Part shown: positions 1-64,000 of the stretch, one piece after another
How positions within the stretch are numbered: the stretch's first letter is position 1
How the letters are laid out: every line of letters begins with the position of its first letter
DNA from: Polystyrenella longa
GTDB taxonomy: Bacteria > Planctomycetota > Planctomycetia > Planctomycetales > Planctomycetaceae
Direction: 5' to 3'
DNA length: 64,000 nt
NCBI RefSeq assembly: GCF_007750395.1
Contig: NZ_CP036281.1
Coordinates: 1-64,000 of the forward strand
Notes under the pieces: generated by a model
What the model saw: the letters and a program-made list of their open reading frames with translations, nothing else
Database searches by the model: none
Told to the model about the DNA's origin: nothing
Program-made: the position numbers and the translations under genes

Positions 1-1029
1 ATGGCCAAGTCCAGAATTCCTCTATTAGTGCTGGAAGAAAATCGGCTTCCTTTCTCCGCCATCGAACGGTTACACCGTCGCGAAGGCTGGACAGGAACCG
101 AGTTGCTCTACCTGTACGGGGCGGCGGGCGACGGTAAATCGATGCTGGTGAAACATTTCCTTCATCTCGAAAAGAAAGAACTTGGAAAACAGCGATATGA
201 ACAAGTGACGGCAGCAGAGTTTTCTGCTGACTTCACAGAAGCAGTTACCCTGGAGCAGATCGATCAGTTTCAGGAACGGTTCCACAGCCTGGACCTGTTA
301 ATTTGTGAAGATGTGGGTGCCATCGACACCCGTAAAGAGGCTCAGAGACAACTGATTCTGGCCATCGATGCTGTAGGACAAAGAAATGGAAGAGTTCTGT
401 TGACCGCGAACCGGTCTCCCGGCTCTTTGACCGGGTATCCAGCCCGATTCGTAAATCGTTGTCACGGCGGACTATGCGTCGGAATCAAACCTTTAAAACC
501 AACCAGTCGAGTCAAAATGATCACTCACCTTTCCAGCTGCCAGCAGATTCTGCTTCCTCAGGAACAGATCCAGAAGCTGGCCGCAACAGTCAAAGGTTCC
601 ATCCGGGATCTGCTGGGGACAGTGAATCAGCTGGATGCGATTGCTCGACTTCAACAACGGCCTATCGATGCCAAATTATGTGCTCAATACCTTAAAGGAG
701 ACATCGAAGTCCCGAAACCAGAGATCAAAGTCATCACCCGGATCGTATCTCAGGAATTCGGGGTCAATATTAGCGAAATTCGATCGGCCGCCCGAGACCG
801 CAAATTGGTTTTAGCCCGGCAATGTGCGATGTACCTCTCTCGGGAGATCGCCGAGAAGCCACTTCAGGAAATTGCCCGCTATTTTGGTGGACGAAACCAT
901 AGTACCGTCATTCACTCCTGCCGGCGATTTGAACAACGATTATCTGATGATGCCGCTCTCGGAAAAGAGCTGAAAACCATCCTCCATCGACTTGGTTTAC
1001 CCAGCGACAGCGTGTTGATAACTTGTTGA
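1..1029 (+). CDS. dnaA: Chromosomal replication initiator DnaA (short form)
   Basis: DnaA is the AAA+ ATPase that binds DnaA boxes, melts the origin and loads the replicative helicase. Seen: Walker A GAAGDGKS at residues 40-47, Walker B LLICED at 99-104, a likely arginine finger near R153, a sensor-2-like GSIRDLLG around 199-206, and the domain IV DNA-binding signature (ARQCAMYLSRE at 272-282, GGRNHSTVIH at 296-305). At 342 residues it is about 100 shorter than typical DnaA: the AAA+ core starts almost at once (ENRL motif at residue 13), so domain I (helicase/DnaB contact) and the linker are missing. The reading frame begins at base 1, so the true start could lie upstream if the molecule was cut here. 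dnaN, dciA and gyrB follow. Identity is secure; the start is less certain. Confidence 0.93.
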   Translation: MAKSRIPLLVLEENRLPFSAIERLHRREGWTGTELLYLYGAAGDGKSMLVKHFLHLEKKELGKQRYEQVTAAEFSADFTEAVTLEQIDQFQERFHSLDLLICEDVGAIDTRKEAQRQLILAIDAVGQRNGRVLLTANRSPGSLTGYPARFVNRCHGGLCVGIKPLKPTSRVKMITHLSSCQQILLPQEQIQKLAATVKGSIRDLLGTVNQLDAIARLQQRPIDAKLCAQYLKGDIEVPKPEIKVITRIVSQEFGVNISEIRSAARDRKLVLARQCAMYLSREIAEKPLQEIARYFGGRNHSTVIHSCRRFEQRLSDDAALGKELKTILHRLGLPSDSVLITC

Positions 1030-1034
1030 TTCTC

Positions 1035-1145
1035 TGTGGGGACTCTGTTCTCAAAAATGTGGGTAACTCGGCTCTATTTCAGGTCGGTTGAAAACCCACA
1101 CTGCTCTCCACCGCTTTCCCACGTGGTCCCCACTGTGTTCCCACA
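1035..1145. promoter_or_regulatory. Cluster of DnaA-box-like 9-mers
   Basis: Five of the seven TGTGGG-type 9-mers of the region lie within 111 bp directly after dnaA, two on the plus strand (1035, 1058) and three on the minus strand (1092, 1115, 1137). TGTGGGTAA at 1058-1066 differs from the E. coli complement TGTGGATAA at one base. A further half-match, GTCCCCACT, is at 1126-1134. They could serve initiation, dnaA autoregulation or both. Confidence 0.5.
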
Positions 1146-1250
1146 AGATATACACATTAAAACAGGCCCCATCACGCAGCGTAACTCATTGCAGTGAATG
1201 GAGTTGCGCGTATACACTCTTCGGTTATCGTCAGAAAACAGGCCTCTGTA

Positions 1251-1304
1251 TAACTGATAATACTATTAATTAAATTATAAAAGGAAGGGGGGGGGAAGGA
1301 GGAA
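1251..1304. other. AT-rich stretch joined to a G9 purine tract (possible unwinding element)
   Basis: About 30 bp of nearly pure A/T (1251-1280) run straight into a 26-base all-purine tract (1279-1304) with nine consecutive Gs at 1287-1295. Next to the DnaA-box-like cluster this is the best candidate for the duplex-unwinding element, and the purine tract could form unusual DNA structure. Position is the only support. Confidence 0.3.
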
Positions 1305-1764
1305 TGAAATTGTGGGAAGCAACTGTATTCACTTGGTAGTACGGTGTAGCACGGAGAGAATCAAAAAGCCAGCTCCGGTCTCCTTTCGCCACCTTCAGAG
1401 GATCGTAAACTGGGTAAATAAGAGTTCCGGAAAAGCAATCTCAGAGGTCCGTGGGGAATACAAAACCACCCTCTGATCGGGTACAATAGAGCCCTTCACT
1501 TTGGTCCTGATTTATTGCCTGGTCTCGGGCGTCATCAGAGACCAAGTCGGCTCTCGAAGCAGAGCATCACACCTACTGAAAAATTCTGGTTACAGGTAAC
1601 CGTATCCCCTCTTTTCTTTCTGAGCAGGTCCACAGGTGGTGGCCTCGATAGACCTGATGGCAACAGGTTGCTGCAGGGAGGGTTTGCTCCGGTATGTTTC
1701 TTCTGTTGAGGAAGAACCCGGTCTGCCGGTTGCCCCGTAACGGAGTGAGGAAAGCGAGCGTACT

Positions 1765-2880
1765 GTGGTAAAAATTCGCTGTAACCGGCCCGTGTTGGCG
1801 AACGCCTTCCAGATCGTGGATGCGGTCGTTCCCTCTCGGACCCCCAAAGAGATTCTGAAAAACGTCCTGTTGTCTGTGGAAGAGGGAAAAGTGACCCTCG
1901 TGGGTACCGACCAGGAGATTGGTATCCGCTATGACCTTCCCGGCGTGGAAGTGACCGAATCAGGGACGAGTCTGCTTCCTTCCAAACGAGTCCTGTCGAT
2001 CCTGCGGGAATTGACAGACGAATTCGTTGAGATCGAGATCACGGAAGAAGCGGCCTGGATTCGATCCGACAGCAGTGAGTTCCGCCTCTCGGCTCAGGAT
2101 CCGACCGAGTTCCCCCCTGTAAGCGGTTTTGAAGAAGAAAAATACTACGTGATGATGGGCGGAGCGTTGAAAAGTGCCATTCGCCGCACGATCTTCGCGA
2201 CGGACGTGGAGAGTACTCGTTATGCCCTGGGGGGCGTGATGATGGAACTCAAAACAGACGCCGTCAACATGGTGGCGACGGACAGTCGTCGACTCGCTTT
2301 GGTGGAATCTGTCTGTCGCGTAGAAGGAATCGAAGAAGGAACGGAAGTGAACCCGGTCATTCCTCGCCAGGCGATGGCACTGATCGAAAAAAGTATTACC
2401 GACGATGGGGAAGACGTTCTCATTGCCGTCCATGCGAACGATGTCGTGGTCAAATGCGGTAAAAGTACGCTCTACAGCCGATTGGTTGACGGTCGATTCC
2501 CCCAGTATGGGGCTGTCATTCCTCAGCAATCCAATGTGATCGTGGACCTGGTCGCCGGGCCATTTCACTCTGCTGTCCGCCAGGCCCAGATTGTGACTGA
2601 CGAAGATTCCCGCGGAGTTGATTTTGTTCTGAACAATGGCCAGTTGACGTTGAACAGTCAGTCGGCCGATATCGGCAAGTCCGAAATTCATCTGCCCGTT
2701 TCGTATGAAGGGGACGAATTGATCATCACGTTTGACCCTCGATTCGTGGCGGAATTCCTGCGTGTACTCGATCCGGAACAACAGATACAATTCATGTTGA
2801 ATGACGGAGAGCAGGCCGCCATGCTGAAAACAGAAGATAATTATACTTACGTGATAATGCCTCTCTCTCGTGACCACTAA
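1765..2880 (+). CDS. dnaN: DNA polymerase III beta subunit (sliding clamp)
   Basis: The beta clamp forms a ring that tethers polymerase III to DNA. The 371-residue product has the expected length and the family look across its three domains: an opening VKIRCNRPVLANAFQIV, a middle segment MVATDSRRLALVE typical of the clamp, and the closing YTYVIMPLSRDH, matching the VMPMRL-type end that completes the protein-binding pocket. The start is GTG, with a purine-rich GAGGAAAG at 1747-1754 ahead of it. It sits after dnaA and the candidate origin and 18 bp before dciA, probably co-transcribed with dciA and gyrB. Confidence 0.96.
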   Translation: MVKIRCNRPVLANAFQIVDAVVPSRTPKEILKNVLLSVEEGKVTLVGTDQEIGIRYDLPGVEVTESGTSLLPSKRVLSILRELTDEFVEIEITEEAAWIRSDSSEFRLSAQDPTEFPPVSGFEEEKYYVMMGGALKSAIRRTIFATDVESTRYALGGVMMELKTDAVNMVATDSRRLALVESVCRVEGIEEGTEVNPVIPRQAMALIEKSITDDGEDVLIAVHANDVVVKCGKSTLYSRLVDGRFPQYGAVIPQQSNVIVDLVAGPFHSAVRQAQIVTDEDSRGVDFVLNNGQLTLNSQSADIGKSEIHLPVSYEGDELIITFDPRFVAEFLRVLDPEQQIQFMLNDGEQAAMLKTEDNYTYVIMPLSRDH

Positions 2881-2898
2881 CCGGAATTGCTTTCGTCT

Positions 2899-5741
<2,843 letters not shown>

Positions 5742-5790
5742 CGATAAGAATCTTAGGTTAACAAAAACCATTGCGAGCAGCGCATCGTAA

Positions 5791-5823
5791 CGCCAGTCGA
5801 ATCACTCGACTGGCGTTTTTTTT
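5791..5823 (+). terminator. Intrinsic terminator after gyrB
   Basis: A perfect 10-bp stem (CGCCAGTCGA at 5791-5800 with TCGACTGGCG at 5806-5815), a 5-base loop and eight Ts at 5816-5823. It lies 50 bp past the gyrB stop and should end the dnaN-dciA-gyrB transcript. Confidence 0.95.
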
Positions 5824-5977
5824 GGCACGATCATACCAGCAGGTATTGGGAATTTCTGGTGGAGTTTGCTGAATTTTAAAAACCGATCTATGAGATAAAC
5901 GAGCCCCTGGAGGATGAATTTGGTCCCAATATCCCGTTCTTCCGATAATTTGAGGGAGAGCCAGGGATTATTTACAA

Positions 5978-7417
5978 ATGGGGCCACGAATGACGGATTG
6001 GTATCGAAAAACAAGTTGGATGTGCTTGCTGGTCGTTGGAATGACGGGTGAGTTGATGGCACAGGACCGGCAGATTTTGCCGTTCGAAGCACCGCCAGCA
6101 ACACAGGAAACCATGGGGAAGAAGTTTACTGCGCCTCCGGGAGAACCAGTTGGTCCCGTGTACGTGAATGAAATCGAGTTGGTGAATCAGAAGATTGATC
6201 TAACTCGAGCCATGTCTCTGGCATGCCAGCACAACCCGACCTTGAAGCAAGCCCGGTTGCAGGTCTCCGCGGAACTGGCGAAGTCGATGCAAGCGGGACT
6301 CTACCCCAACCCGACTTTCACCTACATTGGCGAACAGATTTTCGTTGATGCTCCGGGAGACAAGGATTCACCGGGAGAATTTCAGGGTGGAAAAATTACT
6401 CAACGGTTTGTAACGGCGGACAAGCTTAAGCTGAGCGCCTCGAAGTATGCACAGCGAGCCCATGTTTCAGAGCATCGATCTGTGGCGCAGCAGTTTCGTG
6501 TTTGCAATGACGTTCGCATGCATTTTTATCAGACACTGGCTTCACGTTCGCGGTTAATGCTGCGGATGGAATCTCTCAAGACAGCTGAAGATCAGTCGTT
6601 AACGGTTCGCGAAATGTATAACCTGGGACAGGTGAAACGGTACGATGTCCATAAGGCAAATGTGCAACTTCAGCAGGCACGACTTCAACTGCAGCAGAGT
6701 CAACATGAGATGCGACGGCGGTTACGGGAACTGAACGCCGTGATTGGAATACCGCTCCCTTTGCAAAATCTGGAGGGAAAGTTAACGCCAGAGGGAGAGG
6801 CGTTTACTAATGAGTTTGCAGAAGCGCATGTACTGACTCAGAGTCCGGAGCTTTCCGCAGCGCGGGCGAAACTGCGGTCGGACGAAATTACGATTCAACG
6901 GGAAAAGGTGGAGTGGATTCCGGATATCGTCGTCTCGGCAGGTTCAGGATATAACTTTGAAGCAAAAGAGACGGTGGGATTGGCTGAGATTCAATTGGAG
7001 ATACCGCTGTATGATCGTAATCAGGGAACGATCGCTCAGGCTCAGTCAGACTACTTTCGACAATGTCGAGAGATTGAACGCATCCAGCAATTACTCCGTC
7101 ACGAACTGGCCATGACTTATGAGCAATATGCCATGTCCTACGAACATGCCGTGGAATATCGCGACATGATCGTCCCGGAAATGAAGGCTGCTTATCAGGA
7201 GTTGTTGATCAGTTACAAACGGGATCGCGAAGAATGGCCGACTGTTCTGCAAGCTCATAACGACTATGTGCAGGTTCGCTTAGAACAGATTCATTTCGAA
7301 GAAGAATTTCGAATGAACGAAATCCTGATTATGGGTTACCTATTGAAAGGTGGTTTGCAAGCGGCTCCCGGAGCAGTTCCACCCGGGCATATTGATGCTG
7401 TTCCTAAACCTCGCTAG
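5978..7417 (+). CDS. TolC-family outer-membrane efflux protein (CzcC/CusC-like)
   Basis: Outer-membrane channel of a tripartite efflux or type I secretion system. The 479-residue product starts with a signal-like stretch (CLLVVGMTGELMAQ) and has the two related halves of the outer membrane efflux protein family, rich in long Gln/Glu helices: first half ACQHNPTLKQARLQVSAEL and the second TQSPELSAARAKLRSDE, each followed by periplasmic coiled-coil segments (VHKANVQLQQARLQLQQSQ). No membrane fusion protein or RND pump is adjacent; the next gene is a multicopper oxidase, so metal (copper) detoxification is the likeliest role. The start may instead be the ATG at 5990. The TAG stop lies inside the CTAG end of a dispersed repeat (7414-7520), so the C-terminus may have been reset by that element. 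Confidence 0.85.
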   Translation: MGPRMTDWYRKTSWMCLLVVGMTGELMAQDRQILPFEAPPATQETMGKKFTAPPGEPVGPVYVNEIELVNQKIDLTRAMSLACQHNPTLKQARLQVSAELAKSMQAGLYPNPTFTYIGEQIFVDAPGDKDSPGEFQGGKITQRFVTADKLKLSASKYAQRAHVSEHRSVAQQFRVCNDVRMHFYQTLASRSRLMLRMESLKTAEDQSLTVREMYNLGQVKRYDVHKANVQLQQARLQLQQSQHEMRRRLRELNAVIGIPLPLQNLEGKLTPEGEAFTNEFAEAHVLTQSPELSAARAKLRSDEITIQREKVEWIPDIVVSAGSGYNFEAKETVGLAEIQLEIPLYDRNQGTIAQAQSDYFRQCREIERIQQLLRHELAMTYEQYAMSYEHAVEYRDMIVPEMKAAYQELLISYKRDREEWPTVLQAHNDYVQVRLEQIHFEEEFRMNEILIMGYLLKGGLQAAPGAVPPGHIDAVPKPR

Positions 7418-7520
7418 AGCGCATTCCAGATAACCGTATCGTGTTCTGGCGGCGTAGCCTACTGTTTTTAAGGGCTTTTCGGGACCGATAGCCGCCACAC
7501 TTATCCTGGACAGGATCTAG
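7414..7520 (+). repeat. CTAG-bounded dispersed element, copy A
   Basis: A 107-bp element bounded by CTAG at both ends. Nearly the same sequence is at 62641-62746 (same strand), and a diverged copy at 50366-50470 is inverted. Each copy carries an inverted pair TGGCGGC/GCCGCCA around a variable loop, and ends in GGACAGGATCTAG. The left CTAG provides the TAG stop of the TolC gene. It encodes no protein; a miniature mobile element or structured RNA/REP-like unit are both possible. Confidence 0.8.
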
Positions 7521-7630
7521 GACTGTCCTGTTGAAGGACTGGCTCAGGTATATAATAAAGCCCCTGTTTCCGGCACTCGCTTCCCGAGAATTCTCTCGTG
7601 ACTTCTTTTTTCGTCTGTGGAGTAACTGAT

Positions 7631-9184
7631 ATGTCAGCTCAAAAAGAACCTCTTCAATCCAATACGCATGTGGATCGTCGGCAGTTTCTCACCAAAGGGA
7701 CATTTGCTGCTGCAGCCGGTCTGACGGCAGCGGTCGCGGCCAGTCAACAGGGTTTGGCGGAGAGTTTGCAGGAACAACCGGTGGCTCCACCAGCGACAGA
7801 AGAAGCGGTTACCGGTCCTGCCCTGTCGGCGGATTCCGATGGGCAGTCACCAGAAGTTGCGGAAGAGTATGACGGATTTTCCAGGTTTAAACCTTCGCGA
7901 GGGAATGACCCCGAATCAGATTATTACATTGGAAAACTGGTTCCCGGTTTTCGCCCGGCATCTGCGGGACCGGCTCCTTTTGAAGCTCCCGATATCGAGA
8001 AACTTCCCTGGAAGATGATTAACGGAGCGAAGGAATTTCATCTGGTTCCGATGGCCGTGACTCGCGAATTCCTGCCCGGGTACCAGATGAATGTTTATGG
8101 TTTCAACGGAAGCATGCCAGGACCCACGATTGAGATCAATCAGGGAGATCGGGTCCGTATCGTGGTGACCAATGAATTGAAGGAAGACACCTTCGTTCAT
8201 TGGCATGGATTTGAATTGCCAATTCAATACGATGGGGCTGCGACATTAACTCAGAATCCGATCAAACCGGGCCAAACCATGGTTTATGAGTTTGATGTAC
8301 ATGAAGAAGGGACCTTTTTTTACCATTCTCATGTGGCGATGCAAGAAGCGATGGGGATGGTGGGTTGGTTTATTGTTCATCCCCGGAAGGTGTTTGATCC
8401 CCCCGTGGACCGCGACTTTGGGTTGCTCTTTCAGAACTTCCATATTCCTCCCACACATACGGTTTCCGATAGCTGGGCCATGGACTGGAACTGGCACACG
8501 ATTAACGGTCGGAGTGGACCTTACACGACACCACTCGTGGTCAAGCATGGAGAACGAATCCGAATTCGCTTGCTCGATTTCTCTCCGATGCAGCATCATC
8601 CGATTCATCTTCACGGACATACATTCTGGGTGACTGGCCACGAGGGAGCCCGTATCCCGAAATCGGCCTGGATTCCACGTAATACGGAATTGGTCGCCGT
8701 GGCGCAGGCATCCACTTTTGAATTCGTTGCCAATAATCCGGGCGACTGGATTTTTCACTGCCACATGGTCCATCACATGATGAATCATATGGTGAAACAT
8801 GTCGGCCCGCGGATGCGAAAAGATCGATCCGTCGATGCTTATCTCGACAACATTGAAAACCGTCCTGATGTCAGCGGAGAAGCGGTCTCGGAAGGATTCC
8901 GCGACCCAGGTTATCCGCAAAAGATGCAGGGCATGACGATGTCGAGTGAAATGATGAAAGCGGTCTGGAGCCGGAAAGAATCTGGCGGCATGCGAGCAAC
9001 CTACCCCATGGCCGTCAAAGGGCTAATGACCGTCCTGCGAGTGTTACCAGAGGATCTTTTTAATCTGGTTATGAATTCAGGAGAACCTGTGGAAAAAGGT
9101 TCGGTCTTCGCTGAAATCGTGAAACGCTTCGGAAACCCGAACGACTATCAGCCCGCTCCCAAAGGCATGATGATGGGGCATTAA
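7631..9184 (+). CDS. Tat-exported multicopper oxidase (CueO/CopA/laccase type)
   Basis: A 517-residue multicopper oxidase that would couple one-electron oxidation (for example of Cu(I) or phenols) to reduction of O2 to water outside the cytoplasm. All four copper motifs are visible: HWHG, HSH, HPIHLHGH and the C-terminal HCHMVHHMMNHM, which provides type 1 and type 3 ligands. A twin-arginine signal (DRRQFLTKG followed by an Ala-rich segment) directs folded export. The ATG at 7631 is chosen over one at 7598 because GGAG at 7619-7622 is correctly spaced. The tail is Met/His-rich (GMMMGH end, MQGMTMSSEMM), as in copper-handling enzymes. It follows a TolC gene by about 210 bp, separated by repeat copy A. 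The exact substrate is unknown. Confidence 0.9.
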   Translation: MSAQKEPLQSNTHVDRRQFLTKGTFAAAAGLTAAVAASQQGLAESLQEQPVAPPATEEAVTGPALSADSDGQSPEVAEEYDGFSRFKPSRGNDPESDYYIGKLVPGFRPASAGPAPFEAPDIEKLPWKMINGAKEFHLVPMAVTREFLPGYQMNVYGFNGSMPGPTIEINQGDRVRIVVTNELKEDTFVHWHGFELPIQYDGAATLTQNPIKPGQTMVYEFDVHEEGTFFYHSHVAMQEAMGMVGWFIVHPRKVFDPPVDRDFGLLFQNFHIPPTHTVSDSWAMDWNWHTINGRSGPYTTPLVVKHGERIRIRLLDFSPMQHHPIHLHGHTFWVTGHEGARIPKSAWIPRNTELVAVAQASTFEFVANNPGDWIFHCHMVHHMMNHMVKHVGPRMRKDRSVDAYLDNIENRPDVSGEAVSEGFRDPGYPQKMQGMTMSSEMMKAVWSRKESGGMRATYPMAVKGLMTVLRVLPEDLFNLVMNSGEPVEKGSVFAEIVKRFGNPNDYQPAPKGMMMGH

Positions 9185-9258
9185 AAAACGGTTAGCAGTT
9201 CATTGTGGCAGTTTGAAGGCTTGAATCGCTCTTGAAAACGTGACCCGTTCCTACCTCT

Positions 9259-10284
9259 TTAATATCCGGTTTCCACGATTTCGTTACCGTTACGGGTGGA
9301 GAGGGCGCGCCATATATCCTGGGAGAGGTTTTCGCTGAAGGGACGGACGGAACCATCCATTAAGGCAGTCATGACGACGCCTGCATGCCAGGAACGAGAT
9401 GTGATGGCGGCATAAGTGGGTCTACCTGCGGCACCGTTCTTCCCTTCCTGCCAGGAATTGTAATCGACTTCGTCGTACTCGGTTGAACCGTCGGTGTAAT
9501 GAACCAAGCTGTTCGGAGGGAGCGTGGTCGTGAATCCGGTGTGGTGAACGCGACCATCAGGCCACTCGGTATGTCCCGTGTTTTTGAACTGGGTCAATGA
9601 TGAGAACAACGCTTCGACATCACTGGCACCGTTGGGGACAGCGGAGGGTGCCGGTGCTGCCGGTGACAGGTTTCGCAAGTAGGGAGTCCACGCTTTAACT
9701 TCGGAAATCATCAAGGTGTTCGACAACCCATCTTTGATATCGGTCGGAACGATTTCGGCGTTCGGGAAGAAAATGCCATCGCTTCCTTTCTCTGACGCCG
9801 GATCAAAGACGAACCAGGTTCCGTAGTTGAAACCGTAAGTCGTCGCCCACAGTTTCATTTTATCGTCGCCGGGATCACGCATCTCATAGGCTTTCACGTC
9901 TGAGGGACAAATCAGCGTGGCGATACGGAGTCCATCAATTGGTTCCTGCCGGTCCCAACCTACGGCGAGATCGATGCCCTCGTAGACATTGCCCATTTCG
10001 ATGTAAGGAAGCACGCGACCATGCACACCCCAGGAACCGTTGTTATCGGTCGTGGTGACGTTAACGTCGACACAGGCTCCTGGTGGATAGAAGCTATGAT
10101 TCTCCTGATAAAGCTGAGTCGCCAAGGCGAGTTGACGAATACGATTGCGGCATTGCGTCCGTCGAGCGGATTCACGTGCCTGCTGGACGGCTGGAATTAA
10201 TAGCGCCAGCAGAATGGAAATAATGGCCATGACGACCAGTAATTCTATGAGAGTGAATCCCGTGCGAGTGTTGGTTTTACGCAA
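9259..10284 (-). CDS. DUF1559 protein with type IV pilin-like N-terminus
   Basis: A member of the DUF1559 family, greatly expanded in Planctomycetes and of unproven function; probably a pseudopilin-type extracellular protein. Seen: prepilin cleavage motif RTGFTLIELLVVMAIISI followed by a hydrophobic helix (LLALLIPAVQQARESARRTQC), then the DUF1559 body ending SRSWHAGVVMTALMDGSVRPF, the family's C-terminal H-x-G-x-x-x-DGSV motif. An upstream in-frame extension exists, but TTG at 10282-10284 has AAAAGG (complement of 10294-10299) at proper spacing and puts the short basic leader RKTNTRTG right before the cleavage site. Gives 341 residues. Confidence 0.88.
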   Translation of the reverse strand: MRKTNTRTGFTLIELLVVMAIISILLALLIPAVQQARESARRTQCRNRIRQLALATQLYQENHSFYPPGACVDVNVTTTDNNGSWGVHGRVLPYIEMGNVYEGIDLAVGWDRQEPIDGLRIATLICPSDVKAYEMRDPGDDKMKLWATTYGFNYGTWFVFDPASEKGSDGIFFPNAEIVPTDIKDGLSNTLMISEVKAWTPYLRNLSPAAPAPSAVPNGASDVEALFSSLTQFKNTGHTEWPDGRVHHTGFTTTLPPNSLVHYTDGSTEYDEVDYNSWQEGKNGAAGRPTYAAITSRSWHAGVVMTALMDGSVRPFSENLSQDIWRALSTRNGNEIVETGY

Positions 10285-10803
10285 AGGGAAATTCCTTTTG
10301 GAAAGCAGCGAAGATTGATGAAGCGGAAATGAAGGGATCCGCTGAATTCTAAACAGTCGAACATCGAATTTGCAAAAAGTGGACCGTGTACAAATCGTTT
10401 TCAAAGAAGTGGCTGGTCCCCGGCTGGAATAGAGGATTATAATCAGCACAGCAAAGGGAATCGATTTTAACCAGATCTACCGTCCTCATCTTCTCAATTA
10501 CGCGAATGGTCTCGCCGGAGTGTTCTCACGATCAGGCGGTGGCGGGATTTTGATCATACATGGCGATAATCTCGCCGCGATTAATCGCGAGATTGATCTG
10601 GTTGTTACGTAACTGTTTATACTGAGAAATTCTTATATACAGAAATTCTAATACTGGAAGGTTCTGCAGCGGAAATCGCCAGCAGATACCCTGTTTTTTC
10701 TCAGACCGATTTTGCGTTATTGTCCGAATTCTTTCGTCGTGGTTTGGAAGTGGGCCATTGTGTGTCTGCTTATCGCCGGGAAGAACCGGGCCCGATTCAG
10801 GTA
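10285..10803. other. Divergent intergenic region with an inverted repeat
   Basis: 519 bp separating the DUF1559 gene (minus) from the histidine kinase (plus). It must hold both promoters. The only marked structure is an inverted repeat at 10568-10594 with the perfect 12-bp palindrome GCGATTAATCGC at 10577-10588 flanked by AATCTCG and CGAGATT. It is a candidate operator for the two-component system downstream; nothing else is recognised. Confidence 0.4.
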
Positions 10804-12207
10804 ATGATTCCTGTGCGCTGGCCGATACGGAACCAGATTCTGGTTCCCTTTGTCATTATTCAATTGATCTCACTGCTGATCCTGACGGTCACTTCAGCCG
10901 TGCTGGCGGTGCGCCAGGCGGAAGAGAACCTGAACCAGCGATTGAATAATGTCGTCACCAGCCTGCAGGAGGCGACCTTCCCCATGACGCCCGACGTACT
11001 CGAACGATTGCGGTCTCTTTCAGGGGCGCATTTTGTTGTATGGGATATGGGGAAGCAGATTACGCAGACAACGCTCCAAACGGGTCAGACCGATCTGTCC
11101 TCGCTCCCACAACTTTCTAAACAGCGGGAAGACGATTCGACGAATATCGTGAATCAACAGACCGTGTTAGTCATCGGAGGGGAACGATACTTTTCGGAAC
11201 GAGTTCGCTGGAAGCGGGGGTTTGGGATCGATGCTGTCCTGGTACTGTACCCTGAACAGTACTGGCAGTCCGCCCGTCGTCAGGCATTGGTTCCTTCACT
11301 AGTGACCGGGTCGATCGTGTTGGTCCTGATCATTGCGGCGTCGTACTGGATATCGAATCGTATTGGAAATCGAATTCACCGTTTGAAGAATCAGGTATCC
11401 CGCATTGCCCAAGGGGAGTTTGAACCCGTTGAGACGGCACAGCTGTCCGACGAGTTGAAGGATCTATCAGAGGACATTAATCAAATGTCGACGGCGTTGA
11501 AGGAGTCGCTCCAGAACATCCGTGACACGGAACGGGCGGAATTGATCACCCAGTTAACGGGAGGCTTGGCGCATCATCTTCGAAACTCGTTGACGGGAGC
11601 GCGGATGGCGGTGCAACTTCATCAAAGTCGATGTCAGTCGAGACCAGAAGAAGAATCGTTGGCGCGAGCATTGCATCAACTATCTCTGACGGAAGAACAA
11701 ATCAAAGGATTGCTTCGTCTGACTCGGGGAGAAAATCGAACCAGCTTCCCTGCGGGTATCACCGATGTTCTGGAAGGAACAATTCGGTTGATTGAACCCA
11801 TCGTCAAACATAAGAAGATTGAGTTTGATTATGAAGGGGTCGAGACGAAAGCCCGGGTCGCAGATGGCGATGGTGTACGGGCTGCGTTATTGAATTTGTT
11901 GATGAATGCAATTGAAGCTGCGGGTCCCCAGGGAGTGGTGGGACTGAAGTCGTTCTATTCTCAAGAGAATCAATTGGTGATCGAGGTGAGCGACAATGGG
12001 CCGGGGGTCTCACCGGAGATTGAGCGGGAGATATTCAAACCGTTCTTTTCAACGAAGCAGGAAGGGATTGGTCTGGGTCTGGCGCTGGCGGAACAGGCGG
12101 CGCGAGATTGTGATGGTTCTCTGTCCCTTGATCGACATGAAGACCGAACCTGTTTTCGTTTGACGTTATCGATTCATCAGCCGGAACATGTGGTAGTAGG
12201 AAACTGA
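10804..12207 (+). CDS. Membrane sensor histidine kinase (HAMP, HisKA, HATPase)
   Basis: A 467-residue sensor kinase that autophosphorylates on His and passes phosphate to the NtrC-type regulator six bases downstream. Order: TM1 (VPFVIIQLISLLILTVTSAV, near residues 14-33), periplasmic sensor domain of about 130 residues, TM2 (SIVLVLIIAASYWI, near 168-182), HAMP linker, phosphoacceptor box GLAHHLRNSLTG with His257, and the ATPase with N box LLMNAIEAAG, G1 EVSDNGPGVS and the F/G2 boxes FFSTKQEGIGLGLALA. The ATG at 10804 is preferred to a TTG at 10720, since TM1 then begins soon after a short basic N-terminus. The signal is not recognisable. Together with the regulator it resembles planctomycete ZraS/AtoS-type systems. 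Confidence 0.9.
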   Translation: MIPVRWPIRNQILVPFVIIQLISLLILTVTSAVLAVRQAEENLNQRLNNVVTSLQEATFPMTPDVLERLRSLSGAHFVVWDMGKQITQTTLQTGQTDLSSLPQLSKQREDDSTNIVNQQTVLVIGGERYFSERVRWKRGFGIDAVLVLYPEQYWQSARRQALVPSLVTGSIVLVLIIAASYWISNRIGNRIHRLKNQVSRIAQGEFEPVETAQLSDELKDLSEDINQMSTALKESLQNIRDTERAELITQLTGGLAHHLRNSLTGARMAVQLHQSRCQSRPEEESLARALHQLSLTEEQIKGLLRLTRGENRTSFPAGITDVLEGTIRLIEPIVKHKKIEFDYEGVETKARVADGDGVRAALLNLLMNAIEAAGPQGVVGLKSFYSQENQLVIEVSDNGPGVSPEIEREIFKPFFSTKQEGIGLGLALAEQAARDCDGSLSLDRHEDRTCFRLTLSIHQPEHVVVGN

Positions 12208-12212
12208 AATAA

Positions 12213-13646
12213 ATGAGCAACGTATTGATCGTAGATGATGAACCGGCTATCTGTTGGGCACTGGAACAGGCATTACAAGATGCCGGACACTCAGTCTACA
12301 CGGCGGCCTCTGCCGAAGAAGCGCTGGAACTGACGGAACAGAAAACGGGAGAAACAGATTCAGCGATTCAGGTGACGCCCGATGTGGTGATGATGGATGT
12401 CCGTCTTCCGGGAATTGATGGCGTTGCGGCGATGAATCGACTTCGCGCCCAGGGGCCGCAGACTCCGGTCATTATCATGACCGCGTTTGGAAATCTGGAT
12501 ACCGCCATTCGTGCGATTAATAACGGGGCGTTTGAGTACCTGACCAAACCGTTTGATCTGGATCAGGCGGTGGAAGTGATTCGGAGGGCGCTGCAGTCGA
12601 CAGAGACAGAGTCTGTAGAGAAAACGTCGGCGGAAAAAGTCTCTCCCGGAGAGTTTCTTATCGGCAAATCGGCTCCGATGCAGGATGTCTTTCGGAAGAT
12701 TGCACTTGTCGCTGAAAACGATGTTCCCGTCTTGATCACCGGAGAAAGTGGGACAGGCAAAGAATTGGTGGCGACTGCCGTTCACCGTTACAGTTCCCGA
12801 AGCGAACAACCTTTTGTCCCCGTCTGTGTACCGGCAATGAGTGAAGCGTTAGTCGAAAGTGAACTGTTCGGTCACGTGCAGGGCGCCTTTACTGGAGCCG
12901 AAAAACAGCGGACCGGTTTATTGACTCTCGCTCATCAGGGAAGTGCGTTTTTTGACGAGATCGGTGACATTGCACTTTCGACCCAGGTCAAACTTCTTCG
13001 AGTTCTGGAGAACAGACAGGTGACTGCCGTGGGATCGAATCAGTCGCAGGCTTCGGACTTTCGGCTGATTGCCGCGACGAATCGATCACTGGAAGATCAG
13101 GTGGCCAAGGGAGATTTTCGCGAGGATCTTTTCTATCGGCTGAACGTCTTTCGTATCGAGCTTCCACCGCTACGGGAACGTCGCGAAGATATTCCACTGC
13201 TTGCCCAGCATTTTCTAGATCAACTTAATTCACCGCGAAATCGCTGGTTGTCAAAACGGACTTTAGCGGAGTTGAGCCGCCGGGAATGGTATGGCAATGT
13301 GCGTGAGTTAAAGAATGTCATTGACCATGCGGCCATCGTTAATCGTTCGGAAGTGATTGAACCGGAGGATCTGCCGCAACCGAGTCAGAAACTCTCCAAC
13401 ATTGAAAGTTCTCAACCGGAAACTTTGACGAAGGCGGTGCAGAACTGGATCGACGATCGTCTGCAGACTGAAGAGACCGAGGGAACAACTGGAAAGATCT
13501 ACGAATCATTTCTTGATAAAGCAGAATCGATCCTGTTGGAACGCACTCTGAAATCAACTGGCGGAAATCGTCAGGAAGCGGCGCGACGATTGGGCATCCA
13601 TCGTCAGACGCTGCGTGAAAAATTAAAGCGGTACGACATCAAATAA
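12213..13646 (+). CDS. NtrC-family sigma-54-dependent response regulator
   Basis: A 477-residue enhancer-binding activator. The receiver domain (LIVDDEPAICWAL) has Asp8/Asp9, phosphorylation site Asp62 in MMDVRLPG, and Lys112. The AAA+ domain has Walker A GESGTGKE at 177-184 and the intact sigma-54 contact loop GAFTGA at 224-229, so it should activate RpoN promoters. Walker B is FFDEIG rather than the usual FLDEIG. The C-terminal Fis-type helix-turn-helix is GNRQEAARRLGIHRQTLREK. Between sheet 2 and the phospho-Asp there is a slightly longer loop (LTEQKTGETDSAIQVT). It is co-transcribed with the kinase (5-bp gap). Confidence 0.93.
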   Translation: MSNVLIVDDEPAICWALEQALQDAGHSVYTAASAEEALELTEQKTGETDSAIQVTPDVVMMDVRLPGIDGVAAMNRLRAQGPQTPVIIMTAFGNLDTAIRAINNGAFEYLTKPFDLDQAVEVIRRALQSTETESVEKTSAEKVSPGEFLIGKSAPMQDVFRKIALVAENDVPVLITGESGTGKELVATAVHRYSSRSEQPFVPVCVPAMSEALVESELFGHVQGAFTGAEKQRTGLLTLAHQGSAFFDEIGDIALSTQVKLLRVLENRQVTAVGSNQSQASDFRLIAATNRSLEDQVAKGDFREDLFYRLNVFRIELPPLRERREDIPLLAQHFLDQLNSPRNRWLSKRTLAELSRREWYGNVRELKNVIDHAAIVNRSEVIEPEDLPQPSQKLSNIESSQPETLTKAVQNWIDDRLQTEETEGTTGKIYESFLDKAESILLERTLKSTGGNRQEAARRLGIHRQTLREKLKRYDIK

Positions 13647-13697
13647 CGATGGGCATACCGCTTCGTGTAGTTCGTCAGATTAAGAAGAGACATTCGC

Positions 13698-14411
13698 TCA
13701 ACCGGCGAGTGTTTCCCGTTGTAATCGGGTGAGTTCTTCGATTCCTTTAGTCGCCAGATCGAGTTGGCGGTCGAGGAGTTCGCGGGAGAATGCTTGACCT
13801 TCAGCGGTGCCCTGCACTTCTACGAATTCACCGGAGCCGGTCATGACGACATTCGTGTCGACATCGGCGGCGAAGTCTTCGTGGTAATTGAGGTCGAGCA
13901 GGACTTCCCCATTGATGACTCCCACGCTGATAGCGGCGACCGAGTCTTTAAGGATTGGACGATCAACTCCTTCGGCCGGTTCGAGCTGAGAGGCAGCATC
14001 GGCCAGGGCAATATAAGCACCAGTCAGACTGAGAGTGCGTGTTCCCCCGTCCGCTTTGAGGACATCGCAATCGACCAGGATGGAACGACGTCCGAGGGCT
14101 TCGAGATCGACAATGGCGCGGAGGCTACGTCCTATGAGGCGTTGAATCTCGCTGGTACGTCCATCGATCTTAGTACGTTCACGGCGTTTACGGGGCGTGG
14201 TACTGCCGGGCAGCATGTTATATTCGGCGGTGACCCAACCCGTAAGATCGTCCTGACTTTTCCAGGGAGGAACGGACATGTCCAGACTGGCAGTACAGAG
14301 GACGGAGGTTTCCCCGGCGGAAATTAAGACACTTCCCGCGGCTGCTGAAGTGAAAGGACGCTGAATGGTGATGGGTCGCAATTGATCGACCGCTCGACCG
14401 TCAATTCTCAT
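13698..14411 (-). CDS. rph: Ribonuclease PH
   Basis: A phosphorolytic 3'-5' exoribonuclease that trims tRNA 3' ends. The 237-residue length is standard. Seen: N-terminal [27 protein letters not shown], the RNase PH core [20 protein letters not shown] with the conserved RxxRExxK-like [44 protein letters not shown] and the C-terminal [19 protein letters not shown] and VEVQGTAEG. It faces the regulator gene (convergent). A long plus-strand open frame over it is only a shadow. Confidence 0.96.
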
Positions 14412-14560
14412 AACTCGTTACCTGCCTACTGATGATTGGCTTCGTTGGTGATGGACGAATGCCATTCTAGAAGAGCAGTAGCACGGGCGAAAGGAACGGA
14501 GTTGTGCGGAGTGAGTGAAAAGAAGAATCCACAGAAGCCGATATAACGACAGAGTCCTGT

Positions 14561-15772
14561 TTAGCGTTTCAGCTTGGCGTGAAAGCGAAGGTAATCCATT
14601 TCCACCTTGGGCAGGCTGTGGTGGATGACTTCCTGGAAGTCGGTCAGACGTTCATCAGGCGTATAAAGTCGACCGTTACTGCGAGTGCTGACTCGTTTCA
14701 GATAATCGACATACTGACGAGGACGAGTTTCCAGCAGATAAAAGCTGAGGGCCCATGCTTCGCTGTAAGCATCCAGAGAGGAGGATTGGAAGAGATCGTC
14801 CGAGACGATGAATTGAGGCAGCGACTGATCTGGTCGTCGACTTTCGGCGTAATCCTTGAACCAGAGGAACCGTTCGCTGTTCAGTTTGTCGGAAGTCACG
14901 CGAGAGGAATTCCGGACACCGGGGGATTCAAAAACAGTCGCTAATCCTTCGACAATCCAGCGGGGGTTATCACCCAACCGGGAATGCAGGTTCATGTTGA
15001 AGGCCACCTGATGGGTTCCTTCATGGATGATGGTGTTACGCAGTTCATCGTCGACCGCGACAAGGTTCGCATAGTAATTGGGCTGTTGGAAGGACGTGGT
15101 CGTCGGGAAATCGGAACCGGTTCCAAGTAATTGCTGGCTGAGATCGGGAGCGGGACGGCTGTTGGCAGATGTTTTGAAGGAGAGTCGATCATCGGGAATG
15201 AAGAGTGCGACTCGATTTGTTCGAGGTTGATAATATCCTCGCAGGCCCTGGCTGTAGCGAACTCCATCCCGTTTGCAGTATTCAACGAAACTTTTCTCAT
15301 CCGGAAAGACAATACTCACCATCGTGAACTCGGGTTGTTCAAGATTCATGCCACGGATTTTAAAGTAGTTAAAAAACTGGCGGTATACCAGGTCGAACAT
15401 TTTCGCGTAGGTGGATGCTCGGCCGGGTGGAGCGACGGTAACGTAGTGGGCGCTGGTGGCGATTTCATAATCGCGTCCGAATTCCCGATACAGATTTGAT
15501 TTCATCTGTAGCGTGGATAAACATTTGAATTGTGGAGAGACACGGCGAAAGTTGGTGACTTCTTTAAGAGGGACCTGATGCAGTATTCCATCCTGGCCCA
15601 TTAGCCAGCAGAATTTCTGGTTCTGACCTTCAACGCGTCCCTGATAGGACTCTTTGGATTTTCCCACGGTCATTTCGACCAGACTATCGGCCTGCGCTCT
15701 AGGAACACACCAACCGAATGCCATGAGCATACAGCCGAAGATCAGAAAATAACTTCTCAAGACTCGACACAT
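14561..15772 (-). CDS. Secreted DUF1570-type protein with HExxH motif
   Basis: A 403-residue exported protein. A signal peptide is clear (hydrophobic SYFLIFGCMLMAFGWCV then RAQA). The N-terminal part resembles SHD1/SLA1-like segments common in planctomycete secreted proteins (VEMTVGKSKESYQGRVEG). The C-terminal half matches the DUF1570/peptidase MA-like pattern: HEGTHQ (HExxH) followed by NPRWIVEGLATVFE, giving a gluzincin-like third ligand Glu. Zinc protease activity is therefore plausible but unproven; the family is mostly uncharacterised and confined to Planctomycetes and relatives. No operon partner: the next gene upstream is divergent. Confidence 0.75.
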   Translation of the reverse strand: MCRVLRSYFLIFGCMLMAFGWCVPRAQADSLVEMTVGKSKESYQGRVEGQNQKFCWLMGQDGILHQVPLKEVTNFRRVSPQFKCLSTLQMKSNLYREFGRDYEIATSAHYVTVAPPGRASTYAKMFDLVYRQFFNYFKIRGMNLEQPEFTMVSIVFPDEKSFVEYCKRDGVRYSQGLRGYYQPRTNRVALFIPDDRLSFKTSANSRPAPDLSQQLLGTGSDFPTTTSFQQPNYYANLVAVDDELRNTIIHEGTHQVAFNMNLHSRLGDNPRWIVEGLATVFESPGVRNSSRVTSDKLNSERFLWFKDYAESRRPDQSLPQFIVSDDLFQSSSLDAYSEAWALSFYLLETRPRQYVDYLKRVSTRSNGRLYTPDERLTDFQEVIHHSLPKVEMDYLRFHAKLKR

Positions 15773-16083
15773 GGTTGGACTCGGTTCAGCAGAAAAACGA
15801 CGATGAAAACTCCCCTACCCCGACGAAGAGTTTCTTACGTATTAAAACCTTAGGTCGCAGAACGGTATGGGGACGGAAGATTTTTCCCCAGCAGGAAGTA
15901 GACTGGATGCAGCTTGAAAACTGCCACTGGACCGAGGGTGGAAGTCGGTTATGCTGAGAGGAGAGTTCGTTAACTGTTGAAGAACAGAGGTTTACGATTT
16001 GCCTGGACTTCGTCCAATCATTTGAAGGCGTCCTTCTTTACCTCAAATTAACGCTGATTTGCCAAACTAAAGGATGTCCCGTC
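15773..16083. other. Divergent intergenic region, nothing recognised
   Basis: 311 bp between two divergently transcribed genes for secreted proteins. It must hold both promoters, but no clear -35/-10 pair, hairpin or repeat was recognised. AAAGGATG at 16070-16077 is the probable ribosome site of the next gene. Confidence 0.4.
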
Positions 16084-17427
16084 ATGCGGGTTGTGTTGAT
16101 TATCTTGATTCTATTCTGTTGCTGTTCATTGGCGATTTCGGCTGACGACCAGACTGAGCAGTTGTCCGCGCGGGTAGAACAGTTGGTGGAGCAGTTACGG
16201 ACAGACGATCGCGCCGAGCGACGGGAGGTGGAGTCGGCGTTGATCGAATTGGGGCCGCGTGCTCTTCCGTTCGTCCCCAAACCAGACCGGGGACAATCGA
16301 TGTCACAACGAGTTGGTCTGGAGCGAGTACGGCAAGTGTTGCAACGACAGAAGTCGGCCGCTTCACTGGAAGAATCCCGGTTTACGCTCTCGGGCGAAAT
16401 GACTGTAAAGAAGCTTCTCACTGAAATTTCCCGACAGACGGAGAACCAACTCGACCTGTCGACGATTCCCGCTGAAGTATTGGGGCGTACGGTTGATGTC
16501 GATTTCAAGAAGACGTCGTTCTGGGATGGGATTGACTGGCTCGAAGAGGAGTTGTCGCTACATTACTTTGCGTTGAGTCAATTCGAATTGCGGACCGACG
16601 TTCACGAAGGAATCACCCATACGCATCAAGGCCCAGTTCGATTTGAGTTCCTGAAACCAACGTCCAAAAAATTGATTGGCAATACCGACCAGATCTTGTG
16701 GCGAGTTCCCGTGCGGGTTTATTTCGAACCCCGTTTACGGCCTCTCTATCTCCACTGGAAGGGAGACGCGTTTCAGGCGGTTGGATTGCAGGGAGCGGAA
16801 AACGACAGTCAAGAACCAGTCGGACTCGATCCGTTCAATCCGGATTCTTCAATTGAACTTGCGGCGGAATCAGATCAGGGTGGTTTGCAAACCATTCTCG
16901 ATTTCGTAGGTCCCCAGGATCAGAAATTAGAGGCTTTGAAGATACAGGGATCCTTTGAACTCATTCTGGCAGCCGGTCACGAAGAGGTTGAATTCCCGCT
17001 GACGGAATCGACTCAACCCGCAATGAAACGAGTGGGACCGGCCCGCATTGAATTGATTGAACTGAAACGGACCTCGGTTGAAGTTTATGACGAAGACGAA
17101 ACTCAGCAGAAGGAAGTTTTACGGGTGGTGTTGGACGTCCTTTATTCGCCGCAGGTTTTAAATGCGTTTGAATCCCACCGGACCTGGATGTTCTCGGACC
17201 CAATCTGGATTCGAACGGCGAACGGTGAGGAGATTCGGCGGGATCCTTTGTTCAAAACATTGAACCAGTTTCCAGGAGAGATCGAGGTGGCATACGACTT
17301 CGATATTCCCAAGGAAAAACAGGACGGTAGCACGCTGCTTTATCAAATTCCTACTCTGGTGACGACCCTTGATCTGGCGGTCGAACCGGTGCTTCTATCG
17401 GTACAAGCGGAGGCGGTTGCGGACTGA
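16084..17427 (+). CDS. Secreted planctomycete protein of unknown function
   Basis: I do not recognise a characterised family. The 447-residue product has a strong signal peptide (VVLIILILFCCCSLAISA), then a short helical HEAT-like segment (RTDDRAERREVESALIELGPRALPFV), then a segment resembling the STN/secretin-type short domain (MTVKKLLTEISRQTENQLDLSTIPAEVLGRTVDVDFKK split by a variable stretch) and a long beta-rich C-terminal part without Cys or catalytic motifs. This layout (signal, HEAT-like, STN-like, beta domain) recurs in Planctomycetes. No neighbour suggests a role. Confidence 0.6.
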   Translation: MRVVLIILILFCCCSLAISADDQTEQLSARVEQLVEQLRTDDRAERREVESALIELGPRALPFVPKPDRGQSMSQRVGLERVRQVLQRQKSAASLEESRFTLSGEMTVKKLLTEISRQTENQLDLSTIPAEVLGRTVDVDFKKTSFWDGIDWLEEELSLHYFALSQFELRTDVHEGITHTHQGPVRFEFLKPTSKKLIGNTDQILWRVPVRVYFEPRLRPLYLHWKGDAFQAVGLQGAENDSQEPVGLDPFNPDSSIELAAESDQGGLQTILDFVGPQDQKLEALKIQGSFELILAAGHEEVEFPLTESTQPAMKRVGPARIELIELKRTSVEVYDEDETQQKEVLRVVLDVLYSPQVLNAFESHRTWMFSDPIWIRTANGEEIRRDPLFKTLNQFPGEIEVAYDFDIPKEKQDGSTLLYQIPTLVTTLDLAVEPVLLSVQAEAVAD

Positions 17428-17904
17428 TTTGGCGACGATTAAAGATAAGCTGACGCTGATGTGTAACCTGCTTAAAGAGGTCGATTTCGGTTGACCAGTC
17501 ACAAAATTAGGGCGATCTGAGTGGGATCCGCCCTGAAAGCAGCAAAAAACGGGGTTGCTTCGTTGTGTCTGCCGAAGCGGGATGGATATAACAGAGCAGG
17601 AATCAGGCACCCGATGACTTCAAGTTGTTGGTGAGCCGGTGTAGAAGAGATCCACTCAGGAAACCGCTTTTTCGCGAAAAGCGTCGCTCGCATGAGGCAC
17701 TCCCGGTATGGAAATGATTTTCTTCCGGAAAGAAAGAACCTGTCTGAGTTCAGGGATGCTGCCTCGCCACGCTTGAGCAGCGAAGGTCACCTACCTCGAC
17801 TTCTCACCGGACGAAACAGGTCCGCCGGATGTATTGGAATCTGGCAAGTTGATGATTCTTCATTCATCAGCACGGTATGACATTTAATTGGAGTGAAAAC
17901 TTTT
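17428..17904. other. Intergenic region before the transhydrogenase operon
   Basis: 477 bp holding the promoter of pntAA. Two hairpins are visible: GGGCGATC...GATCCGCCC around 17511-17534 (one bulge) and a perfect 7-bp stem CGCTTTT/AAAAGCG at 17665-17683. Neither has a T run, so neither is called a terminator. A GGAG at 17890-17893 is the ribosome site. No gene is supported. Confidence 0.4.
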
Positions 17905-19173
17905 ATGTCCGATATGACACCCAGCTTGACGACAGGTGTCCCCAGGGAGACGCTCGACGGGGAAAGCCGAGTAGCCCTCGTGCCCGCGACCGCACAGGCA
18001 TTGATCAAGCAAGGTTACCAGGTACAAATCGAAACAGGCGCCGGACTGGCGGCAGGATATCTGGACGAAGCTTATACGAACGCCGGCGCGACCATCGTCA
18101 GCAATCGATCCGAGCTTTTTTCCAACAGTGATATCATTCTGCAGGTACGCGCGGCCGGCGCGAATTCGGACAACTATTCACAGGACCTGGATTTGCTCTC
18201 CTCTGGGAAAGTGGTCATCGCTCATTGTGAACCATTGGCCGAACCGGAAGCATTCCGAGGATACGCGGACAAAGGGGTCACCTTGTTCGCTCTCGAATTG
18301 TTGCCCCGTATTACCCGGGCGCAGAGCATGGACGTGCTTTCGTCTATGGCAACGATTGCGGGATACAAAGCGGTTCTGATTGCAGCGAACGCCCTTCCCC
18401 GCATGTTCCCCATGATGATGACGGCGGCGGGAACACTCAAACCGGCGAAGGTGTTTATTATCGGTGCCGGCGTCGCGGGTCTGCAGGCGATTGCGACAGC
18501 CAAACGGCTGGGCGCCGTTGTTTCCGCTTACGACCTTCGTCCCGCAGTAAAAGAACAAGTGGAAAGTCTCGGCGGTAAATTCGTCGAGATGGAACTCGAT
18601 ACCGGAACCTCTGAGCAAAAAGGGGGCTACGCCAAAGAGATGGGCGAAGAGTTCTATCGCAAACAACGCGAGATGATGAGCAAGGTCATCGCCGAATCCG
18701 ATGTGGTCATTACCACGGCAGCGGTTCCCGGTAAGAAGTCTCCCATTCTGGTGACCGCAGAGATGGTCCAGGGAATGAAACCGGGGACGGTCATTGTCGA
18801 CCTTGCCTGTGAAAAAGGAGGCAACTGCGAACTGACCGTCAACGGACAGACGATCGACTCCAACGGAGTCAAAATCATTGGACCGAAGAACATCACTTCG
18901 ACAATCCCCGACCATGCCAGCGAGATGTACTCCAAGAACATCACCACGTTCCTCAAAAATCTGGTTGCTGACGGAGCGGTGAATATCAACATGGAGGACG
19001 AGATCATCGCGGATACATTAATCACCCGCGAAGGAGAGATTGTTCAACCCCGCGTTCGTGAAATTCTGGGAATGACCGCTGCTGAAACCGTGACTGAAGA
19101 ATCGGCGCCGGTAGAAACATCGACCTCGGAAACATCCCCTTCAGAAACGAATGACGAGCGTACCAGCGAATAG
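17905..19173 (+). CDS. pntAA: NAD(P) transhydrogenase subunit alpha part 1 (NAD-binding)
   Basis: The soluble NAD(H)-binding part of proton-translocating transhydrogenase, which makes NADPH at the expense of the proton gradient. Seen: N-terminal GVPRETLDGESRVALVPATA, alanine dehydrogenase/PNT core KVFIIGAGVAGLQAIATAKRLGAVV (Rossmann GxGxxG), and SEQKGGYAKEMGEEFYRKQ, the mobile loop region. The C-terminus is low-complexity Thr/Glu/Ser. It ends without membrane helices, which are on the separate next gene: the split three-gene form. ATG 17905 is preferred to GTG 17893 because GGAG at 17890-17893 overlaps the latter. Length 422 residues. Confidence 0.94.
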   Translation: MSDMTPSLTTGVPRETLDGESRVALVPATAQALIKQGYQVQIETGAGLAAGYLDEAYTNAGATIVSNRSELFSNSDIILQVRAAGANSDNYSQDLDLLSSGKVVIAHCEPLAEPEAFRGYADKGVTLFALELLPRITRAQSMDVLSSMATIAGYKAVLIAANALPRMFPMMMTAAGTLKPAKVFIIGAGVAGLQAIATAKRLGAVVSAYDLRPAVKEQVESLGGKFVEMELDTGTSEQKGGYAKEMGEEFYRKQREMMSKVIAESDVVITTAAVPGKKSPILVTAEMVQGMKPGTVIVDLACEKGGNCELTVNGQTIDSNGVKIIGPKNITSTIPDHASEMYSKNITTFLKNLVADGAVNINMEDEIIADTLITREGEIVQPRVREILGMTAAETVTEESAPVETSTSETSPSETNDERTSE

Positions 19174-19285
19174 GCAAAAGCGAATAAATAAAGTATCTCG
19201 TGTTGCGTTCGCGTCCAACTAACAATTCACCATAACTTGTCTCTGTTCATTGATGAACGGGGAAGTACTGATACAGGAGTCGTCC

Positions 19286-19669
19286 ATGTTGACTCAATTT
19301 ATGCTCTTCGCCGAAGGGCTCGCGGAAGCCGTAGAAGAGCTCTCGGTTACCGTTACTAATGCGACCGCCGGGGGGCAGCCGAGCGCGATGGAATACACAT
19401 TGCTGCTGACGATTTTTCTACTGGCAGTTTTTGTCGGTTTTGAAATTATCACCAAGGTTCCTCCGACTTTGCACACCCCGCTGATGTCCGGATCGAACGC
19501 GATTTCGGGGATCACCCTCGTGGGGGCGTTGCTGACGATTAAAATGGATTATGGCTGGTTCGCCCAGACACTCGGTTTCCTTGCTGTTGTGCTGGCCACG
19601 GTGAATGCCGTCGGCGGGTTCATGGTCACCCATCGTATGCTCGAAATGTTTCGCAAGAAGAAAGGGTGA
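19286..19669 (+). CDS. pntAB: NAD(P) transhydrogenase subunit alpha part 2 (membrane)
   Basis: A small membrane subunit (127 residues) completing the alpha chain of the proton pump. Three to four helices are visible: YTLLLTIFLLAVFVGFEII, ISGITLVGALLTI and LGFLAVVLATVNAVGGFMV, with the family sequence VPPTLHTPLMSGSNAISG between the first two. The ATG at 19286 has AGGAG at 19275-19279, better than an in-frame ATG at 19250. The gap to pntAA is 112 bp; the stop precedes the pntB start by five bases. Confidence 0.93.
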   Translation: MLTQFMLFAEGLAEAVEELSVTVTNATAGGQPSAMEYTLLLTIFLLAVFVGFEIITKVPPTLHTPLMSGSNAISGITLVGALLTIKMDYGWFAQTLGFLAVVLATVNAVGGFMVTHRMLEMFRKKKG

Positions 19670-19674
19670 TCTCG

Positions 19675-21054
19675 ATGTCGATGGAATTAACTAACATTAT
19701 TTATATGGTTGCTGCTGTCCTGTTCATCCTCGGGTTGAAAGGACTGACACATCCGAAAACCGCTGTTCGCGGGAATATGTACGGTTCTGCCGCCATGTTT
19801 CTGGCGGTGGTGGTGACGTTGTTCCTGGGCGGGATGAATTACTGGGTCATCTTTGCCGGTCTGGCTGTCGGTGCTGTTATCGGTGTCATCTTCGCGATGA
19901 AAATCCAGATGACGGCCATGCCTCAACTGGTAGCGCTGTTCAACGGGTTTGGTGGCGCCGCTTCCTTTCTGGTGGCGGGTGCGACTTTGAGTTTTGCCAC
20001 TGATGCTGACTTAAACGTTCCAAATCTGACAGCGACGGCGTTGTCTGGTTTGATCGGTGCAGTGACCTTCTCCGGTTCGCTGATTGCCTTCGGGAAGTTG
20101 CAGGAACTTAAGTTCATCAAAGATGTTCGATTTGATAACCAACAACTGATCAATGCTTGTCTGGCCATCGGGTCCATTCTGTTTGGTGTGTTGATGGTAT
20201 TGGTGCCGCAATACGCAGGTCTGTTTTATGTTCTGATGTGCCTGCTGGCATTGGCGCTGGGCGTGCTGCTCGTCATCTTTATTGGTGGAGCGGATATGCC
20301 AGTGGTTATTTCACTCTTGAACAGCTATTCCGGTCTAGCTGCTTCGGCTGCCGGGTTTGTGCTGGGGAATACCGTACTGATTATCGCAGGCTCACTGGTC
20401 GGTGCCTCGGGTTTGATTCTGACTCGCATCATGTGTGTTGCAATGAATAGATCGTTGACGAATGTGCTGTTTGGTAAAATGCAAGCAAGTGGGGAATCTG
20501 CTTCCGCAGATGAAGTTTACGTCAACGTGAAATCCACCTCGCCCGAGGAGGTGTCGATGCTGCTTGATGTTTGCGAAAAAGTATTGATCGTCCCAGGATA
20601 CGGAATGGCGGTCGCTCAGGCTCAACATGCCGTGCGCGATTTGACCAACGAACTGACTTCGCGTGGTGTGAAAGTCGAATTCGGTATTCACCCCGTGGCT
20701 GGTCGTATGCCGGGACATATGAACGTCCTGCTGGCCGAAGCCGACATTCCCTATGAGATTCTGCGGGAAGCGGACGATGTGAATAGCGAGATGGAACAAT
20801 TTGATATGGCGATCGTTCTCGGTGCGAATGACGTGGTTAACCCACTCGCCCGGACCGACCCTAACAGTCCCATCGCCGGGATGCCGATCATTGATGTCGA
20901 CAAGGCGAAAACGGTCGTCGTTATCAAACGGTCTCTTTCCCCCGGTTTCGCCGGAATTCCTAACCCGCTCTTTTCTGCTGACAACGCTCAGATGCTGTAT
21001 GGCGACGGAAAGCAAGCGGTGGTCGAAATTACCAAGGCGTTGCAGGAAGGGTAA
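19675..21054 (+). CDS. pntB: NAD(P) transhydrogenase subunit beta
   Basis: The NADP(H)-binding and proton-channel subunit. The N-terminal half is a bundle of hydrophobic helices (IIYMVAAVLFILGLKGLT, MNYWVIFAGLAVGAVIGVIF, VTFSGSLIAFGKLQELKF). The C-terminal domain has the NADP-binding family motifs VLIVPGYGMAVAQAQHAVRD, GIHPVAGRMPGHMNVLLAEA and VLGANDVVNPLARTDPNSPI. ATG at 19675 is preferred to GTG 19666 because AAAGGG at 19661-19666 is the ribosome site. The length of 459 is normal. A terminator follows at 21092. Confidence 0.96.
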   Translation: MSMELTNIIYMVAAVLFILGLKGLTHPKTAVRGNMYGSAAMFLAVVVTLFLGGMNYWVIFAGLAVGAVIGVIFAMKIQMTAMPQLVALFNGFGGAASFLVAGATLSFATDADLNVPNLTATALSGLIGAVTFSGSLIAFGKLQELKFIKDVRFDNQQLINACLAIGSILFGVLMVLVPQYAGLFYVLMCLLALALGVLLVIFIGGADMPVVISLLNSYSGLAASAAGFVLGNTVLIIAGSLVGASGLILTRIMCVAMNRSLTNVLFGKMQASGESASADEVYVNVKSTSPEEVSMLLDVCEKVLIVPGYGMAVAQAQHAVRDLTNELTSRGVKVEFGIHPVAGRMPGHMNVLLAEADIPYEILREADDVNSEMEQFDMAIVLGANDVVNPLARTDPNSPIAGMPIIDVDKAKTVVVIKRSLSPGFAGIPNPLFSADNAQMLYGDGKQAVVEITKALQEG

Positions 21055-21091
21055 AACCTTTCCTGCTGTCGAAATCAGTTTTAATACCAAT

Positions 21092-21143
21092 ACGATTCCA
21101 GCCGTGGAGATGGTACTCTATGGCTGGAATCGTTTCTTTTTTT
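21092..21143 (+). terminator. Intrinsic terminator after pntB
   Basis: A perfect 12-bp stem (ACGATTCCAGCC at 21092-21103 with GGCTGGAATCGT at 21122-21133), an 18-base loop and a T-rich tail ending in seven Ts (21137-21143). It should end the pnt transcript. It overlaps the first ATG of the coaX frame (21120), which therefore cannot be the start. Confidence 0.92.
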
Positions 21144-21182
21144 AGAACCGCCTACAGAAAGTCAGACAAGGTGAACGAGCGG

Positions 21183-21974
21183 GTGATCGCCATCGATGCG
21201 GGTAACAGCCGAATTAAAATCGGGCTGCTCGATCGAACTGCGCCCACAGGCAACCGCCCTGCTTGTCACAGAGATCTGGTGGTTCCTCTGGGGGAACCGG
21301 TTCCATTTGACCAGCTGACCAATTGGGTGAAGCAATCTGAAGTTCCCGTCGTACAGGTTTTGCTTTCCGGATCGAACCCGCCCGTCATTGAAGAAATCTC
21401 GGCCCTTTGCGAACAGCACCATTTGCCGGAACCGTGTCAAGTATCGCGTCAGCTGCCGCTCCAGATCCATGTCGACTTTCCAGACAAAGTGGGGATGGAT
21501 CGATTGCTCAATGCCATCGGTATCAACGCCGCCCGTCCCGCCGAGCGACCGGCCATTGTGGTCAGTTGCGGTACCGCCTGCACGGTCGATTTGATTGATG
21601 GTGCGGGCGTGTTCTGTGGTGGTTCGATTCTACCGGGGTTCGAAATGTCGGCCAAAGCCCTGCATCATTACACCGCCTTGCTTCCGAGGATCCCGGTGGA
21701 AGAATTATCGGAAGCCCCTTCTAATGGTCTGGGTAAGAATACCCGAGCGGCCTTACAAAGTGGTCTCTTCTGGGGACAGGTAGGAGCCGTGAGAGAGTTG
21801 ATTCAGCAGTTGTCCGAGTCTCTCGGCGCACATCAGGCGACTCCCGACGTCTACCTGACGGGTGGTGGTGCCAACCTCCTCTCGACGCAGTTTCCAGATG
21901 CGATTCTTGAACCGCATTTGACGTTGTACGGCATCGTCCTATCCGCATTGCACCAACGAAGTGGGCATCCCTAA
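21183..21974 (+). CDS. coaX: Type III pantothenate kinase
   Basis: Phosphorylates pantothenate, the first step of coenzyme A synthesis; the type III form needs no Cys and is not inhibited by CoA. Motifs of the ASKHA fold: AIDAGNSRIKIG (phosphate 1), GMDRLLNAIGI, VVSCGTACTVDLID, GGSILPGFEMSAKAL and LTGGGANLL. The open frame extends back to 21120, but that part is inside a terminator stem, so I place the start at GTG 21183, with AAGGTG at 21168-21173 as ribosome site. This gives 263 residues and the normal start of the family just before AIDAGN. Confidence 0.9.
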   Translation: MIAIDAGNSRIKIGLLDRTAPTGNRPACHRDLVVPLGEPVPFDQLTNWVKQSEVPVVQVLLSGSNPPVIEEISALCEQHHLPEPCQVSRQLPLQIHVDFPDKVGMDRLLNAIGINAARPAERPAIVVSCGTACTVDLIDGAGVFCGGSILPGFEMSAKALHHYTALLPRIPVEELSEAPSNGLGKNTRAALQSGLFWGQVGAVRELIQQLSESLGAHQATPDVYLTGGGANLLSTQFPDAILEPHLTLYGIVLSALHQRSGHP

Positions 21975-22026
21975 TAGAAGAAACTGAACAAGTTACTTGT
22001 CGGATTAATATTCTATATTTCATTCA

Positions 22027-22066
22027 ATCCGTGTTTATCCGTGTTTATCCGTGTCCATCTGTGGTT
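22027..22066 (+). repeat. Four-fold 10-bp tandem repeat (ATCCGTGTTT)
   Basis: Four consecutive decamers: ATCCGTGTTT at 22027 and 22037, ATCCGTGTCC at 22047 and ATCTGTGGTT at 22057. It is directly upstream of the MnmE-like gene, after coaX. The 10-bp period equals one helical turn, so a factor could bind all units on one face. I recall very similar sequence as a scattered intergenic motif in other genomes, including planctomycetes, but cannot check that here. Confidence 0.8.
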
Positions 22067-22089
22067 CCTAATAAACCGTGCCTCACCCT

Positions 22090-23256
22090 ATGAATCAACC
22101 CACTTCTTCAACGCCGATGGCGACCTTACTCACCCCGCGAGGCCGAGGAGCGGTGGCGACGATTGCGTGCCGGAATGGAATGAGTTTGTTGGATGACTAT
22201 GCCGCAACCTTGTTCCGTCCCGTGAACGGGAAGCCGATGTCAAAGCAGAAGATTGACCAGGTCCTGTTCGGTCACTGGGGAGAACTCGCTCCCGAGGAAG
22301 TCGTCGTCTGCAGAACGAATGCAGAGGAAGTCGAAATCCATTGTCACGGTGGCCATGCGGCGGTCGAACGGGTGTTGGGCGATTTGACGAATGCCGGGTT
22401 CACTGTGGTACCGTGGCAAGAATTTCAATCGGCGACGATGTCTCCCTTCGAAGCGGAACTCAACAGTGCTTTGGCCCAGGCACGAACAACGAAAACAGCC
22501 AGTCTGTTACTACAGCAAAGAGAAAACCTGCCTCGCGAAATCGACGCCATCCTGGCGGAAATCAAATTGCTGGAAGCGGGTACCAGCAGCGATTCTCAAG
22601 CGGTGCTCGCCCGCCTGCAGAAACTTCGCGACAGTTATGACCTGGGCCGCCATTTGACGGAACCGTTTCAGGTGGTGCTAGCAGGTCGCCCGAATGTAGG
22701 AAAGTCGAGTTTGATCAACGCCCTGGTGGGATATGAGCGGGCCATTGTCTTTGATCAACCTGGCACGACCCGCGACGCCGTCCGCACGGAAACCGCCTTC
22801 GGAGGTTGGCCGGTGGAGTTAACCGACACGGCCGGTTTACGTCTGACGGACGATCAACTCGAATCGGCGGGCATCGCCCGCGCCCGCGCGGCGCTGCAGC
22901 AGGCTGACCTGGGGTTACTGCTATTCGACAGCACCCAACCCCTCAGCGATGAAGACCGCGACCTGATCAACACGCAGGAATCCAAAATCATCATCGCCCA
23001 CAAAAGCGACCTGTCCGAACCGGCCGAAGAACTCGCCAGCTACAACCCAATCCGCGTCTCATCCGTCACCGGCGAAGGTCTGGAAGAACTGATGACCCGC
23101 GTGCAGGAAACACTGGTGCCGGTGGAACCGGGGGATGGGGATTGTTTGGTGTTCACGGAACGGCAGCGGCGGATGTTAGAGACAGTGTGCGAGAATGGAA
23201 ATACTGTCGCTTTGGCAGATAGGGTTAAACTGATGGCGACCTTTTCAAAGTCGTGA
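22090..23256 (+). CDS. MnmE/TrmE-like GTPase lacking the C-terminal CxGK helix
   Basis: Related to MnmE, which with MnmG modifies the wobble uridine of tRNA. The N-terminal TrmE-like domain is visible (LLTPRGRGAVATI, HWGE, VEIHCHGGHAAVERVL), then the G domain with G1 GRPNVGKSS, the TTRD switch, G3 DTAG, G4 HKSD (usual NKxD, so Asn is replaced by His) and G5 SSVTGEG. MnmE is normally about 450 residues and ends in a helical domain with a C[IVL]GK motif needed for catalysis. This protein has 388 residues and stops soon after FTERQRRML with no CxGK. It is therefore either a divergent GTPase or a C-terminally decayed gene. The start is uncertain: GTG 22078, ATG 22090 or ATG 22117. Confidence 0.8.
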   Translation: MNQPTSSTPMATLLTPRGRGAVATIACRNGMSLLDDYAATLFRPVNGKPMSKQKIDQVLFGHWGELAPEEVVVCRTNAEEVEIHCHGGHAAVERVLGDLTNAGFTVVPWQEFQSATMSPFEAELNSALAQARTTKTASLLLQQRENLPREIDAILAEIKLLEAGTSSDSQAVLARLQKLRDSYDLGRHLTEPFQVVLAGRPNVGKSSLINALVGYERAIVFDQPGTTRDAVRTETAFGGWPVELTDTAGLRLTDDQLESAGIARARAALQQADLGLLLFDSTQPLSDEDRDLINTQESKIIIAHKSDLSEPAEELASYNPIRVSSVTGEGLEELMTRVQETLVPVEPGDGDCLVFTERQRRMLETVCENGNTVALADRVKLMATFSKS

Positions 23257-23411
23257 TATCTCAAACATCAATCTACAAGCAGTTTCAAAACCCACCGCCC
23301 ACGGGTTTGAAATCGTCTTTAAAATCAAACCGACGTTACCGAACTTAGCAACGGGTGAATATGGGGTCAGCCGAAGTGTTTTGTTAAAACGACGTCGACG
23401 AACTTTTGCGG
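23257..23411. other. Convergent intergenic region
   Basis: 155 bp between the MnmE-like GTPase and the convergent small membrane protein gene. It contains an inverted pair (TTTCAAAACCCACC near 23284 against GGGTTTGAAAT near 23301-23311), a possible hairpin without a strong T run. Nothing here continues the MnmE C-terminus in any frame I could read. Confidence 0.35.
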
Positions 23412-23957
23412 TCAGGATTCGTTCTGGCTGCTTTCTATTGGAGGTACCACTTTGGCAAACTGCTCATTCAAAAGCGAATTAATAAACTCGCGTTGAGTCG
23501 GGTCGATGGGCACGGTAATGCACTTGGATTGGGTTGTGGTTAACTCGAGTTTGTTTTCATTGCCGGGGACCCAGTTGATCGTTTTCAGATCTGTCCAGGG
23601 ATAGTAACGGCGGGCCAATGGAGTGGAGTAGACGTAAACACCGTTGCGAAGAATGAGCATGCTTGGAGTGCGAAAACTATTGCCGAAAACTAGTAAAAAC
23701 AGGAAGACGCCTGGAAAAGCCGGAAGCTGATAGCCACGGCTTCCTTCCAGCCTCATGTAAGCAGTGATACCAATCAGGGTGCTCGCGATCAGCACAATCT
23801 GGATTCGTCTGGTGTTCGAAAGGGAGCGTTGCGGGCTTAATGTGGTGGCGAGGAGTGGTCCTTCGTTGCGGATCAACGCACGATAGTAAATGGTATATCC
23901 AACGAGGCCGAGAAGCAGCAGGCCGGCAAATGCAATTTGGAGGTGAGGAATTTCCAT
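23412..23957 (-). CDS. Small membrane protein, PH-like C-terminus (paralog 1)
   Basis: No named family recognised. The 181-residue product has a first membrane helix (LQIAFAGLLLLGLVGYTIYY), two more near residues 50-90 (IQIVLIASTLIGITAY and FPGVFLFLLVFG), and a soluble C-terminal part with the order ILRNGVYVYSTPLARRYYPW-TDLKTINW-LELTT-ITVPID-FINSLLNEQF. This Y-x-x-W-x-x-L layout with strands and a final helix resembles bacterial PH-like domains of the DUF5673 kind. The next gene upstream (24039-24539) has the same architecture, so the two are probably an old tandem duplication. Confidence 0.65.
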   Translation of the reverse strand: MEIPHLQIAFAGLLLLGLVGYTIYYRALIRNEGPLLATTLSPQRSLSNTRRIQIVLIASTLIGITAYMRLEGSRGYQLPAFPGVFLFLLVFGNSFRTPSMLILRNGVYVYSTPLARRYYPWTDLKTINWVPGNENKLELTTTQSKCITVPIDPTQREFINSLLNEQFAKVVPPIESSQNES

Positions 23958-24038
23958 TTTCGAAGGTCCCTTACTGATTGCTTTGGAGAGGAATGAGTAC
24001 CGTCGTTATCATCAACTGGGATTCATCGCGATCGATGG

Positions 24039-24539
24039 CTAACTCGGATTAATAACGTAATTATCAAGCAGTTGGTTCACATATTTATGATCACCGGTAT
24101 CGACATTAATGACGATTGCCTTCTCTCGCTTCGTCGTTAATACAAACTGGCCCTCATTCGGGGAGCTAAAGCGGGAGATGCTGGCCCAGGGAATGAAGCG
24201 GGGGAACAAGGGTTTGGAGTTGTGAATCAACCCTCCTTCGAGAAGCTGAATCCGAGATTCAGACGATTTCGAACAAGCAATTGCAACCGTTGTAGCAACA
24301 AAGATGATCCACAGGAAATAGGCCCCAGAGATGCTGCCATGCCTTCTGATCAATATTCCTCCAGCGCCTCCAGCGAGCATAGCGAGAAAGAGAATACGCC
24401 GGTGAGTATTCCTGGAGAACGGTAGCATTATGAAATCAAACTGAGGTCCGTATTGCTTTCTGAGATACCAGCGGCGCAACTGGTCGGAACCGATAAGCAA
24501 CATCGGGATTAACAACCAGACGATATATTCGTTTTCCAA
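24039..24539 (-). CDS. Small membrane protein, PH-like C-terminus (paralog 2)
   Basis: Same architecture as the gene downstream: an N-terminal helix (IVWLLIPMLLIGSDQL), two central helices (ILFLAMLAGGAGGILI, AYFLWIIFVATTVAIA) and a C-terminal domain with LLEGGLIHNSKPLFPRFIPW-ASISRF-FVLTT-IVINVD-YVNQLLDNY. Aligned features are the R-(Y/F)-x-P-W segment, the TT strand and the terminal helix before the stop. Function unknown. The frame is open to a TTG at 24590, but starting at TTG 24539 gives the same N-terminus as the paralog (ENEYIVWLL against EIPHLQIAF); neither start has a strong ribosome site. Confidence 0.6.
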   Translation of the reverse strand: MENEYIVWLLIPMLLIGSDQLRRWYLRKQYGPQFDFIMLPFSRNTHRRILFLAMLAGGAGGILIRRHGSISGAYFLWIIFVATTVAIACSKSSESRIQLLEGGLIHNSKPLFPRFIPWASISRFSSPNEGQFVLTTKREKAIVINVDTGDHKYVNQLLDNYVINPS

Positions 24540-24590
24540 GGTGATCTCTTTTAGTCTGGGCGAAACGAAGTTGAATAACGACGCGAACAA

Positions 24591-25016
24591 TTCAGCATTC
24601 TACCAGAAACCTGCCAGTATGTGCACCATTTTGTCCGATGTGTGTTCCTGGATATTGGTGGAATGGGGCGAACTTCTGCAATTCGTTGCCGGTCGATTGG
24701 GCGATCTCGAATTTTCCCCCGTCCACTTTCCCCCTCAATCTTGATAATCGCGGGGATCGTGGTAACTTTGTAGAAATTTGCGCGCGTGGCGGTGGAAGCC
24801 GGTCTCCTTTTTGAGCTCTTTTTCTGCGGTCACCTTGCGCACCCGGGTCGGGAAGTGTCTGTTCTCTTCGCCGGGTGGTCTGTCAGCAATTCGGATTTGC
24901 CCTCGCTCTTATTTCAGCCGGGCCTGAATCTGACAGAAACGGCAGCGCATCACCTGGGACTGTTGGCAGTTCTAAGGACTTAGTTTTTCCATACTTGCGA
25001 TCGAAGTGGGATAGTC
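24591..25016. other. Intergenic region upstream of carB, nothing firm
   Basis: About 430 bp holding promoters for carB (plus) and the membrane-protein pair (minus). A distant inverted pair, CTGTCAG at 24880-24886 and CTGACAG at 24930-24936, is the only symmetry noted. I see no PyrR-type leader, T-box or purine-type motif and no supported small gene. Confidence 0.35.
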
Positions 25017-28283
<3,267 letters not shown>

Positions 28284-28317
28284 TGACTCACCTTTGGAAC
28301 GTCATCGAGCAGGGTGG

Positions 28318-28357
28318 CCCGGACAATCGCTAAGTATAGTCCGGGTCGCGGAGCGAC
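28318..28357 (+). repeat. Paired hairpins after carB (REP-like or weak terminator)
   Basis: Two adjacent stems: CCCGGAC (28318-28324) with GTCCGGG (28339-28345), and GTCGC (28345-28349) with GCGAC (28353-28357) around a 3-base loop. No T run follows, so simple Rho-independent termination is unlikely; it may be a REP-like or RNA-stabilising element at the 3' end of carB. Confidence 0.4.
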
Positions 28358-28486
28358 CGGCGTTTCGTAAGGAATCGTGCTGTCATCGCTGCGGCCAACA
28401 AACAATGGAGTGTTCCATATTCGCACTGCTTCAGGATGCTTACATTTTAAAACAGCTTAACTTCTTCAGAATATATCGGGGTTATC

Positions 28487-29671
28487 ATGGCGGCGGATGA
28501 ATTGTGGACCCGATTGCAGGAGGCCCTCGAAGCAGAGGCTTGTTCGCTGATTGTGCTGAGTCGACCGCGGGATAAGCAGGTGGCAGAGGCAACCAAAATT
28601 TCCATTCGCCCCGTTGAGTTGAAAGAAGGACTACAGTACCAGTTTACCAAACGGGTCAACGGTCAGGAGTTCCACGAGAACTTTGATCGAGAGGCGACGT
28701 ACAAGCAGATTGAACTGTTCTTCCCGGAAACTTATGGTGACTGCCACCTCTACACGCGCGACTACGACCTGACGGCACGAGTGCAGAAGGGAAATAAACT
28801 ACGGATCAAAAAGAAGTCGGCCAGCCAGGCGCCGAAAGAAGAAATTTCACACAATCGGGCTAAACAATATCTGATCCCGGAAGGAGTCCCCTGCCCGTTC
28901 CTCCAGGAGATTGGAGTGATGACGCCCGAAGGAAAAGTGAAGGCCTCCCGGTACAACAAGTTCCGACAGATCAATCGTTTTCTCGAACTGATCGACGACG
29001 TGGTTCCCGCTCTTCCAAAATCGGGACAGTTACAGATCGTCGATTTTGGTTGTGGGAAAAGTTATCTCACGTTTGCGCTACATCACCTGTTGACGGGCAT
29101 TCAGAGCCGTGAAGTGAACATCGTTGGGCTGGATCGTCGGCAAGATGTCATCAGCACGTGCAGCCGGATCGCGGGGCAACTCGATTGCAGCGGACTGGAG
29201 TTCCAGAAGGGGGACATCCAGCACTATCTGCCCGAAACCCAGATCGACATGGCGGTCTCATTACACGCCTGTGATACGGCCACTGATGAAGTGCTGGCTC
29301 AGGCGATCGCCTGGAAAGCGAAAGTGATTCTGGCAGTTCCCTGCTGCCAGCATGAAGTCTTCAGCTTGCTGCCGAAAGATCATCTCCATGCACTCACGCA
29401 ACATGGAATATTGAAGGAACGTTACGCCTCACTCGTGACGGATGCGTTACGGGCGAAATTGCTGGAGGCTGCGGGATACCAGGTGCAGATTGTCGAATTC
29501 ATCGACATGGAGCACACCGCGAAGAACCTATTGATTCGCGCTGTCAAAGTAGAGCGTCAACCGCGCGTGCTGACACGCCGGTTCGAAGAGTTCCAGGCAT
29601 TCCGACAGGAACTCGGTTTGCCGGAACTGACATTGGAACGATTACTGAAAGCCAAACTGATCAACTTGTAA
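28487..29671 (+). CDS. Class I SAM-dependent methyltransferase (Methyltransf_32 type)
   Basis: A 394-residue protein with an N-terminal domain of about 170 residues and a SAM-binding domain. Seen: motif I VDFGCGKSYLTFALHHLL at about 185-202, NIVGLDRRQDVI, the acid VSLHACDTATDEVL and the diagnostic VPCCQHE. The HACDTAT and PCCQHE signatures match the family that includes METTL25/METTL25B-type proteins, thought to act on RNA or protein; the bacterial members' substrate is unknown. The N-terminal part (YQFTKRVNGQEFHENFD, DYDLTARVQKGNKLRIKKK) is basic and could bind nucleic acid. Start ATG 28487 with GGGG ahead. It follows carB without obvious functional link. Confidence 0.82.
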   Translation: MAADELWTRLQEALEAEACSLIVLSRPRDKQVAEATKISIRPVELKEGLQYQFTKRVNGQEFHENFDREATYKQIELFFPETYGDCHLYTRDYDLTARVQKGNKLRIKKKSASQAPKEEISHNRAKQYLIPEGVPCPFLQEIGVMTPEGKVKASRYNKFRQINRFLELIDDVVPALPKSGQLQIVDFGCGKSYLTFALHHLLTGIQSREVNIVGLDRRQDVISTCSRIAGQLDCSGLEFQKGDIQHYLPETQIDMAVSLHACDTATDEVLAQAIAWKAKVILAVPCCQHEVFSLLPKDHLHALTQHGILKERYASLVTDALRAKLLEAAGYQVQIVEFIDMEHTAKNLLIRAVKVERQPRVLTRRFEEFQAFRQELGLPELTLERLLKAKLINL

Positions 29672-29729
29672 TCGAGTCCGAATCACTAAGAAGAACTCGA
29701 TGCGGGAACCGTGTTAGCAGTATGCCGCC

Positions 29730-30038
29730 TTAGTAGGTTTCTTCGATATGCGAATCGGCCCGGTGTTTGGCTTCTTTCATAATGTTTGGTTTTTTGACCA
29801 TCCCGGAAGCAGGTTGCTTGGCCTGATTCAAAACGGGGATCATGGTTGAGATCACATTTCGCATGTCACTGATAATGCCGTTTTCCAATTCATCCGTAGG
29901 AATTCCGTCGCAAGCATTCCAACAAGCGTGAATGCGGCGAACGATGTCCCGATTTTCGGCGTTATCTTCACCATGGATATCACCATCCATCGTGACGACG
30001 AATTGGGATTGGGCAGTTTTCTGAGCTTCGCTACTCAT
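29730..30038 (-). CDS. Small protein with phage-type 'NACxGIPTxxLE' motif
   Basis: A 102-residue soluble protein of unknown function. Central stretch DIVRRIHACWNACDGIPTDELE closely resembles the R-I-V-x-C-V-N-A-C-x-G-I-P-T-E-x-L-E motif of many small phage and prophage proteins. Flanks are a short polar N-terminus (FVVTMDGDIHGEDNAEN) and a Lys-rich tail. It is not next to other phage genes: neighbours are a methyltransferase (convergent) and an MfnF-like gene. It could be a domesticated remnant of a mobile element. That it is a gene is supported by codon-like composition and motif, not by context. Confidence 0.55.
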   Translation of the reverse strand: MSSEAQKTAQSQFVVTMDGDIHGEDNAENRDIVRRIHACWNACDGIPTDELENGIISDMRNVISTMIPVLNQAKQPASGMVKKPNIMKEAKHRADSHIEETY

Positions 30039-30347
30039 TCGACAGGCAGCCCTTTTCTTTTTGTGGACCCTGGCAGTAATCCAGGATGCGCGTTCTCATT
30101 TCCGACGAAATACGACCCGGAAGAGAAAAAAGAGTCTGGATTATCCAGCAATAGTTTCATCTTCCCACGTCCACTTGTAAAAGTTACAAGCCAATTGATA
30201 CAGGTGGCCCGAGGCCATGACTGTTTCGACGTATGAGTTAGGATCGGCAACGGAATGACTGTCTATTCAGTCGGAATGAGAAAATTTCTACGCAATCGGA
30301 GTAATTGGTATTCTTTTCGGAGGAAAAGACCTGCTGGACAAGATTCC
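30039..30347. other. Intergenic region, nothing recognised
   Basis: 309 bp upstream of the small phage-like gene and downstream of the MfnF-like gene. It should hold the promoter of the former. Short open frames on both strands lack any protein-like feature. Confidence 0.35.
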
Positions 30348-31370
30348 TCAACCGTGGCTGGCGGCCAACTGCGCGACGGCATAGGCGCAGGCCGCCGTAG
30401 AGAGTGCGGGGGTGAACAGCTGATCGAGCCAGAGTCTCTCTGCGTTTTTCAGCTCAGGAAATGCAGAGATTAAGCGGTCCGCGAGAAAACAGCCTTCACC
30501 AGAAAGATAAACAGAACTGATCGGTTTGTCGCAGCGGTTTAAGATCTGTTGGAGTGCTTTCTGCATCCGCTGGAGATGTTGTTCCCGCAACCAGGCCGCC
30601 ATCGAATCGAGTTGCTCTGTCGGGAATTCTGTCCGGTCACAACAGAGCATGCGGCAAAGACGATCCTGAGCTGCGGCTTTGGTTGCTGGTTTTCCGTTCG
30701 CGGTGTCGGTCTCCTGTTTCGATTCGGGGAGATCGCCCGAGAGCAGATATAAATCGTAAGTCGTCGCAAACTGCTCCGCCGCAAGCGGGATTAATCCGTC
30801 ACCCATGGGCACCTCCTGCGCCAGGGCCATCACTGGGGTCCGACGGACGCCGGCATAGACCAACTCACCCGACCGAAGTCGTTCAACATCGGTCAGACCG
30901 ATGGTGGCGGGGAGTCCATTTTCAATGGGAATCAGATCGGTGGTAGTAGAACCGATATCGATCAGGAGTGCCTGCTTCGAGGGGTTTGTTTGGCCGACCC
31001 AGGTTGCAAGTGCATGCCAGTTCGCTGCGGCAACCAGGAGTGGAAACTCGACGGCAAACTCCGCGTCGACGAATTCTCCCCCTGTTTGCCAGACATCGAC
31101 TTGCCGACCTTCAGCCGCAATTTCCACCGCATCCAGAATGGACGAGACACCTTCCCATTTGGTTTCGTAACAGTCGGCCAGTTCGCCCGTCATCGTCACC
31201 GCCAGCCGGTCGACGGGTGGTAGCGAGTTCAATATTTCGGATAGCACGAACGGGAGTTGGTCCGGTTCTTTCCACAAGGGAAAGGGTTGGCTCACGGTCA
31301 CTCCATCCAAGTGGGCCGCTTTGATATTGGCTCCACCGATGTCGAGCCCCACGATATGATTGCCCGTCAT
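30348..31370 (-). CDS. H4MPT/methanofuran-linked C1 pathway protein (MfnF-like)
   Basis: A 340-residue protein of the hydantoinase A/oxoprolinase-like ASKHA fold, of the group annotated as H4MPT-linked C1 transfer pathway protein, to which methanofuran-synthesis protein MfnF belongs. Seen: N-terminal IVGLDIGGANIKAAHLDG, LAVTMTGELADCYETKWEGV, ALLIDIGSTTTDLIPIENG, and GEGCFLADRLIS in the C-terminal lobe. In methylotrophs and Planctomycetes these genes accompany tetrahydromethanopterin formaldehyde-oxidation enzymes; none is adjacent here. A lysine/proline-free central insert (LPESKQETDTANGKPATKA) is variable. Function in cofactor synthesis is inferred. Confidence 0.8.
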   Translation of the reverse strand: MTGNHIVGLDIGGANIKAAHLDGVTVSQPFPLWKEPDQLPFVLSEILNSLPPVDRLAVTMTGELADCYETKWEGVSSILDAVEIAAEGRQVDVWQTGGEFVDAEFAVEFPLLVAAANWHALATWVGQTNPSKQALLIDIGSTTTDLIPIENGLPATIGLTDVERLRSGELVYAGVRRTPVMALAQEVPMGDGLIPLAAEQFATTYDLYLLSGDLPESKQETDTANGKPATKAAAQDRLCRMLCCDRTEFPTEQLDSMAAWLREQHLQRMQKALQQILNRCDKPISSVYLSGEGCFLADRLISAFPELKNAERLWLDQLFTPALSTAACAYAVAQLAASHG

Positions 31371-31494
31371 TTAGTTTCCGTACTCTGCTTTTCAGATTGT
31401 TACCATTGTATGCCAAACCTTCTTCTATATCTCATCTAGCCGTTCTGGTACAAGAACCGCTTCTATTTCAGAGAACATCTCGGCACGCTAAACG

Positions 31495-31530
31495 TAAAAA
31501 AACAACGAAACCTTGCAGCAACGTTGTTTT
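31495..31530 (-). terminator. Intrinsic terminator after the ricin-type gene
   Basis: A 9-bp stem (AAAACAACG at 31499-31507 with CGTTGTTTT at 31522-31530) with a 14-base loop, flanked by A/T runs on both sides, so it could work in both directions. On the minus strand it follows the ricin-type gene by about 30 bp and ends in a T run, separating it from the MfnF-like gene. Confidence 0.75.
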
Positions 31531-31558
31531 TAATGAAACGAAATCAACAAGAGATGGC

Positions 31559-32368
31559 TTATTTATAAGCATTCGTGATTTCATAGAGGTCGGAATTGCC
31601 AATCCAGACCACTCGTTTCCGATGGAGATCTAATTGAATCTGCATTTGGCGGGCGGGATCCGAAAGGTAGACAGACCATTCATCTCGGTTCACTTCCCGA
31701 AATTGATTGGGACCATCCGCATTGTATTCCATCCATTTTCCACCACCCACAGACATAACAACACCTGGAGTGTTATTGTGTTTGTAGAAAACCGCTTTCA
31801 CGTTATTACCTTTGACGGCATCGTCGTTCTGCTTATTCTGGCTTACTTTAGTCAGCTTCCAGAACTGCCCTGTAAAGTTACCAGAATCGGCCAACGTGGG
31901 TGTGTTATTTTTCCCATCATTGATAATGTCCAGCGATTTTCCATCGCCTTGCCACATGGTCGTCAATCGATAGTGATTGTTCTGGATAGGAGTTAATTTC
32001 CAGAACTGGCCTGAAACATCGGCTTTATCAGCGAGAATAGGCTGATTGTTCTGAGCACTATCGTTTACGATGTCCAAGGCTTTATTTTCACCTTGCCACG
32101 AAGTTGTCAGACGATAATACCCATCGCGAATAGGCGTGATCTTCCAAAGCTGACCGCTGACATTCGCTTTATCAGCGAGAACAGGTCGATTATTTTTTTG
32201 GCCATCGTTGATAATGTCTAAAGCTTTGTTGTCACCTTGCCATTGAGTCGTCAGTTTGTAATAGCTATTGGGATCGATGGGGTCTGCAGCAAACCCGGGT
32301 GAAGTCTGAAGTACGAAGGTCGCCAGCAGGGCAACGGATAAAACAGAGAGAGTAAATCGAATCTTCAT
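31559..32368 (-). CDS. Secreted ricin-type (beta-trefoil) lectin-like protein
   Basis: A 269-residue exported protein. A signal peptide (SVLSVALLATFVLQTSPGFAA) is followed by three tandem repeats of about 45 residues, each with the pattern YRLTTxWQGDxKxLDIxNDG, then ADxxxxSGQxWKLTPI: the QxW and LDIxN signatures of RicinB-like trefoils. A further domain of about 85 residues follows (AVFYKHNNTPGVVMSVGGGKWMEY, ending near SDLYEITNAYK), with no family recognised. It probably binds carbohydrates outside the cell. It stands alone with its own terminator; the upstream region is AT-rich. Confidence 0.82.
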   Translation of the reverse strand: MKIRFTLSVLSVALLATFVLQTSPGFAADPIDPNSYYKLTTQWQGDNKALDIINDGQKNNRPVLADKANVSGQLWKITPIRDGYYRLTTSWQGENKALDIVNDSAQNNQPILADKADVSGQFWKLTPIQNNHYRLTTMWQGDGKSLDIINDGKNNTPTLADSGNFTGQFWKLTKVSQNKQNDDAVKGNNVKAVFYKHNNTPGVVMSVGGGKWMEYNADGPNQFREVNRDEWSVYLSDPARQMQIQLDLHRKRVVWIGNSDLYEITNAYK

Positions 32369-32742
32369 TAGAGAACTCCTTTAGATAGGACAGAGAAGAA
32401 GATTGGCAGGATTGCCAGAGAGGAGAAGTGCAATCAGGCATTTACCTGACTATCTGTGATCTGATCCTACCGCTACAGGTTGAAGAGGAAAACCTGAGGA
32501 CACATGCTAATTTAATTATTAATCAAACTGTACAGTTAGCATTATAACGTTTATTAATTGTTAGTCTCATCAAAATATTGACTGAAACATAGATTAAAAC
32601 TGAGTGCGGTCTACAGCATGAGAAACCTGGATAGGTGCCTCCAGAAATCTGCGAAGCGATTCAATAGGAAAGTGGGATAATAACTTTCAGTTGGGGTAGC
32701 TACCTATGGGTGCATAGTTTGATCTACGCACAATACCCTGAT
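32369..32742. other. AT-rich intergenic region upstream of the lectin gene
   Basis: 374 bp between folC's end and the lectin gene start. The stretch near 32500-32600 is clearly richer in A/T than its surroundings and should hold the lectin promoter. It contains no convincing gene, hairpin terminator or repeat. Confidence 0.35.
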
Positions 32743-34158
32743 TTAGAGTGGCTTCTGAAAAAACGAAGCTGGGTGGGAATCAGCAGAGGGCGGATTTGCG
32801 TTGCTCAACTTCTGCAGGTGTTCACGAATTTCAGCGGCGAGAAAGAAGGAGCCAGTCGTGCAGATCAAATCAGAAGAGGTTGCCGAGGCAGAAGCCATTT
32901 CCCAAGCTTCAATGGGCGTCTCGGCTAAACCGATGTCGGTGAAGCCAATCGTTTCCGCTATAGGAACTAACTCATCCAGCGGAATGGCGCGGGGATTGGT
33001 CTGAAAGGCGGTCAAGATGATGCGATCAAACCCGCGTCGCAATTCGTGGAGCATCTCAGCCGTCTTCTTGTCACGCGATGATGCAAAGATGACGGTCCTG
33101 TTCGTCGCGGGCACGAGTTCCAATGTTTTAATCAGGGCCGCGATGGAGGCAATGTTGTGCGCCGCATCGAGAATGACGATTGGTTCCGAACGGACGAGTT
33201 CAATTCGCAGCGGACAGCGAACAGTATTAATACCCGTTTGAATATGTTCAGACTCAATCGCGAATCCCTGTTCGCGTAACAGTTCACATGTTTGATAAGC
33301 TAACGCCGCATTTTCCGCTTGATGAAGCCCCGGCAATCCGGGTTGCAAATTTACGATCGCGTTGTCGCTGGTCCTAAGTTCCATCGTTCCCGTAAAACCG
33401 GTTTCCGGATTGAACTGCACTGCAGAGGATTCGATATGGAAGTTCGTCTCAAGTTCAGTGAGGGGAACGGCGAGTTGCTTGGCGATAGAGCGAATCACTT
33501 CTCGCGCGGCAGGATCGCGGACACCACTGACCAGCGGGACTCCCGGTTTAAGAATGCCGGCTTTCTCGGCAGCGATCTCTTCAACCGTCTCTCCGAGAAG
33601 ATTGGTATGGTCGAGACTGATGCAGGTGATGACTGTCACCAGAGGAGAACAGAGCCGAGTCGTATCGAGTCTTCCCCCCAGACCTGTTTCCAACACGGCA
33701 TAGTCGACATTCGATTGAAGGAAGTGCATCCACGCGAGTGCGGTGGCGATTTCGAAATAGGTAGGCGCCATCTGGCCGGGAAGTTGGTCCATCTCTTCCA
33801 GATGCGGTAGGAGCTGTTGGACCAGAGTGACCAGTTCTAATTCTGTGGGAAGAACCCCGTCGACCACCATCCGTTCTTCGAACCGATGCAGATGGGGTGA
33901 AGTAAACAGCCCAGTGCGATAACCGGCTGCTTGCAAGACGTTGGCGATCATCGTCGCCGTGGAGCCTTTGCCTTTGGTTCCCGCCAGGTGAATTGCCGGA
34001 ATGCGTGTCTGAGGGTTGCCGAGCCGTTCTAACAGAGCCGTCATGCGGTTCAGCTTGAGGTCGCTGGTGCTGTAACTGCCTACCGAGGCGCGCTCGTAGT
34101 TGATCCGTTCAAATAGAAACTGGATCGCCTCTTCGTAGTTGTGAACCTGATAACGCAT
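32743..34158 (-). CDS. folC: Folylpolyglutamate/dihydrofolate synthase
   Basis: Adds glutamate to dihydropteroate and/or folates. The 471-residue product has the Mur-ligase type fold: ATP loop HLAGTKGKGSTATMIANVL at about 59-77, GLFTSPHLHRFEER, PTYFEIATALAWMHF, VLETGLGGRLDTTRL, TCISLDHTNLLGETVEEIA with AEKAGILKPGVPLV, and the C-terminal domain motif VILDAAHNIAS. Planctomycetes often have a single folC carrying both activities. No folate gene is adjacent. Confidence 0.93.
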   Translation of the reverse strand: MRYQVHNYEEAIQFLFERINYERASVGSYSTSDLKLNRMTALLERLGNPQTRIPAIHLAGTKGKGSTATMIANVLQAAGYRTGLFTSPHLHRFEERMVVDGVLPTELELVTLVQQLLPHLEEMDQLPGQMAPTYFEIATALAWMHFLQSNVDYAVLETGLGGRLDTTRLCSPLVTVITCISLDHTNLLGETVEEIAAEKAGILKPGVPLVSGVRDPAAREVIRSIAKQLAVPLTELETNFHIESSAVQFNPETGFTGTMELRTSDNAIVNLQPGLPGLHQAENAALAYQTCELLREQGFAIESEHIQTGINTVRCPLRIELVRSEPIVILDAAHNIASIAALIKTLELVPATNRTVIFASSRDKKTAEMLHELRRGFDRIILTAFQTNPRAIPLDELVPIAETIGFTDIGLAETPIEAWEMASASATSSDLICTTGSFFLAAEIREHLQKLSNANPPSADSHPASFFQKPL

Positions 34159-34347
34159 AGGGAGATCGACGAGACCGGAAAGGGGATGGAGTGCAGCCGG
34201 AGTAAGTTTTAAGACGCCGGTGTAGTTTACCGACCGGAATTATTCTCTTTGAAGCGTCAGCAGCAAAATTCGCCAGCAGTTGTCCTAAGTTGATCGTTGA
34301 CCGTAGTGGGAAAACGCTCGATAGGAGTTAATATGGTGGATCGAGGT

Positions 34348-35004
34348 TCAGTCGAGGGCTTTGATACGGATATGGCGGAACTCCACTTTCAGAGGGCCTC
34401 CACTATGGACCTGTAAGGCGATCAGTCCCATTCGGGCGATTTCCGGATCGGGCTCGGTGAAGTCGACGGTAGTGACGCCGTTCATCGTCAATGTGATCTG
34501 GTTCCCTTTGGCTCGGATCGTATAGTCGATCCAGTCCGATTTATCGAGGGCTTCGACGACTTTGTCCGGTGTCTGGGCGAGGACCTTGTTACGGCGAGAT
34601 TCGTCGTACAGACAGCCCCAGTACTTTTCGCCAATGTCCGCCTGGTAACCGATCATTTCGTGGTTGTCGGGAATTCGTTCGGAGCGAAACTGAACGCCGC
34701 TGTTCCCTTTGCCTTCGCGTAAACGAAATTGCAAACGGAGTTCAAAATCGCCGTACCGTTGGGTCGTCGCCAGGAAATTGTTTTTTCGGATGCCGGGGGA
34801 GTCGCCCACGATGACGCCCTCTTTGACTTTCCAGAGGGAGGTATCTCCTTCCCAGCCGGTCATATCAGTTCCATTGAAGAGGAGCTCGAACCCCGGTTCC
34901 AGCTCAAAGAGAGCGGGTTCAGCGGCCGTCAAACTCGATCGTGACGGAACGGTGGAGAAGAGAAAACAGAGGGTTAGAAATAAAGGGAAAGCGTATCTGA
35001 ACAT
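34348..35004 (-). CDS. Secreted DUF1080 protein
   Basis: A 218-residue exported protein consisting of a signal peptide (FPLFLTLCFLFSTVPSRSSLTAAE) and one DUF1080 domain: LFNGTDMTGWEGDTSLWKV at the start, GDFELRLQFRLREGKGNSG in the middle, then DWIDYTIRAKGNQITLTMNG and IALQVHSGGPLKVEFRHIRI at the end. DUF1080 is a concanavalin-type beta jelly roll, very abundant in Planctomycetes; some members act on 3-keto-sugars, most are uncharacterised. Role: probable carbohydrate binding or hydrolysis outside the cell. Confidence 0.85.
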   Translation of the reverse strand: MFRYAFPLFLTLCFLFSTVPSRSSLTAAEPALFELEPGFELLFNGTDMTGWEGDTSLWKVKEGVIVGDSPGIRKNNFLATTQRYGDFELRLQFRLREGKGNSGVQFRSERIPDNHEMIGYQADIGEKYWGCLYDESRRNKVLAQTPDKVVEALDKSDWIDYTIRAKGNQITLTMNGVTTVDFTEPDPEIARMGLIALQVHSGGPLKVEFRHIRIKALD

Positions 35005-35446
35005 GAGGCTGGTCCTGTCGCAAGAATAGGGTGAAATTCCAGTGTACCAACCCCATCAACCGCAGACTATTCCCGTCATTAAATTCGCTACAACCGGTAA
35101 GGGCTGTTTCAGTTGCCAGGCTTCCCTGCTTTTCTTAATAAGAACCTTGAAGCGGCTTCAGCTTGAGGTGACGCTGGTCGAAGAGAGATACACACGGTGA
35201 AAAAGCTCCGCGCCTTAATGATTTGGTTGCCAAGTGAATTTGGCCTCCAGAGAGAGCGTGGGCTAAAACCTATCCTGAAACGTGGCTGTGGCGGTTTCTA
35301 ACCCTGTGAAATCAGGGCAATAGCGACCCATCACTGGGTTTCAGGACAATATTTAATCGTCCCCTCATCCCCAACCTGGCCCATTCAATCGGAAGCTGCT
35401 TGCAGGCTTCGCTGTTACGGCCATTTGACAGAAAAGTCTCTTGATC
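35005..35446. other. Divergent intergenic region, nothing recognised
   Basis: 442 bp between the DUF1080 gene (minus) and the BON-domain gene (plus), with room for both promoters. I see no repeat, strong hairpin or supported gene. A minus-strand open frame across 35312-35647 is a shadow of the BON gene. Confidence 0.35.
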
Positions 35447-35761
35447 ATGACGACCAAACATTATTTGGATGGACAGCATTCTCTCCATGAACTGGCTCAC
35501 AACGCCATCGTTTCTAATCCCTATTTCTTCGGCCAGAAAATCAAAGTCGATGTGCGCGGGGAAGATGTTATTCTGCGTGGAATGGTAAACACCTACTACC
35601 AGAAACAACTTGCGCAAGAGACTGTTCTGGACATCGAAGGAGTTCACTCGGTTCAGAACGAAATCGATGTCGATTCAGTTTGGAACCGGGGCCAGGGACA
35701 TCAGGACAAAACGTCCAGCCGATTCTACTCTGCGAATACGGTTCCCAGCTGGTCCTTCTAA
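35447..35761 (+). CDS. BON-domain protein
   Basis: A 104-residue protein with one BON domain, a small alpha-beta module found in OsmY and mechanosensitive channels, thought to bind phospholipid or other molecules. Seen: LAHNAIVSNPYFFGQKIKVD, then VILRGMVNTYYQKQLAQETV and the signature IEGVHSVQNEIDVD. There is no signal peptide, so it is cytoplasmic or peripheral. ATG 35447 is preferred over TTG 35441. Its 3' end faces ppk2. Confidence 0.85.
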   Translation: MTTKHYLDGQHSLHELAHNAIVSNPYFFGQKIKVDVRGEDVILRGMVNTYYQKQLAQETVLDIEGVHSVQNEIDVDSVWNRGQGHQDKTSSRFYSANTVPSWSF

Positions 35762-35815
35762 ATAGGGAAGCTGAATCAAGATTCAATCCGAGTCCACTCC
35801 ATGAAGGAGTGGACT

Positions 35816-37015
35816 CTACAGGATTGAACGCTGCTCCGGGCGTTGAGCATGAACCAGATGTGCTCTGCCGACCAGCAATGGATCGATGTGGCCAATCGTG
35901 TCGGAATTTTTGCCGTCATAGTCGAACTGATGCAGCACATGCCGCATCGCGTTCAATCGGGCTCGCTTTTTACAGTCCGATTTGACAACGGTCCAGGGAG
36001 CTTCGGCCGTGTCGGTGTAGAAGAACATCGCTTCTTTCGCTTCCGTGTATTCGTCCCATTTATCGAGTGACTCGATATCGATGGGTGAAAGCTTCCACTG
36101 CTTGAGCGGATGAATCTCTCGATTCTTGAACCGCCGCCGCTGTTCTTTCCGGCTGACGGAGAACCAGAGCTTAATTAAGTGAATACCGCTGCGTGTCAGG
36201 TTGTGTTCGAACTCAGGCGCTTGCCGCATGAACTCCTGATATTCTTCATCAGTGCAGAAGCCCATCACCCGCTCCACCCCCGCCCTGTTATACCAGGACC
36301 GATCCATCAGCACGATCTCACCATTGGTCGGCAGATGCTGGACGTAGCGTTGGAGATACCATTGCCCTTTTTCTGTGTCGGTGGGTTTATTCAGTGCGAC
36401 CACGCGAGCACCACGAGGGTTGAGGTGTTCCATGAACCGCTTGATCGTCCCCCCTTTTCCGGCGGCGTCGCGACCTTCAAAGAGCAGAACGAGTTTTTGA
36501 TCGGTCTTCTTGACCCAGGATTGTAGCTTGAGCAGTTCCACCTGTAGCTTGTACTTTTGCTTCTCGTAATTCTTACGAGACATCAGGTGTTTATACGGGT
36601 AACCCCCTTCCCGCCATTGGGGCGAGAGAGTTTCATCCGGCATAGGTGGTCCGCCCGAGCCGTCGGTTTGATGAATCAATGCCGCTCGCAGAAACTCAAC
36701 ATCGTCGGGAGAACTTCCTTCCAGAATCGCCTGAAGCACTTTGGCGAGAGTTTCCGGGTCGTGCGGAGGAACGCCACTGATTACGTCTTGCACGGCAGCA
36801 ATTTTGGCTTCTTGTGCGGCATCGACTTTTTTATTGATTTCGGCTTGCGCAATTCCCCGTTCTGTGCGACCGGGAGTGACATCTCCCAAGTTGACTGGGC
36901 GAGGTTTCCCGTTTGAAGACGCAGGCTTTGAATCCGATTTTTTCTCTTCCACCACGGTCTGGTCGAAATCGTTGTCCTGGTTCTTTTTTGATTTTCGTTT
37001 ACGGGACTTCGCCAT
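35816..37015 (-). CDS. ppk2: Polyphosphate kinase 2 (PPK2)
   Basis: Transfers phosphate between polyphosphate and nucleotides. Seen: Walker A GRDAAGKGGTIKRFMEHLNP, lid/Walker B MDRSWYNRAGVERVMGFC, and the PPK2 series IHLIKLWFSVSRKEQRRRF, EIHPLKQWKLSPIDIESL, DEYTEAKEAMFFYTDTAEAPW and VVKSDCKKRARLNAMRHVL. The PPK2 domain takes about the last 270 residues; the N-terminal extension is Lys-rich (MAKSRKRKSKK) and polar. The frame is open to an ATG at 37135 (439 residues), with poor ribosome sites at every candidate, so the start at ATG 37015 is a choice. It is divergent from the BlaI-type gene. Confidence 0.9.
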   Translation of the reverse strand: MAKSRKRKSKKNQDNDFDQTVVEEKKSDSKPASSNGKPRPVNLGDVTPGRTERGIAQAEINKKVDAAQEAKIAAVQDVISGVPPHDPETLAKVLQAILEGSSPDDVEFLRAALIHQTDGSGGPPMPDETLSPQWREGGYPYKHLMSRKNYEKQKYKLQVELLKLQSWVKKTDQKLVLLFEGRDAAGKGGTIKRFMEHLNPRGARVVALNKPTDTEKGQWYLQRYVQHLPTNGEIVLMDRSWYNRAGVERVMGFCTDEEYQEFMRQAPEFEHNLTRSGIHLIKLWFSVSRKEQRRRFKNREIHPLKQWKLSPIDIESLDKWDEYTEAKEAMFFYTDTAEAPWTVVKSDCKKRARLNAMRHVLHQFDYDGKNSDTIGHIDPLLVGRAHLVHAQRPEQRSIL

Positions 37016-37154
37016 GATTTGAGTCTTTGCTTCTTGTGCACGGGCCAGTTTTCTCTCAAGAGAATATTCATCGTAAACAGAAAGGGAAGCACTGTCAGTC
37101 CCTCCCTGAAGGAATGAGGACATCGATCCGAGCATTTTTTGTTTTCATAAAATG

Positions 37155-37213
37155 TGCGGAAGTATCCGCAGAAAGAGATTGACGAACAAACATAAAGTGC
37201 GGTACAGTCCGCA
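37155..37213 (+). promoter_or_regulatory. blaI promoter with two TGCGG-N6-CCGCA operators
   Basis: Two 16-bp palindromes: TGCGGAAGTATCCGCA at 37155-37170 and TGCGGTACAGTCCGCA at 37198-37213, centres 43 bp apart (about four turns). A promoter is readable between: TTGACG at 37179-37184, 18-bp spacer, TACAGT at 37203-37208, so operator 2 covers the -10 box. The BlaI-type repressor gene begins at 37245 with GGGAG at 37232-37236. This is the layout expected for autorepression. Operator 1 may also control ppk2 on the other strand. Confidence 0.8.
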
Positions 37214-37244
37214 TGTCAATGTTTTTTAACAGGGAGAACCGGCC

Positions 37245-37622
37245 ATGCCTGAATTCACCAAAGGAGAGCTGGAGGTCATGCAGATCCTCTGGAAACATGG
37301 TGAGATGAAGCCTGCGGAAATCGAAGAGCACTTTCCGTGGGAGATCACAAACTCTTCGCTCCGTTCGTACCTTTCGATTTTGTTGGACAAGGGGCATCTT
37401 ACCCGGCATCGACGGGGTAAAGCATTCTTCTACCGGGCGAAAACGAAGCAAGCTTCCACCTTTCGGCAGATGCTGAGCGAACTGACTCGCACCTGCTGCG
37501 ATGGCTCGGTTGAGAAACTGCTTTGCCATCTGATCCGCTCTGAAAAGTTGTCGGAAGAAGATTTGCTTGAACTGAAACGCATCGCGGAAACAGACAATTC
37601 CGATCCGGATCCTAAAGCTTAA
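37245..37622 (+). CDS. BlaI/MecI/CopY-family repressor
   Basis: A 125-residue winged-helix repressor of the BlaI/MecI family, normally inactivated by cleavage by the partner BlaR1/MecR1-type protease. Seen: FTKGELEVMQILWKHGEMKPAEIEEH, then the recognition part SLRSYLSILLDKGHLTRHRRGKAFFYRA and a C-terminal dimerisation helix region with a Cys pair (TCCDG). The gene is 11 bp ahead of the M56 protease gene and is probably co-transcribed. Two matching palindromes lie upstream. Target genes are unknown; this pair is far larger than a beta-lactamase system and no beta-lactamase is nearby. Confidence 0.92.
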   Translation: MPEFTKGELEVMQILWKHGEMKPAEIEEHFPWEITNSSLRSYLSILLDKGHLTRHRRGKAFFYRAKTKQASTFRQMLSELTRTCCDGSVEKLLCHLIRSEKLSEEDLLELKRIAETDNSDPDPKA

Positions 37623-37633
37623 GGGACGCCCTC

Positions 37634-40600
37634 ATGAGTCTGATCGACTGGTACTCTCAAACGGTAATGCTAGACAGTGAAACCGAATTCTGGCTGGTAC
37701 TGCTGAGTAAAGTTACCCTGTTGTTGGCGGCAGCCTGGTTGTTGCGATTATTGGTGAGTAAAGCGAACCCCCGCTATGCCGTCTTCGTCTGGCGTTCGCT
37801 AGCGGCGAGTCTCTGCTTGCTACTTCTCTGGAGCTTCTCGTTTCCCTCGGTCAAGATCCCCTTACCGGTGCTCAGTTCCCAGGAACCGGAAATCATAATC
37901 GAAGAGATTCCTCCAGTCGTTCCCATGGCTGAGGAAAACATAACCTCGATTACCTTCGACCGGGCGCCCGTTCCGTTTCAAAAACCATTTCAAGAGATCG
38001 AAGCAACAGAAGACCGTGACCTCTCAACTCGAATCGTGAACACAATCGAGCCAGAAGAAAATGCGGAACCTCCTTCCTTTGCTCCCATTGTGGAGCCAAC
38101 GATTGAAGATGCCGCGTCGATTTCCATCGGCAGTCTCCTCTGGTCAATTTGGATGATGGTCACTGGACTGTTGATACTTCGGTTATCACTGGGGCTTTAT
38201 CGATTAAGAATTCTCGTGCGGGCCTCGTCAGTTGCTCCGTCAGAAATCAGGAGTGAAGTAGATCGGCTACGAGAGAAGTTAGGTGTTCGTTCCCCTATTG
38301 ATGTTCGTCTTTCGACGGAGGTATCGATTCCCCTGCTGACAGGAATTGTTCGCTCCGTGGTCCTGCTACCCGCCGATCTGAACCAGCCCGAGAATGCCAG
38401 CCACCTACCCGCGATTTTAGCTCATGAACTTTCGCATGCTCGTTCTTATGACGTCTTGTGGAGTCGTCTGGTTCATCTGATTCAGATTCTATTCTGGTTT
38501 CATCCGCTCGCCTGGAAGATTGGCGACGTGCACCAACATGACTGTGAGCGTGTTTGCGACGCCGTGGCGACCGACTGCATTAATGACGTCACTGCCTACA
38601 GCCGTACCTTGGCAACCATTGCTCTTCGTGCCACCTCCCGTCCTCTGCTCGGCACGGTCAGCATGGCCCGCACCTGCGAAGTCCGTCAACGCATCGCGAA
38701 ACTCCAACAAAAAGTCTTCGCCCACTCCCTTCCTTTACTGGCCGTCTGCGCCATGAGCACCGTTGCCCTGGTCACCGCCGTTCTGTTAACGGGAGGTGAA
38801 CTGACGGAAGCAGCGATGGAGGTTGAAGAGGCACCTAAGGTAGTTGAGAATGAAGAACCAAAGGATACCGTCAGTCAGATTAAAGTTGTTGACGAACAAG
38901 GAGAAGTGGTTCCCGAAGGAGTGGTATCGATCACCGGACGTGCAAAGAGTGGGAAGTACGTAAAAGAGGACCACCCAATCGTAAACGGAGTGGCGCAGTT
39001 TGATCTCGGCGAAGAATTGTTCAACGATTTTAAAATCAAGGTTCAAAGCAAGGGTTATCAAACGCTGACCATGAACCGAGGGGACCTCGCTGGTCGCGAC
39101 GCTTATCAGGTTGAGTCCGAGTATGTTCTGGACCTTCAACCGGCGATCACAATTGGAGGGCAGGCGGTTGACGAAGAGGGCCAACCGCTTTCCAACGTAC
39201 TCATTCGCTGTGGAGTTTCACTGCGTTATCGTGGCGAAGAGAAGCGGACTTACGATAACCCGGAAGGTTGGGTGCTCACCAATGAGAAGGGACACTGGGA
39301 AGCCCACGATCTGCCGCCTGATTTAAAGGGGCTGAGACTTGGCGTGGGACATTTCACGCACGAATATCTACCGGCAGCAGAGGATCAGTATCGGATATAC
39401 ACTGTTCCTGAAGAGAAATACGACTTATTCCGCCAACAAAAATTCGAACTGACTATGACTGAAGCGATTCCTCTTACGGGAGTCGTGAAATCAACTGAAG
39501 GAGAACCAATTGAGGGAGTGCTGGTCGATATCTCAGGACGCACCGGTAACTGGGAGCGAATTCTTGCAAAGGGTCAGAAATTCAAAACAAATGAGAAAGG
39601 GGAGTTTTCGCTTCCGAACCCGACTAGGGGTTCACAATATATGTCGTTTGAACATCCCAATTGGCAACCGCGTCAAATTCATTTGAACATTCCGCGTCGC
39701 GAGCCTCTGGAGGTACAGCTGAAATCTGGTCGCCAGGTCGAGTTCCAGATAGTCAATCCGGAAGGCGAGCCGCTTGAGGGGGTGAATTTCTTCGTGGGAG
39801 GTCAAACCTATAAAACGAATGCCGAAGGGAAGTGGATTTGGACGAATGCGCCGGCAGGTATTCTACAACCACAAATCAGCTTGGATGGTTATCTTTCTCC
39901 CAATTACCGTCCCGGTTGGGATACATCTGGTGAACCGATCGTGATCATGCTCGAAAGAAGTATTCCAGTTCATATGAATGTTCTTGATGCCGAATCGGGC
40001 ACGCCAATAGAGAAATTCGAACTATTTCTTGGCATGCACATTAAAGCGAACTCACCAGGGAGCTGGGAGTGGCACCCCCATTACCTCTTCTTGAAGAACA
40101 AAGATCGAGAGCCTCTTCTCTCGGGAGAATTTTTCTCAGAGATAAGAAGCCGTATTTCGCTCTACCAGTACCGGGTCGATGCGGAGGGTTATCTTCCCAC
40201 GTTGTCTGAGATCGTCGATCCCGAAGAGATGATCGGTCGAGAAATCAACTGGACACTGAAGCTCGAAAAGAACAAGTCATTAATAAGACAGGTATTCACT
40301 CCAACGGGAACCCCTGCGGCGAATGCTGATATTATCATTCGCTTTCTGGGGTCAGATGATCTAAATGGAGTCATCAGAGTTTCTCAGAGTGAGATGCCAG
40401 ATTTAGAAGTCAAAAGCTCACAGGATGAACTCCATTTGAAAGCAGATGCAGAAGGAAAAGTAACCATTCCGGAAACTGATGAACCCTACTTCTGTCTGGT
40501 TCGACATGATACGGGGTATTTGCCTGTCTACATCGACGTAGATTTGATTCATCAGCGAGAATTGAATTTACGACCGTGGAAACCCATTAAAGGAAAGGTA

Positions 40601-42901
40601 TTATTGTCTGGAAAGCCTGCTGAGGATCTCTATGTTCGAACGACGAAGACCTTGGATCGCTCGGCCGAAGAGGGGCGATTCATGGGGGGAGCTTCAGGGT
40701 CCCAAGTTCGATTTTTGCATGAGCTGTCAACCGACGAGGAGGGGGCATTTTCGGTGCCCAAAATGCCGGAAGGGAAGACGCTATTCAAGATCAGTTCAGG
40801 GCTGCCGGCAGAGGGAGATATCAACGGAGTTGAACGAAAAAAGACACCACCCACATGGTCGCTTAATGTGGTTTATGACCCTGACGATCCGAGGCACAAT
40901 CCGTTTGTTCTGGGAGACGATGAAGTCGACATTCGCGGTCAGGCTCTACTTCCTCCAGGAATGAATTTGTCTGTGACCAATAGTTATGTCCGTATAAATC
41001 GAATACGAAACGACGATGAGCCCGAATATTTATTTTATCACAATGCGAAAGCTCTTCTGGACTCTAAGGGGACGTTTCAATTGCGAAACCTTTCCCCAGG
41101 TACCTATGTGGGTTCTCTGAAAATCGTGCGGGAGGAAGATGTCCAAGAGGGTGTCACACGCAGGTCGAGTCATTATGCCAAGTTTAATATTACCCCTGAC
41201 ATGTTCACCGGCCACGGCCCGGGGAACCCGATTGATCTGGGTGAAATTGAGTTAACCGAGAATAACAAACAAGCGATTAAGGAAACTTCCGAGACGATTG
41301 AAACGGAAACAAAACCTGTTGTGGAAGATGAGAAATCCAATCCACAGAAATCGAAATCGAAGAATGTGGTGGAGTATCGCGTTCAGGATGAACTGGGAAT
41401 CCCGATTGAAGGAGTCTCGTTTCGTTATGGCCCGTTGATCGCCGGTAAAACCAATGAAAAAGGGGTGATGCAGGTAGAACGCTCGAAGGGGTTGCGATAT
41501 GAGGTGGAGAAAAAAGGATATCACTCCGTACATCTCCGGAAGCAACATGAACTTAATGACTCACCCGTTGCTGTGATGTTACTGCGAGCAAGAGCTGTCG
41601 TGGGTAACGTCTACGACGCTGAGACGGAAAAGCCAATCGAAAAATTTCGGCTGGCTCGAGGGGTTCAAACTGTAGATAATGAGAACACCAAATGGGATTG
41701 GAATTATCGTCAGCATTTTTCAACGAGTGACGACCCGCCCGGCTTTTTCTCTGATAAGTTGACCGACGTGCATTCACCAGTTCAGTATTTAATTGAAGCG
41801 GATGGTTATCTTCCCCAGCGATCGGCGATATTGGAACACGACAAGCTAGAGACCCTCCCACATCATCTGGAATTTAAACTTCGTCCCAAGCGAGACTTGG
41901 TCTGGAAGATCTACACACCCGACGGAGAACCGGCCGACGGTGCCGAATTCACTCTAAAGAACAATTTGGACCGGCGTCATGAATTCGTCTTCATTGAAAA
42001 TGGCAAGCCGATAGAAGACGAGTCAAGTCATCCTACGCTCTCGGTCGTCGCTGACGCACAGGGGAAGTTCGAAGTTCCCGAATCACCCGGTCGATTCCTG
42101 TGTGTGATCACGCACGAGACCGGTTTCCTGCAGTTGACCGATATTGAGTTTTATGAGCAACAGGAGTTACGGCTAAAACCCTGGAGGAATATCAACGGTA
42201 AGGTTCTGGTCGAAGGTAAGCCTGTTTCTGGCGTGAAGATCAGTACAAACTACACTTATTCGAGAAGATCAGGACTAATGATTCTGGGGGGAGACATACC
42301 AAATGTCTTATACCGCCAATTTACAGAAACAGATGAGAATGGCGATTATGAATTGCCGGCCGGTCCTTATTACCGCTGTCGTTTGGAAGTGGAAAAGGTG
42401 TCGGAATCTTCATCAGAAGAAAATTCGACTCAAAGAGGAATCTTTCTTCAAAGGGTTGTACCGGAGTGGTCCGCCTATTATGAAATTGAATCTAAGGATC
42501 GCGAGACTGTAATATTTAATATTGGCGATGACGAAGTGGATCTGGTTGGTAAGGTTTCCTTTCCGGAAAACATGCATGTCGATCTGGATCACTCGATCGT
42601 CTCTTTGACGCGTGAGAAATCGGAAATGTCGTTCCATCCCTACTTCAGAGGATCCTTTCAGGCTCGCTTGGCAGCGGATGGATCATTTCGTTGTCACAAT
42701 TTAACACCGGGAGAATACATTGGTGCTGTATTTGTAGGTGACATTAACGAGAAAGAATTTAGTAGTCCGCTCCCCATCTTATCAATCAGAGTCAAAAAAA
42801 CACTGACGGGGAAATTCACAATCACCCCCGACATGTTCAACGGCCACGGCCCGGATAAACCGATTGATCTGGGGGAGATTGAGTTAACTCCGGTGAAGTG
42901 A
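37634..42901 (+). CDS. Giant BlaR1-type M56 peptidase with carboxypeptidase-regulatory-like tail
   Basis: A 1755-residue sensor-protease. The N-terminal 390 residues have the M56 layout: helices near 18-41, 48-70 and 163-190, zinc site HELSH at 264-268 with the downstream CERVCDAVATD (304-314, third ligand region), and a fourth helix near 366-386. After it lies about 1360 residues without more helices, presumably outside the cytoplasm: CarboxypepD_reg/Ig-like units (VSITGRAKSGK, VDEEGQPLSNVLIRC, EGEPLEGVNFFVGG). The tail contains a tandem duplication: LNLRPWKPIKGKV near 976 matches LRLKPWRNINGKV near 1511, and ITPDMFTGHGPGNPIDLGEI near 1185 matches a copy near 1731. BlaR1 is about 600 residues, so the extracellular part is the novelty. 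It likely senses a ligand and triggers cleavage of the BlaI-type repressor. Confidence 0.88.
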   Translation: MSLIDWYSQTVMLDSETEFWLVLLSKVTLLLAAAWLLRLLVSKANPRYAVFVWRSLAASLCLLLLWSFSFPSVKIPLPVLSSQEPEIIIEEIPPVVPMAEENITSITFDRAPVPFQKPFQEIEATEDRDLSTRIVNTIEPEENAEPPSFAPIVEPTIEDAASISIGSLLWSIWMMVTGLLILRLSLGLYRLRILVRASSVAPSEIRSEVDRLREKLGVRSPIDVRLSTEVSIPLLTGIVRSVVLLPADLNQPENASHLPAILAHELSHARSYDVLWSRLVHLIQILFWFHPLAWKIGDVHQHDCERVCDAVATDCINDVTAYSRTLATIALRATSRPLLGTVSMARTCEVRQRIAKLQQKVFAHSLPLLAVCAMSTVALVTAVLLTGGELTEAAMEVEEAPKVVENEEPKDTVSQIKVVDEQGEVVPEGVVSITGRAKSGKYVKEDHPIVNGVAQFDLGEELFNDFKIKVQSKGYQTLTMNRGDLAGRDAYQVESEYVLDLQPAITIGGQAVDEEGQPLSNVLIRCGVSLRYRGEEKRTYDNPEGWVLTNEKGHWEAHDLPPDLKGLRLGVGHFTHEYLPAAEDQYRIYTVPEEKYDLFRQQKFELTMTEAIPLTGVVKSTEGEPIEGVLVDISGRTGNWERILAKGQKFKTNEKGEFSLPNPTRGSQYMSFEHPNWQPRQIHLNIPRREPLEVQLKSGRQVEFQIVNPEGEPLEGVNFFVGGQTYKTNAEGKWIWTNAPAGILQPQISLDGYLSPNYRPGWDTSGEPIVIMLERSIPVHMNVLDAESGTPIEKFELFLGMHIKANSPGSWEWHPHYLFLKNKDREPLLSGEFFSEIRSRISLYQYRVDAEGYLPTLSEIVDPEEMIGREINWTLKLEKNKSLIRQVFTPTGTPAANADIIIRFLGSDDLNGVIRVSQSEMPDLEVKSSQDELHLKADAEGKVTIPETDEPYFCLVRHDTGYLPVYIDVDLIHQRELNLRPWKPIKGKVLLSGKPAEDLYVRTTKTLDRSAEEGRFMGGASGSQVRFLHELSTDEEGAFSVPKMPEGKTLFKISSGLPAEGDINGVERKKTPPTWSLNVVYDPDDPRHNPFVLGDDEVDIRGQALLPPGMNLSVTNSYVRINRIRNDDEPEYLFYHNAKALLDSKGTFQLRNLSPGTYVGSLKIVREEDVQEGVTRRSSHYAKFNITPDMFTGHGPGNPIDLGEIELTENNKQAIKETSETIETETKPVVEDEKSNPQKSKSKNVVEYRVQDELGIPIEGVSFRYGPLIAGKTNEKGVMQVERSKGLRYEVEKKGYHSVHLRKQHELNDSPVAVMLLRARAVVGNVYDAETEKPIEKFRLARGVQTVDNENTKWDWNYRQHFSTSDDPPGFFSDKLTDVHSPVQYLIEADGYLPQRSAILEHDKLETLPHHLEFKLRPKRDLVWKIYTPDGEPADGAEFTLKNNLDRRHEFVFIENGKPIEDESSHPTLSVVADAQGKFEVPESPGRFLCVITHETGFLQLTDIEFYEQQELRLKPWRNINGKVLVEGKPVSGVKISTNYTYSRRSGLMILGGDIPNVLYRQFTETDENGDYELPAGPYYRCRLEVEKVSESSSEENSTQRGIFLQRVVPEWSAYYEIESKDRETVIFNIGDDEVDLVGKVSFPENMHVDLDHSIVSLTREKSEMSFHPYFRGSFQARLAADGSFRCHNLTPGEYIGAVFVGDINEKEFSSPLPILSIRVKKTLTGKFTITPDMFNGHGPDKPIDLGEIELTPVK

Positions 42902-43278
42902 GGGAGTCAATCTGAACGTGGGCAATCGTGTGTCGTTCAGGAAATTTCCGGTGGGCCGGTTTCCTGATCTGGTGAGATAGATTTCCGTGACAACCGATTG
43001 GGACTGCCTAAGAAATAAGTTCGGTGACTCATTAAATAGGGAATGTGAATTCGGACTTACTTTCCCAAAATGGTGACATAAGACATCTTGACGTTTTGAT
43101 TAGGCACCGGTCTAATTTTCAGTTGCTTAGCTTTAATGCACACGCTTCGGAACAAACCGGATTAATTGCGACCTCGTTCGTTTCATTACTGTGAACCAAG
43201 AGGCTGTTAACAAACTGAATGCCCGGTGTTCTGTTCAACACGCCATTCGACTCACCATCTGTTTGGAACGCTCCCACT
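42902..43278. other. Intergenic region upstream of the FG-GAP pair
   Basis: 377 bp after the M56 gene, holding the promoter of the first FG-GAP gene. I see no strong terminator, repeat or small gene. The FG-GAP frame extends back to an ATG at 43219, but that leader lacks family features. Confidence 0.35.
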
Positions 43279-46236
43279 ATGCTTTTCATCACGCGGCTTA
43301 CCTCGCTTCTGCGCGCTCATCGTTCACAATCTCGCCAGCAATTCTCGCGGCGTTCTGGTTCTACCCCGGACTGTAGCCAGATTGATCAACTGGAAGTCCG
43401 CACGTTACTCTCTGGAATTGTGGCCTCGGTTGATACGGGATCGGGACATTTTCATGCAGTAGGTCCCGGATATGGTGAAGAAAACAGTCACGCGATTGGA
43501 CTGGGTGACCTGGACGGTGATGGCGACTTGGATGCGGTGATCGTCAAGTACGATTCGGACAGTTCGATCATGTGGAACGATGGCAGCGGTAATTTTACGG
43601 AAAGCCTGCAATCCCTTCCTGAAAGTACGAATGTCGCTCTGGCCGATGTCGATGGAGACCTCGATCTTGATATTTATCTTTCCCGTTCGAATCTATTTAA
43701 CGACGGTCCTGATGACCAGCTTTGGATCAATGATGGGAATGGACAGTTTTCAAAGAGTGATCAAGTGCTCTCGAATGGGGAAAGTGGTGCGGGCGTTTTT
43801 GGTGACCTCAATGGCGATGGACACGTCGATCTCTTTCTCAACGACCGCAGTACGGGCAGCAATGTCTGGTTAAATGATGGAAGCGGGAACTTCACTAACA
43901 CCCTTCAGTCGCTCAGGGATCCCGGATTGACCGGTGGTCAGCTCCATATCGATACAGCCTTGGGTGACGTCGATGATGATGGTGACCTGGATGCGTTCGT
44001 GGTGTCGTTCGGGCAACCCAACCTGCTGTTTCTGAACGATGGAACAGGCCAATTCTCCTTTGCCCAGTCTTTTGACTTCGGGAATAACCGGACCGCCGAC
44101 GTTGAACTAGGTGACATTGATGGAGACGATGATCTGGATGCGGTTGTTGCCAGTCGCGAGAGTGGTAGCCTGATCTATCTGAACGAGGGAGGGACCTTCG
44201 CTTTAATTCCAGCGACGATTGGTGACCGAGATACCTACGCAGTTGGTCTGGGCGATTTCGATAGTGATGGTGACCTTGATCTGTACCAGGCCAACTCCTT
44301 CGACGGGACTCCCGTGACTCCTCCCCCCAGGTATGTCGGTGATCGGGTTTTTCTGAACGATGGCGCGGGCAACTTTACCATGACTCCCCAGTCGCTTGGA
44401 CCGGCCTATGGAACCGATGTTGCCTTGGGCGATCTCGACGACGATGGTGATCTTGATGCATTCGTTACGAACTGGATTTATGATGCTGATCAGGTCTGGT
44501 TTAATGGAAATGAAAGCCTCCCTTTCAAACAAGATTTTGAATCGGGTGATACAGATGGTTTGATCGTCAGTAATCCAGCAAATGTGAGCGTTATCGGCCC
44601 CCTTGGGCAGCAGGTAATGCAGTTCGATAACGTGGGACTGACCGGCCTCACGACCGCGCTGGTTACTCTTGACGGACCTCTTCCGAGTCTGTTCGAGATG
44701 TCAGCGAAAGTTCGTTCCGTCTCTGGAGCGGATCGTTGGAACAATGGTTTCCTGATCTTTGATTATCAGAACGAAAATGATTTTAAATACGCCGGTATAT
44801 TCACTGGGCAGAATGAACTGGTTATCGGACACTATCAGGGAAGCTGGCAAAATCGAATTGCCCAACTCGACTGGGATGATGAGGGTCGCGTTCTCAGAAC
44901 CGACCGTAACCATCAATTACATGCGTCAATCAATGGAAATGCCGTCACCTTGTCGGTTGAAGGTCTGCCTGTTTTGAATGGAACTTTCCCGCTCGGCATC
45001 GGTGATGGTTCGGCGGGCGTCGCTTCGTATCATGCGTTAACGCAGTTTGATGATTTCGAAATTGCAAACGAAGTCGCTGTGGGAAAATCGGTCCCCTTCC
45101 CCTACATGGATAATTTCAATGATGGCAAGACGGATCATTTCTACTTTAATAACTCTGATGTCTGGAAAACCGTCAGTGCGACGGGGGGGCAGAACGTGCT
45201 GCGTGCGAACACATCGTACACCCCATTGAAATCGGTGGCTTACGTACCTGTTTCAGATTTACCAGAGACCTTTGATATCTCGGTAAAGGCTAAGTCGATC
45301 TACACCGGTGAGGGCTGGCAGAATGGATTTATCATCTTCGACTATAAAAGCGAAAATGATTTCAAATACGCTGGCATGTTCACAGGGCAGAACGAATGGG
45401 TGATTGGACATTACGAAGGTCACTGGGGGAATCGTCTCGCTGAGGTCGATATGGATGATATCGGGCTGAGAATTCACTCAGGTCGGTACTACAACTTACG
45501 GGTTCGTCTCGATGGCCCCCATGTATCGCTATTTGTCGGAAATGAATTGGTCACATCGGCGACATTTGCTTCCGACGTTAATCATGGTCCGGTTGGACTC
45601 GCCGTCGAAAAAGCCTTCACTTGGTTTGATGACTTCGAGATCAACGTGCCCCCTGTCTTGCACGACAGCATATTTGAAGATTTCAATGATCAAGTCGTCG
45701 ACGAACTGACGACTCCTGACAGCAGCCAGGGGAGTTTTCGAGATCTTAATCGAGATGGTTCTGACTTCTCTTATCTCGTACAGGCCAACGTCTCTCGGGG
45801 ACTGGAGCTTCAACTGACCAATCCCCTGCAGGTGCTATCCCCCAGCTACACGCTCAATGTAAAAACCAGAATGGACAGTGACATGAATGCGTGGCAGGAC
45901 GCGTTTCTCATCTTCGATTATCAGAACGAGAAAGACTTTAAATATGCCGGTGCCTTCGCGGGCCAGAACGAGTGGGTGGTCGGCCATTACCAGGGGGACT
46001 GGGGAACCCGATTGATTGTCGACCTCGATGATGTTGGTGAAACAATCGATGTAGGCACGTTTTACGATCTGGAATTGAGGGTCTATGGAGACGCAGTCAC
46101 TTTCTTAGTTGATAGTTCGGAACTGATTTCTACGACCTTTGGAGAATCCGTCTACGGCGGCCAGGCAGGTTTCGGAGCATTTAGGGCATTGACGGAATTC
46201 GACGACTTCGGGTACTCACCGAATGTGCCCGTGTAA
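43279..46236 (+). CDS. LEPR-XLL-like surface protein with FG-GAP/VCBS repeats, paralog 1
   Basis: A 985-residue exported protein. The N-terminus is basic and Ser/Arg-rich and has QLEVRTLLSG, matching the LEPR-XLL-type motif seen at the N-terminus of large planctomycete surface proteins. Next come about seven FG-GAP/VCBS calcium-type repeats (LGDLDGDGDLDAVI, LADVDGDLDLD, LGDVDDDGDLDAFV and others, to about residue 400). The C-terminal 550 residues are three repeats of about 193 residues, each around FDYQNENDFKYAG...QNEWVIGHYQG...DWDD (near 494, 687 and 879), resembling DUF1080-like jelly rolls. It is probably a cell-surface or secreted adhesive/binding protein. Start chosen by analogy with the next paralog. 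Confidence 0.82.
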   Translation: MLFITRLTSLLRAHRSQSRQQFSRRSGSTPDCSQIDQLEVRTLLSGIVASVDTGSGHFHAVGPGYGEENSHAIGLGDLDGDGDLDAVIVKYDSDSSIMWNDGSGNFTESLQSLPESTNVALADVDGDLDLDIYLSRSNLFNDGPDDQLWINDGNGQFSKSDQVLSNGESGAGVFGDLNGDGHVDLFLNDRSTGSNVWLNDGSGNFTNTLQSLRDPGLTGGQLHIDTALGDVDDDGDLDAFVVSFGQPNLLFLNDGTGQFSFAQSFDFGNNRTADVELGDIDGDDDLDAVVASRESGSLIYLNEGGTFALIPATIGDRDTYAVGLGDFDSDGDLDLYQANSFDGTPVTPPPRYVGDRVFLNDGAGNFTMTPQSLGPAYGTDVALGDLDDDGDLDAFVTNWIYDADQVWFNGNESLPFKQDFESGDTDGLIVSNPANVSVIGPLGQQVMQFDNVGLTGLTTALVTLDGPLPSLFEMSAKVRSVSGADRWNNGFLIFDYQNENDFKYAGIFTGQNELVIGHYQGSWQNRIAQLDWDDEGRVLRTDRNHQLHASINGNAVTLSVEGLPVLNGTFPLGIGDGSAGVASYHALTQFDDFEIANEVAVGKSVPFPYMDNFNDGKTDHFYFNNSDVWKTVSATGGQNVLRANTSYTPLKSVAYVPVSDLPETFDISVKAKSIYTGEGWQNGFIIFDYKSENDFKYAGMFTGQNEWVIGHYEGHWGNRLAEVDMDDIGLRIHSGRYYNLRVRLDGPHVSLFVGNELVTSATFASDVNHGPVGLAVEKAFTWFDDFEINVPPVLHDSIFEDFNDQVVDELTTPDSSQGSFRDLNRDGSDFSYLVQANVSRGLELQLTNPLQVLSPSYTLNVKTRMDSDMNAWQDAFLIFDYQNEKDFKYAGAFAGQNEWVVGHYQGDWGTRLIVDLDDVGETIDVGTFYDLELRVYGDAVTFLVDSSELISTTFGESVYGGQAGFGAFRALTEFDDFGYSPNVPV

Positions 46237-46474
46237 GTATCCAGTGTAACTGTAACTTCATCTTGATTAATAATGATTTGATTAAATGAGTAATCTTAGA
46301 CGCCCGCGACCGACGGTCATCTCTCGCTGGTCAGCTTGACTCAATTATCACTGGCGAATTGTATTGAAGACCTACTTTCGTGAGGTCCGGATCGAAGAAT
46401 AGCAGGCAGAACTGATGTGGACGTTCATGTGTTCGCGAACATCCCCATTTTCTTTCACTACAGGATTAATTCTC

Positions 46475-49453
46475 ATGATCAACTTCAACTGGCTGGCCTC
46501 CTGTTTCGGATCGAACGAATCCTTTCAAAATCAGAGTTCTTTACGCCGAAAAACTGCTCGAAACTTAAACAGTTCTACATTGGAATTTCTGGAAGCCAGA
46601 ATTCTTCTTACAGCGAGTCCGTTAAATCAACTTATTGATAGTGGCCAGGAGTTAGGCGACAGTTATGCCTGGAAAGTTGACTTGGGCGATGTTGATAGCG
46701 ATGGTGACTTGGATGCGTTTCAGACAAATAATATCGGAGATAGCGAACTCTGGATCAATGATGGCTCTGGAAATTTCATCATAAGTACGCAGGTATTTGA
46801 TTCCGGGTTTGTAGGCAAGTTTGGTGATATTGATAGTGATGGTGATCTCGATCTGATTAAAACCGGATTTGATCCCGATCAGGAAACGGTGTGGTTTAAC
46901 GATGGCTCTGGAAACTTTACCAAGAGTGGTCAATCCTTAAAGCCTCCTAAGTACTTCAGCAATGACCTTGTCTTGGGAGATGTTGATGGCGATGGGGACC
47001 TGGATGCACTCATCGGTCAGTTTGAAGGGTTTGGCGGTGTAAAGCGTGGTGTCCGCGTCCTGATAAATGACGGCGATGGCAATATGCTTGATGAAGGTCA
47101 GTTCGTAGGCGATTCTCCTTCAAGTGGATATTTTTATCTCGGTCTCGAAGACCTCGATGGTGATGACGATCTCGATCTTATCATAACGCGACTATATGGA
47201 CAAAATGCCGTTTTTAAAAATGATGGAACGGGTCAATTTTCCTATTGGGAGGATCTTCCCTATACAGGAGAAACCGAAGGAATTGCACTAGGAGACATTG
47301 ATAACGATGGTGACGTAGACGCAATCATTGGACGGCGCGACGACACAGAGGTGATTCTGTTCAATGATGGCACGGGCACGTTCCTCGCAAGCAGTCAAAA
47401 CCTGGGTGACCCGTACAGCACGAATGATGTAGCGTTGGGTGATTTTGATAACGATGGTGATCTTGACCTGCTTAGAGTCGTCGACGATCCCTCCTCTTTT
47501 ACTAATGTCGAGAAACTCTGGTGGAATGACGGCACCGGTTTCTTCCTGCCCAGCGGACAGGACATCAATATTGATCTCCCTCAAGCGGTAGCACTGGGAG
47601 ATTTGGATCAGGATGGTGACCTGGATGCGTTCATCGGTTCTTATCTTGATAAGCCCAGTAAAGTCTTTCTGAATTTGACAGAGCCCTATGATTACTTTCA
47701 GAATTATGAACTGAATAACAGTATGGGATTAGTTCAAAGTGATCCGGGGAATTTCACGATCGTTGATCAGGGAGACAATAAACTTCTTCAAACAGACAAC
47801 AGTGGGTTCACAGGGCTGAGCACCGCGTTGCTTGATCGCGATGACCCACTCCCGTACTCCTATGAAATGTCTTTGGAAATAACATCAGTTGCTGGTTTGA
47901 ATCGACAGAATAACGGGATGGTGATCTTCGATTATCAAGCTCCTAATGATTTCAAATACGTGGCCATGTTACCCGATCAGAATCAATGGATCATCGGTCA
48001 CTATATCGGTGGGTTCAGTAACCGGGTGGCCGAACTTGACTGGGATGATGTGGGTCGCACCATCGATAACCAGACAGAGTACCAAATGCATGTCCGTGTG
48101 GATCACCAGCAGGTATTTCTCACTGTGGATGGCGAGACCATTCTGGAAGGAGAGTTCAGCGTCCCCCTTCATCTTGGAAATGTTGGTTTCGGATCGGTCA
48201 GTGCCGTGTCCCATTTTGATGATTTCACCGTCGGCGCCATAGTGGATACCGGTGCTCCGGCGTTTCTACCGTACTTTGAAGATCTTGAAGATAGAAACGC
48301 CGATTTCTTTCAGTTCGACAAAGAAAGTTATTGGTCAGTAGTGGAGGTCGATGGAGATCACGTTATCGAAGTAGACCATCAAGATTGGAACAGGAGGTTC
48401 AGCGCGTTTGTTGATTTTACACAACCGATGCCCGATCAATACCAGATGTCAGCCGTGGTGACTTCAATCGAAGGGCCCGGACGCTGGCATGATGGATTCA
48501 TTATCTTCGATTATCAAAGCTCATCCCGCTTCAAATATGCGGGGATGTTTGCCGGCCAGAATCAGTGGGTTATTGGAAGTTCCGAATTTCTCTGGGGAAC
48601 GAAACTGGCCCAGGTCGACTGGGATGATGTCGGTCGAAGTATTGATACCAATACGGACTACAACCTTCATATCGATGTCGATGGAGATGTCGTCACATTG
48701 TCTGTTGATGGAGAAGAAATCGTCACCGCAGAATTTGCGACGGGCATTAATAACGGAAAAGTAGGTGTGGCGGCCGTGAATGCGGTCACCCATTTTGATG
48801 ACATCCGAATTGATTACGAAGTGGCAAAAGGTCTTCCTGTTGAAATCCCTTACGAGGAAAACTTTGATGACGAAGAGGCTGATGCCTTCCTCTACAACGA
48901 TTCAAAATTCTGGGATACCGTTCCCGCATCAGGAGGCCAGGTTCTGAAGGGAGATCTCTCCGACTTCAGTGGATTGGGAGTCGCCTATGTTGTGCCAGAT
49001 GAAGTGCTGCCAGAAGAATACATGGTTTCGGCAACGGTCACAGCCGAAGGAAGCCTCACTGGTTGGCGTGATGGATTCCTGATTTTCGATTACAAGAATG
49101 AATATGATTTCAAATACGCCGGCATGTTCGCAGGTCAGAACGAATGGATCATTGGACACTTTCAGGGCAGTTTTGAGAACCGACTGGCCGAAGTCGACTG
49201 GGATGATTTCAGTCGTACTATCAACCCGGATCAGGCCTATGAACTTTCCGTGAAAATCGATGGAAGTGATGTCGAATTATGGGTAGACGGTGAAAATGTC
49301 ACCTCTGCTGATTTCGGGGCCAACGTCAATGGAGGCCCCGTCGGAGTCGCAGTGATGAACGGAGTCAGCCGGTTCGATGACTTTTCAATCGGGACCAATC
49401 CGTCCGCAATCGATCTGGTCTTCGCGCAAAAAGATGCGGAACTGTTTGATTAA
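46475..49453 (+). CDS. LEPR-XLL-like surface protein with FG-GAP/VCBS repeats, paralog 2
   Basis: A 992-residue paralog of the gene 240 bp upstream, same order: N-terminal FLEARILLTA (LEPR-XLL-like), seven or so FG-GAP repeats (LGDVDSDGDLDAFQ, FGDIDSDGDLDLI, LGDFDNDGDLDLL), and three C-terminal ~193-residue repeats with FDYQxxxxFKYAxM-QNQWIIGHY-DWDDVGR cores near residues 485, 678 and 871. Asp/Asn-rich DxDxDGD loops suggest calcium binding. ATG 46475 has AGGA ahead and is better than ATG 46415. The last codons and stop lie inside the terminator hairpin of the convergent terC gene. Function: surface binding, unproven. Confidence 0.82.
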   Translation: MINFNWLASCFGSNESFQNQSSLRRKTARNLNSSTLEFLEARILLTASPLNQLIDSGQELGDSYAWKVDLGDVDSDGDLDAFQTNNIGDSELWINDGSGNFIISTQVFDSGFVGKFGDIDSDGDLDLIKTGFDPDQETVWFNDGSGNFTKSGQSLKPPKYFSNDLVLGDVDGDGDLDALIGQFEGFGGVKRGVRVLINDGDGNMLDEGQFVGDSPSSGYFYLGLEDLDGDDDLDLIITRLYGQNAVFKNDGTGQFSYWEDLPYTGETEGIALGDIDNDGDVDAIIGRRDDTEVILFNDGTGTFLASSQNLGDPYSTNDVALGDFDNDGDLDLLRVVDDPSSFTNVEKLWWNDGTGFFLPSGQDINIDLPQAVALGDLDQDGDLDAFIGSYLDKPSKVFLNLTEPYDYFQNYELNNSMGLVQSDPGNFTIVDQGDNKLLQTDNSGFTGLSTALLDRDDPLPYSYEMSLEITSVAGLNRQNNGMVIFDYQAPNDFKYVAMLPDQNQWIIGHYIGGFSNRVAELDWDDVGRTIDNQTEYQMHVRVDHQQVFLTVDGETILEGEFSVPLHLGNVGFGSVSAVSHFDDFTVGAIVDTGAPAFLPYFEDLEDRNADFFQFDKESYWSVVEVDGDHVIEVDHQDWNRRFSAFVDFTQPMPDQYQMSAVVTSIEGPGRWHDGFIIFDYQSSSRFKYAGMFAGQNQWVIGSSEFLWGTKLAQVDWDDVGRSIDTNTDYNLHIDVDGDVVTLSVDGEEIVTAEFATGINNGKVGVAAVNAVTHFDDIRIDYEVAKGLPVEIPYEENFDDEEADAFLYNDSKFWDTVPASGGQVLKGDLSDFSGLGVAYVVPDEVLPEEYMVSATVTAEGSLTGWRDGFLIFDYKNEYDFKYAGMFAGQNEWIIGHFQGSFENRLAEVDWDDFSRTINPDQAYELSVKIDGSDVELWVDGENVTSADFGANVNGGPVGVAVMNGVSRFDDFSIGTNPSAIDLVFAQKDAELFD

Positions 49454-49465
49454 CAGTTCCGCATC
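49428..49465 (-). terminator. Intrinsic terminator of terC overlapping the FG-GAP 3' end
   Basis: A perfect 13-bp stem, GATGCGGAACTGT at 49433-49445 with ACAGTTCCGCATC at 49453-49465, loop of seven bases, and on the minus strand five Ts (complement of 49428-49432). It follows the terC stop by eight bases. The left arm and loop are coding for the last residues and stop of the FG-GAP gene on the other strand. Confidence 0.85.
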
Positions 49466-49473
49466 TGGATCAG

Positions 49474-50259
49474 TCAGGCTACTGGGGGTTTCTGTTTTTT
49501 CAATTCTGACTTGCTGATGCCCAGCCGCTTAGCGACGGAACGAACGCGGAGGTTGACCATCTCTATGATGAGCGAGAACGCCATCGCGAAGTAGATGTAC
49601 CCTTTGTTGATGTGGGTTCCCAACCCTTCAGCCAGTAGCATCACTCCGATGAGAATCAGGAAGCTGAGGGCGAGGACTTTCAATGTCGCGTGCTTATCGA
49701 TAAAGCGACTGATCGCGCCCGAGAAGACCATCATCACGATAATGGCGATCACGACGGCAACAACCATGACCCAGATGTCTTCCGCCATGCCGACGGCGGT
49801 GATCACTGAGTCGAGTGAAAAGATCAGGTCGAGCAGCGCGATTTGAACCAGGACGCTGCCCAAACTGGCAACCTCCGGTTCCACGTTTTCGTCGGAATTG
49901 TCTTCCATCTTGTGATGCAATTCCTTCACGCTGTTTGCAATCAGAAACAAGCCACCGCCCAGCAGGATCAGGTCGCGCCAGGAAATCTCCAACACCTCAT
50001 TCGTAAGGTACGCTTCGGGTAATCCCCAGGTGGTGAGGAACCCGAGCGAAAATAGAGGGTCGGTTAAACCCATCACCCATTTAATACTAAACAGCAAGAG
50101 AATACGCAGAACTAACGCCAGTCCCAAGCCGATCAGGCGGGCTTTCTTGCGTTGTGATTCAGGAAGTCTTCCACAGAGGATCGCGATAAAAACGACGTTG
50201 TCGATTCCCAGAATGATTTCCATGCAAGTCAGGGCGACGAGGGCAATGATCCAGTCCAT
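49474..50259 (-). CDS. TerC-family membrane protein
   Basis: A 261-residue integral membrane protein of the TerC family, linked to tellurite resistance, metal (Mn) export and membrane stress. Seen: MEIILGIDNVVFIAILCGRL at the N-terminus with Glu and Asp in the helix, DLILLGGGLFLIANSVKELH, and the second conserved acidic helix IALLDLIFSLDSVITAVGMA, then LKVLALSFLILIGVMLLAEGLG and FSLIIEMVNLRVR. Size and motifs fit the YgdQ/YkoY-type subgroup. Its terminator is within the FG-GAP gene. The natural substrate is unknown. Confidence 0.93.
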   Translation of the reverse strand: MDWIIALVALTCMEIILGIDNVVFIAILCGRLPESQRKKARLIGLGLALVLRILLLFSIKWVMGLTDPLFSLGFLTTWGLPEAYLTNEVLEISWRDLILLGGGLFLIANSVKELHHKMEDNSDENVEPEVASLGSVLVQIALLDLIFSLDSVITAVGMAEDIWVMVVAVVIAIIVMMVFSGAISRFIDKHATLKVLALSFLILIGVMLLAEGLGTHINKGYIYFAMAFSLIIEMVNLRVRSVAKRLGISKSELKKQKPPVA

Positions 50260-50365
50260 GTGGGACGTCTCCGGTTATCTATGATTTCTCAGCCGAGCGG
50301 CATGAGGATTGAGTTGAATTCTGGAAATGAAGAGTCCCGATTGTAATCAGTCAATCGGCAATACA

Positions 50366-50470
50366 CTAGATCCTGTCCAAGATAATTGTGGCGGCTAGCG
50401 GTCCCGAAAAGTCTTTCAAGACAGAAGGCTGCGCCGCCAGAACACGCTACGGTTATACGGAGGTCGCTAG
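50366..50470 (-). repeat. CTAG-bounded dispersed element, copy B (inverted, diverged)
   Basis: A 105-bp element related to the copies at 7414-7520 and 62641-62746 but in the opposite orientation and with more changes. It keeps the CTAG ends, the TGGCGGC/GCCGCCA inverted pair and the TTTTCGGGACCG core. Here it lies in the intergenic space upstream of terC and downstream of plsC, not overlapping a stop codon. Confidence 0.8.
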
Positions 50471-50520
50471 AGAATCTCAGCCATTAGGATTTCAGTCGTA
50501 ACGATCTCAGGGAGTCTTGC

Positions 50521-51246
50521 TCAGGTTCCTGCTGTTTTGGTCGGGATCGGTTTGCCCTGCCTCCGGGCATTGGCTTCGTTCTGGCACTCTACGACGCGTT
50601 GACGGAGGAACTCGACGAACTCTTTGTCTGATTGATCGCTATCAAAGTGAGCTTGAATTTCTTCGTGTGAAATCGGATCGCCGAAGACGACGCAGATCTT
50701 CTTGGGTCGAATCCAGACCGAACTGCGGGGCATCGCCTCGTAGGCTCCGGCAATTCCTACGGGAATGATGGGGGCATCTGTTCGTTTGAGGATCGAGAGA
50801 AACCCAGGTTTAAAGGTTCCCACCAATCCATCCGGAGAACGTGTCCCTTCCGGATACAACCCGACAAGGAACCCATGCTTGAGGCGGCGAACGGCTTCGC
50901 GAATGGTACTGCTGGTCGCCGATTCTCGTCGGATTGGCATGGTGTAAACACGTTTTAAAATAAAACCGATAATCGGGGCTTTGAACAGACTGTCGCGGGC
51001 GACAAAGCTGATTGTCCGGCGGATGACTGTTCCCACCAGCACTGGGTCAAGAAAACTCTGATGATTCATCATCAGGATCGCTCCCCCCTTTGCGGGCAGT
51101 TTTTCCTGATGGTATCCCCTTAAGCGGAACCAGACTGTGCAAAACAGGGTGCATACGACATGTAAGAACCCCCACATGAAGGTCCATTTATCTGGTGACG
51201 GGAGATCAATTTCGGTTTTTACGGGAGAGGTGGATTCACTCGACAT
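50521..51246 (-). CDS. plsC: 1-acyl-sn-glycerol-3-phosphate acyltransferase (PlsC type)
   Basis: Adds the second acyl chain to lysophosphatidate in phospholipid synthesis. The 241-residue product has the N-terminal membrane-associated segment (WGFLHVVCTLFCTVWFRLRG), acyltransferase motif I MNHQSFLDPVLVG (NHx4D), motif II/III VGLYPEGTRSPDGLVGTFKPG, and motif IV PIIPVGIAGAYEAMPR. Other lysophospholipid acyltransferases share these motifs, so the exact substrate is inferred. Confidence 0.9.
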   Translation of the reverse strand: MSSESTSPVKTEIDLPSPDKWTFMWGFLHVVCTLFCTVWFRLRGYHQEKLPAKGGAILMMNHQSFLDPVLVGTVIRRTISFVARDSLFKAPIIGFILKRVYTMPIRRESATSSTIREAVRRLKHGFLVGLYPEGTRSPDGLVGTFKPGFLSILKRTDAPIIPVGIAGAYEAMPRSSVWIRPKKICVVFGDPISHEEIQAHFDSDQSDKEFVEFLRQRVVECQNEANARRQGKPIPTKTAGT

Positions 51247-51394
51247 GAGGCTATGTCACCGAAAGTTCGGGAAAGGTGCTGGAAAACATTCCCCGCGAGG
51301 GAGAATCATGGACGTGGTTCCTCTTTACCGGCTGGTCGTCTGAAGTGCAAGATGCATTTGATTTTCTGTTTCACAACTCGCGACGATCTATCGC

Positions 51395-52273
51395 TCAATC
51401 CAGCCCATCGGTCTGTTCAACCGCTGTTTGCAAACCTGTTTGGTAAGTCGGGTAATCAAACTGGAACGGCAGCGACTCTTTGACGAACTGATTTCGGCAC
51501 CGTTTGTTCAAACCACGCGTTCGTTTCGCAGGTGTGTCATCGTCGAAACGAGGCTCCGGCGCGTTTACCAGGCGGGCGAGTTCACGATAATATTCTTCCC
51601 GAGTGGGAGGCTGATTGTCGCAGACCAGATAGAGCGATGCTGGATTCCTCTGCTTTTCCACCGCCAAGGCGACTCTCGCGGCATCCTCCACATGGATCAA
51701 ATTCAGCCAGCTTTCCGGGTTTCCGGGGATGGGATCGTCGTTTCGGAGCATCTCGATTCTGCGCAGTAATCGGTCTGGACCGTAGATCCCTGCCAATCTC
51801 AGAATGGACCCTGTTGCGGGACCTGTGGAGAATGTATTCCGAACAGCCTGTTCCGCCTGCAGGCAAATTTCCCCCGATTCAGTCTCCGGCTCGGTTGCCG
51901 ATTGTTCATCGACCCAGGAGCCGTCGCTCACGCCATAGACCGAAGTGCTGGAGATATATAGGAATCGCTGACAACGGGGTTTAAGACGGGCTAACACATT
52001 CTGTAGCCCGTCGATGTAGACTTCTCTCTTACTGGGACCGGCCGCACGATCAAATCCGACCGCGTATAAAACCGTCCCGTATTCCTGTTGAGCGAGGGTA
52101 TTCAGCGACTCCGGTTGGGTTACATCTCCGATTACCGGTGTCATGCCCTGCTGAGTGAATTGGTCGGCGTTATTCTGACTTCGAGTGAGAACATGAACGT
52201 CGCGATTTTCAGCCAGCCAGCGTGCCGCCACTCGTTTTCCCAAGTAACCGCATCCGATAATCAAGTCGGACAT
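51395..52273 (-). CDS. NAD(P)-dependent epimerase/SDR-family oxidoreductase
   Basis: A 292-residue extended SDR-like protein. The nucleotide loop is IIGCGYLGKRVAARWL at the N-terminus; the catalytic area has RFLYISSTSVYGVSDGSWVDE (YISSTSVYG); ILRLAGIYGPDRLLRRI and NLIHVEDAARVALAVEK follow, as in YeeZ/sugar-epimerase-like proteins. The ATG at 52273 has GGAAAG upstream and starts just before the Rossmann loop; a longer ATG at 52312 overlaps a tRNA-like fragment region. Its substrate cannot be told from sequence. Confidence 0.85.
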   Translation of the reverse strand: MSDLIIGCGYLGKRVAARWLAENRDVHVLTRSQNNADQFTQQGMTPVIGDVTQPESLNTLAQQEYGTVLYAVGFDRAAGPSKREVYIDGLQNVLARLKPRCQRFLYISSTSVYGVSDGSWVDEQSATEPETESGEICLQAEQAVRNTFSTGPATGSILRLAGIYGPDRLLRRIEMLRNDDPIPGNPESWLNLIHVEDAARVALAVEKQRNPASLYLVCDNQPPTREEYYRELARLVNAPEPRFDDDTPAKRTRGLNKRCRNQFVKESLPFQFDYPTYQTGLQTAVEQTDGLD

Positions 52274-52328
52274 AAGAATGACTTTCCGGACCGAATTATC
52301 AGTTCTATTCAATGAGAGATGGTGAAAA

Positions 52329-52366
52329 GGAGCAAAGAGGGAATCGAACTCACGACTTCTGCTAAC
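52329..52366 (-). other. tRNA 3'-half-like fragment (possible att remnant)
   Basis: On the minus strand, in the gap between pyrE and the SDR gene, 38 bases read like a tRNA 3' end: AGAAGTCGTGAG, the T-loop core GTTCGATTCCC and an acceptor-like CTCTTTGCTCC. T-stem pairing is poor, and no matching 5' half or acceptor strand is found upstream. It is not a functional tRNA; an attachment-site remnant or coincidence are the options. Confidence 0.3.
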
Positions 52367-52392
52367 TTAATAGGGAGCTGGAGTCAGAGAAC

Positions 52393-52947
52393 TTAATCTT
52401 TGAGCGGGGTGACACCCAGATCTTCGACCGTCAGTAATCGATCGTAAGAGAGACCGTTCTCTTCGAAGTTGGCTTGTCCCCCCTGCAGTCGGTCACAGAT
52501 GCCAACCATCTTGACGACTTCCAGTCCGAAGTCCTGACAGCGCTGGGCCGCCAGCAGAGCGGAACCGCCAGTCGTGACGACGTCATCGATGACGACAACC
52601 TTCTGTCCTTTTTCGACGGGGCCTTCCAGATACTTCTGGGTGCCATGACCTTTCGCTTCTTTACGAACCATGAATCCGTCAAGCGAGCGTCCCTGTTCTG
52701 CGGCGACAGCCAGAACTCCACCGACGATAGGATCGGCACCGATGGCCATTCCACCGATGGCATCGAAATCGACATCTTTCAAGAGTTCCAGCAGACCAAA
52801 CCCGACCTGACGCAGACCTTCGGAATGCAAGGTGATCTGTTTGCCGTCGAGGTAATAGTTCGATTTTTTACCGGAGACGAGAGTGAAGTCACCGAATTTG
52901 AGGGCTCGTTCTTTGAAGAGTTCAATCAAGCGATCACGGTCGTACAT
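52393..52947 (-). CDS. pyrE: Orotate phosphoribosyltransferase
   Basis: Converts orotate and PRPP to orotidylate in pyrimidine synthesis. The 184-residue product has MYDRDRLIELFKERALKFGD at the start, FTLVSGKKSNYYLDGKQITL, GGMAIGADPIVGGVLAVA, the conserved KGHGTQKYLEGP region, and the PRPP loop VVVIDDVVTTGGSALLAA. The frame is open to 53004 but the family start is the ATG at 52947 before YDRDRL. carB is 27 kb away, so pyrimidine genes are scattered. Confidence 0.93.
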   Translation of the reverse strand: MYDRDRLIELFKERALKFGDFTLVSGKKSNYYLDGKQITLHSEGLRQVGFGLLELLKDVDFDAIGGMAIGADPIVGGVLAVAAEQGRSLDGFMVRKEAKGHGTQKYLEGPVEKGQKVVVIDDVVTTGGSALLAAQRCQDFGLEVVKMVGICDRLQGGQANFEENGLSYDRLLTVEDLGVTPLKD

Positions 52948-53157
52948 GAGAGCAGTTATTCCCGGGGAAAGAGGTGGATGACAGGTCAGTGGCACCTGAC
53001 TCATTACATCGGGCCGGTACCACTTTGACCGATCTTACTCAACCTGTCCCCGCAGGAAAAGGAGCCGACAGGAATCCCTCCGTGGGATCACTGAATTTGC
53101 CCGATTTCTCGCTGCAATATCATGTTCTCCAAGCTCGTGTTCAGCCATTTCTTTCTT

Positions 53158-54438
53158 CTATTTTGTTTTGAATTGCAGGTCTGCGAAATCGAGGATTCCC
53201 TTCCAGTAGTCCAGCTCCAGCACATGTTTGGTATCCAACCGATACTGAGCCAGATTACCCACATTCTCGGCGGTGACGGGGCCTCCATTGATAATGCCGT
53301 CCCCTTTGATCCCTTCGGCTCCCAGAAATTTGTAAACCTGATCCGCTTCTCGAATTCCTTTGATTGAGCTGTCGTAGTTCGCCCACACATCTTTCAATCC
53401 AGAAGTCTCCATTAACGGACGTGGGGCCACGAGAGCGACGAGCAAATGTTGATCGAAGGGAATCTGTGCTTCATTGTCGTTGAACTGAGTAAAGGTATCG
53501 TTGAACCAGTGAGGGAAGACGTCGTTGATTCGTTTGACCGTCTCCTGGTCATTGTTACGGCTGAGAGCCATGCCGCCGGTGCCCGATTGGTGGGGAATGC
53601 ATAAGGCGATTCGCTCATCAGTGGCCGCTGCCCACAAAGCCGTTTTTCCACGACGGGAATGACCCGTGACGGCGATGCACTCGGGATTCACTTGTTCGTC
53701 GGTAAGCAAGTAGTCGACGCATCGATGCAGTCCCCATGCCCAAGCCGCGATGGTTCCCCAGTGTGATTCAACAGGTCCTTTAATGTCTTTAAAGTGGGGA
53801 TGAACGCCATCAGTGAAATCGTTTGTGTCGGGATCGATATTGTTGACATGACAGGTGGCGAATCCATAACCCCGATCAATTAAGTATTCCAGACACCAGT
53901 AATCGAGTTGGGCTCCGCGATCGCCCTTTTCTGGATTGTCACAGTAGCTATGCAGGTTGGTGGTCGGAAAGGTGAGAATGGCTTCGTCCGGAATGACGGT
54001 GTGGTTACCGCATTTATTCACAGCCAGAAAGACGGGTGATTTATGGTCGGGTTGATTAGGCAGGAACAGCGCGAGGTGAATCTGGGGCGCGTTTTCACTT
54101 TTCAATTGAGGGAAGGAGATCGCGATCTGTTTGAGAATCGCTTTGCCATTCAGAACTTCGGTCGGCGGGGCATCTTCAGTGAATTTAACCTCCACCTCTT
54201 CTGGACTATAACCATACATATAATGGGAGAACAGTTCGAGAAGTTCGGGTCGACGGATCTCATTCCATTCTTCAGGTGTCGTAATTTTTCGACCATCCAG
54301 CGTCACGAACGGATCCGGCAATTCCTTCTGCACGGGCAATTCCGAAACCGGGGGCAGATCGCCGGCGGAAGTGATTTGTGAGTCAATGGACATAATGGAC
54401 ATGCAGGAAAACAGGAAAAACAGAGACCGGTAATTCAT
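53158..54438 (-). CDS. CE15-like glucuronoyl esterase / alpha-beta hydrolase
   Basis: A 426-residue exported hydrolase. A signal-like N-terminus (SLFFLFSCMSIMSIDSQITSAG) precedes an alpha/beta hydrolase with the nucleophile motif GHSRRGKTALWAAATDERI (G-x-S-R-x-G-K of carbohydrate esterase family 15), PHQSGTGGMALSR after it, and the late His in QHLLVALVAPRPLMETSG. CE15 enzymes cleave ester links between 4-O-methyl-glucuronate and lignin or related alcohols; the usual GCSRxGK Cys is His here, as in many bacterial members. It may act on polysaccharide, with the PmoA-like and sulfatase genes in the neighbourhood. The start ATG 54438 has AAGG upstream. Confidence 0.82.
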   Translation of the reverse strand: MNYRSLFFLFSCMSIMSIDSQITSAGDLPPVSELPVQKELPDPFVTLDGRKITTPEEWNEIRRPELLELFSHYMYGYSPEEVEVKFTEDAPPTEVLNGKAILKQIAISFPQLKSENAPQIHLALFLPNQPDHKSPVFLAVNKCGNHTVIPDEAILTFPTTNLHSYCDNPEKGDRGAQLDYWCLEYLIDRGYGFATCHVNNIDPDTNDFTDGVHPHFKDIKGPVESHWGTIAAWAWGLHRCVDYLLTDEQVNPECIAVTGHSRRGKTALWAAATDERIALCIPHQSGTGGMALSRNNDQETVKRINDVFPHWFNDTFTQFNDNEAQIPFDQHLLVALVAPRPLMETSGLKDVWANYDSSIKGIREADQVYKFLGAEGIKGDGIINGGPVTAENVGNLAQYRLDTKHVLELDYWKGILDFADLQFKTK

Positions 54439-54667
54439 CGATATTCGTACCTTGTGCTGGGTTCGTCGAGTTGTTCATATAGAAGGAAGCACGTTAGAGA
54501 TCCTGCCGGAAATGCTCATCCGTCAGGGGCCCGTTTCAGTATACGAGTTTCAGTATAACCGAAGCGATGCCCTGCGTGAATGAGCCACTTCTCGGTCCCT
54601 GTCTGTTTTCCATCCGTTATTCTCAACGCGGAATTATTCTCAACACGGAATCTGAGTGAGGCCCCTT

Positions 54668-55666
54668 ATGCTAAATTGTAATCTTCCGAACACTGTTGAT
54701 TCTGTTTCCCGCCGACAATTTTTGCAAGCTTCTTCCGCAGCAGCACTCGGCGGCCTGGGCCTCTTCAGCCTGACTTCCTCTGCGCAGGCAGCCGATTACA
54801 CCAAACCCGTTCCAGAAGCAGCTAACCTGACGCCGTACCTCAACAAGGACCGCATGCTCTTTCGTTGGAACGATGTCTCGCTGGGTGCCTATCGAACCGG
54901 ACCTCAATTGAAGTACCCGTACTTCTATCCATTGAATGGCCTGCAGAGCGGACTTCCCTTGACGACAGAATCGGCTCTTCCTTATCCGCATCATCGTGGG
55001 TTATGGCTCGGTTGCGATCCGCTCAATGGGGGGAACTACTGGAGCGACGGTCCGGTGGAAGAGGGGCAAATTCAGTCGACGAACATCGAACTGAGTGGCA
55101 AACCGACCGAGACTTCGTTTTCATTCAAAAACAATTGCCGCTGGGTGGGCCCTAAGGATTCCAAACCGTTCTCCGACGAACGCGAATTCACCGTTTCGAT
55201 TCTGGATGATCGCAGCTGGGCGATAGACGCAAAACTGGTTGTCAGTGCCGAAGAAGCAATTGAAATCAAACGGGCCAAACACTCTTTCTTCGCACTCCGA
55301 TGTGCTCCCGATATTGCGCCGATGTATGGTGGTACGTTAATGAATTCCGAAGGAGGAACGGGAGCCGAGGGGACGTATGGAAAACCGGCGAAGTGGTGTG
55401 GATATCACGGCGCTCGCAAAGGAAACCCGGACATCGTGGAGGGAATTGCGATCATGAATCATCCCGAAAACTTCGGCGGTGACTGCCCCTGGTTTACTCG
55501 AGAATACGGACATCTTTCCCCTTCCCCCTTTGAGTTTTTGACCGAGCCTTATAAAATGAAAGTAGGCGAAAAACTTCTGTTACGCTATCGCGTCGTCATG
55601 CATACGGGAACACCTGAGGAATCGGGTTTGAATCAAATCTATGAAAACTGGATGCAGACTGCATAG
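54668..55666 (+). CDS. Secreted PmoA-family (DUF6807) protein
   Basis: A 332-residue protein of the so-called methane oxygenase PmoA family (DUF6807), a misleading name; members are common in Planctomycetes and their function is unknown. A Tat-type signal is visible (SRRQFLQASSAAALGGLGLF, then SSAQA). Family features: RWNDVSLGAYRTGPQLKYPYFYP in part, TTESALPYPHHRGLWLG, DPLNGGNYWSDGP, and LLRYRVVMHTG near the C-terminus. ATG 54668 follows GAGG at 54658-54661. It is divergent from the CE15-like esterase, which may share a substrate context. Confidence 0.85.
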   Translation: MLNCNLPNTVDSVSRRQFLQASSAAALGGLGLFSLTSSAQAADYTKPVPEAANLTPYLNKDRMLFRWNDVSLGAYRTGPQLKYPYFYPLNGLQSGLPLTTESALPYPHHRGLWLGCDPLNGGNYWSDGPVEEGQIQSTNIELSGKPTETSFSFKNNCRWVGPKDSKPFSDEREFTVSILDDRSWAIDAKLVVSAEEAIEIKRAKHSFFALRCAPDIAPMYGGTLMNSEGGTGAEGTYGKPAKWCGYHGARKGNPDIVEGIAIMNHPENFGGDCPWFTREYGHLSPSPFEFLTEPYKMKVGEKLLLRYRVVMHTGTPEESGLNQIYENWMQTA

Positions 55667-56347
55667 ACATCTCGATCTTCAATTCAAAAAGCCACTCTGA
55701 TCTTACCTTGGCTCCAAGGCGTTTTATAAAATAGACAGCAAGTCTAATTTATTGTAGACAATATCAATTAACGGTAACTGCAACTGAAGTCTTCTTTCTC
55801 ATTATTGATCGTCATAAATGCTTATTTCTTAAAGGACTTAAGTAGATGTTTGGTCTTGAGATCGGGCACTTCTTTAAAATCGGGTCGCCTTATTTCTAAT
55901 AATTCTTAATAAAACCTGTGAACCTTCCCGATTTCTTGCGTTATATAGTCTGGGCTTTTTCCGCCCGGCAAACAGGAATGGAAATCTCGATTCGAAAAAG
56001 CGACTTCCGTTGGTTCTCACAGTCTCGACTGATGGTTTCCACTGTCGCGGTTCGTTCGGGTTCTTTCGTCTAACTTTTCTTACCTTTAGTTAATTCTGTT
56101 TGCGCTTCAGCCGGTTTGATTCGACATCCCTTTGCCTGTTCTGGCAAGACCGAATCAGACCTACTCAGTTCACGGTTCGCTTTCGCAGTCAAAATTCCAT
56201 TCTCGCGTTGCGCCCCGCCGTTCTACCTACATGTCTTTACTGTTGGTTCCCGCCGTTCCGACAGCCAAGACGACGGAATTATCTGAGTCCCTCTCCCTTC
56301 GGAGAATAACTCGGAAGTCACTTCAGGAACGCACCTCTTAGTACGGA
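55667..56347. other. Long intergenic region, nothing recognised
   Basis: 681 bp without a supported gene, between the PmoA-like gene and the M48 peptidase. The first half (55680-55900) is AT-rich; the second has pyrimidine-rich stretches. Open frames at 56100-56341 have random-looking translations. No terminator with a T run, repeat or tRNA was found; a non-coding RNA cannot be excluded. Confidence 0.4.
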
Positions 56348-57829
56348 ATGAATTACGTGTCAGGACGGGATCAGACGAAGTCATCCACCGTGGAGCCGGT
56401 TAAGACCCGTGCTTGTTGCCACCGGTGTTCGAGAAAACTAATCATTCACGGCACTCCTCGCAGCGGCGCCAAACTTGTCTGTCGGACATGTCGGCAGAAG
56501 GCAGAGGAGGAAGCCGCTTTCAAAATGCTGGGCGAAACCCAGGTCATTTCGGCTTCGAAGACCCAACCGATTCCGATTGCTTTTCGGAAGACTCGCCCCT
56601 CCAAGAAGGCTGTCCGTTCACAGTCACTGATAAAAGGACTGGAGAAACCTTTTCCTAAGGCGAAAACACGTCGGCGTTATCTGGGTACAACGATTTTCGT
56701 CGCCATGACGATGACGTTGCTGCCCCTGATCTACGTCAGTATGGTTTCCACCATAGGCTATGGGCTGTATCGTCTGGCGATCTCAAAATATCTGTTTGAG
56801 ATGCTGCCGGTCACTCTGGCTCTGCCGGTCTACCTGACTTCCATCCTGATCGTGACCAGCTTAATAGCTCTTATGTTGAAACCGATCTGGGCCCCCCCTT
56901 CCCGTCGCAAGCGGCAACGTGCGCTTCGACCTGATCAAGCCCCGGTCTTGTTTCGGTTTGTCCATTCAATCGCCCACGTGGTGAATGCACCCGTTCCCAA
57001 ATCCATCCATGTCGTGCTGGAACCGAATGCGGCCGCCCATTTTCGTGGCGGAGCGAAAGGTTTCCGCGAGAACGACCTGATACTAACCATCGGCTTGCCG
57101 CTGCTATCCACGATGAATCTCTCACAATTCGCGGGAATTATCGCTCATGAGTTGGGTCACTTCAGTCAGGGTGGCGGGATGCGCCTCCGCTGTATGGTCA
57201 TCGCAATTCATAATTGGTTCGCCAAGATGGTTCTTGAACGTGACGCCTTCGACGATGAACTCAACGAAATGGTTCAATCTGACACTTACCTGATGCGTAC
57301 TGCGGCTCGATTCTTTTTGACACTGACCTGGCTGGTTCGCATCCAGTTCTGGTTTCTGATGATCTCGTCCAAGGCGCTATATTGTCTGCTCTCGCGCCAG
57401 CTCGAGTTTGATGCCGACAGTTATGAAGCGCGATTGGTCGGTCCAGAGGTCTTCGAAGAATCGCTCAAAGCCATGAACAAACTTCAGCTCAGCTTCGAGG
57501 CTGTCCTGAATGAGATTCTCCGCGAAGCGAGTCGGGCACGCAGCACCACTTATGAGTTTCCCGAAAACCTACCGCGGCTTGTGACCGAGCACACAAAGCG
57601 AATGTCGCCGGATCTTATGGAAATTGTAAACCATGTTGTTTACGAAAAGCAGACCTCGTGGTTGGACTCTCATCCTTCGGATGGCGAACGGTTGGAGGCG
57701 GTTTGTAATCTTGGATTCGACGGTCAGTACAAAAACAGTTATCCCGCGACTGTACTCGTTCCTAATTTCGACAGCATTGCTAAGAAGATGACTGGCAAGT
57801 CCTTCACCTCGCTCTCGGCCTGGTTATAG
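56348..57829 (+). CDS. M48-family membrane metallopeptidase with N-terminal zinc-ribbon-like motif
   Basis: A 493-residue membrane zinc protease. The N-terminus has a CCHRC...CRTC zinc-ribbon-like motif at about 22-56, then two membrane helices (IFVAMTMTLLPLIYVSMVSTI and LALPVYLTSILIVTSLIALM), and the peptidase core GIIAHELGHFSQGGGMRLRC (HELGH) with third ligand region SRQLEFDADSYEARLVG. Another hydrophobic part lies at FFLTLTWLVRIQFWFLMISS. M48 members (HtpX, Ste24 types) degrade or process membrane proteins. A zinc-ribbon on the N-terminus is unusual for HtpX. It is not in an evident operon. Confidence 0.88.
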   Translation: MNYVSGRDQTKSSTVEPVKTRACCHRCSRKLIIHGTPRSGAKLVCRTCRQKAEEEAAFKMLGETQVISASKTQPIPIAFRKTRPSKKAVRSQSLIKGLEKPFPKAKTRRRYLGTTIFVAMTMTLLPLIYVSMVSTIGYGLYRLAISKYLFEMLPVTLALPVYLTSILIVTSLIALMLKPIWAPPSRRKRQRALRPDQAPVLFRFVHSIAHVVNAPVPKSIHVVLEPNAAAHFRGGAKGFRENDLILTIGLPLLSTMNLSQFAGIIAHELGHFSQGGGMRLRCMVIAIHNWFAKMVLERDAFDDELNEMVQSDTYLMRTAARFFLTLTWLVRIQFWFLMISSKALYCLLSRQLEFDADSYEARLVGPEVFEESLKAMNKLQLSFEAVLNEILREASRARSTTYEFPENLPRLVTEHTKRMSPDLMEIVNHVVYEKQTSWLDSHPSDGERLEAVCNLGFDGQYKNSYPATVLVPNFDSIAKKMTGKSFTSLSAWL

Positions 57830-57923
57830 TCTGGATTGATGGACCTGATTTCACTTTGCGGTCACAACGGCATTCGATAAGATCCGGATACGAATAATGT
57901 GCCGACGCCCTTTCTCTTCAGGA

Positions 57924-57976
57924 TCAGGGAAGGACTCGGGATCGAACCCTGACCGGGAATGTGCCCGCTTCCCGGT
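57924..57976 (+). other. Two adjacent hairpins in the GT87 leader
   Basis: Stem TCAGGG (57924-57929) with CCCTGA (57947-57952), followed immediately by a perfect 8-bp stem ACCGGGAA (57952-57959) with TTCCCGGT (57969-57976). They sit 30-80 bases ahead of the GT87 start and could affect its translation. No T run follows, so termination is unlikely. Confidence 0.4.
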
Positions 57977-57980
57977 TGAG

Positions 57981-58008
57981 CAAGGATGCAATGACAAGGA
58001 TGCAATGA
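57981..58008 (+). repeat. 14-bp tandem duplication at the GT87 start
   Basis: CAAGGATGCAATGA occurs twice in a row, at 57981-57994 and 57995-58008. It doubles an AAGGA ribosome site plus ATG. The ATG at 57991 opens a five-codon frame whose TGA stop (58006-58008) overlaps the real ATG at 58005 as ATGA, allowing translational coupling. Confidence 0.7.
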
Positions 58009-59372
58009 GTAGTAGTACGTCGAAAGCCCAGACCACCCCCAGCCGCTGGCAGCGTTGGTGTGTTAATCAGGAAGTCCATTGGAAAAGGGGGCTGTTGATT
58101 GTTGGGCTGATTGCCTGTTTGGTCCCTTTCTTTCAGATATGGGTTGAGCAGCGGGGCGACTTTAAGCTGCATTATGAATTCGCCCGACGGCTCTGGCACG
58201 GGGAATTGATTTATTACGGCGGTCATGACACTCCTTACCCTCCGTTCTGGGCAGTCGTTCATCTTCCCTGCCTGCTGGTCACCAGTCACCAAGCTCAATT
58301 GATATTGTATCCTCTGTTTTTCATCGCCTTTGCACTGCTGGTGTATTCGCTTGGCGAAGTGGTAAAGCAACAGGAAGCAACCCGGGGGCTACCACATCGG
58401 TCGCTCTTCTGGGTAGTTACGATCGCCACAGTTTTAACTTCTCGCTTTCTTATTCGCGATATGACCGAGTGCGGTGTGAATCTTCTTCTAGTGGCGGGGG
58501 CCTGGTGGGCACTGGTTCGCTGGCAACAGGGTCACGATAAATCGGCCGGAATCATTCTCGGGCTGTTAACCGCCCTCAAGTGTACGCCGGCGTTATTCAT
58601 CGCCTGGTTTGTCTGGAAACGACAATGGGAATTAGTGGGTGCGGCGTCCGTTACCATTTTTGTCTGTATGCTAACTCCTCTGCTCTGGATGGAACCTGCT
58701 CTCTACGTGGAGACGATGCACTACTGGGTGCTGACATTGTTTACCGGAATGGGAACGGCGGATCCGTCGCAGGGTGTGTTGGGAGTCGAACCGCTGCAGA
58801 ACATATCGTTGAAACCCGCCATCGGTCGATTCTTCATGCACTTACCCGAAGGGCATGTCGCAAGGATGGAGCATCCGTTGTATTTTGATTTTCTCAATCT
58901 GGGGCCAGTCTGGGCAGGTCGAATTGCCTGGCTGACGATGGGGGGACTTCTCGCTTTAATCCTCACCCGGATTCCTCGGCAAGTGACCAATCGCACCGCG
59001 GAAAGTTTGCCTTGGGAATTTGCGTTAGGGTCCGTGCTGATTCTGCTCTATTCACCCATCACCTGGGGCCAGCACTGTGTCGGACTGTTTCCGTTTTTCT
59101 TTCTGGCCGGGTACGAGGTGCTGTATCAGCGAAAAGGATCGTTCGCGCTGGCTGGCGCGGTTGGATTCTATATATTGGTGAACCTGGTTCTGAATCGGGG
59201 CCTGATTGGAAAAGATCTGACTTGGATAATAGACAGCTATCATCTGCCCACGTTCAGCATGCTGCTGTTCGTACCGTTTCTGTTAAAGTTCCGTGCTGAA
59301 GCCGTCCACGCCATAGACTCGGATCCCGCTCTTCTCTCCGAGCCAACGCAAACCGAACCAGAAGCGGCATAA
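58005..59372 (+). CDS. GT87-type (DUF2029) membrane glycosyltransferase
   Basis: A 455-residue polytopic membrane protein of the glycosyltransferase family 87/DUF2029 type, which uses polyprenyl-phosphate sugars (mannosyltransferases PimE-like). Features: VPFFQIWVEQRGDFKLHYEFA (typical acidic D near the first loop, FARRLWHGELIYYGGHDTPYPPFW with the P-P-F motif), about ten hydrophobic helices (LIVGLIACLVPFF, LILYPLFFIAFALLVYS, ILGLLTALKCTPALFIAWF), and SPITWGQHCVGLFPFFFLAG. Starting at ATG 58005 is preferred to a long frame from 57897, since the extra part covers the structured leader. Likely role: transfer of a sugar to a cell-envelope glycan or lipid. Confidence 0.8.
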   Translation: MSSSTSKAQTTPSRWQRWCVNQEVHWKRGLLIVGLIACLVPFFQIWVEQRGDFKLHYEFARRLWHGELIYYGGHDTPYPPFWAVVHLPCLLVTSHQAQLILYPLFFIAFALLVYSLGEVVKQQEATRGLPHRSLFWVVTIATVLTSRFLIRDMTECGVNLLLVAGAWWALVRWQQGHDKSAGIILGLLTALKCTPALFIAWFVWKRQWELVGAASVTIFVCMLTPLLWMEPALYVETMHYWVLTLFTGMGTADPSQGVLGVEPLQNISLKPAIGRFFMHLPEGHVARMEHPLYFDFLNLGPVWAGRIAWLTMGGLLALILTRIPRQVTNRTAESLPWEFALGSVLILLYSPITWGQHCVGLFPFFFLAGYEVLYQRKGSFALAGAVGFYILVNLVLNRGLIGKDLTWIIDSYHLPTFSMLLFVPFLLKFRAEAVHAIDSDPALLSEPTQTEPEAA

Positions 59373-59504
59373 TGCGTTCGCCGGAGTCCATCTGGTCGCT
59401 GGCTTTCTTGATTGCTTCCGTGGGGCGGGTCATTTAAGGTGGTACAAAGAAGATTTCTGTGAATTCGACTGTTTCTGTACCTATCGAAATGCTGGCCTGA
59501 GCTT

Positions 59505-60986
59505 ATGCGCATCCTCTTCCGAACACTTTTGCTGCTGGTTTTGATTCTGCCTGTCGTCTCTTCTGATTCTCTTCAGAGCGCGGAAAAGCAACACGCAGAG
59601 AAGCCGAACGTCATCTTCATTATGGCAGATGATCTCGGTTACGGAGATCTCGGCTGTTACGGGCAGCAAGTCATTCAGACTCCGAACATCGACAAGTTGG
59701 CCAAAGAAGGAATGCTGTTTGAACAGTATTATTCCGGTTCAACAGTTTGCGCTCCGTCTCGCTGCGTGTTGATGACGGGCCTGCACACGGGCCATTGCCA
59801 TATACGTGGTAATGTCGGTATCAAGAAAGTATCAGATGAAGTCACTGAGAAAGAGGTCCTCGATTTCATTCGCACCGACACGCGATTGAATCTTCCACCA
59901 GAAGAGAAAACGGTCGCCGAAGTTTTGAAAGAGGCTGGGTACCAGACCGGTTTATTTGGCAAATGGGGACTGGGCCAGGAAAACTCCACCGGTCTGCCTA
60001 CTCGGCAAGGCTTTGATGAGTTCTTTGGATATCTCGATCAGAAGCATGCGCACAACTACTACCCAACTTTTCTCATTCACAATGAGGAACGGGTCCCTCT
60101 TAAAAACATCGTGCCGAACGAGGACATCACCGGGGCGGGCAAGTCATCCAATAAAGTGGAGTATAGCCACGACTTGATTGTCGATCGTATGTTGCAATTC
60201 GTGGACGAACATCACTCAGAACCGTTCTTTCTGTACTGGGCCGATACGATTCCGCATGCCAACAACGAGGCGCGTGACGAAGGAATGGAGGTTCCTGATT
60301 TCGGCCCGTATGCGGACAAGGACTGGTCAGCGGCGGAGAAAGGGTTCGCCGCGATGGTCACCCGTCTCGATACGCATGTGGGCGAGTTGATGAAAAAATT
60401 GAGAGAGCTGAGGATCGACGACAATACGATTGTTTTCTTCACCTCCGACAACGGTCCTCACAAAGAAGGAGGACGCGACGCGGACTTCTTCGATTCCAAC
60501 GGACCGCTGCGGGGGATTAAACGAGCACTGTATGACGGCGGTATTCGCGTGCCGATGCTCGTCCGCTGGCCGCGAAAAATCAAAGCCGGTTCCCGTTCCG
60601 ATTACATTGGTTACTTTGCCGACTTTCTGCCCACGGCAGCAGAGTTGACTGCTGTTACTACGCCAGAAGACCTCGACGGAATCAGTATCGTGCCGGAACT
60701 GACGGGGCACTCGGAAAGTCAGCCGCAGCACGAATACCTCTACTGGGAGTTCTACGAACAGGGTTCCCGCCAAGCGGTTCGGTTTGGCGATTACAAAGCG
60801 ATTGTCGAGCCGATGTACAGCGACAACATGGAAATCTATAATGTCACTAAAGATATTGCTGAACAGCACAATCTGGCCATTCATCAACCTGAACTGGTAA
60901 AACGGGCGAAGAGTTATATCAAAGAAGCCCATACGCCCTCGCCCGTCTGGACTGTTCCCAAACCTCGCCGCAATAAGAACCGCTGA
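59505..60986 (+). CDS. Formylglycine-dependent sulfatase (arylsulfatase type)
   Basis: Hydrolyses sulfate esters, probably of a polysaccharide; sulfatases are strongly expanded in marine Planctomycetes. The 493-residue product starts with a signal peptide (LLLLVLILPVVSSDSLQSA), then NVIFIMADDLGYGDLG with the metal Asps (42-43) and the active-site motif CAPSR at 82-86, whose Cys82 becomes formylglycine, followed by LMTGLHTGHCHIRGN. The C-terminal part has TSDNGPHKEGGRD (metal D/N), LYDGGIRVPMLVRWPRKI and WEFYEQGSRQAVRFGDYKAI, as in S1_15/16-type enzymes. The anaerobic or aerobic maturase is not in this window. Confidence 0.94.
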   Translation: MRILFRTLLLLVLILPVVSSDSLQSAEKQHAEKPNVIFIMADDLGYGDLGCYGQQVIQTPNIDKLAKEGMLFEQYYSGSTVCAPSRCVLMTGLHTGHCHIRGNVGIKKVSDEVTEKEVLDFIRTDTRLNLPPEEKTVAEVLKEAGYQTGLFGKWGLGQENSTGLPTRQGFDEFFGYLDQKHAHNYYPTFLIHNEERVPLKNIVPNEDITGAGKSSNKVEYSHDLIVDRMLQFVDEHHSEPFFLYWADTIPHANNEARDEGMEVPDFGPYADKDWSAAEKGFAAMVTRLDTHVGELMKKLRELRIDDNTIVFFTSDNGPHKEGGRDADFFDSNGPLRGIKRALYDGGIRVPMLVRWPRKIKAGSRSDYIGYFADFLPTAAELTAVTTPEDLDGISIVPELTGHSESQPQHEYLYWEFYEQGSRQAVRFGDYKAIVEPMYSDNMEIYNVTKDIAEQHNLAIHQPELVKRAKSYIKEAHTPSPVWTVPKPRRNKNR

Positions 60987-61082
60987 TCAGCATTCGCACT
61001 GTTTTCGCACTGTTGATGCATTACGCGCACGCTTTACGACTAGTATCCGATACCTGATTCACAACATTAAAAGATCGATCTT

Positions 61083-62051
61083 ATGAGTACCTCGACTTCT
61101 ACCTTCGTTGATCCCGTCGCCATGATTAAGCCCCGTCGTAAAATTACCGGGTACTCCGCGATCCTGCTTCCCTTTCTGGAAAGTGGCGAAGTCGACTGGG
61201 AAGGTTTTCGAAGTCATCTGATGCGAACCATTGATGCTGGACTGATTCCGGCGGTGAATATGGATACGGGTTACATCAATCTGATCGACGAAGAGACCCG
61301 CTTGGCCGTGCTCAAAACGACGCAGGAATTGCTCGCCGGGAAACCGTTCGTCGCCGGAGCATTTGTGAAAGATCAGCCTGGGGCTCGGTTCGATGGGGAT
61401 ACCTATAAACATCGAATGCAGGAAATTCAGGAACATGGTGGCACGTCTGTCATCTTCCAGTCGTTTGGATTAGTCGAACAGGATAACGCTGGGATACTCG
61501 ATTCCTACCGGGATCTGGCCACCGTTTGCGATCAGTTTTTCGGATTTGAATTAACCACAGAGCTTGCTCCGTTTGGTGCCGTGTACGACCTGGAGACTTA
61601 TGGCGGCTTAATGGAGATCCCGCAGTGCGTGGGTGCGAAACATTCCTCCTTTCACAGGCAACCGGAATGGGACCGTCTGTTGTTGCGAGATAAGAAACGT
61701 CCCGACTTCACCGTCTTTACTGGTAACGACTTTGCGATTGATATGGTGATATACGGTAGCGACTATCTGCTTGGTCTGAGTACCTTCGCCCCGGATCTGT
61801 TTGCGAAACGAGATCGCATGTGGGAAACGGGCGATCCCGCGTTCTATGAATTAAACGATCAACTGCAATACCTGGGTTACTTCACCTTCCGGGCACCTTC
61901 GGCAGGATATAAACATTCCGCTGCACAATTCCACAAGCTGCGCGGTTGGCTGGGCTGCAATGATACCCATCCTCAGAACGCTCCCCGACCCGATTCGGAT
62001 ATCGAAGTCTTACGCGAGTTGGGTCAACGTATGGGCATTGTCGATCGCTAA
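61083..62051 (+). CDS. DapA/NAL-family aldolase or dehydratase
   Basis: A 322-residue class I aldolase-like TIM barrel of the dihydrodipicolinate synthase/N-acetylneuraminate lyase family. Seen: ITGYSAILLPFLESGEVDW at the start, DWEGFRSHLMRTIDAGLIPA, the Schiff-base lysine in CVGAKHSS (Lys186), then FTVFTGNDFAIDMVIYGSDY. The usual GTTGE motif is replaced by MDTGYIN, so it is not a typical DapA; sugar-acid aldolases or dehydratases are likelier. It is 96 bp after the sulfatase and before a cupin, which may form a sugar-catabolism group. The reaction is not determinable from sequence. Confidence 0.85.
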   Translation: MSTSTSTFVDPVAMIKPRRKITGYSAILLPFLESGEVDWEGFRSHLMRTIDAGLIPAVNMDTGYINLIDEETRLAVLKTTQELLAGKPFVAGAFVKDQPGARFDGDTYKHRMQEIQEHGGTSVIFQSFGLVEQDNAGILDSYRDLATVCDQFFGFELTTELAPFGAVYDLETYGGLMEIPQCVGAKHSSFHRQPEWDRLLLRDKKRPDFTVFTGNDFAIDMVIYGSDYLLGLSTFAPDLFAKRDRMWETGDPAFYELNDQLQYLGYFTFRAPSAGYKHSAAQFHKLRGWLGCNDTHPQNAPRPDSDIEVLRELGQRMGIVDR

Positions 62052-62227
62052 TCGCAACTCGATAAACTTTGGAGCAAACGGAAATTTGCTGACGGCTTCC
62101 TTTTGCAAATTGCTCTCGGATCCTGAACAGTGCTGATCTACACTACATTCTCTCATGAAACCGAGTAAGGACATTACTTGGTTTTTTTACATCAGGACTG
62201 TAGCCACCGTGATAAAGGAGAAACGAT

Positions 62228-62593
62228 ATGCCTCAAGTCATCAGTGCCCCCATGACCATCGAATCGGCGGGAAACAAACCGAAGCAGATTGAAGAATATA
62301 TCGGCCGTGTAAATACAGAGACAAAAGAGGTGTCTGTCGCGCGGATGATTTCTCCAGAGGGATGGGAAGAGCCGGGTCAACGCCCGGAATTTCAAGAGAT
62401 GACGCTCGTCCTCAAAGGGATGTTAAACGTCGAGACGGAATCGGGTGACCTTATCATTCGTGCGGGGCAGGCGATCATCGTGGAAAAGGGAGAATGGGTC
62501 CGCTACAGCAGTCCGGAAGCAGGAGGAGCGGATTATGTGGCGATTTGCCTTCCCGCCTTTACTCCCGAGACGGTTCATCGGGATGATGAATAA
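62228..62593 (+). CDS. Small cupin-domain protein
   Basis: A 121-residue cupin, a small beta-barrel that can bind metal or sugar. Seen: VSVARMISPEGWEEPGQRPEFQEMTLVLKGMLNVE (cupin motif 1 area, with few His) and IRAGQAIIVEKGEWVRYSSP (motif 2). Classic metal His are largely missing, so a ligand-binding or regulatory role may be more likely than an enzyme. A strong AAAGGAG at 62214-62220 supports the start. It follows the aldolase-type gene by 176 bp. Confidence 0.85.
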   Translation: MPQVISAPMTIESAGNKPKQIEEYIGRVNTETKEVSVARMISPEGWEEPGQRPEFQEMTLVLKGMLNVETESGDLIIRAGQAIIVEKGEWVRYSSPEAGGADYVAICLPAFTPETVHRDDE

Positions 62594-62628
62594 CGGCTCG
62601 GTGAATCGTCTCTCCCTGTTTACTAAAA

Positions 62629-62644
62629 CTTGGACAGGATCTAG
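62629..62644 (+). repeat. Partial right end of a CTAG element ahead of copy C
   Basis: CTTGGACAGGATCTAG directly before copy C equals the last 16 bases of the element, in the version seen in copy B. It shares the CTAG with the start of copy C, as if two units had been joined head-to-tail at CTAG and most of the first was lost. Confidence 0.6.
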
Positions 62645-62746
62645 AGCGCATTCCAGATAACCGTAGAGTGTTCTGGCGGCGTAGCCTGCTGTTTTAAGGA
62701 CTTTTCGGGACCGATAGCCGCCACACTTATCCTGGACAGGATCTAA
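62641..62746 (+). repeat. CTAG-bounded dispersed element, copy C
   Basis: A 106-bp copy differing from 7414-7520 by only a few substitutions and one missing T. It starts with CTAG and ends CTAA where the other copies have CTAG. The minus-strand TAG stop of the CNNM-type gene is formed by CTA at 62743-62745 in its right end. It contains the same TGGCGGC/GCCGCCA stem. Confidence 0.85.
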
Positions 62747-63753
62747 TAGGTTGAGACGAGCGGTTTGGCGGTTTGGCTGGGTCGATACAGTTGAGCCGTC
62801 ATACCCCGTTGGTTGATCGAACCCACGATGCGCCCTTCTTCTACGACCAAACCATAGTCGGTCCCAGTTTCTCGCAATTGCAACAAGGCCTGTAGCTTTG
62901 TCATTTTGATGTCGATCTGAGGTAGGGGCTGCAAAACTTCTTTCAGCTTTTCCGGTTCCAGCAGGACATCGACGACACGGACATAGGCATACCACTCCCG
63001 TGGTTTACCTGCACGATGTAACAGAACATGCGTCAGGCCAAATTTCCGGGAATACTCCAGGACTTCCGCTTTGGTTGAATTGTCGGGCAGGCCGAGAAAA
63101 CGATCGAGTGGAGTCATGGAGGCGGTCACTGGTCGATCAGCGATTTGCATCAAACCGCTGATCAAATTGCTTTGAACTTCGGACAGAATCCCTTCCTGCC
63201 GACCACGGCTCAGTACTTGCACTAGCCGTGTACGCCCCAGGAATAAATCGAGAGTTCGATTCTCTGCGCCCGAGAATCGTTCGATCATCTTCGTAAAACC
63301 GATCAACGGGAGACTGATCAACCAGAAGGCATAATAGAACCCCTGAAATAGTTTTGCATTCTTTCGAAGCAGTGCCAGCGGAGATCGATAGTACAGGTTC
63401 TTGGGGACCAGTTCCCCGAAGATGAAGATGATCGGAGAAAAAACGAGGGTCGCAATGACTTCAACCCAGTCACCGTGCGACGTGGGGATGTAACTTGTTC
63501 CATGACCAATCGCAAAAGTGGTGAGGTAGTTGGCAATGTTGTTGCCAATCAAAGTTGTCGCGACGAAATGGCTGGGATGATTGGAAAACCAGAGGAGACG
63601 CTGGGCAGTCTTGTCTCCTGACTGCGCATCGAGGCTTAACCGCAGGAAGCTGGCACGATAAAACCCCGTCTCGCTCCCGCTGAAGAATGCGGAAAGCCGC
63701 AGACCGATCAACAGGAGGATCAGGGAGATGACAACATGTAAGATTAGCGACAT
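62743..63753 (-). CDS. CNNM/CorC-type membrane transport protein
   Basis: A 336-residue membrane protein with the CNNM (DUF21) domain and a CBS-like cytoplasmic part, of the hemolysin/CorC/Mg-Co export group. Seen: SLILLLIGLRLSAFFSGSETGFYRASFLRL with the family SGSET motif, ATTLIGNNIANYLTTFAIG, PIIFIFGELVPKNLYYRSP, then IADRPVTASMTPLDRFLGL and QLRETGTDYGLVVEEGRIVG (CBS pair). It lacks the C-terminal CorC_HlyC domain; the protein ends soon after GSINQRGMTAQL, and its stop lies within repeat copy C. It follows a second CNNM-type gene by 39 bp. Confidence 0.88.
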   Translation of the reverse strand: MSLILHVVISLILLLIGLRLSAFFSGSETGFYRASFLRLSLDAQSGDKTAQRLLWFSNHPSHFVATTLIGNNIANYLTTFAIGHGTSYIPTSHGDWVEVIATLVFSPIIFIFGELVPKNLYYRSPLALLRKNAKLFQGFYYAFWLISLPLIGFTKMIERFSGAENRTLDLFLGRTRLVQVLSRGRQEGILSEVQSNLISGLMQIADRPVTASMTPLDRFLGLPDNSTKAEVLEYSRKFGLTHVLLHRAGKPREWYAYVRVVDVLLEPEKLKEVLQPLPQIDIKMTKLQALLQLRETGTDYGLVVEEGRIVGSINQRGMTAQLYRPSQTAKPLVSTY

Positions 63754-63792
63754 AGTTTTCTGTTTATGAATCGGGGAATGGACATGCCTGTT

Positions 63793-64000
63793 TTAAAAAT
63801 CTGTATCTTCCGCCGGTGCGGGTTTGCGACTGACGAGAAGACGGTACTGGCCCACTTTGGAGACGTTGACCACCTTAAAATCAAATCCCTGCCAAGTGAC
63901 ATGGTCACCCAGTTGGGGCAGACGATCGAGTTGTTCGGACAACATGCCTGCGACGGTTAGCTGGCCATCATTGTTGTTCTGGAAATCGATTTCGAAGCGG
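63793..64000 (-). CDS. Partial CNNM/CorC-type protein (C-terminal CorC_HlyC domain)
   Basis: The 3' end of a gene that runs off the window. The minus strand translates from 63999 to a TAA at 63793-63795 as 68 residues. The text DGQLTVAGMLSEQLDRLPQLGDHV and WQGFDFKVVNVSKVGQYRLLVSRK, in two parts, matches the CorC_HlyC transporter-associated domain, which ends CNNM-type proteins. It lies 39 bp upstream of the first CNNM-type gene on the same strand, so the two form a tandem pair, a common arrangement for these proteins. The start and membrane part are outside the window. Confidence 0.85.
   Translation of the reverse strand, partial: RFEIDFQNNNDGQLTVAGMLSEQLDRLPQLGDHVTWQGFDFKVVNVSKVGQYRLLVSRKPAPAEDTDF

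Follow-up and report, generated by a model that had tools for sequence, protein, structure and literature searches.

A giant M56 peptidase with a duplicated tail region, encoded beside a BlaI-type repressor in Polystyrenella longa, as a candidate transmembrane proteolytic switch

A 64,000-nt stretch of the Polystyrenella longa genome (NZ_CP036281.1, positions 1 to 64,000 of the forward strand; referred to below as the window) encodes a BlaI-type repressor and, 11 bp downstream, a giant M56 peptidase, and we consider it reasonably probable that this pair is a self-contained transmembrane proteolytic switch of the BlaR1/BlaI design carrying a non-antibiotic outer tail. The sequence-based parts of this model are the adjacent genes, the promoter dyads, the zinc signature, the tail domains with their duplication, and a conflict between the trees of protease cores and tails.

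Protease core, repressor and promoter

The open reading frame at 37,634–42,901 (+ strand, as are all features below) is intact from ATG to stop and encodes a giant M56 peptidase of 1755 aa whose tail is predicted to be extracytoplasmic. Hydropathy analysis revealed four strong hydrophobic segments at residues 19–37 (helix 1, 37,688–37,744), about 50–70 (helix 2, 37,781–37,843, with the peak at 50–68), 163–181 (helix 3, 38,120–38,176) and 368–386 (helix 4, 38,735–38,791), in line with the four-helix core proposed in an earlier, sequence-only reading of this DNA, plus a weaker fifth segment (residues 229–247; 1.52 versus 1.8–2.3 for the other four) inside the protease region. The Peptidase_M56 domain spans residues 160–356 (38,111–38,701; Pfam 99.7 bits, cut-off 31). 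Its zinc motif HELSH (residues 264–268, 38,423–38,437) conforms to the HEXXH present in 39/39 cores compared, a set made up of the window protein, its relative G096 and 37 others, two being other M56 genes of the same genome. The third-ligand motif ERVCD (residues 305–309, 38,546–38,560) lies 41 residues past the first His, and a Glu at +41 followed by xxxD was found in 36/39 cores; the three near-identical cores L055–L057 gave no match to the third-ligand Glu motif, with Asp in its place in L055 and L056. According to passages in PMC9834060, the zinc signature of S. aureus BlaR1 is H201EXXH / E242XXXD, also with a spacing of 41, and the closest solved relative of the window core by sequence was BlaR1 chain 8exs (E 3.4e-5). 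By its Pfam match and a zinc signature with the BlaR1 spacing, the window protein is, at the level of sequence, a member of the M56 family, and the zinc motifs, on whose activity the earlier reading had staked its proposal, are intact in sequence.

The charge of the loops agreed with the predicted layout: the ratio of K+R to D+E residues was 3/0 in loop 1 (helices 1–2), 5/19 in loop 2 (helices 2–3), 23/17 in the protease region and 3/12 just after helix 4. This bias fits an N-out/C-out topology with a cytoplasmic protease, as in BlaR1, and together with homology it would place the tail outside the inner membrane, where the earlier reading had put it. Structure prediction, which that reading had recommended, succeeded for residues 396–1212 of the tail (discussed below), whereas the model of the core (mean pLDDT 44.3) was too poor for topology or zinc geometry.

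The repressor gene (37,245–37,622) encodes a 125-aa winged-helix protein of the BlaI type. Its Penicillinase_R match (86 bits, cut-off 22.6) covers residues 5–114 and profile positions 2–113 of 115, and the protein also matched the solved BlaI/MecI chains 1p6r and 1sd6, so the BlaI-type partner anticipated by the earlier reading is indeed present, with an operator-like pair in its promoter. This pair consists of two dyads of the form TGCGG-N6-CCGCA located 43 bp apart. Dyad 1, TGCGGAAGTATCCGCA (37,155–37,170), identified by pattern search and by comparison with relatives, lies upstream of a −35-like hexamer TTGACG (37,179–37,184), and G096 has TGCGGAATCGTCCGCA at the same place. Dyad 2, TGCGGTACAGTCCGCA (37,198–37,213), is a 16-mer identical in G096; its six central bases, TACAGT (37,203–37,208), form a −10-like hexamer separated from TTGACG by an 18-nt spacer. 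Because TTGACG and TACAGT make a promoter-like pair, the predicted −10 element falls inside dyad 2.

An operator pair with a spacing of 41–43 bp was found in 6/12 loci of the window's BlaI clade (the window and five of its 11 relatives): G096 contains TGCGG half-sites (41 bp), L058, L014 and L064 contain TGCAG half-sites (42 bp), and L070 contains TGTGA half-sites with N5 (42 bp). All six showed TTGAC (followed by G, T, A or C) in a TTGAC-N17/18-TAnnnT arrangement with the −10 within dyad 2. Among 20,000 random 220-mers matched to the window in composition, none contained a same-half-site pair of N6 dyads. In the remaining six loci of the clade (L055, L056, L057, L060, L068 and L069), as well as upstream of L043, no operator pair was seen, and the BlaI genes of other clades are preceded by dyads of different sequence. 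The window dyads are thus, on pattern and position, predicted operators lying over the repressor's own promoter, as expected of a BlaI/MecI system.

The likeness to S. aureus BlaR1/BlaI (MEROPS M56; PDB 8exp–8ext) therefore covers the M56 core with its HEXXH...EXXXD spacing of 41, the four hydrophobic helices, the C-terminal tail past the last of them, the adjacent repressor gene and the dyads in the repressor promoter; in S. aureus, the BlaI gene likewise stands beside the BlaR1 gene and the dyads lie in the repressor promoter. The differences are in the tail (about 1365 residues of transthyretin-like/Ig-like character versus a ~250-residue penicillin-binding sensor in BlaR1), in the helix 2–3 loop (about 90 residues versus 41, residues 56–96, for EL1 of BlaR1 in PMC9834060), in the half-site (TGCGG), in the pair containing no recognised resistance gene, and in the cleavage site. 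Passages in PMC9834060 describe S. aureus BlaI as cut at Asn101–Phe102, the Phe being almost invariant. In one pairwise alignment, made to MecI, this bond corresponds to His95–Leu96 of the window BlaI, which replaces the P1′ Phe with Leu.

The P1′ replacement, along with the self-cleavage reported for BlaR1 in passages of PMC9834060, would favour a protease that mainly cuts itself or some other protein, for instance to shed the tail, leaving BlaI to be controlled by binding or by another protease. We regard this as improbable, because the side-by-side placement of the two genes persists in divergent subfamilies and because the 12 loci of the window's BlaI clade, which group together in the BlaI tree (99/98), also do so, with L071, in the core tree (94, open), consistent with a shared history. 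Leu is also a plausible P1′ residue for a thermolysin-like site.

The shared protease and repressor families could point to a sensor of beta-lactams or cell-wall damage like BlaR1/MecR1. That reading is very hard to sustain. No penicillin-binding or class D beta-lactamase match was obtained in the protein or in pieces of its tail, where Pfam searches at E up to 1 gave neither a transpeptidase nor a beta-lactamase match; beta structure makes up almost all of the tail as far as it was modelled; the annotated neighbours, PPK2 and two FG-GAP proteins, are not beta-lactamases; and the NCBIfam model blaR1_generic scored 74.3 bits, far below its cut-off of 400. By sequence, then, the window protein is not a beta-lactam sensor of the BlaR1/MecR1 kind, lacking both the penicillin-binding domain and the NCBIfam score. 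A relation to the CopY/TcrY copper repressors of the BlaI superfamily was considered as well. These repressors bear a C-terminal C-x-C metal motif. The window BlaI reached 60.9 bits to TIGR02698, below the cut-off of 121.95, has no C-x-C at its C-terminus and is partnered by a protease, and copper sensing was rated low.

Outer tail and internal duplication

The tail (residues 391–1755, 38,804–42,898) is predicted from the structural model, Pfam matches and charge bias to be a chain of extracytoplasmic beta-sandwich domains. About 1365 residues follow the last helix, in good agreement with the ~1360 counted earlier. Residues 614–694 (39,473–39,715) contain a transthyretin-like/CarboxypepD_reg domain (PF13620; 34.6 bits for the isolated domain, cut-off 32.3), and about residues 610–700 superposed on the transthyretin-like domain of carboxypeptidase D, 5aq0 (VIA-align Z 12.2, rmsd 1.8 over 77 residues), and on the SusC NTE domain 9hfj (Z 12.0). 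The segment (about residues 612–699 in the superposition) thus resembles CarboxypepD_reg/transthyretin-like and CnaB-like pilin domains; it differs from them in being part of a long tail past a membrane protease, and the shared fold by itself shows no function. Other Pfam matches in the tail were weak Ig-like and macroglobulin-like ones. The model of residues 396–1212, built with six sequences, reached a mean pLDDT of 77.1 and a pTM of 0.55 and was almost all beta, so that this part is modelled as a string of transthyretin-like/Ig-like beta domains.

Two repeat copies, detected by local alignment and BLASTP, follow the CarboxypepD_reg domain: copy A at residues 697–1208 (39,722–41,257) and copy B at residues 1241–1752 (41,354–42,889). 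Local alignment of residues 396–1225 against 1226–1755 gave 159 identical positions out of 500 aligned (31.8%) with a score of 637, compared to a mean of 43 and a maximum of 63 in 200 shuffles, and BLASTP between the copies returned E = 9e-77; a BLASTP comparison of the entire protein with itself gave the full-length match alone and did not show the duplication. The short motifs noticed earlier recur in register, LNLRPWKPIKGKV at residue 977 and LRLKPWRNINGKV at 1512 (offset 535), and ITPDMF-x-GHGP at residues 1186 and 1730 (offset 544). Copy B lies past the modelled region and is homologous to copy A by alignment. Taken together, the open frame, the Pfam score of 99.7 bits and the alignment of 697–1208 with 1241–1752 uphold the description of a giant M56 protease with a duplicated tail region. 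The duplication of ~540 residues given for it is real as an event, but ~540 is the offset between copies (544) and the unit itself measures about 512 residues.

Several structural matches were examined and set aside. The best whole-chain Foldseek matches, to macroglobulins and pilins, had query-normalised TM-scores of 0.06–0.17, which indicate a string of beta domains and not the identity of the tail. A rhamnogalacturonan-lyase match (Z 8.4) barely exceeded the range counted as common. Exfoliative toxin has a serine protease fold, and its match to residues 1512–1580 (PDB, E 0.045) was attributed to chance, as a single stretch with none for copy A. No ligand or carbohydrate-binding site was identified in the tail, for which a sensing role is suggested by its position and by analogy.

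Relatives, sequence constraint and tail history

Long-tailed M56-BlaI pairs are, by sequence comparison, common in the window's family of Planctomycetota. At E ≤ 0.001, 139/170 genomes of the family matched the window protein, many in frames above 1000 aa among the matches listed, with at most two candidates scored per genome. In a survey of 294 genomes of the phylum, 164 had an M56 match at E ≤ 0.001 and 107 one above the cut-off; among the 150 M56 rows listed (median frame length 774), 42 belonged to frames of 1000 aa or longer and 9 to frames of 1500 aa or longer, and 15 of those 42, as read off the listing, came from other families of the phylum. We compared 37 M56 loci, a set biased by its selection for similarity to the window protein. 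A BlaI-type gene was located within −221 to +196 bp of the M56 frame in 34/37; two of the remaining three loci are truncated at a contig or stretch boundary, and in the third, L052, the frame as called begins late. The M56 frame was 1000 aa or longer in 32/37. The "new class" suggested by the sequence-only reading overstates the case, given this abundance in the family and the long M56 frames in other families of the phylum, and the window protein is better described, on sequence, as one tail type on a shared chassis. Accessible portions of the open-licence PMC literature, among the matches listed (including PMC9834060, PMC9045261 and PMC7593790), yielded no description of planctomycete M56/BlaI systems.

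Other long-tailed pairs of the family (among them L043, L047, L056, L058, L069 and L077) share the two-gene organisation with the window pair, and many of them also have transthyretin-like domains. They differ in their tails, which combine LRR with redoxin (L060 and L069) or transthyretin-like domains with redoxin (L058 and L064), and the CarboxypepD_reg arrays of L056 gave no phmmer match to the window tail. A search for related tails with short peptide patterns across 84,980 species, which misses distant relatives and may omit the window's own genome, found two loci. One is in G096, the metagenome-assembled genome of Planctomyces sp. NAT128, of the same genus, and the other in G068, that of Planctomycetaceae bacterium OFTM22.

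Comparison of the window with G096 showed synonymous sites that are saturated or nearly so (pS 0.68–0.82). Nonsynonymous change was 0.37 in the N-terminal residues 1–240, 0.14 in 243–393, 0.34 over 396–1212, 0.21 in 500–720, 0.39 and 0.44 in copies A and B (pS 0.74 and 0.77), and 0.09 in BlaI. These differences indicate that the repeats, like the N-terminal membrane part, diverge more quickly than the protease centre and the repressor, yet remain constrained. A relict or non-functional gene fusion would be hinted at by the third repeat copy of G096, which sits in a separate overlapping frame of a metagenome assembly; we give this reading hardly any credence, since the window frame is long and open with its active-site motifs intact, nonsynonymous change lies well below the saturated synonymous change in both core and tail, and the promoter layout is kept in G096.

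The number of repeat copies is one in G068, two in the window and at least three in G096. In the tail tree, copy A paired with copy c2 of G096 (support 100/99) and copy B with c3 (93/91, not starred), and the row most identical to copy B was that of G068 (37%). The pairing of A with c2 and of B with c3 indicates that the duplication is probably older than the split between the window species and G096.

Tails and cores give different trees. The window, G096 and G068 form one clade in the tail tree (100/100), and among the matches seen this clade is common to the window, G096 and G068 only. A core tree built from 20 chosen rows groups the window and G096 with L014, L055, L056, L058, L060, L064, L069 and L070 (100*) and puts G068 on the other side, so that the nearest tail from beyond the genus is attached to a distant core. 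The core data rejected a grouping of the window, G096 and G068 in AU tests with 35 rows (p 0.003; L045, L046, L066 and L068 left out) and with 20 of 39 rows (p 0.0008), and the tail data rejected a grouping of the window tail with those of L014, L058 and L064 (p 2e-7). The 12-row clade of the BlaI tree that holds the window (99/98) also excludes G068, which stands next to the window clade with weak support in the BlaI tree (71/57) and in the 39-row core tree (63). For L071, which joins the same 12 loci in the core tree (94, open), no BlaI gene was found in the stretch fetched. The mates of the window in the core clade carry LRR-redoxin (L060 and L069), transthyretin-redoxin (L058 and L064) or other tails. 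The simplest reading of this conflict is an exchange of tails between cores, and the tree comparison suggests that such exchange took place during evolution; the main caution is the very long branches of G068 (3.14 in the core tree and 2.53 in the BlaI tree), at a place where long branches meet. The tree conflict, drawn from few loci, supports a modular chassis whose tails have been swapped.

Reach of the pair and proposed switch

The reach of the repressor was assessed by pattern searches. TGCGG-N6-CCGCA occurred at 7 places in the 6.13 Mb genome, versus 2 for the reversed control, two of them at the window BlaI promoter and five inside frames. TGCRGWN4TCYGCA occurred at 8 places (control: 1 forward, 3 reverse), two at the same promoter, five within frames and one intergenic near a sulfatase-like frame; this last site is within chance expectation and is not claimed as an operator. 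With one mismatch allowed, the window contained 6 operator matches compared to a shuffle mean of 2.27, and 4/100 shuffles also reached 6. Two sites within 50 bp were found at five places in six genomes, one each in G000, G096, G134, G076 and G078 and each before a BlaI gene, and at no place in G097. Among the loci retrieved from relatives, three sites fall between frames (L091, L094 and, in G097 about 20 bp before a frame, L101). The genome of the window has three M56 and four BlaI-type matches, and a second paired operator was not found in it by pattern searches, which degenerate operators could escape.

A shared third gene was not evident in eight related loci, whose frames were compared by eye and not aligned, and in G096 the next large frame after the pair is on the other strand. 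The frames beside the window pair are annotated as PPK2 and two FG-GAP proteins. From the M56 gene to the FG-GAP gene at 43,219, the search found neither a terminator-like nor a promoter-like site, and the missing terminator makes read-through possible, which would put this gene under the promoter of the pair. Scans of the window against Rfam and for tRNA genes gave no match. Given that neither a second paired operator nor a shared third gene was evident, the pair may chiefly control its own expression, and its principal output may be additional giant surface protein.

The same two results could be explained by a regulated surface protein that is no sensor, in which the tail serves structural or adhesive display and M56-BlaI sets its own level, for example in response to secretion or membrane state, with no specific external ligand. 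The operator evidence leans this way, as no convincing single operator was found elsewhere in the genome either; so do the macroglobulins and pilins that head the whole-chain fold matches, though with low TM-scores, and the tail-only paralogs with a single N-terminal hydrophobic helix that occur in the genus (L044 and L042). We nevertheless judge this explanation rather unlikely, as redoxin/thioredoxin or LRR tails on the same core clade fit a general input or catalytic role better than they fit a single adhesin, and the same position in BlaR1 is taken by the sensor.

We therefore return to the proteolytic switch. In this model, BlaI dimers would occupy both dyads and keep their own operon shut. 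The tail, outside the inner membrane, would sense a ligand, a cell-surface partner or a mechanical state, and the signal would pass via helix 4 and the helix 2–3 loop to the cytoplasmic zinc site, a relay like that proposed for BlaR1 in passages of PMC9834060. The protease would then inactivate BlaI, and expression of the pair would rise. The tail would act as an interchangeable module for input or display, having moved between cores and grown by tandem duplication, and the giant surface protein itself may be the main output. The points against the model are the P1′ Leu, the operator pair not seen in 6/12 loci of the clade, and L055–L057 without the third-ligand Glu.

To our knowledge, BlaR1/BlaI is known almost only as an antibiotic-resistance switch. 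We put forward, tentatively and at something short of even confidence, that Planctomycetota have turned it into a general surface-signalling chassis, in which a conserved pair would carry exchangeable giant tails (transthyretin-like arrays, LRR-redoxin or redoxin-bearing) that are swapped and tandemly lengthened. Each such pair would be connected mainly to its own promoter, which would make the receptor itself the induced product. With its operator layout, intact zinc signature and clear tail border, the system lends itself to tests in a simple reporter strain, and the tail swaps found in nature point to positions at which working chimaeras could be cut. If the chassis is general, whole sets of environmental bacteria would sense their surroundings by direct proteolysis of a repressor, using exchangeable inputs.

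Outer tails and their neighbours

The genome carrying the window also encodes an 882-aa tail-like protein (minus strand, 3174-5822 of locus L044, which spans G000:C1 6072000-6082000). It has a single hydrophobic helix, at the N-terminus, gave no match to a protease, and may represent a free-standing version of the M56-type outer tails. A relative of this protein was found with similar neighbours at locus L042 of G097, another genome of the genus. Two M56 proteins that are kin of the window core (loci L060 and L069) had tails that combine leucine-rich repeats with a redoxin domain at the C-terminus. At locus L041 (5380-5560) of G096, a metagenome-assembled relative of the same genus, the third repeat copy lies in a different, overlapping frame, and this break may reflect either a sequencing error or a genuine split.

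Two adjoining FG-GAP/laminin-G-like proteins are encoded on the plus strand of the window at 43219-46236 and 46415-49453. They belong to a family that is large in this genome, with 49 matched stretches, many of them within frames of 1000-3200 aa.

A fourth BlaI-type gene

The fourth BlaI-type gene of the genome was located on the minus strand at G000:C1:3782483-3782818 (locus L111, 2460-2855), and none of the genome's M56 matches lay next to it.

Further operator-like dyads

A single operator-like dyad at G000:C1:1569676-1569691, in the gap that separates a sulfatase-like frame from a divergent one, provides a lead to a possible regulon member, although this one site is within chance expectation. 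Another single dyad was detected in G097 (L101 position 1501; G097:C333:2685-2700), ~20 bp before a 493-aa frame. Other BlaI clades (loci L074, L077 and L078; L048 and L067) showed their own repeated dyads before the BlaI genes, either two or three copies of GCGAA-N4-TTCGC or two copies of ACGAC-N4-GTCGT, spaced by about 25-30 bp. Such clade-specific dyads upstream of BlaI would let the co-evolution of operator and repressor be studied.
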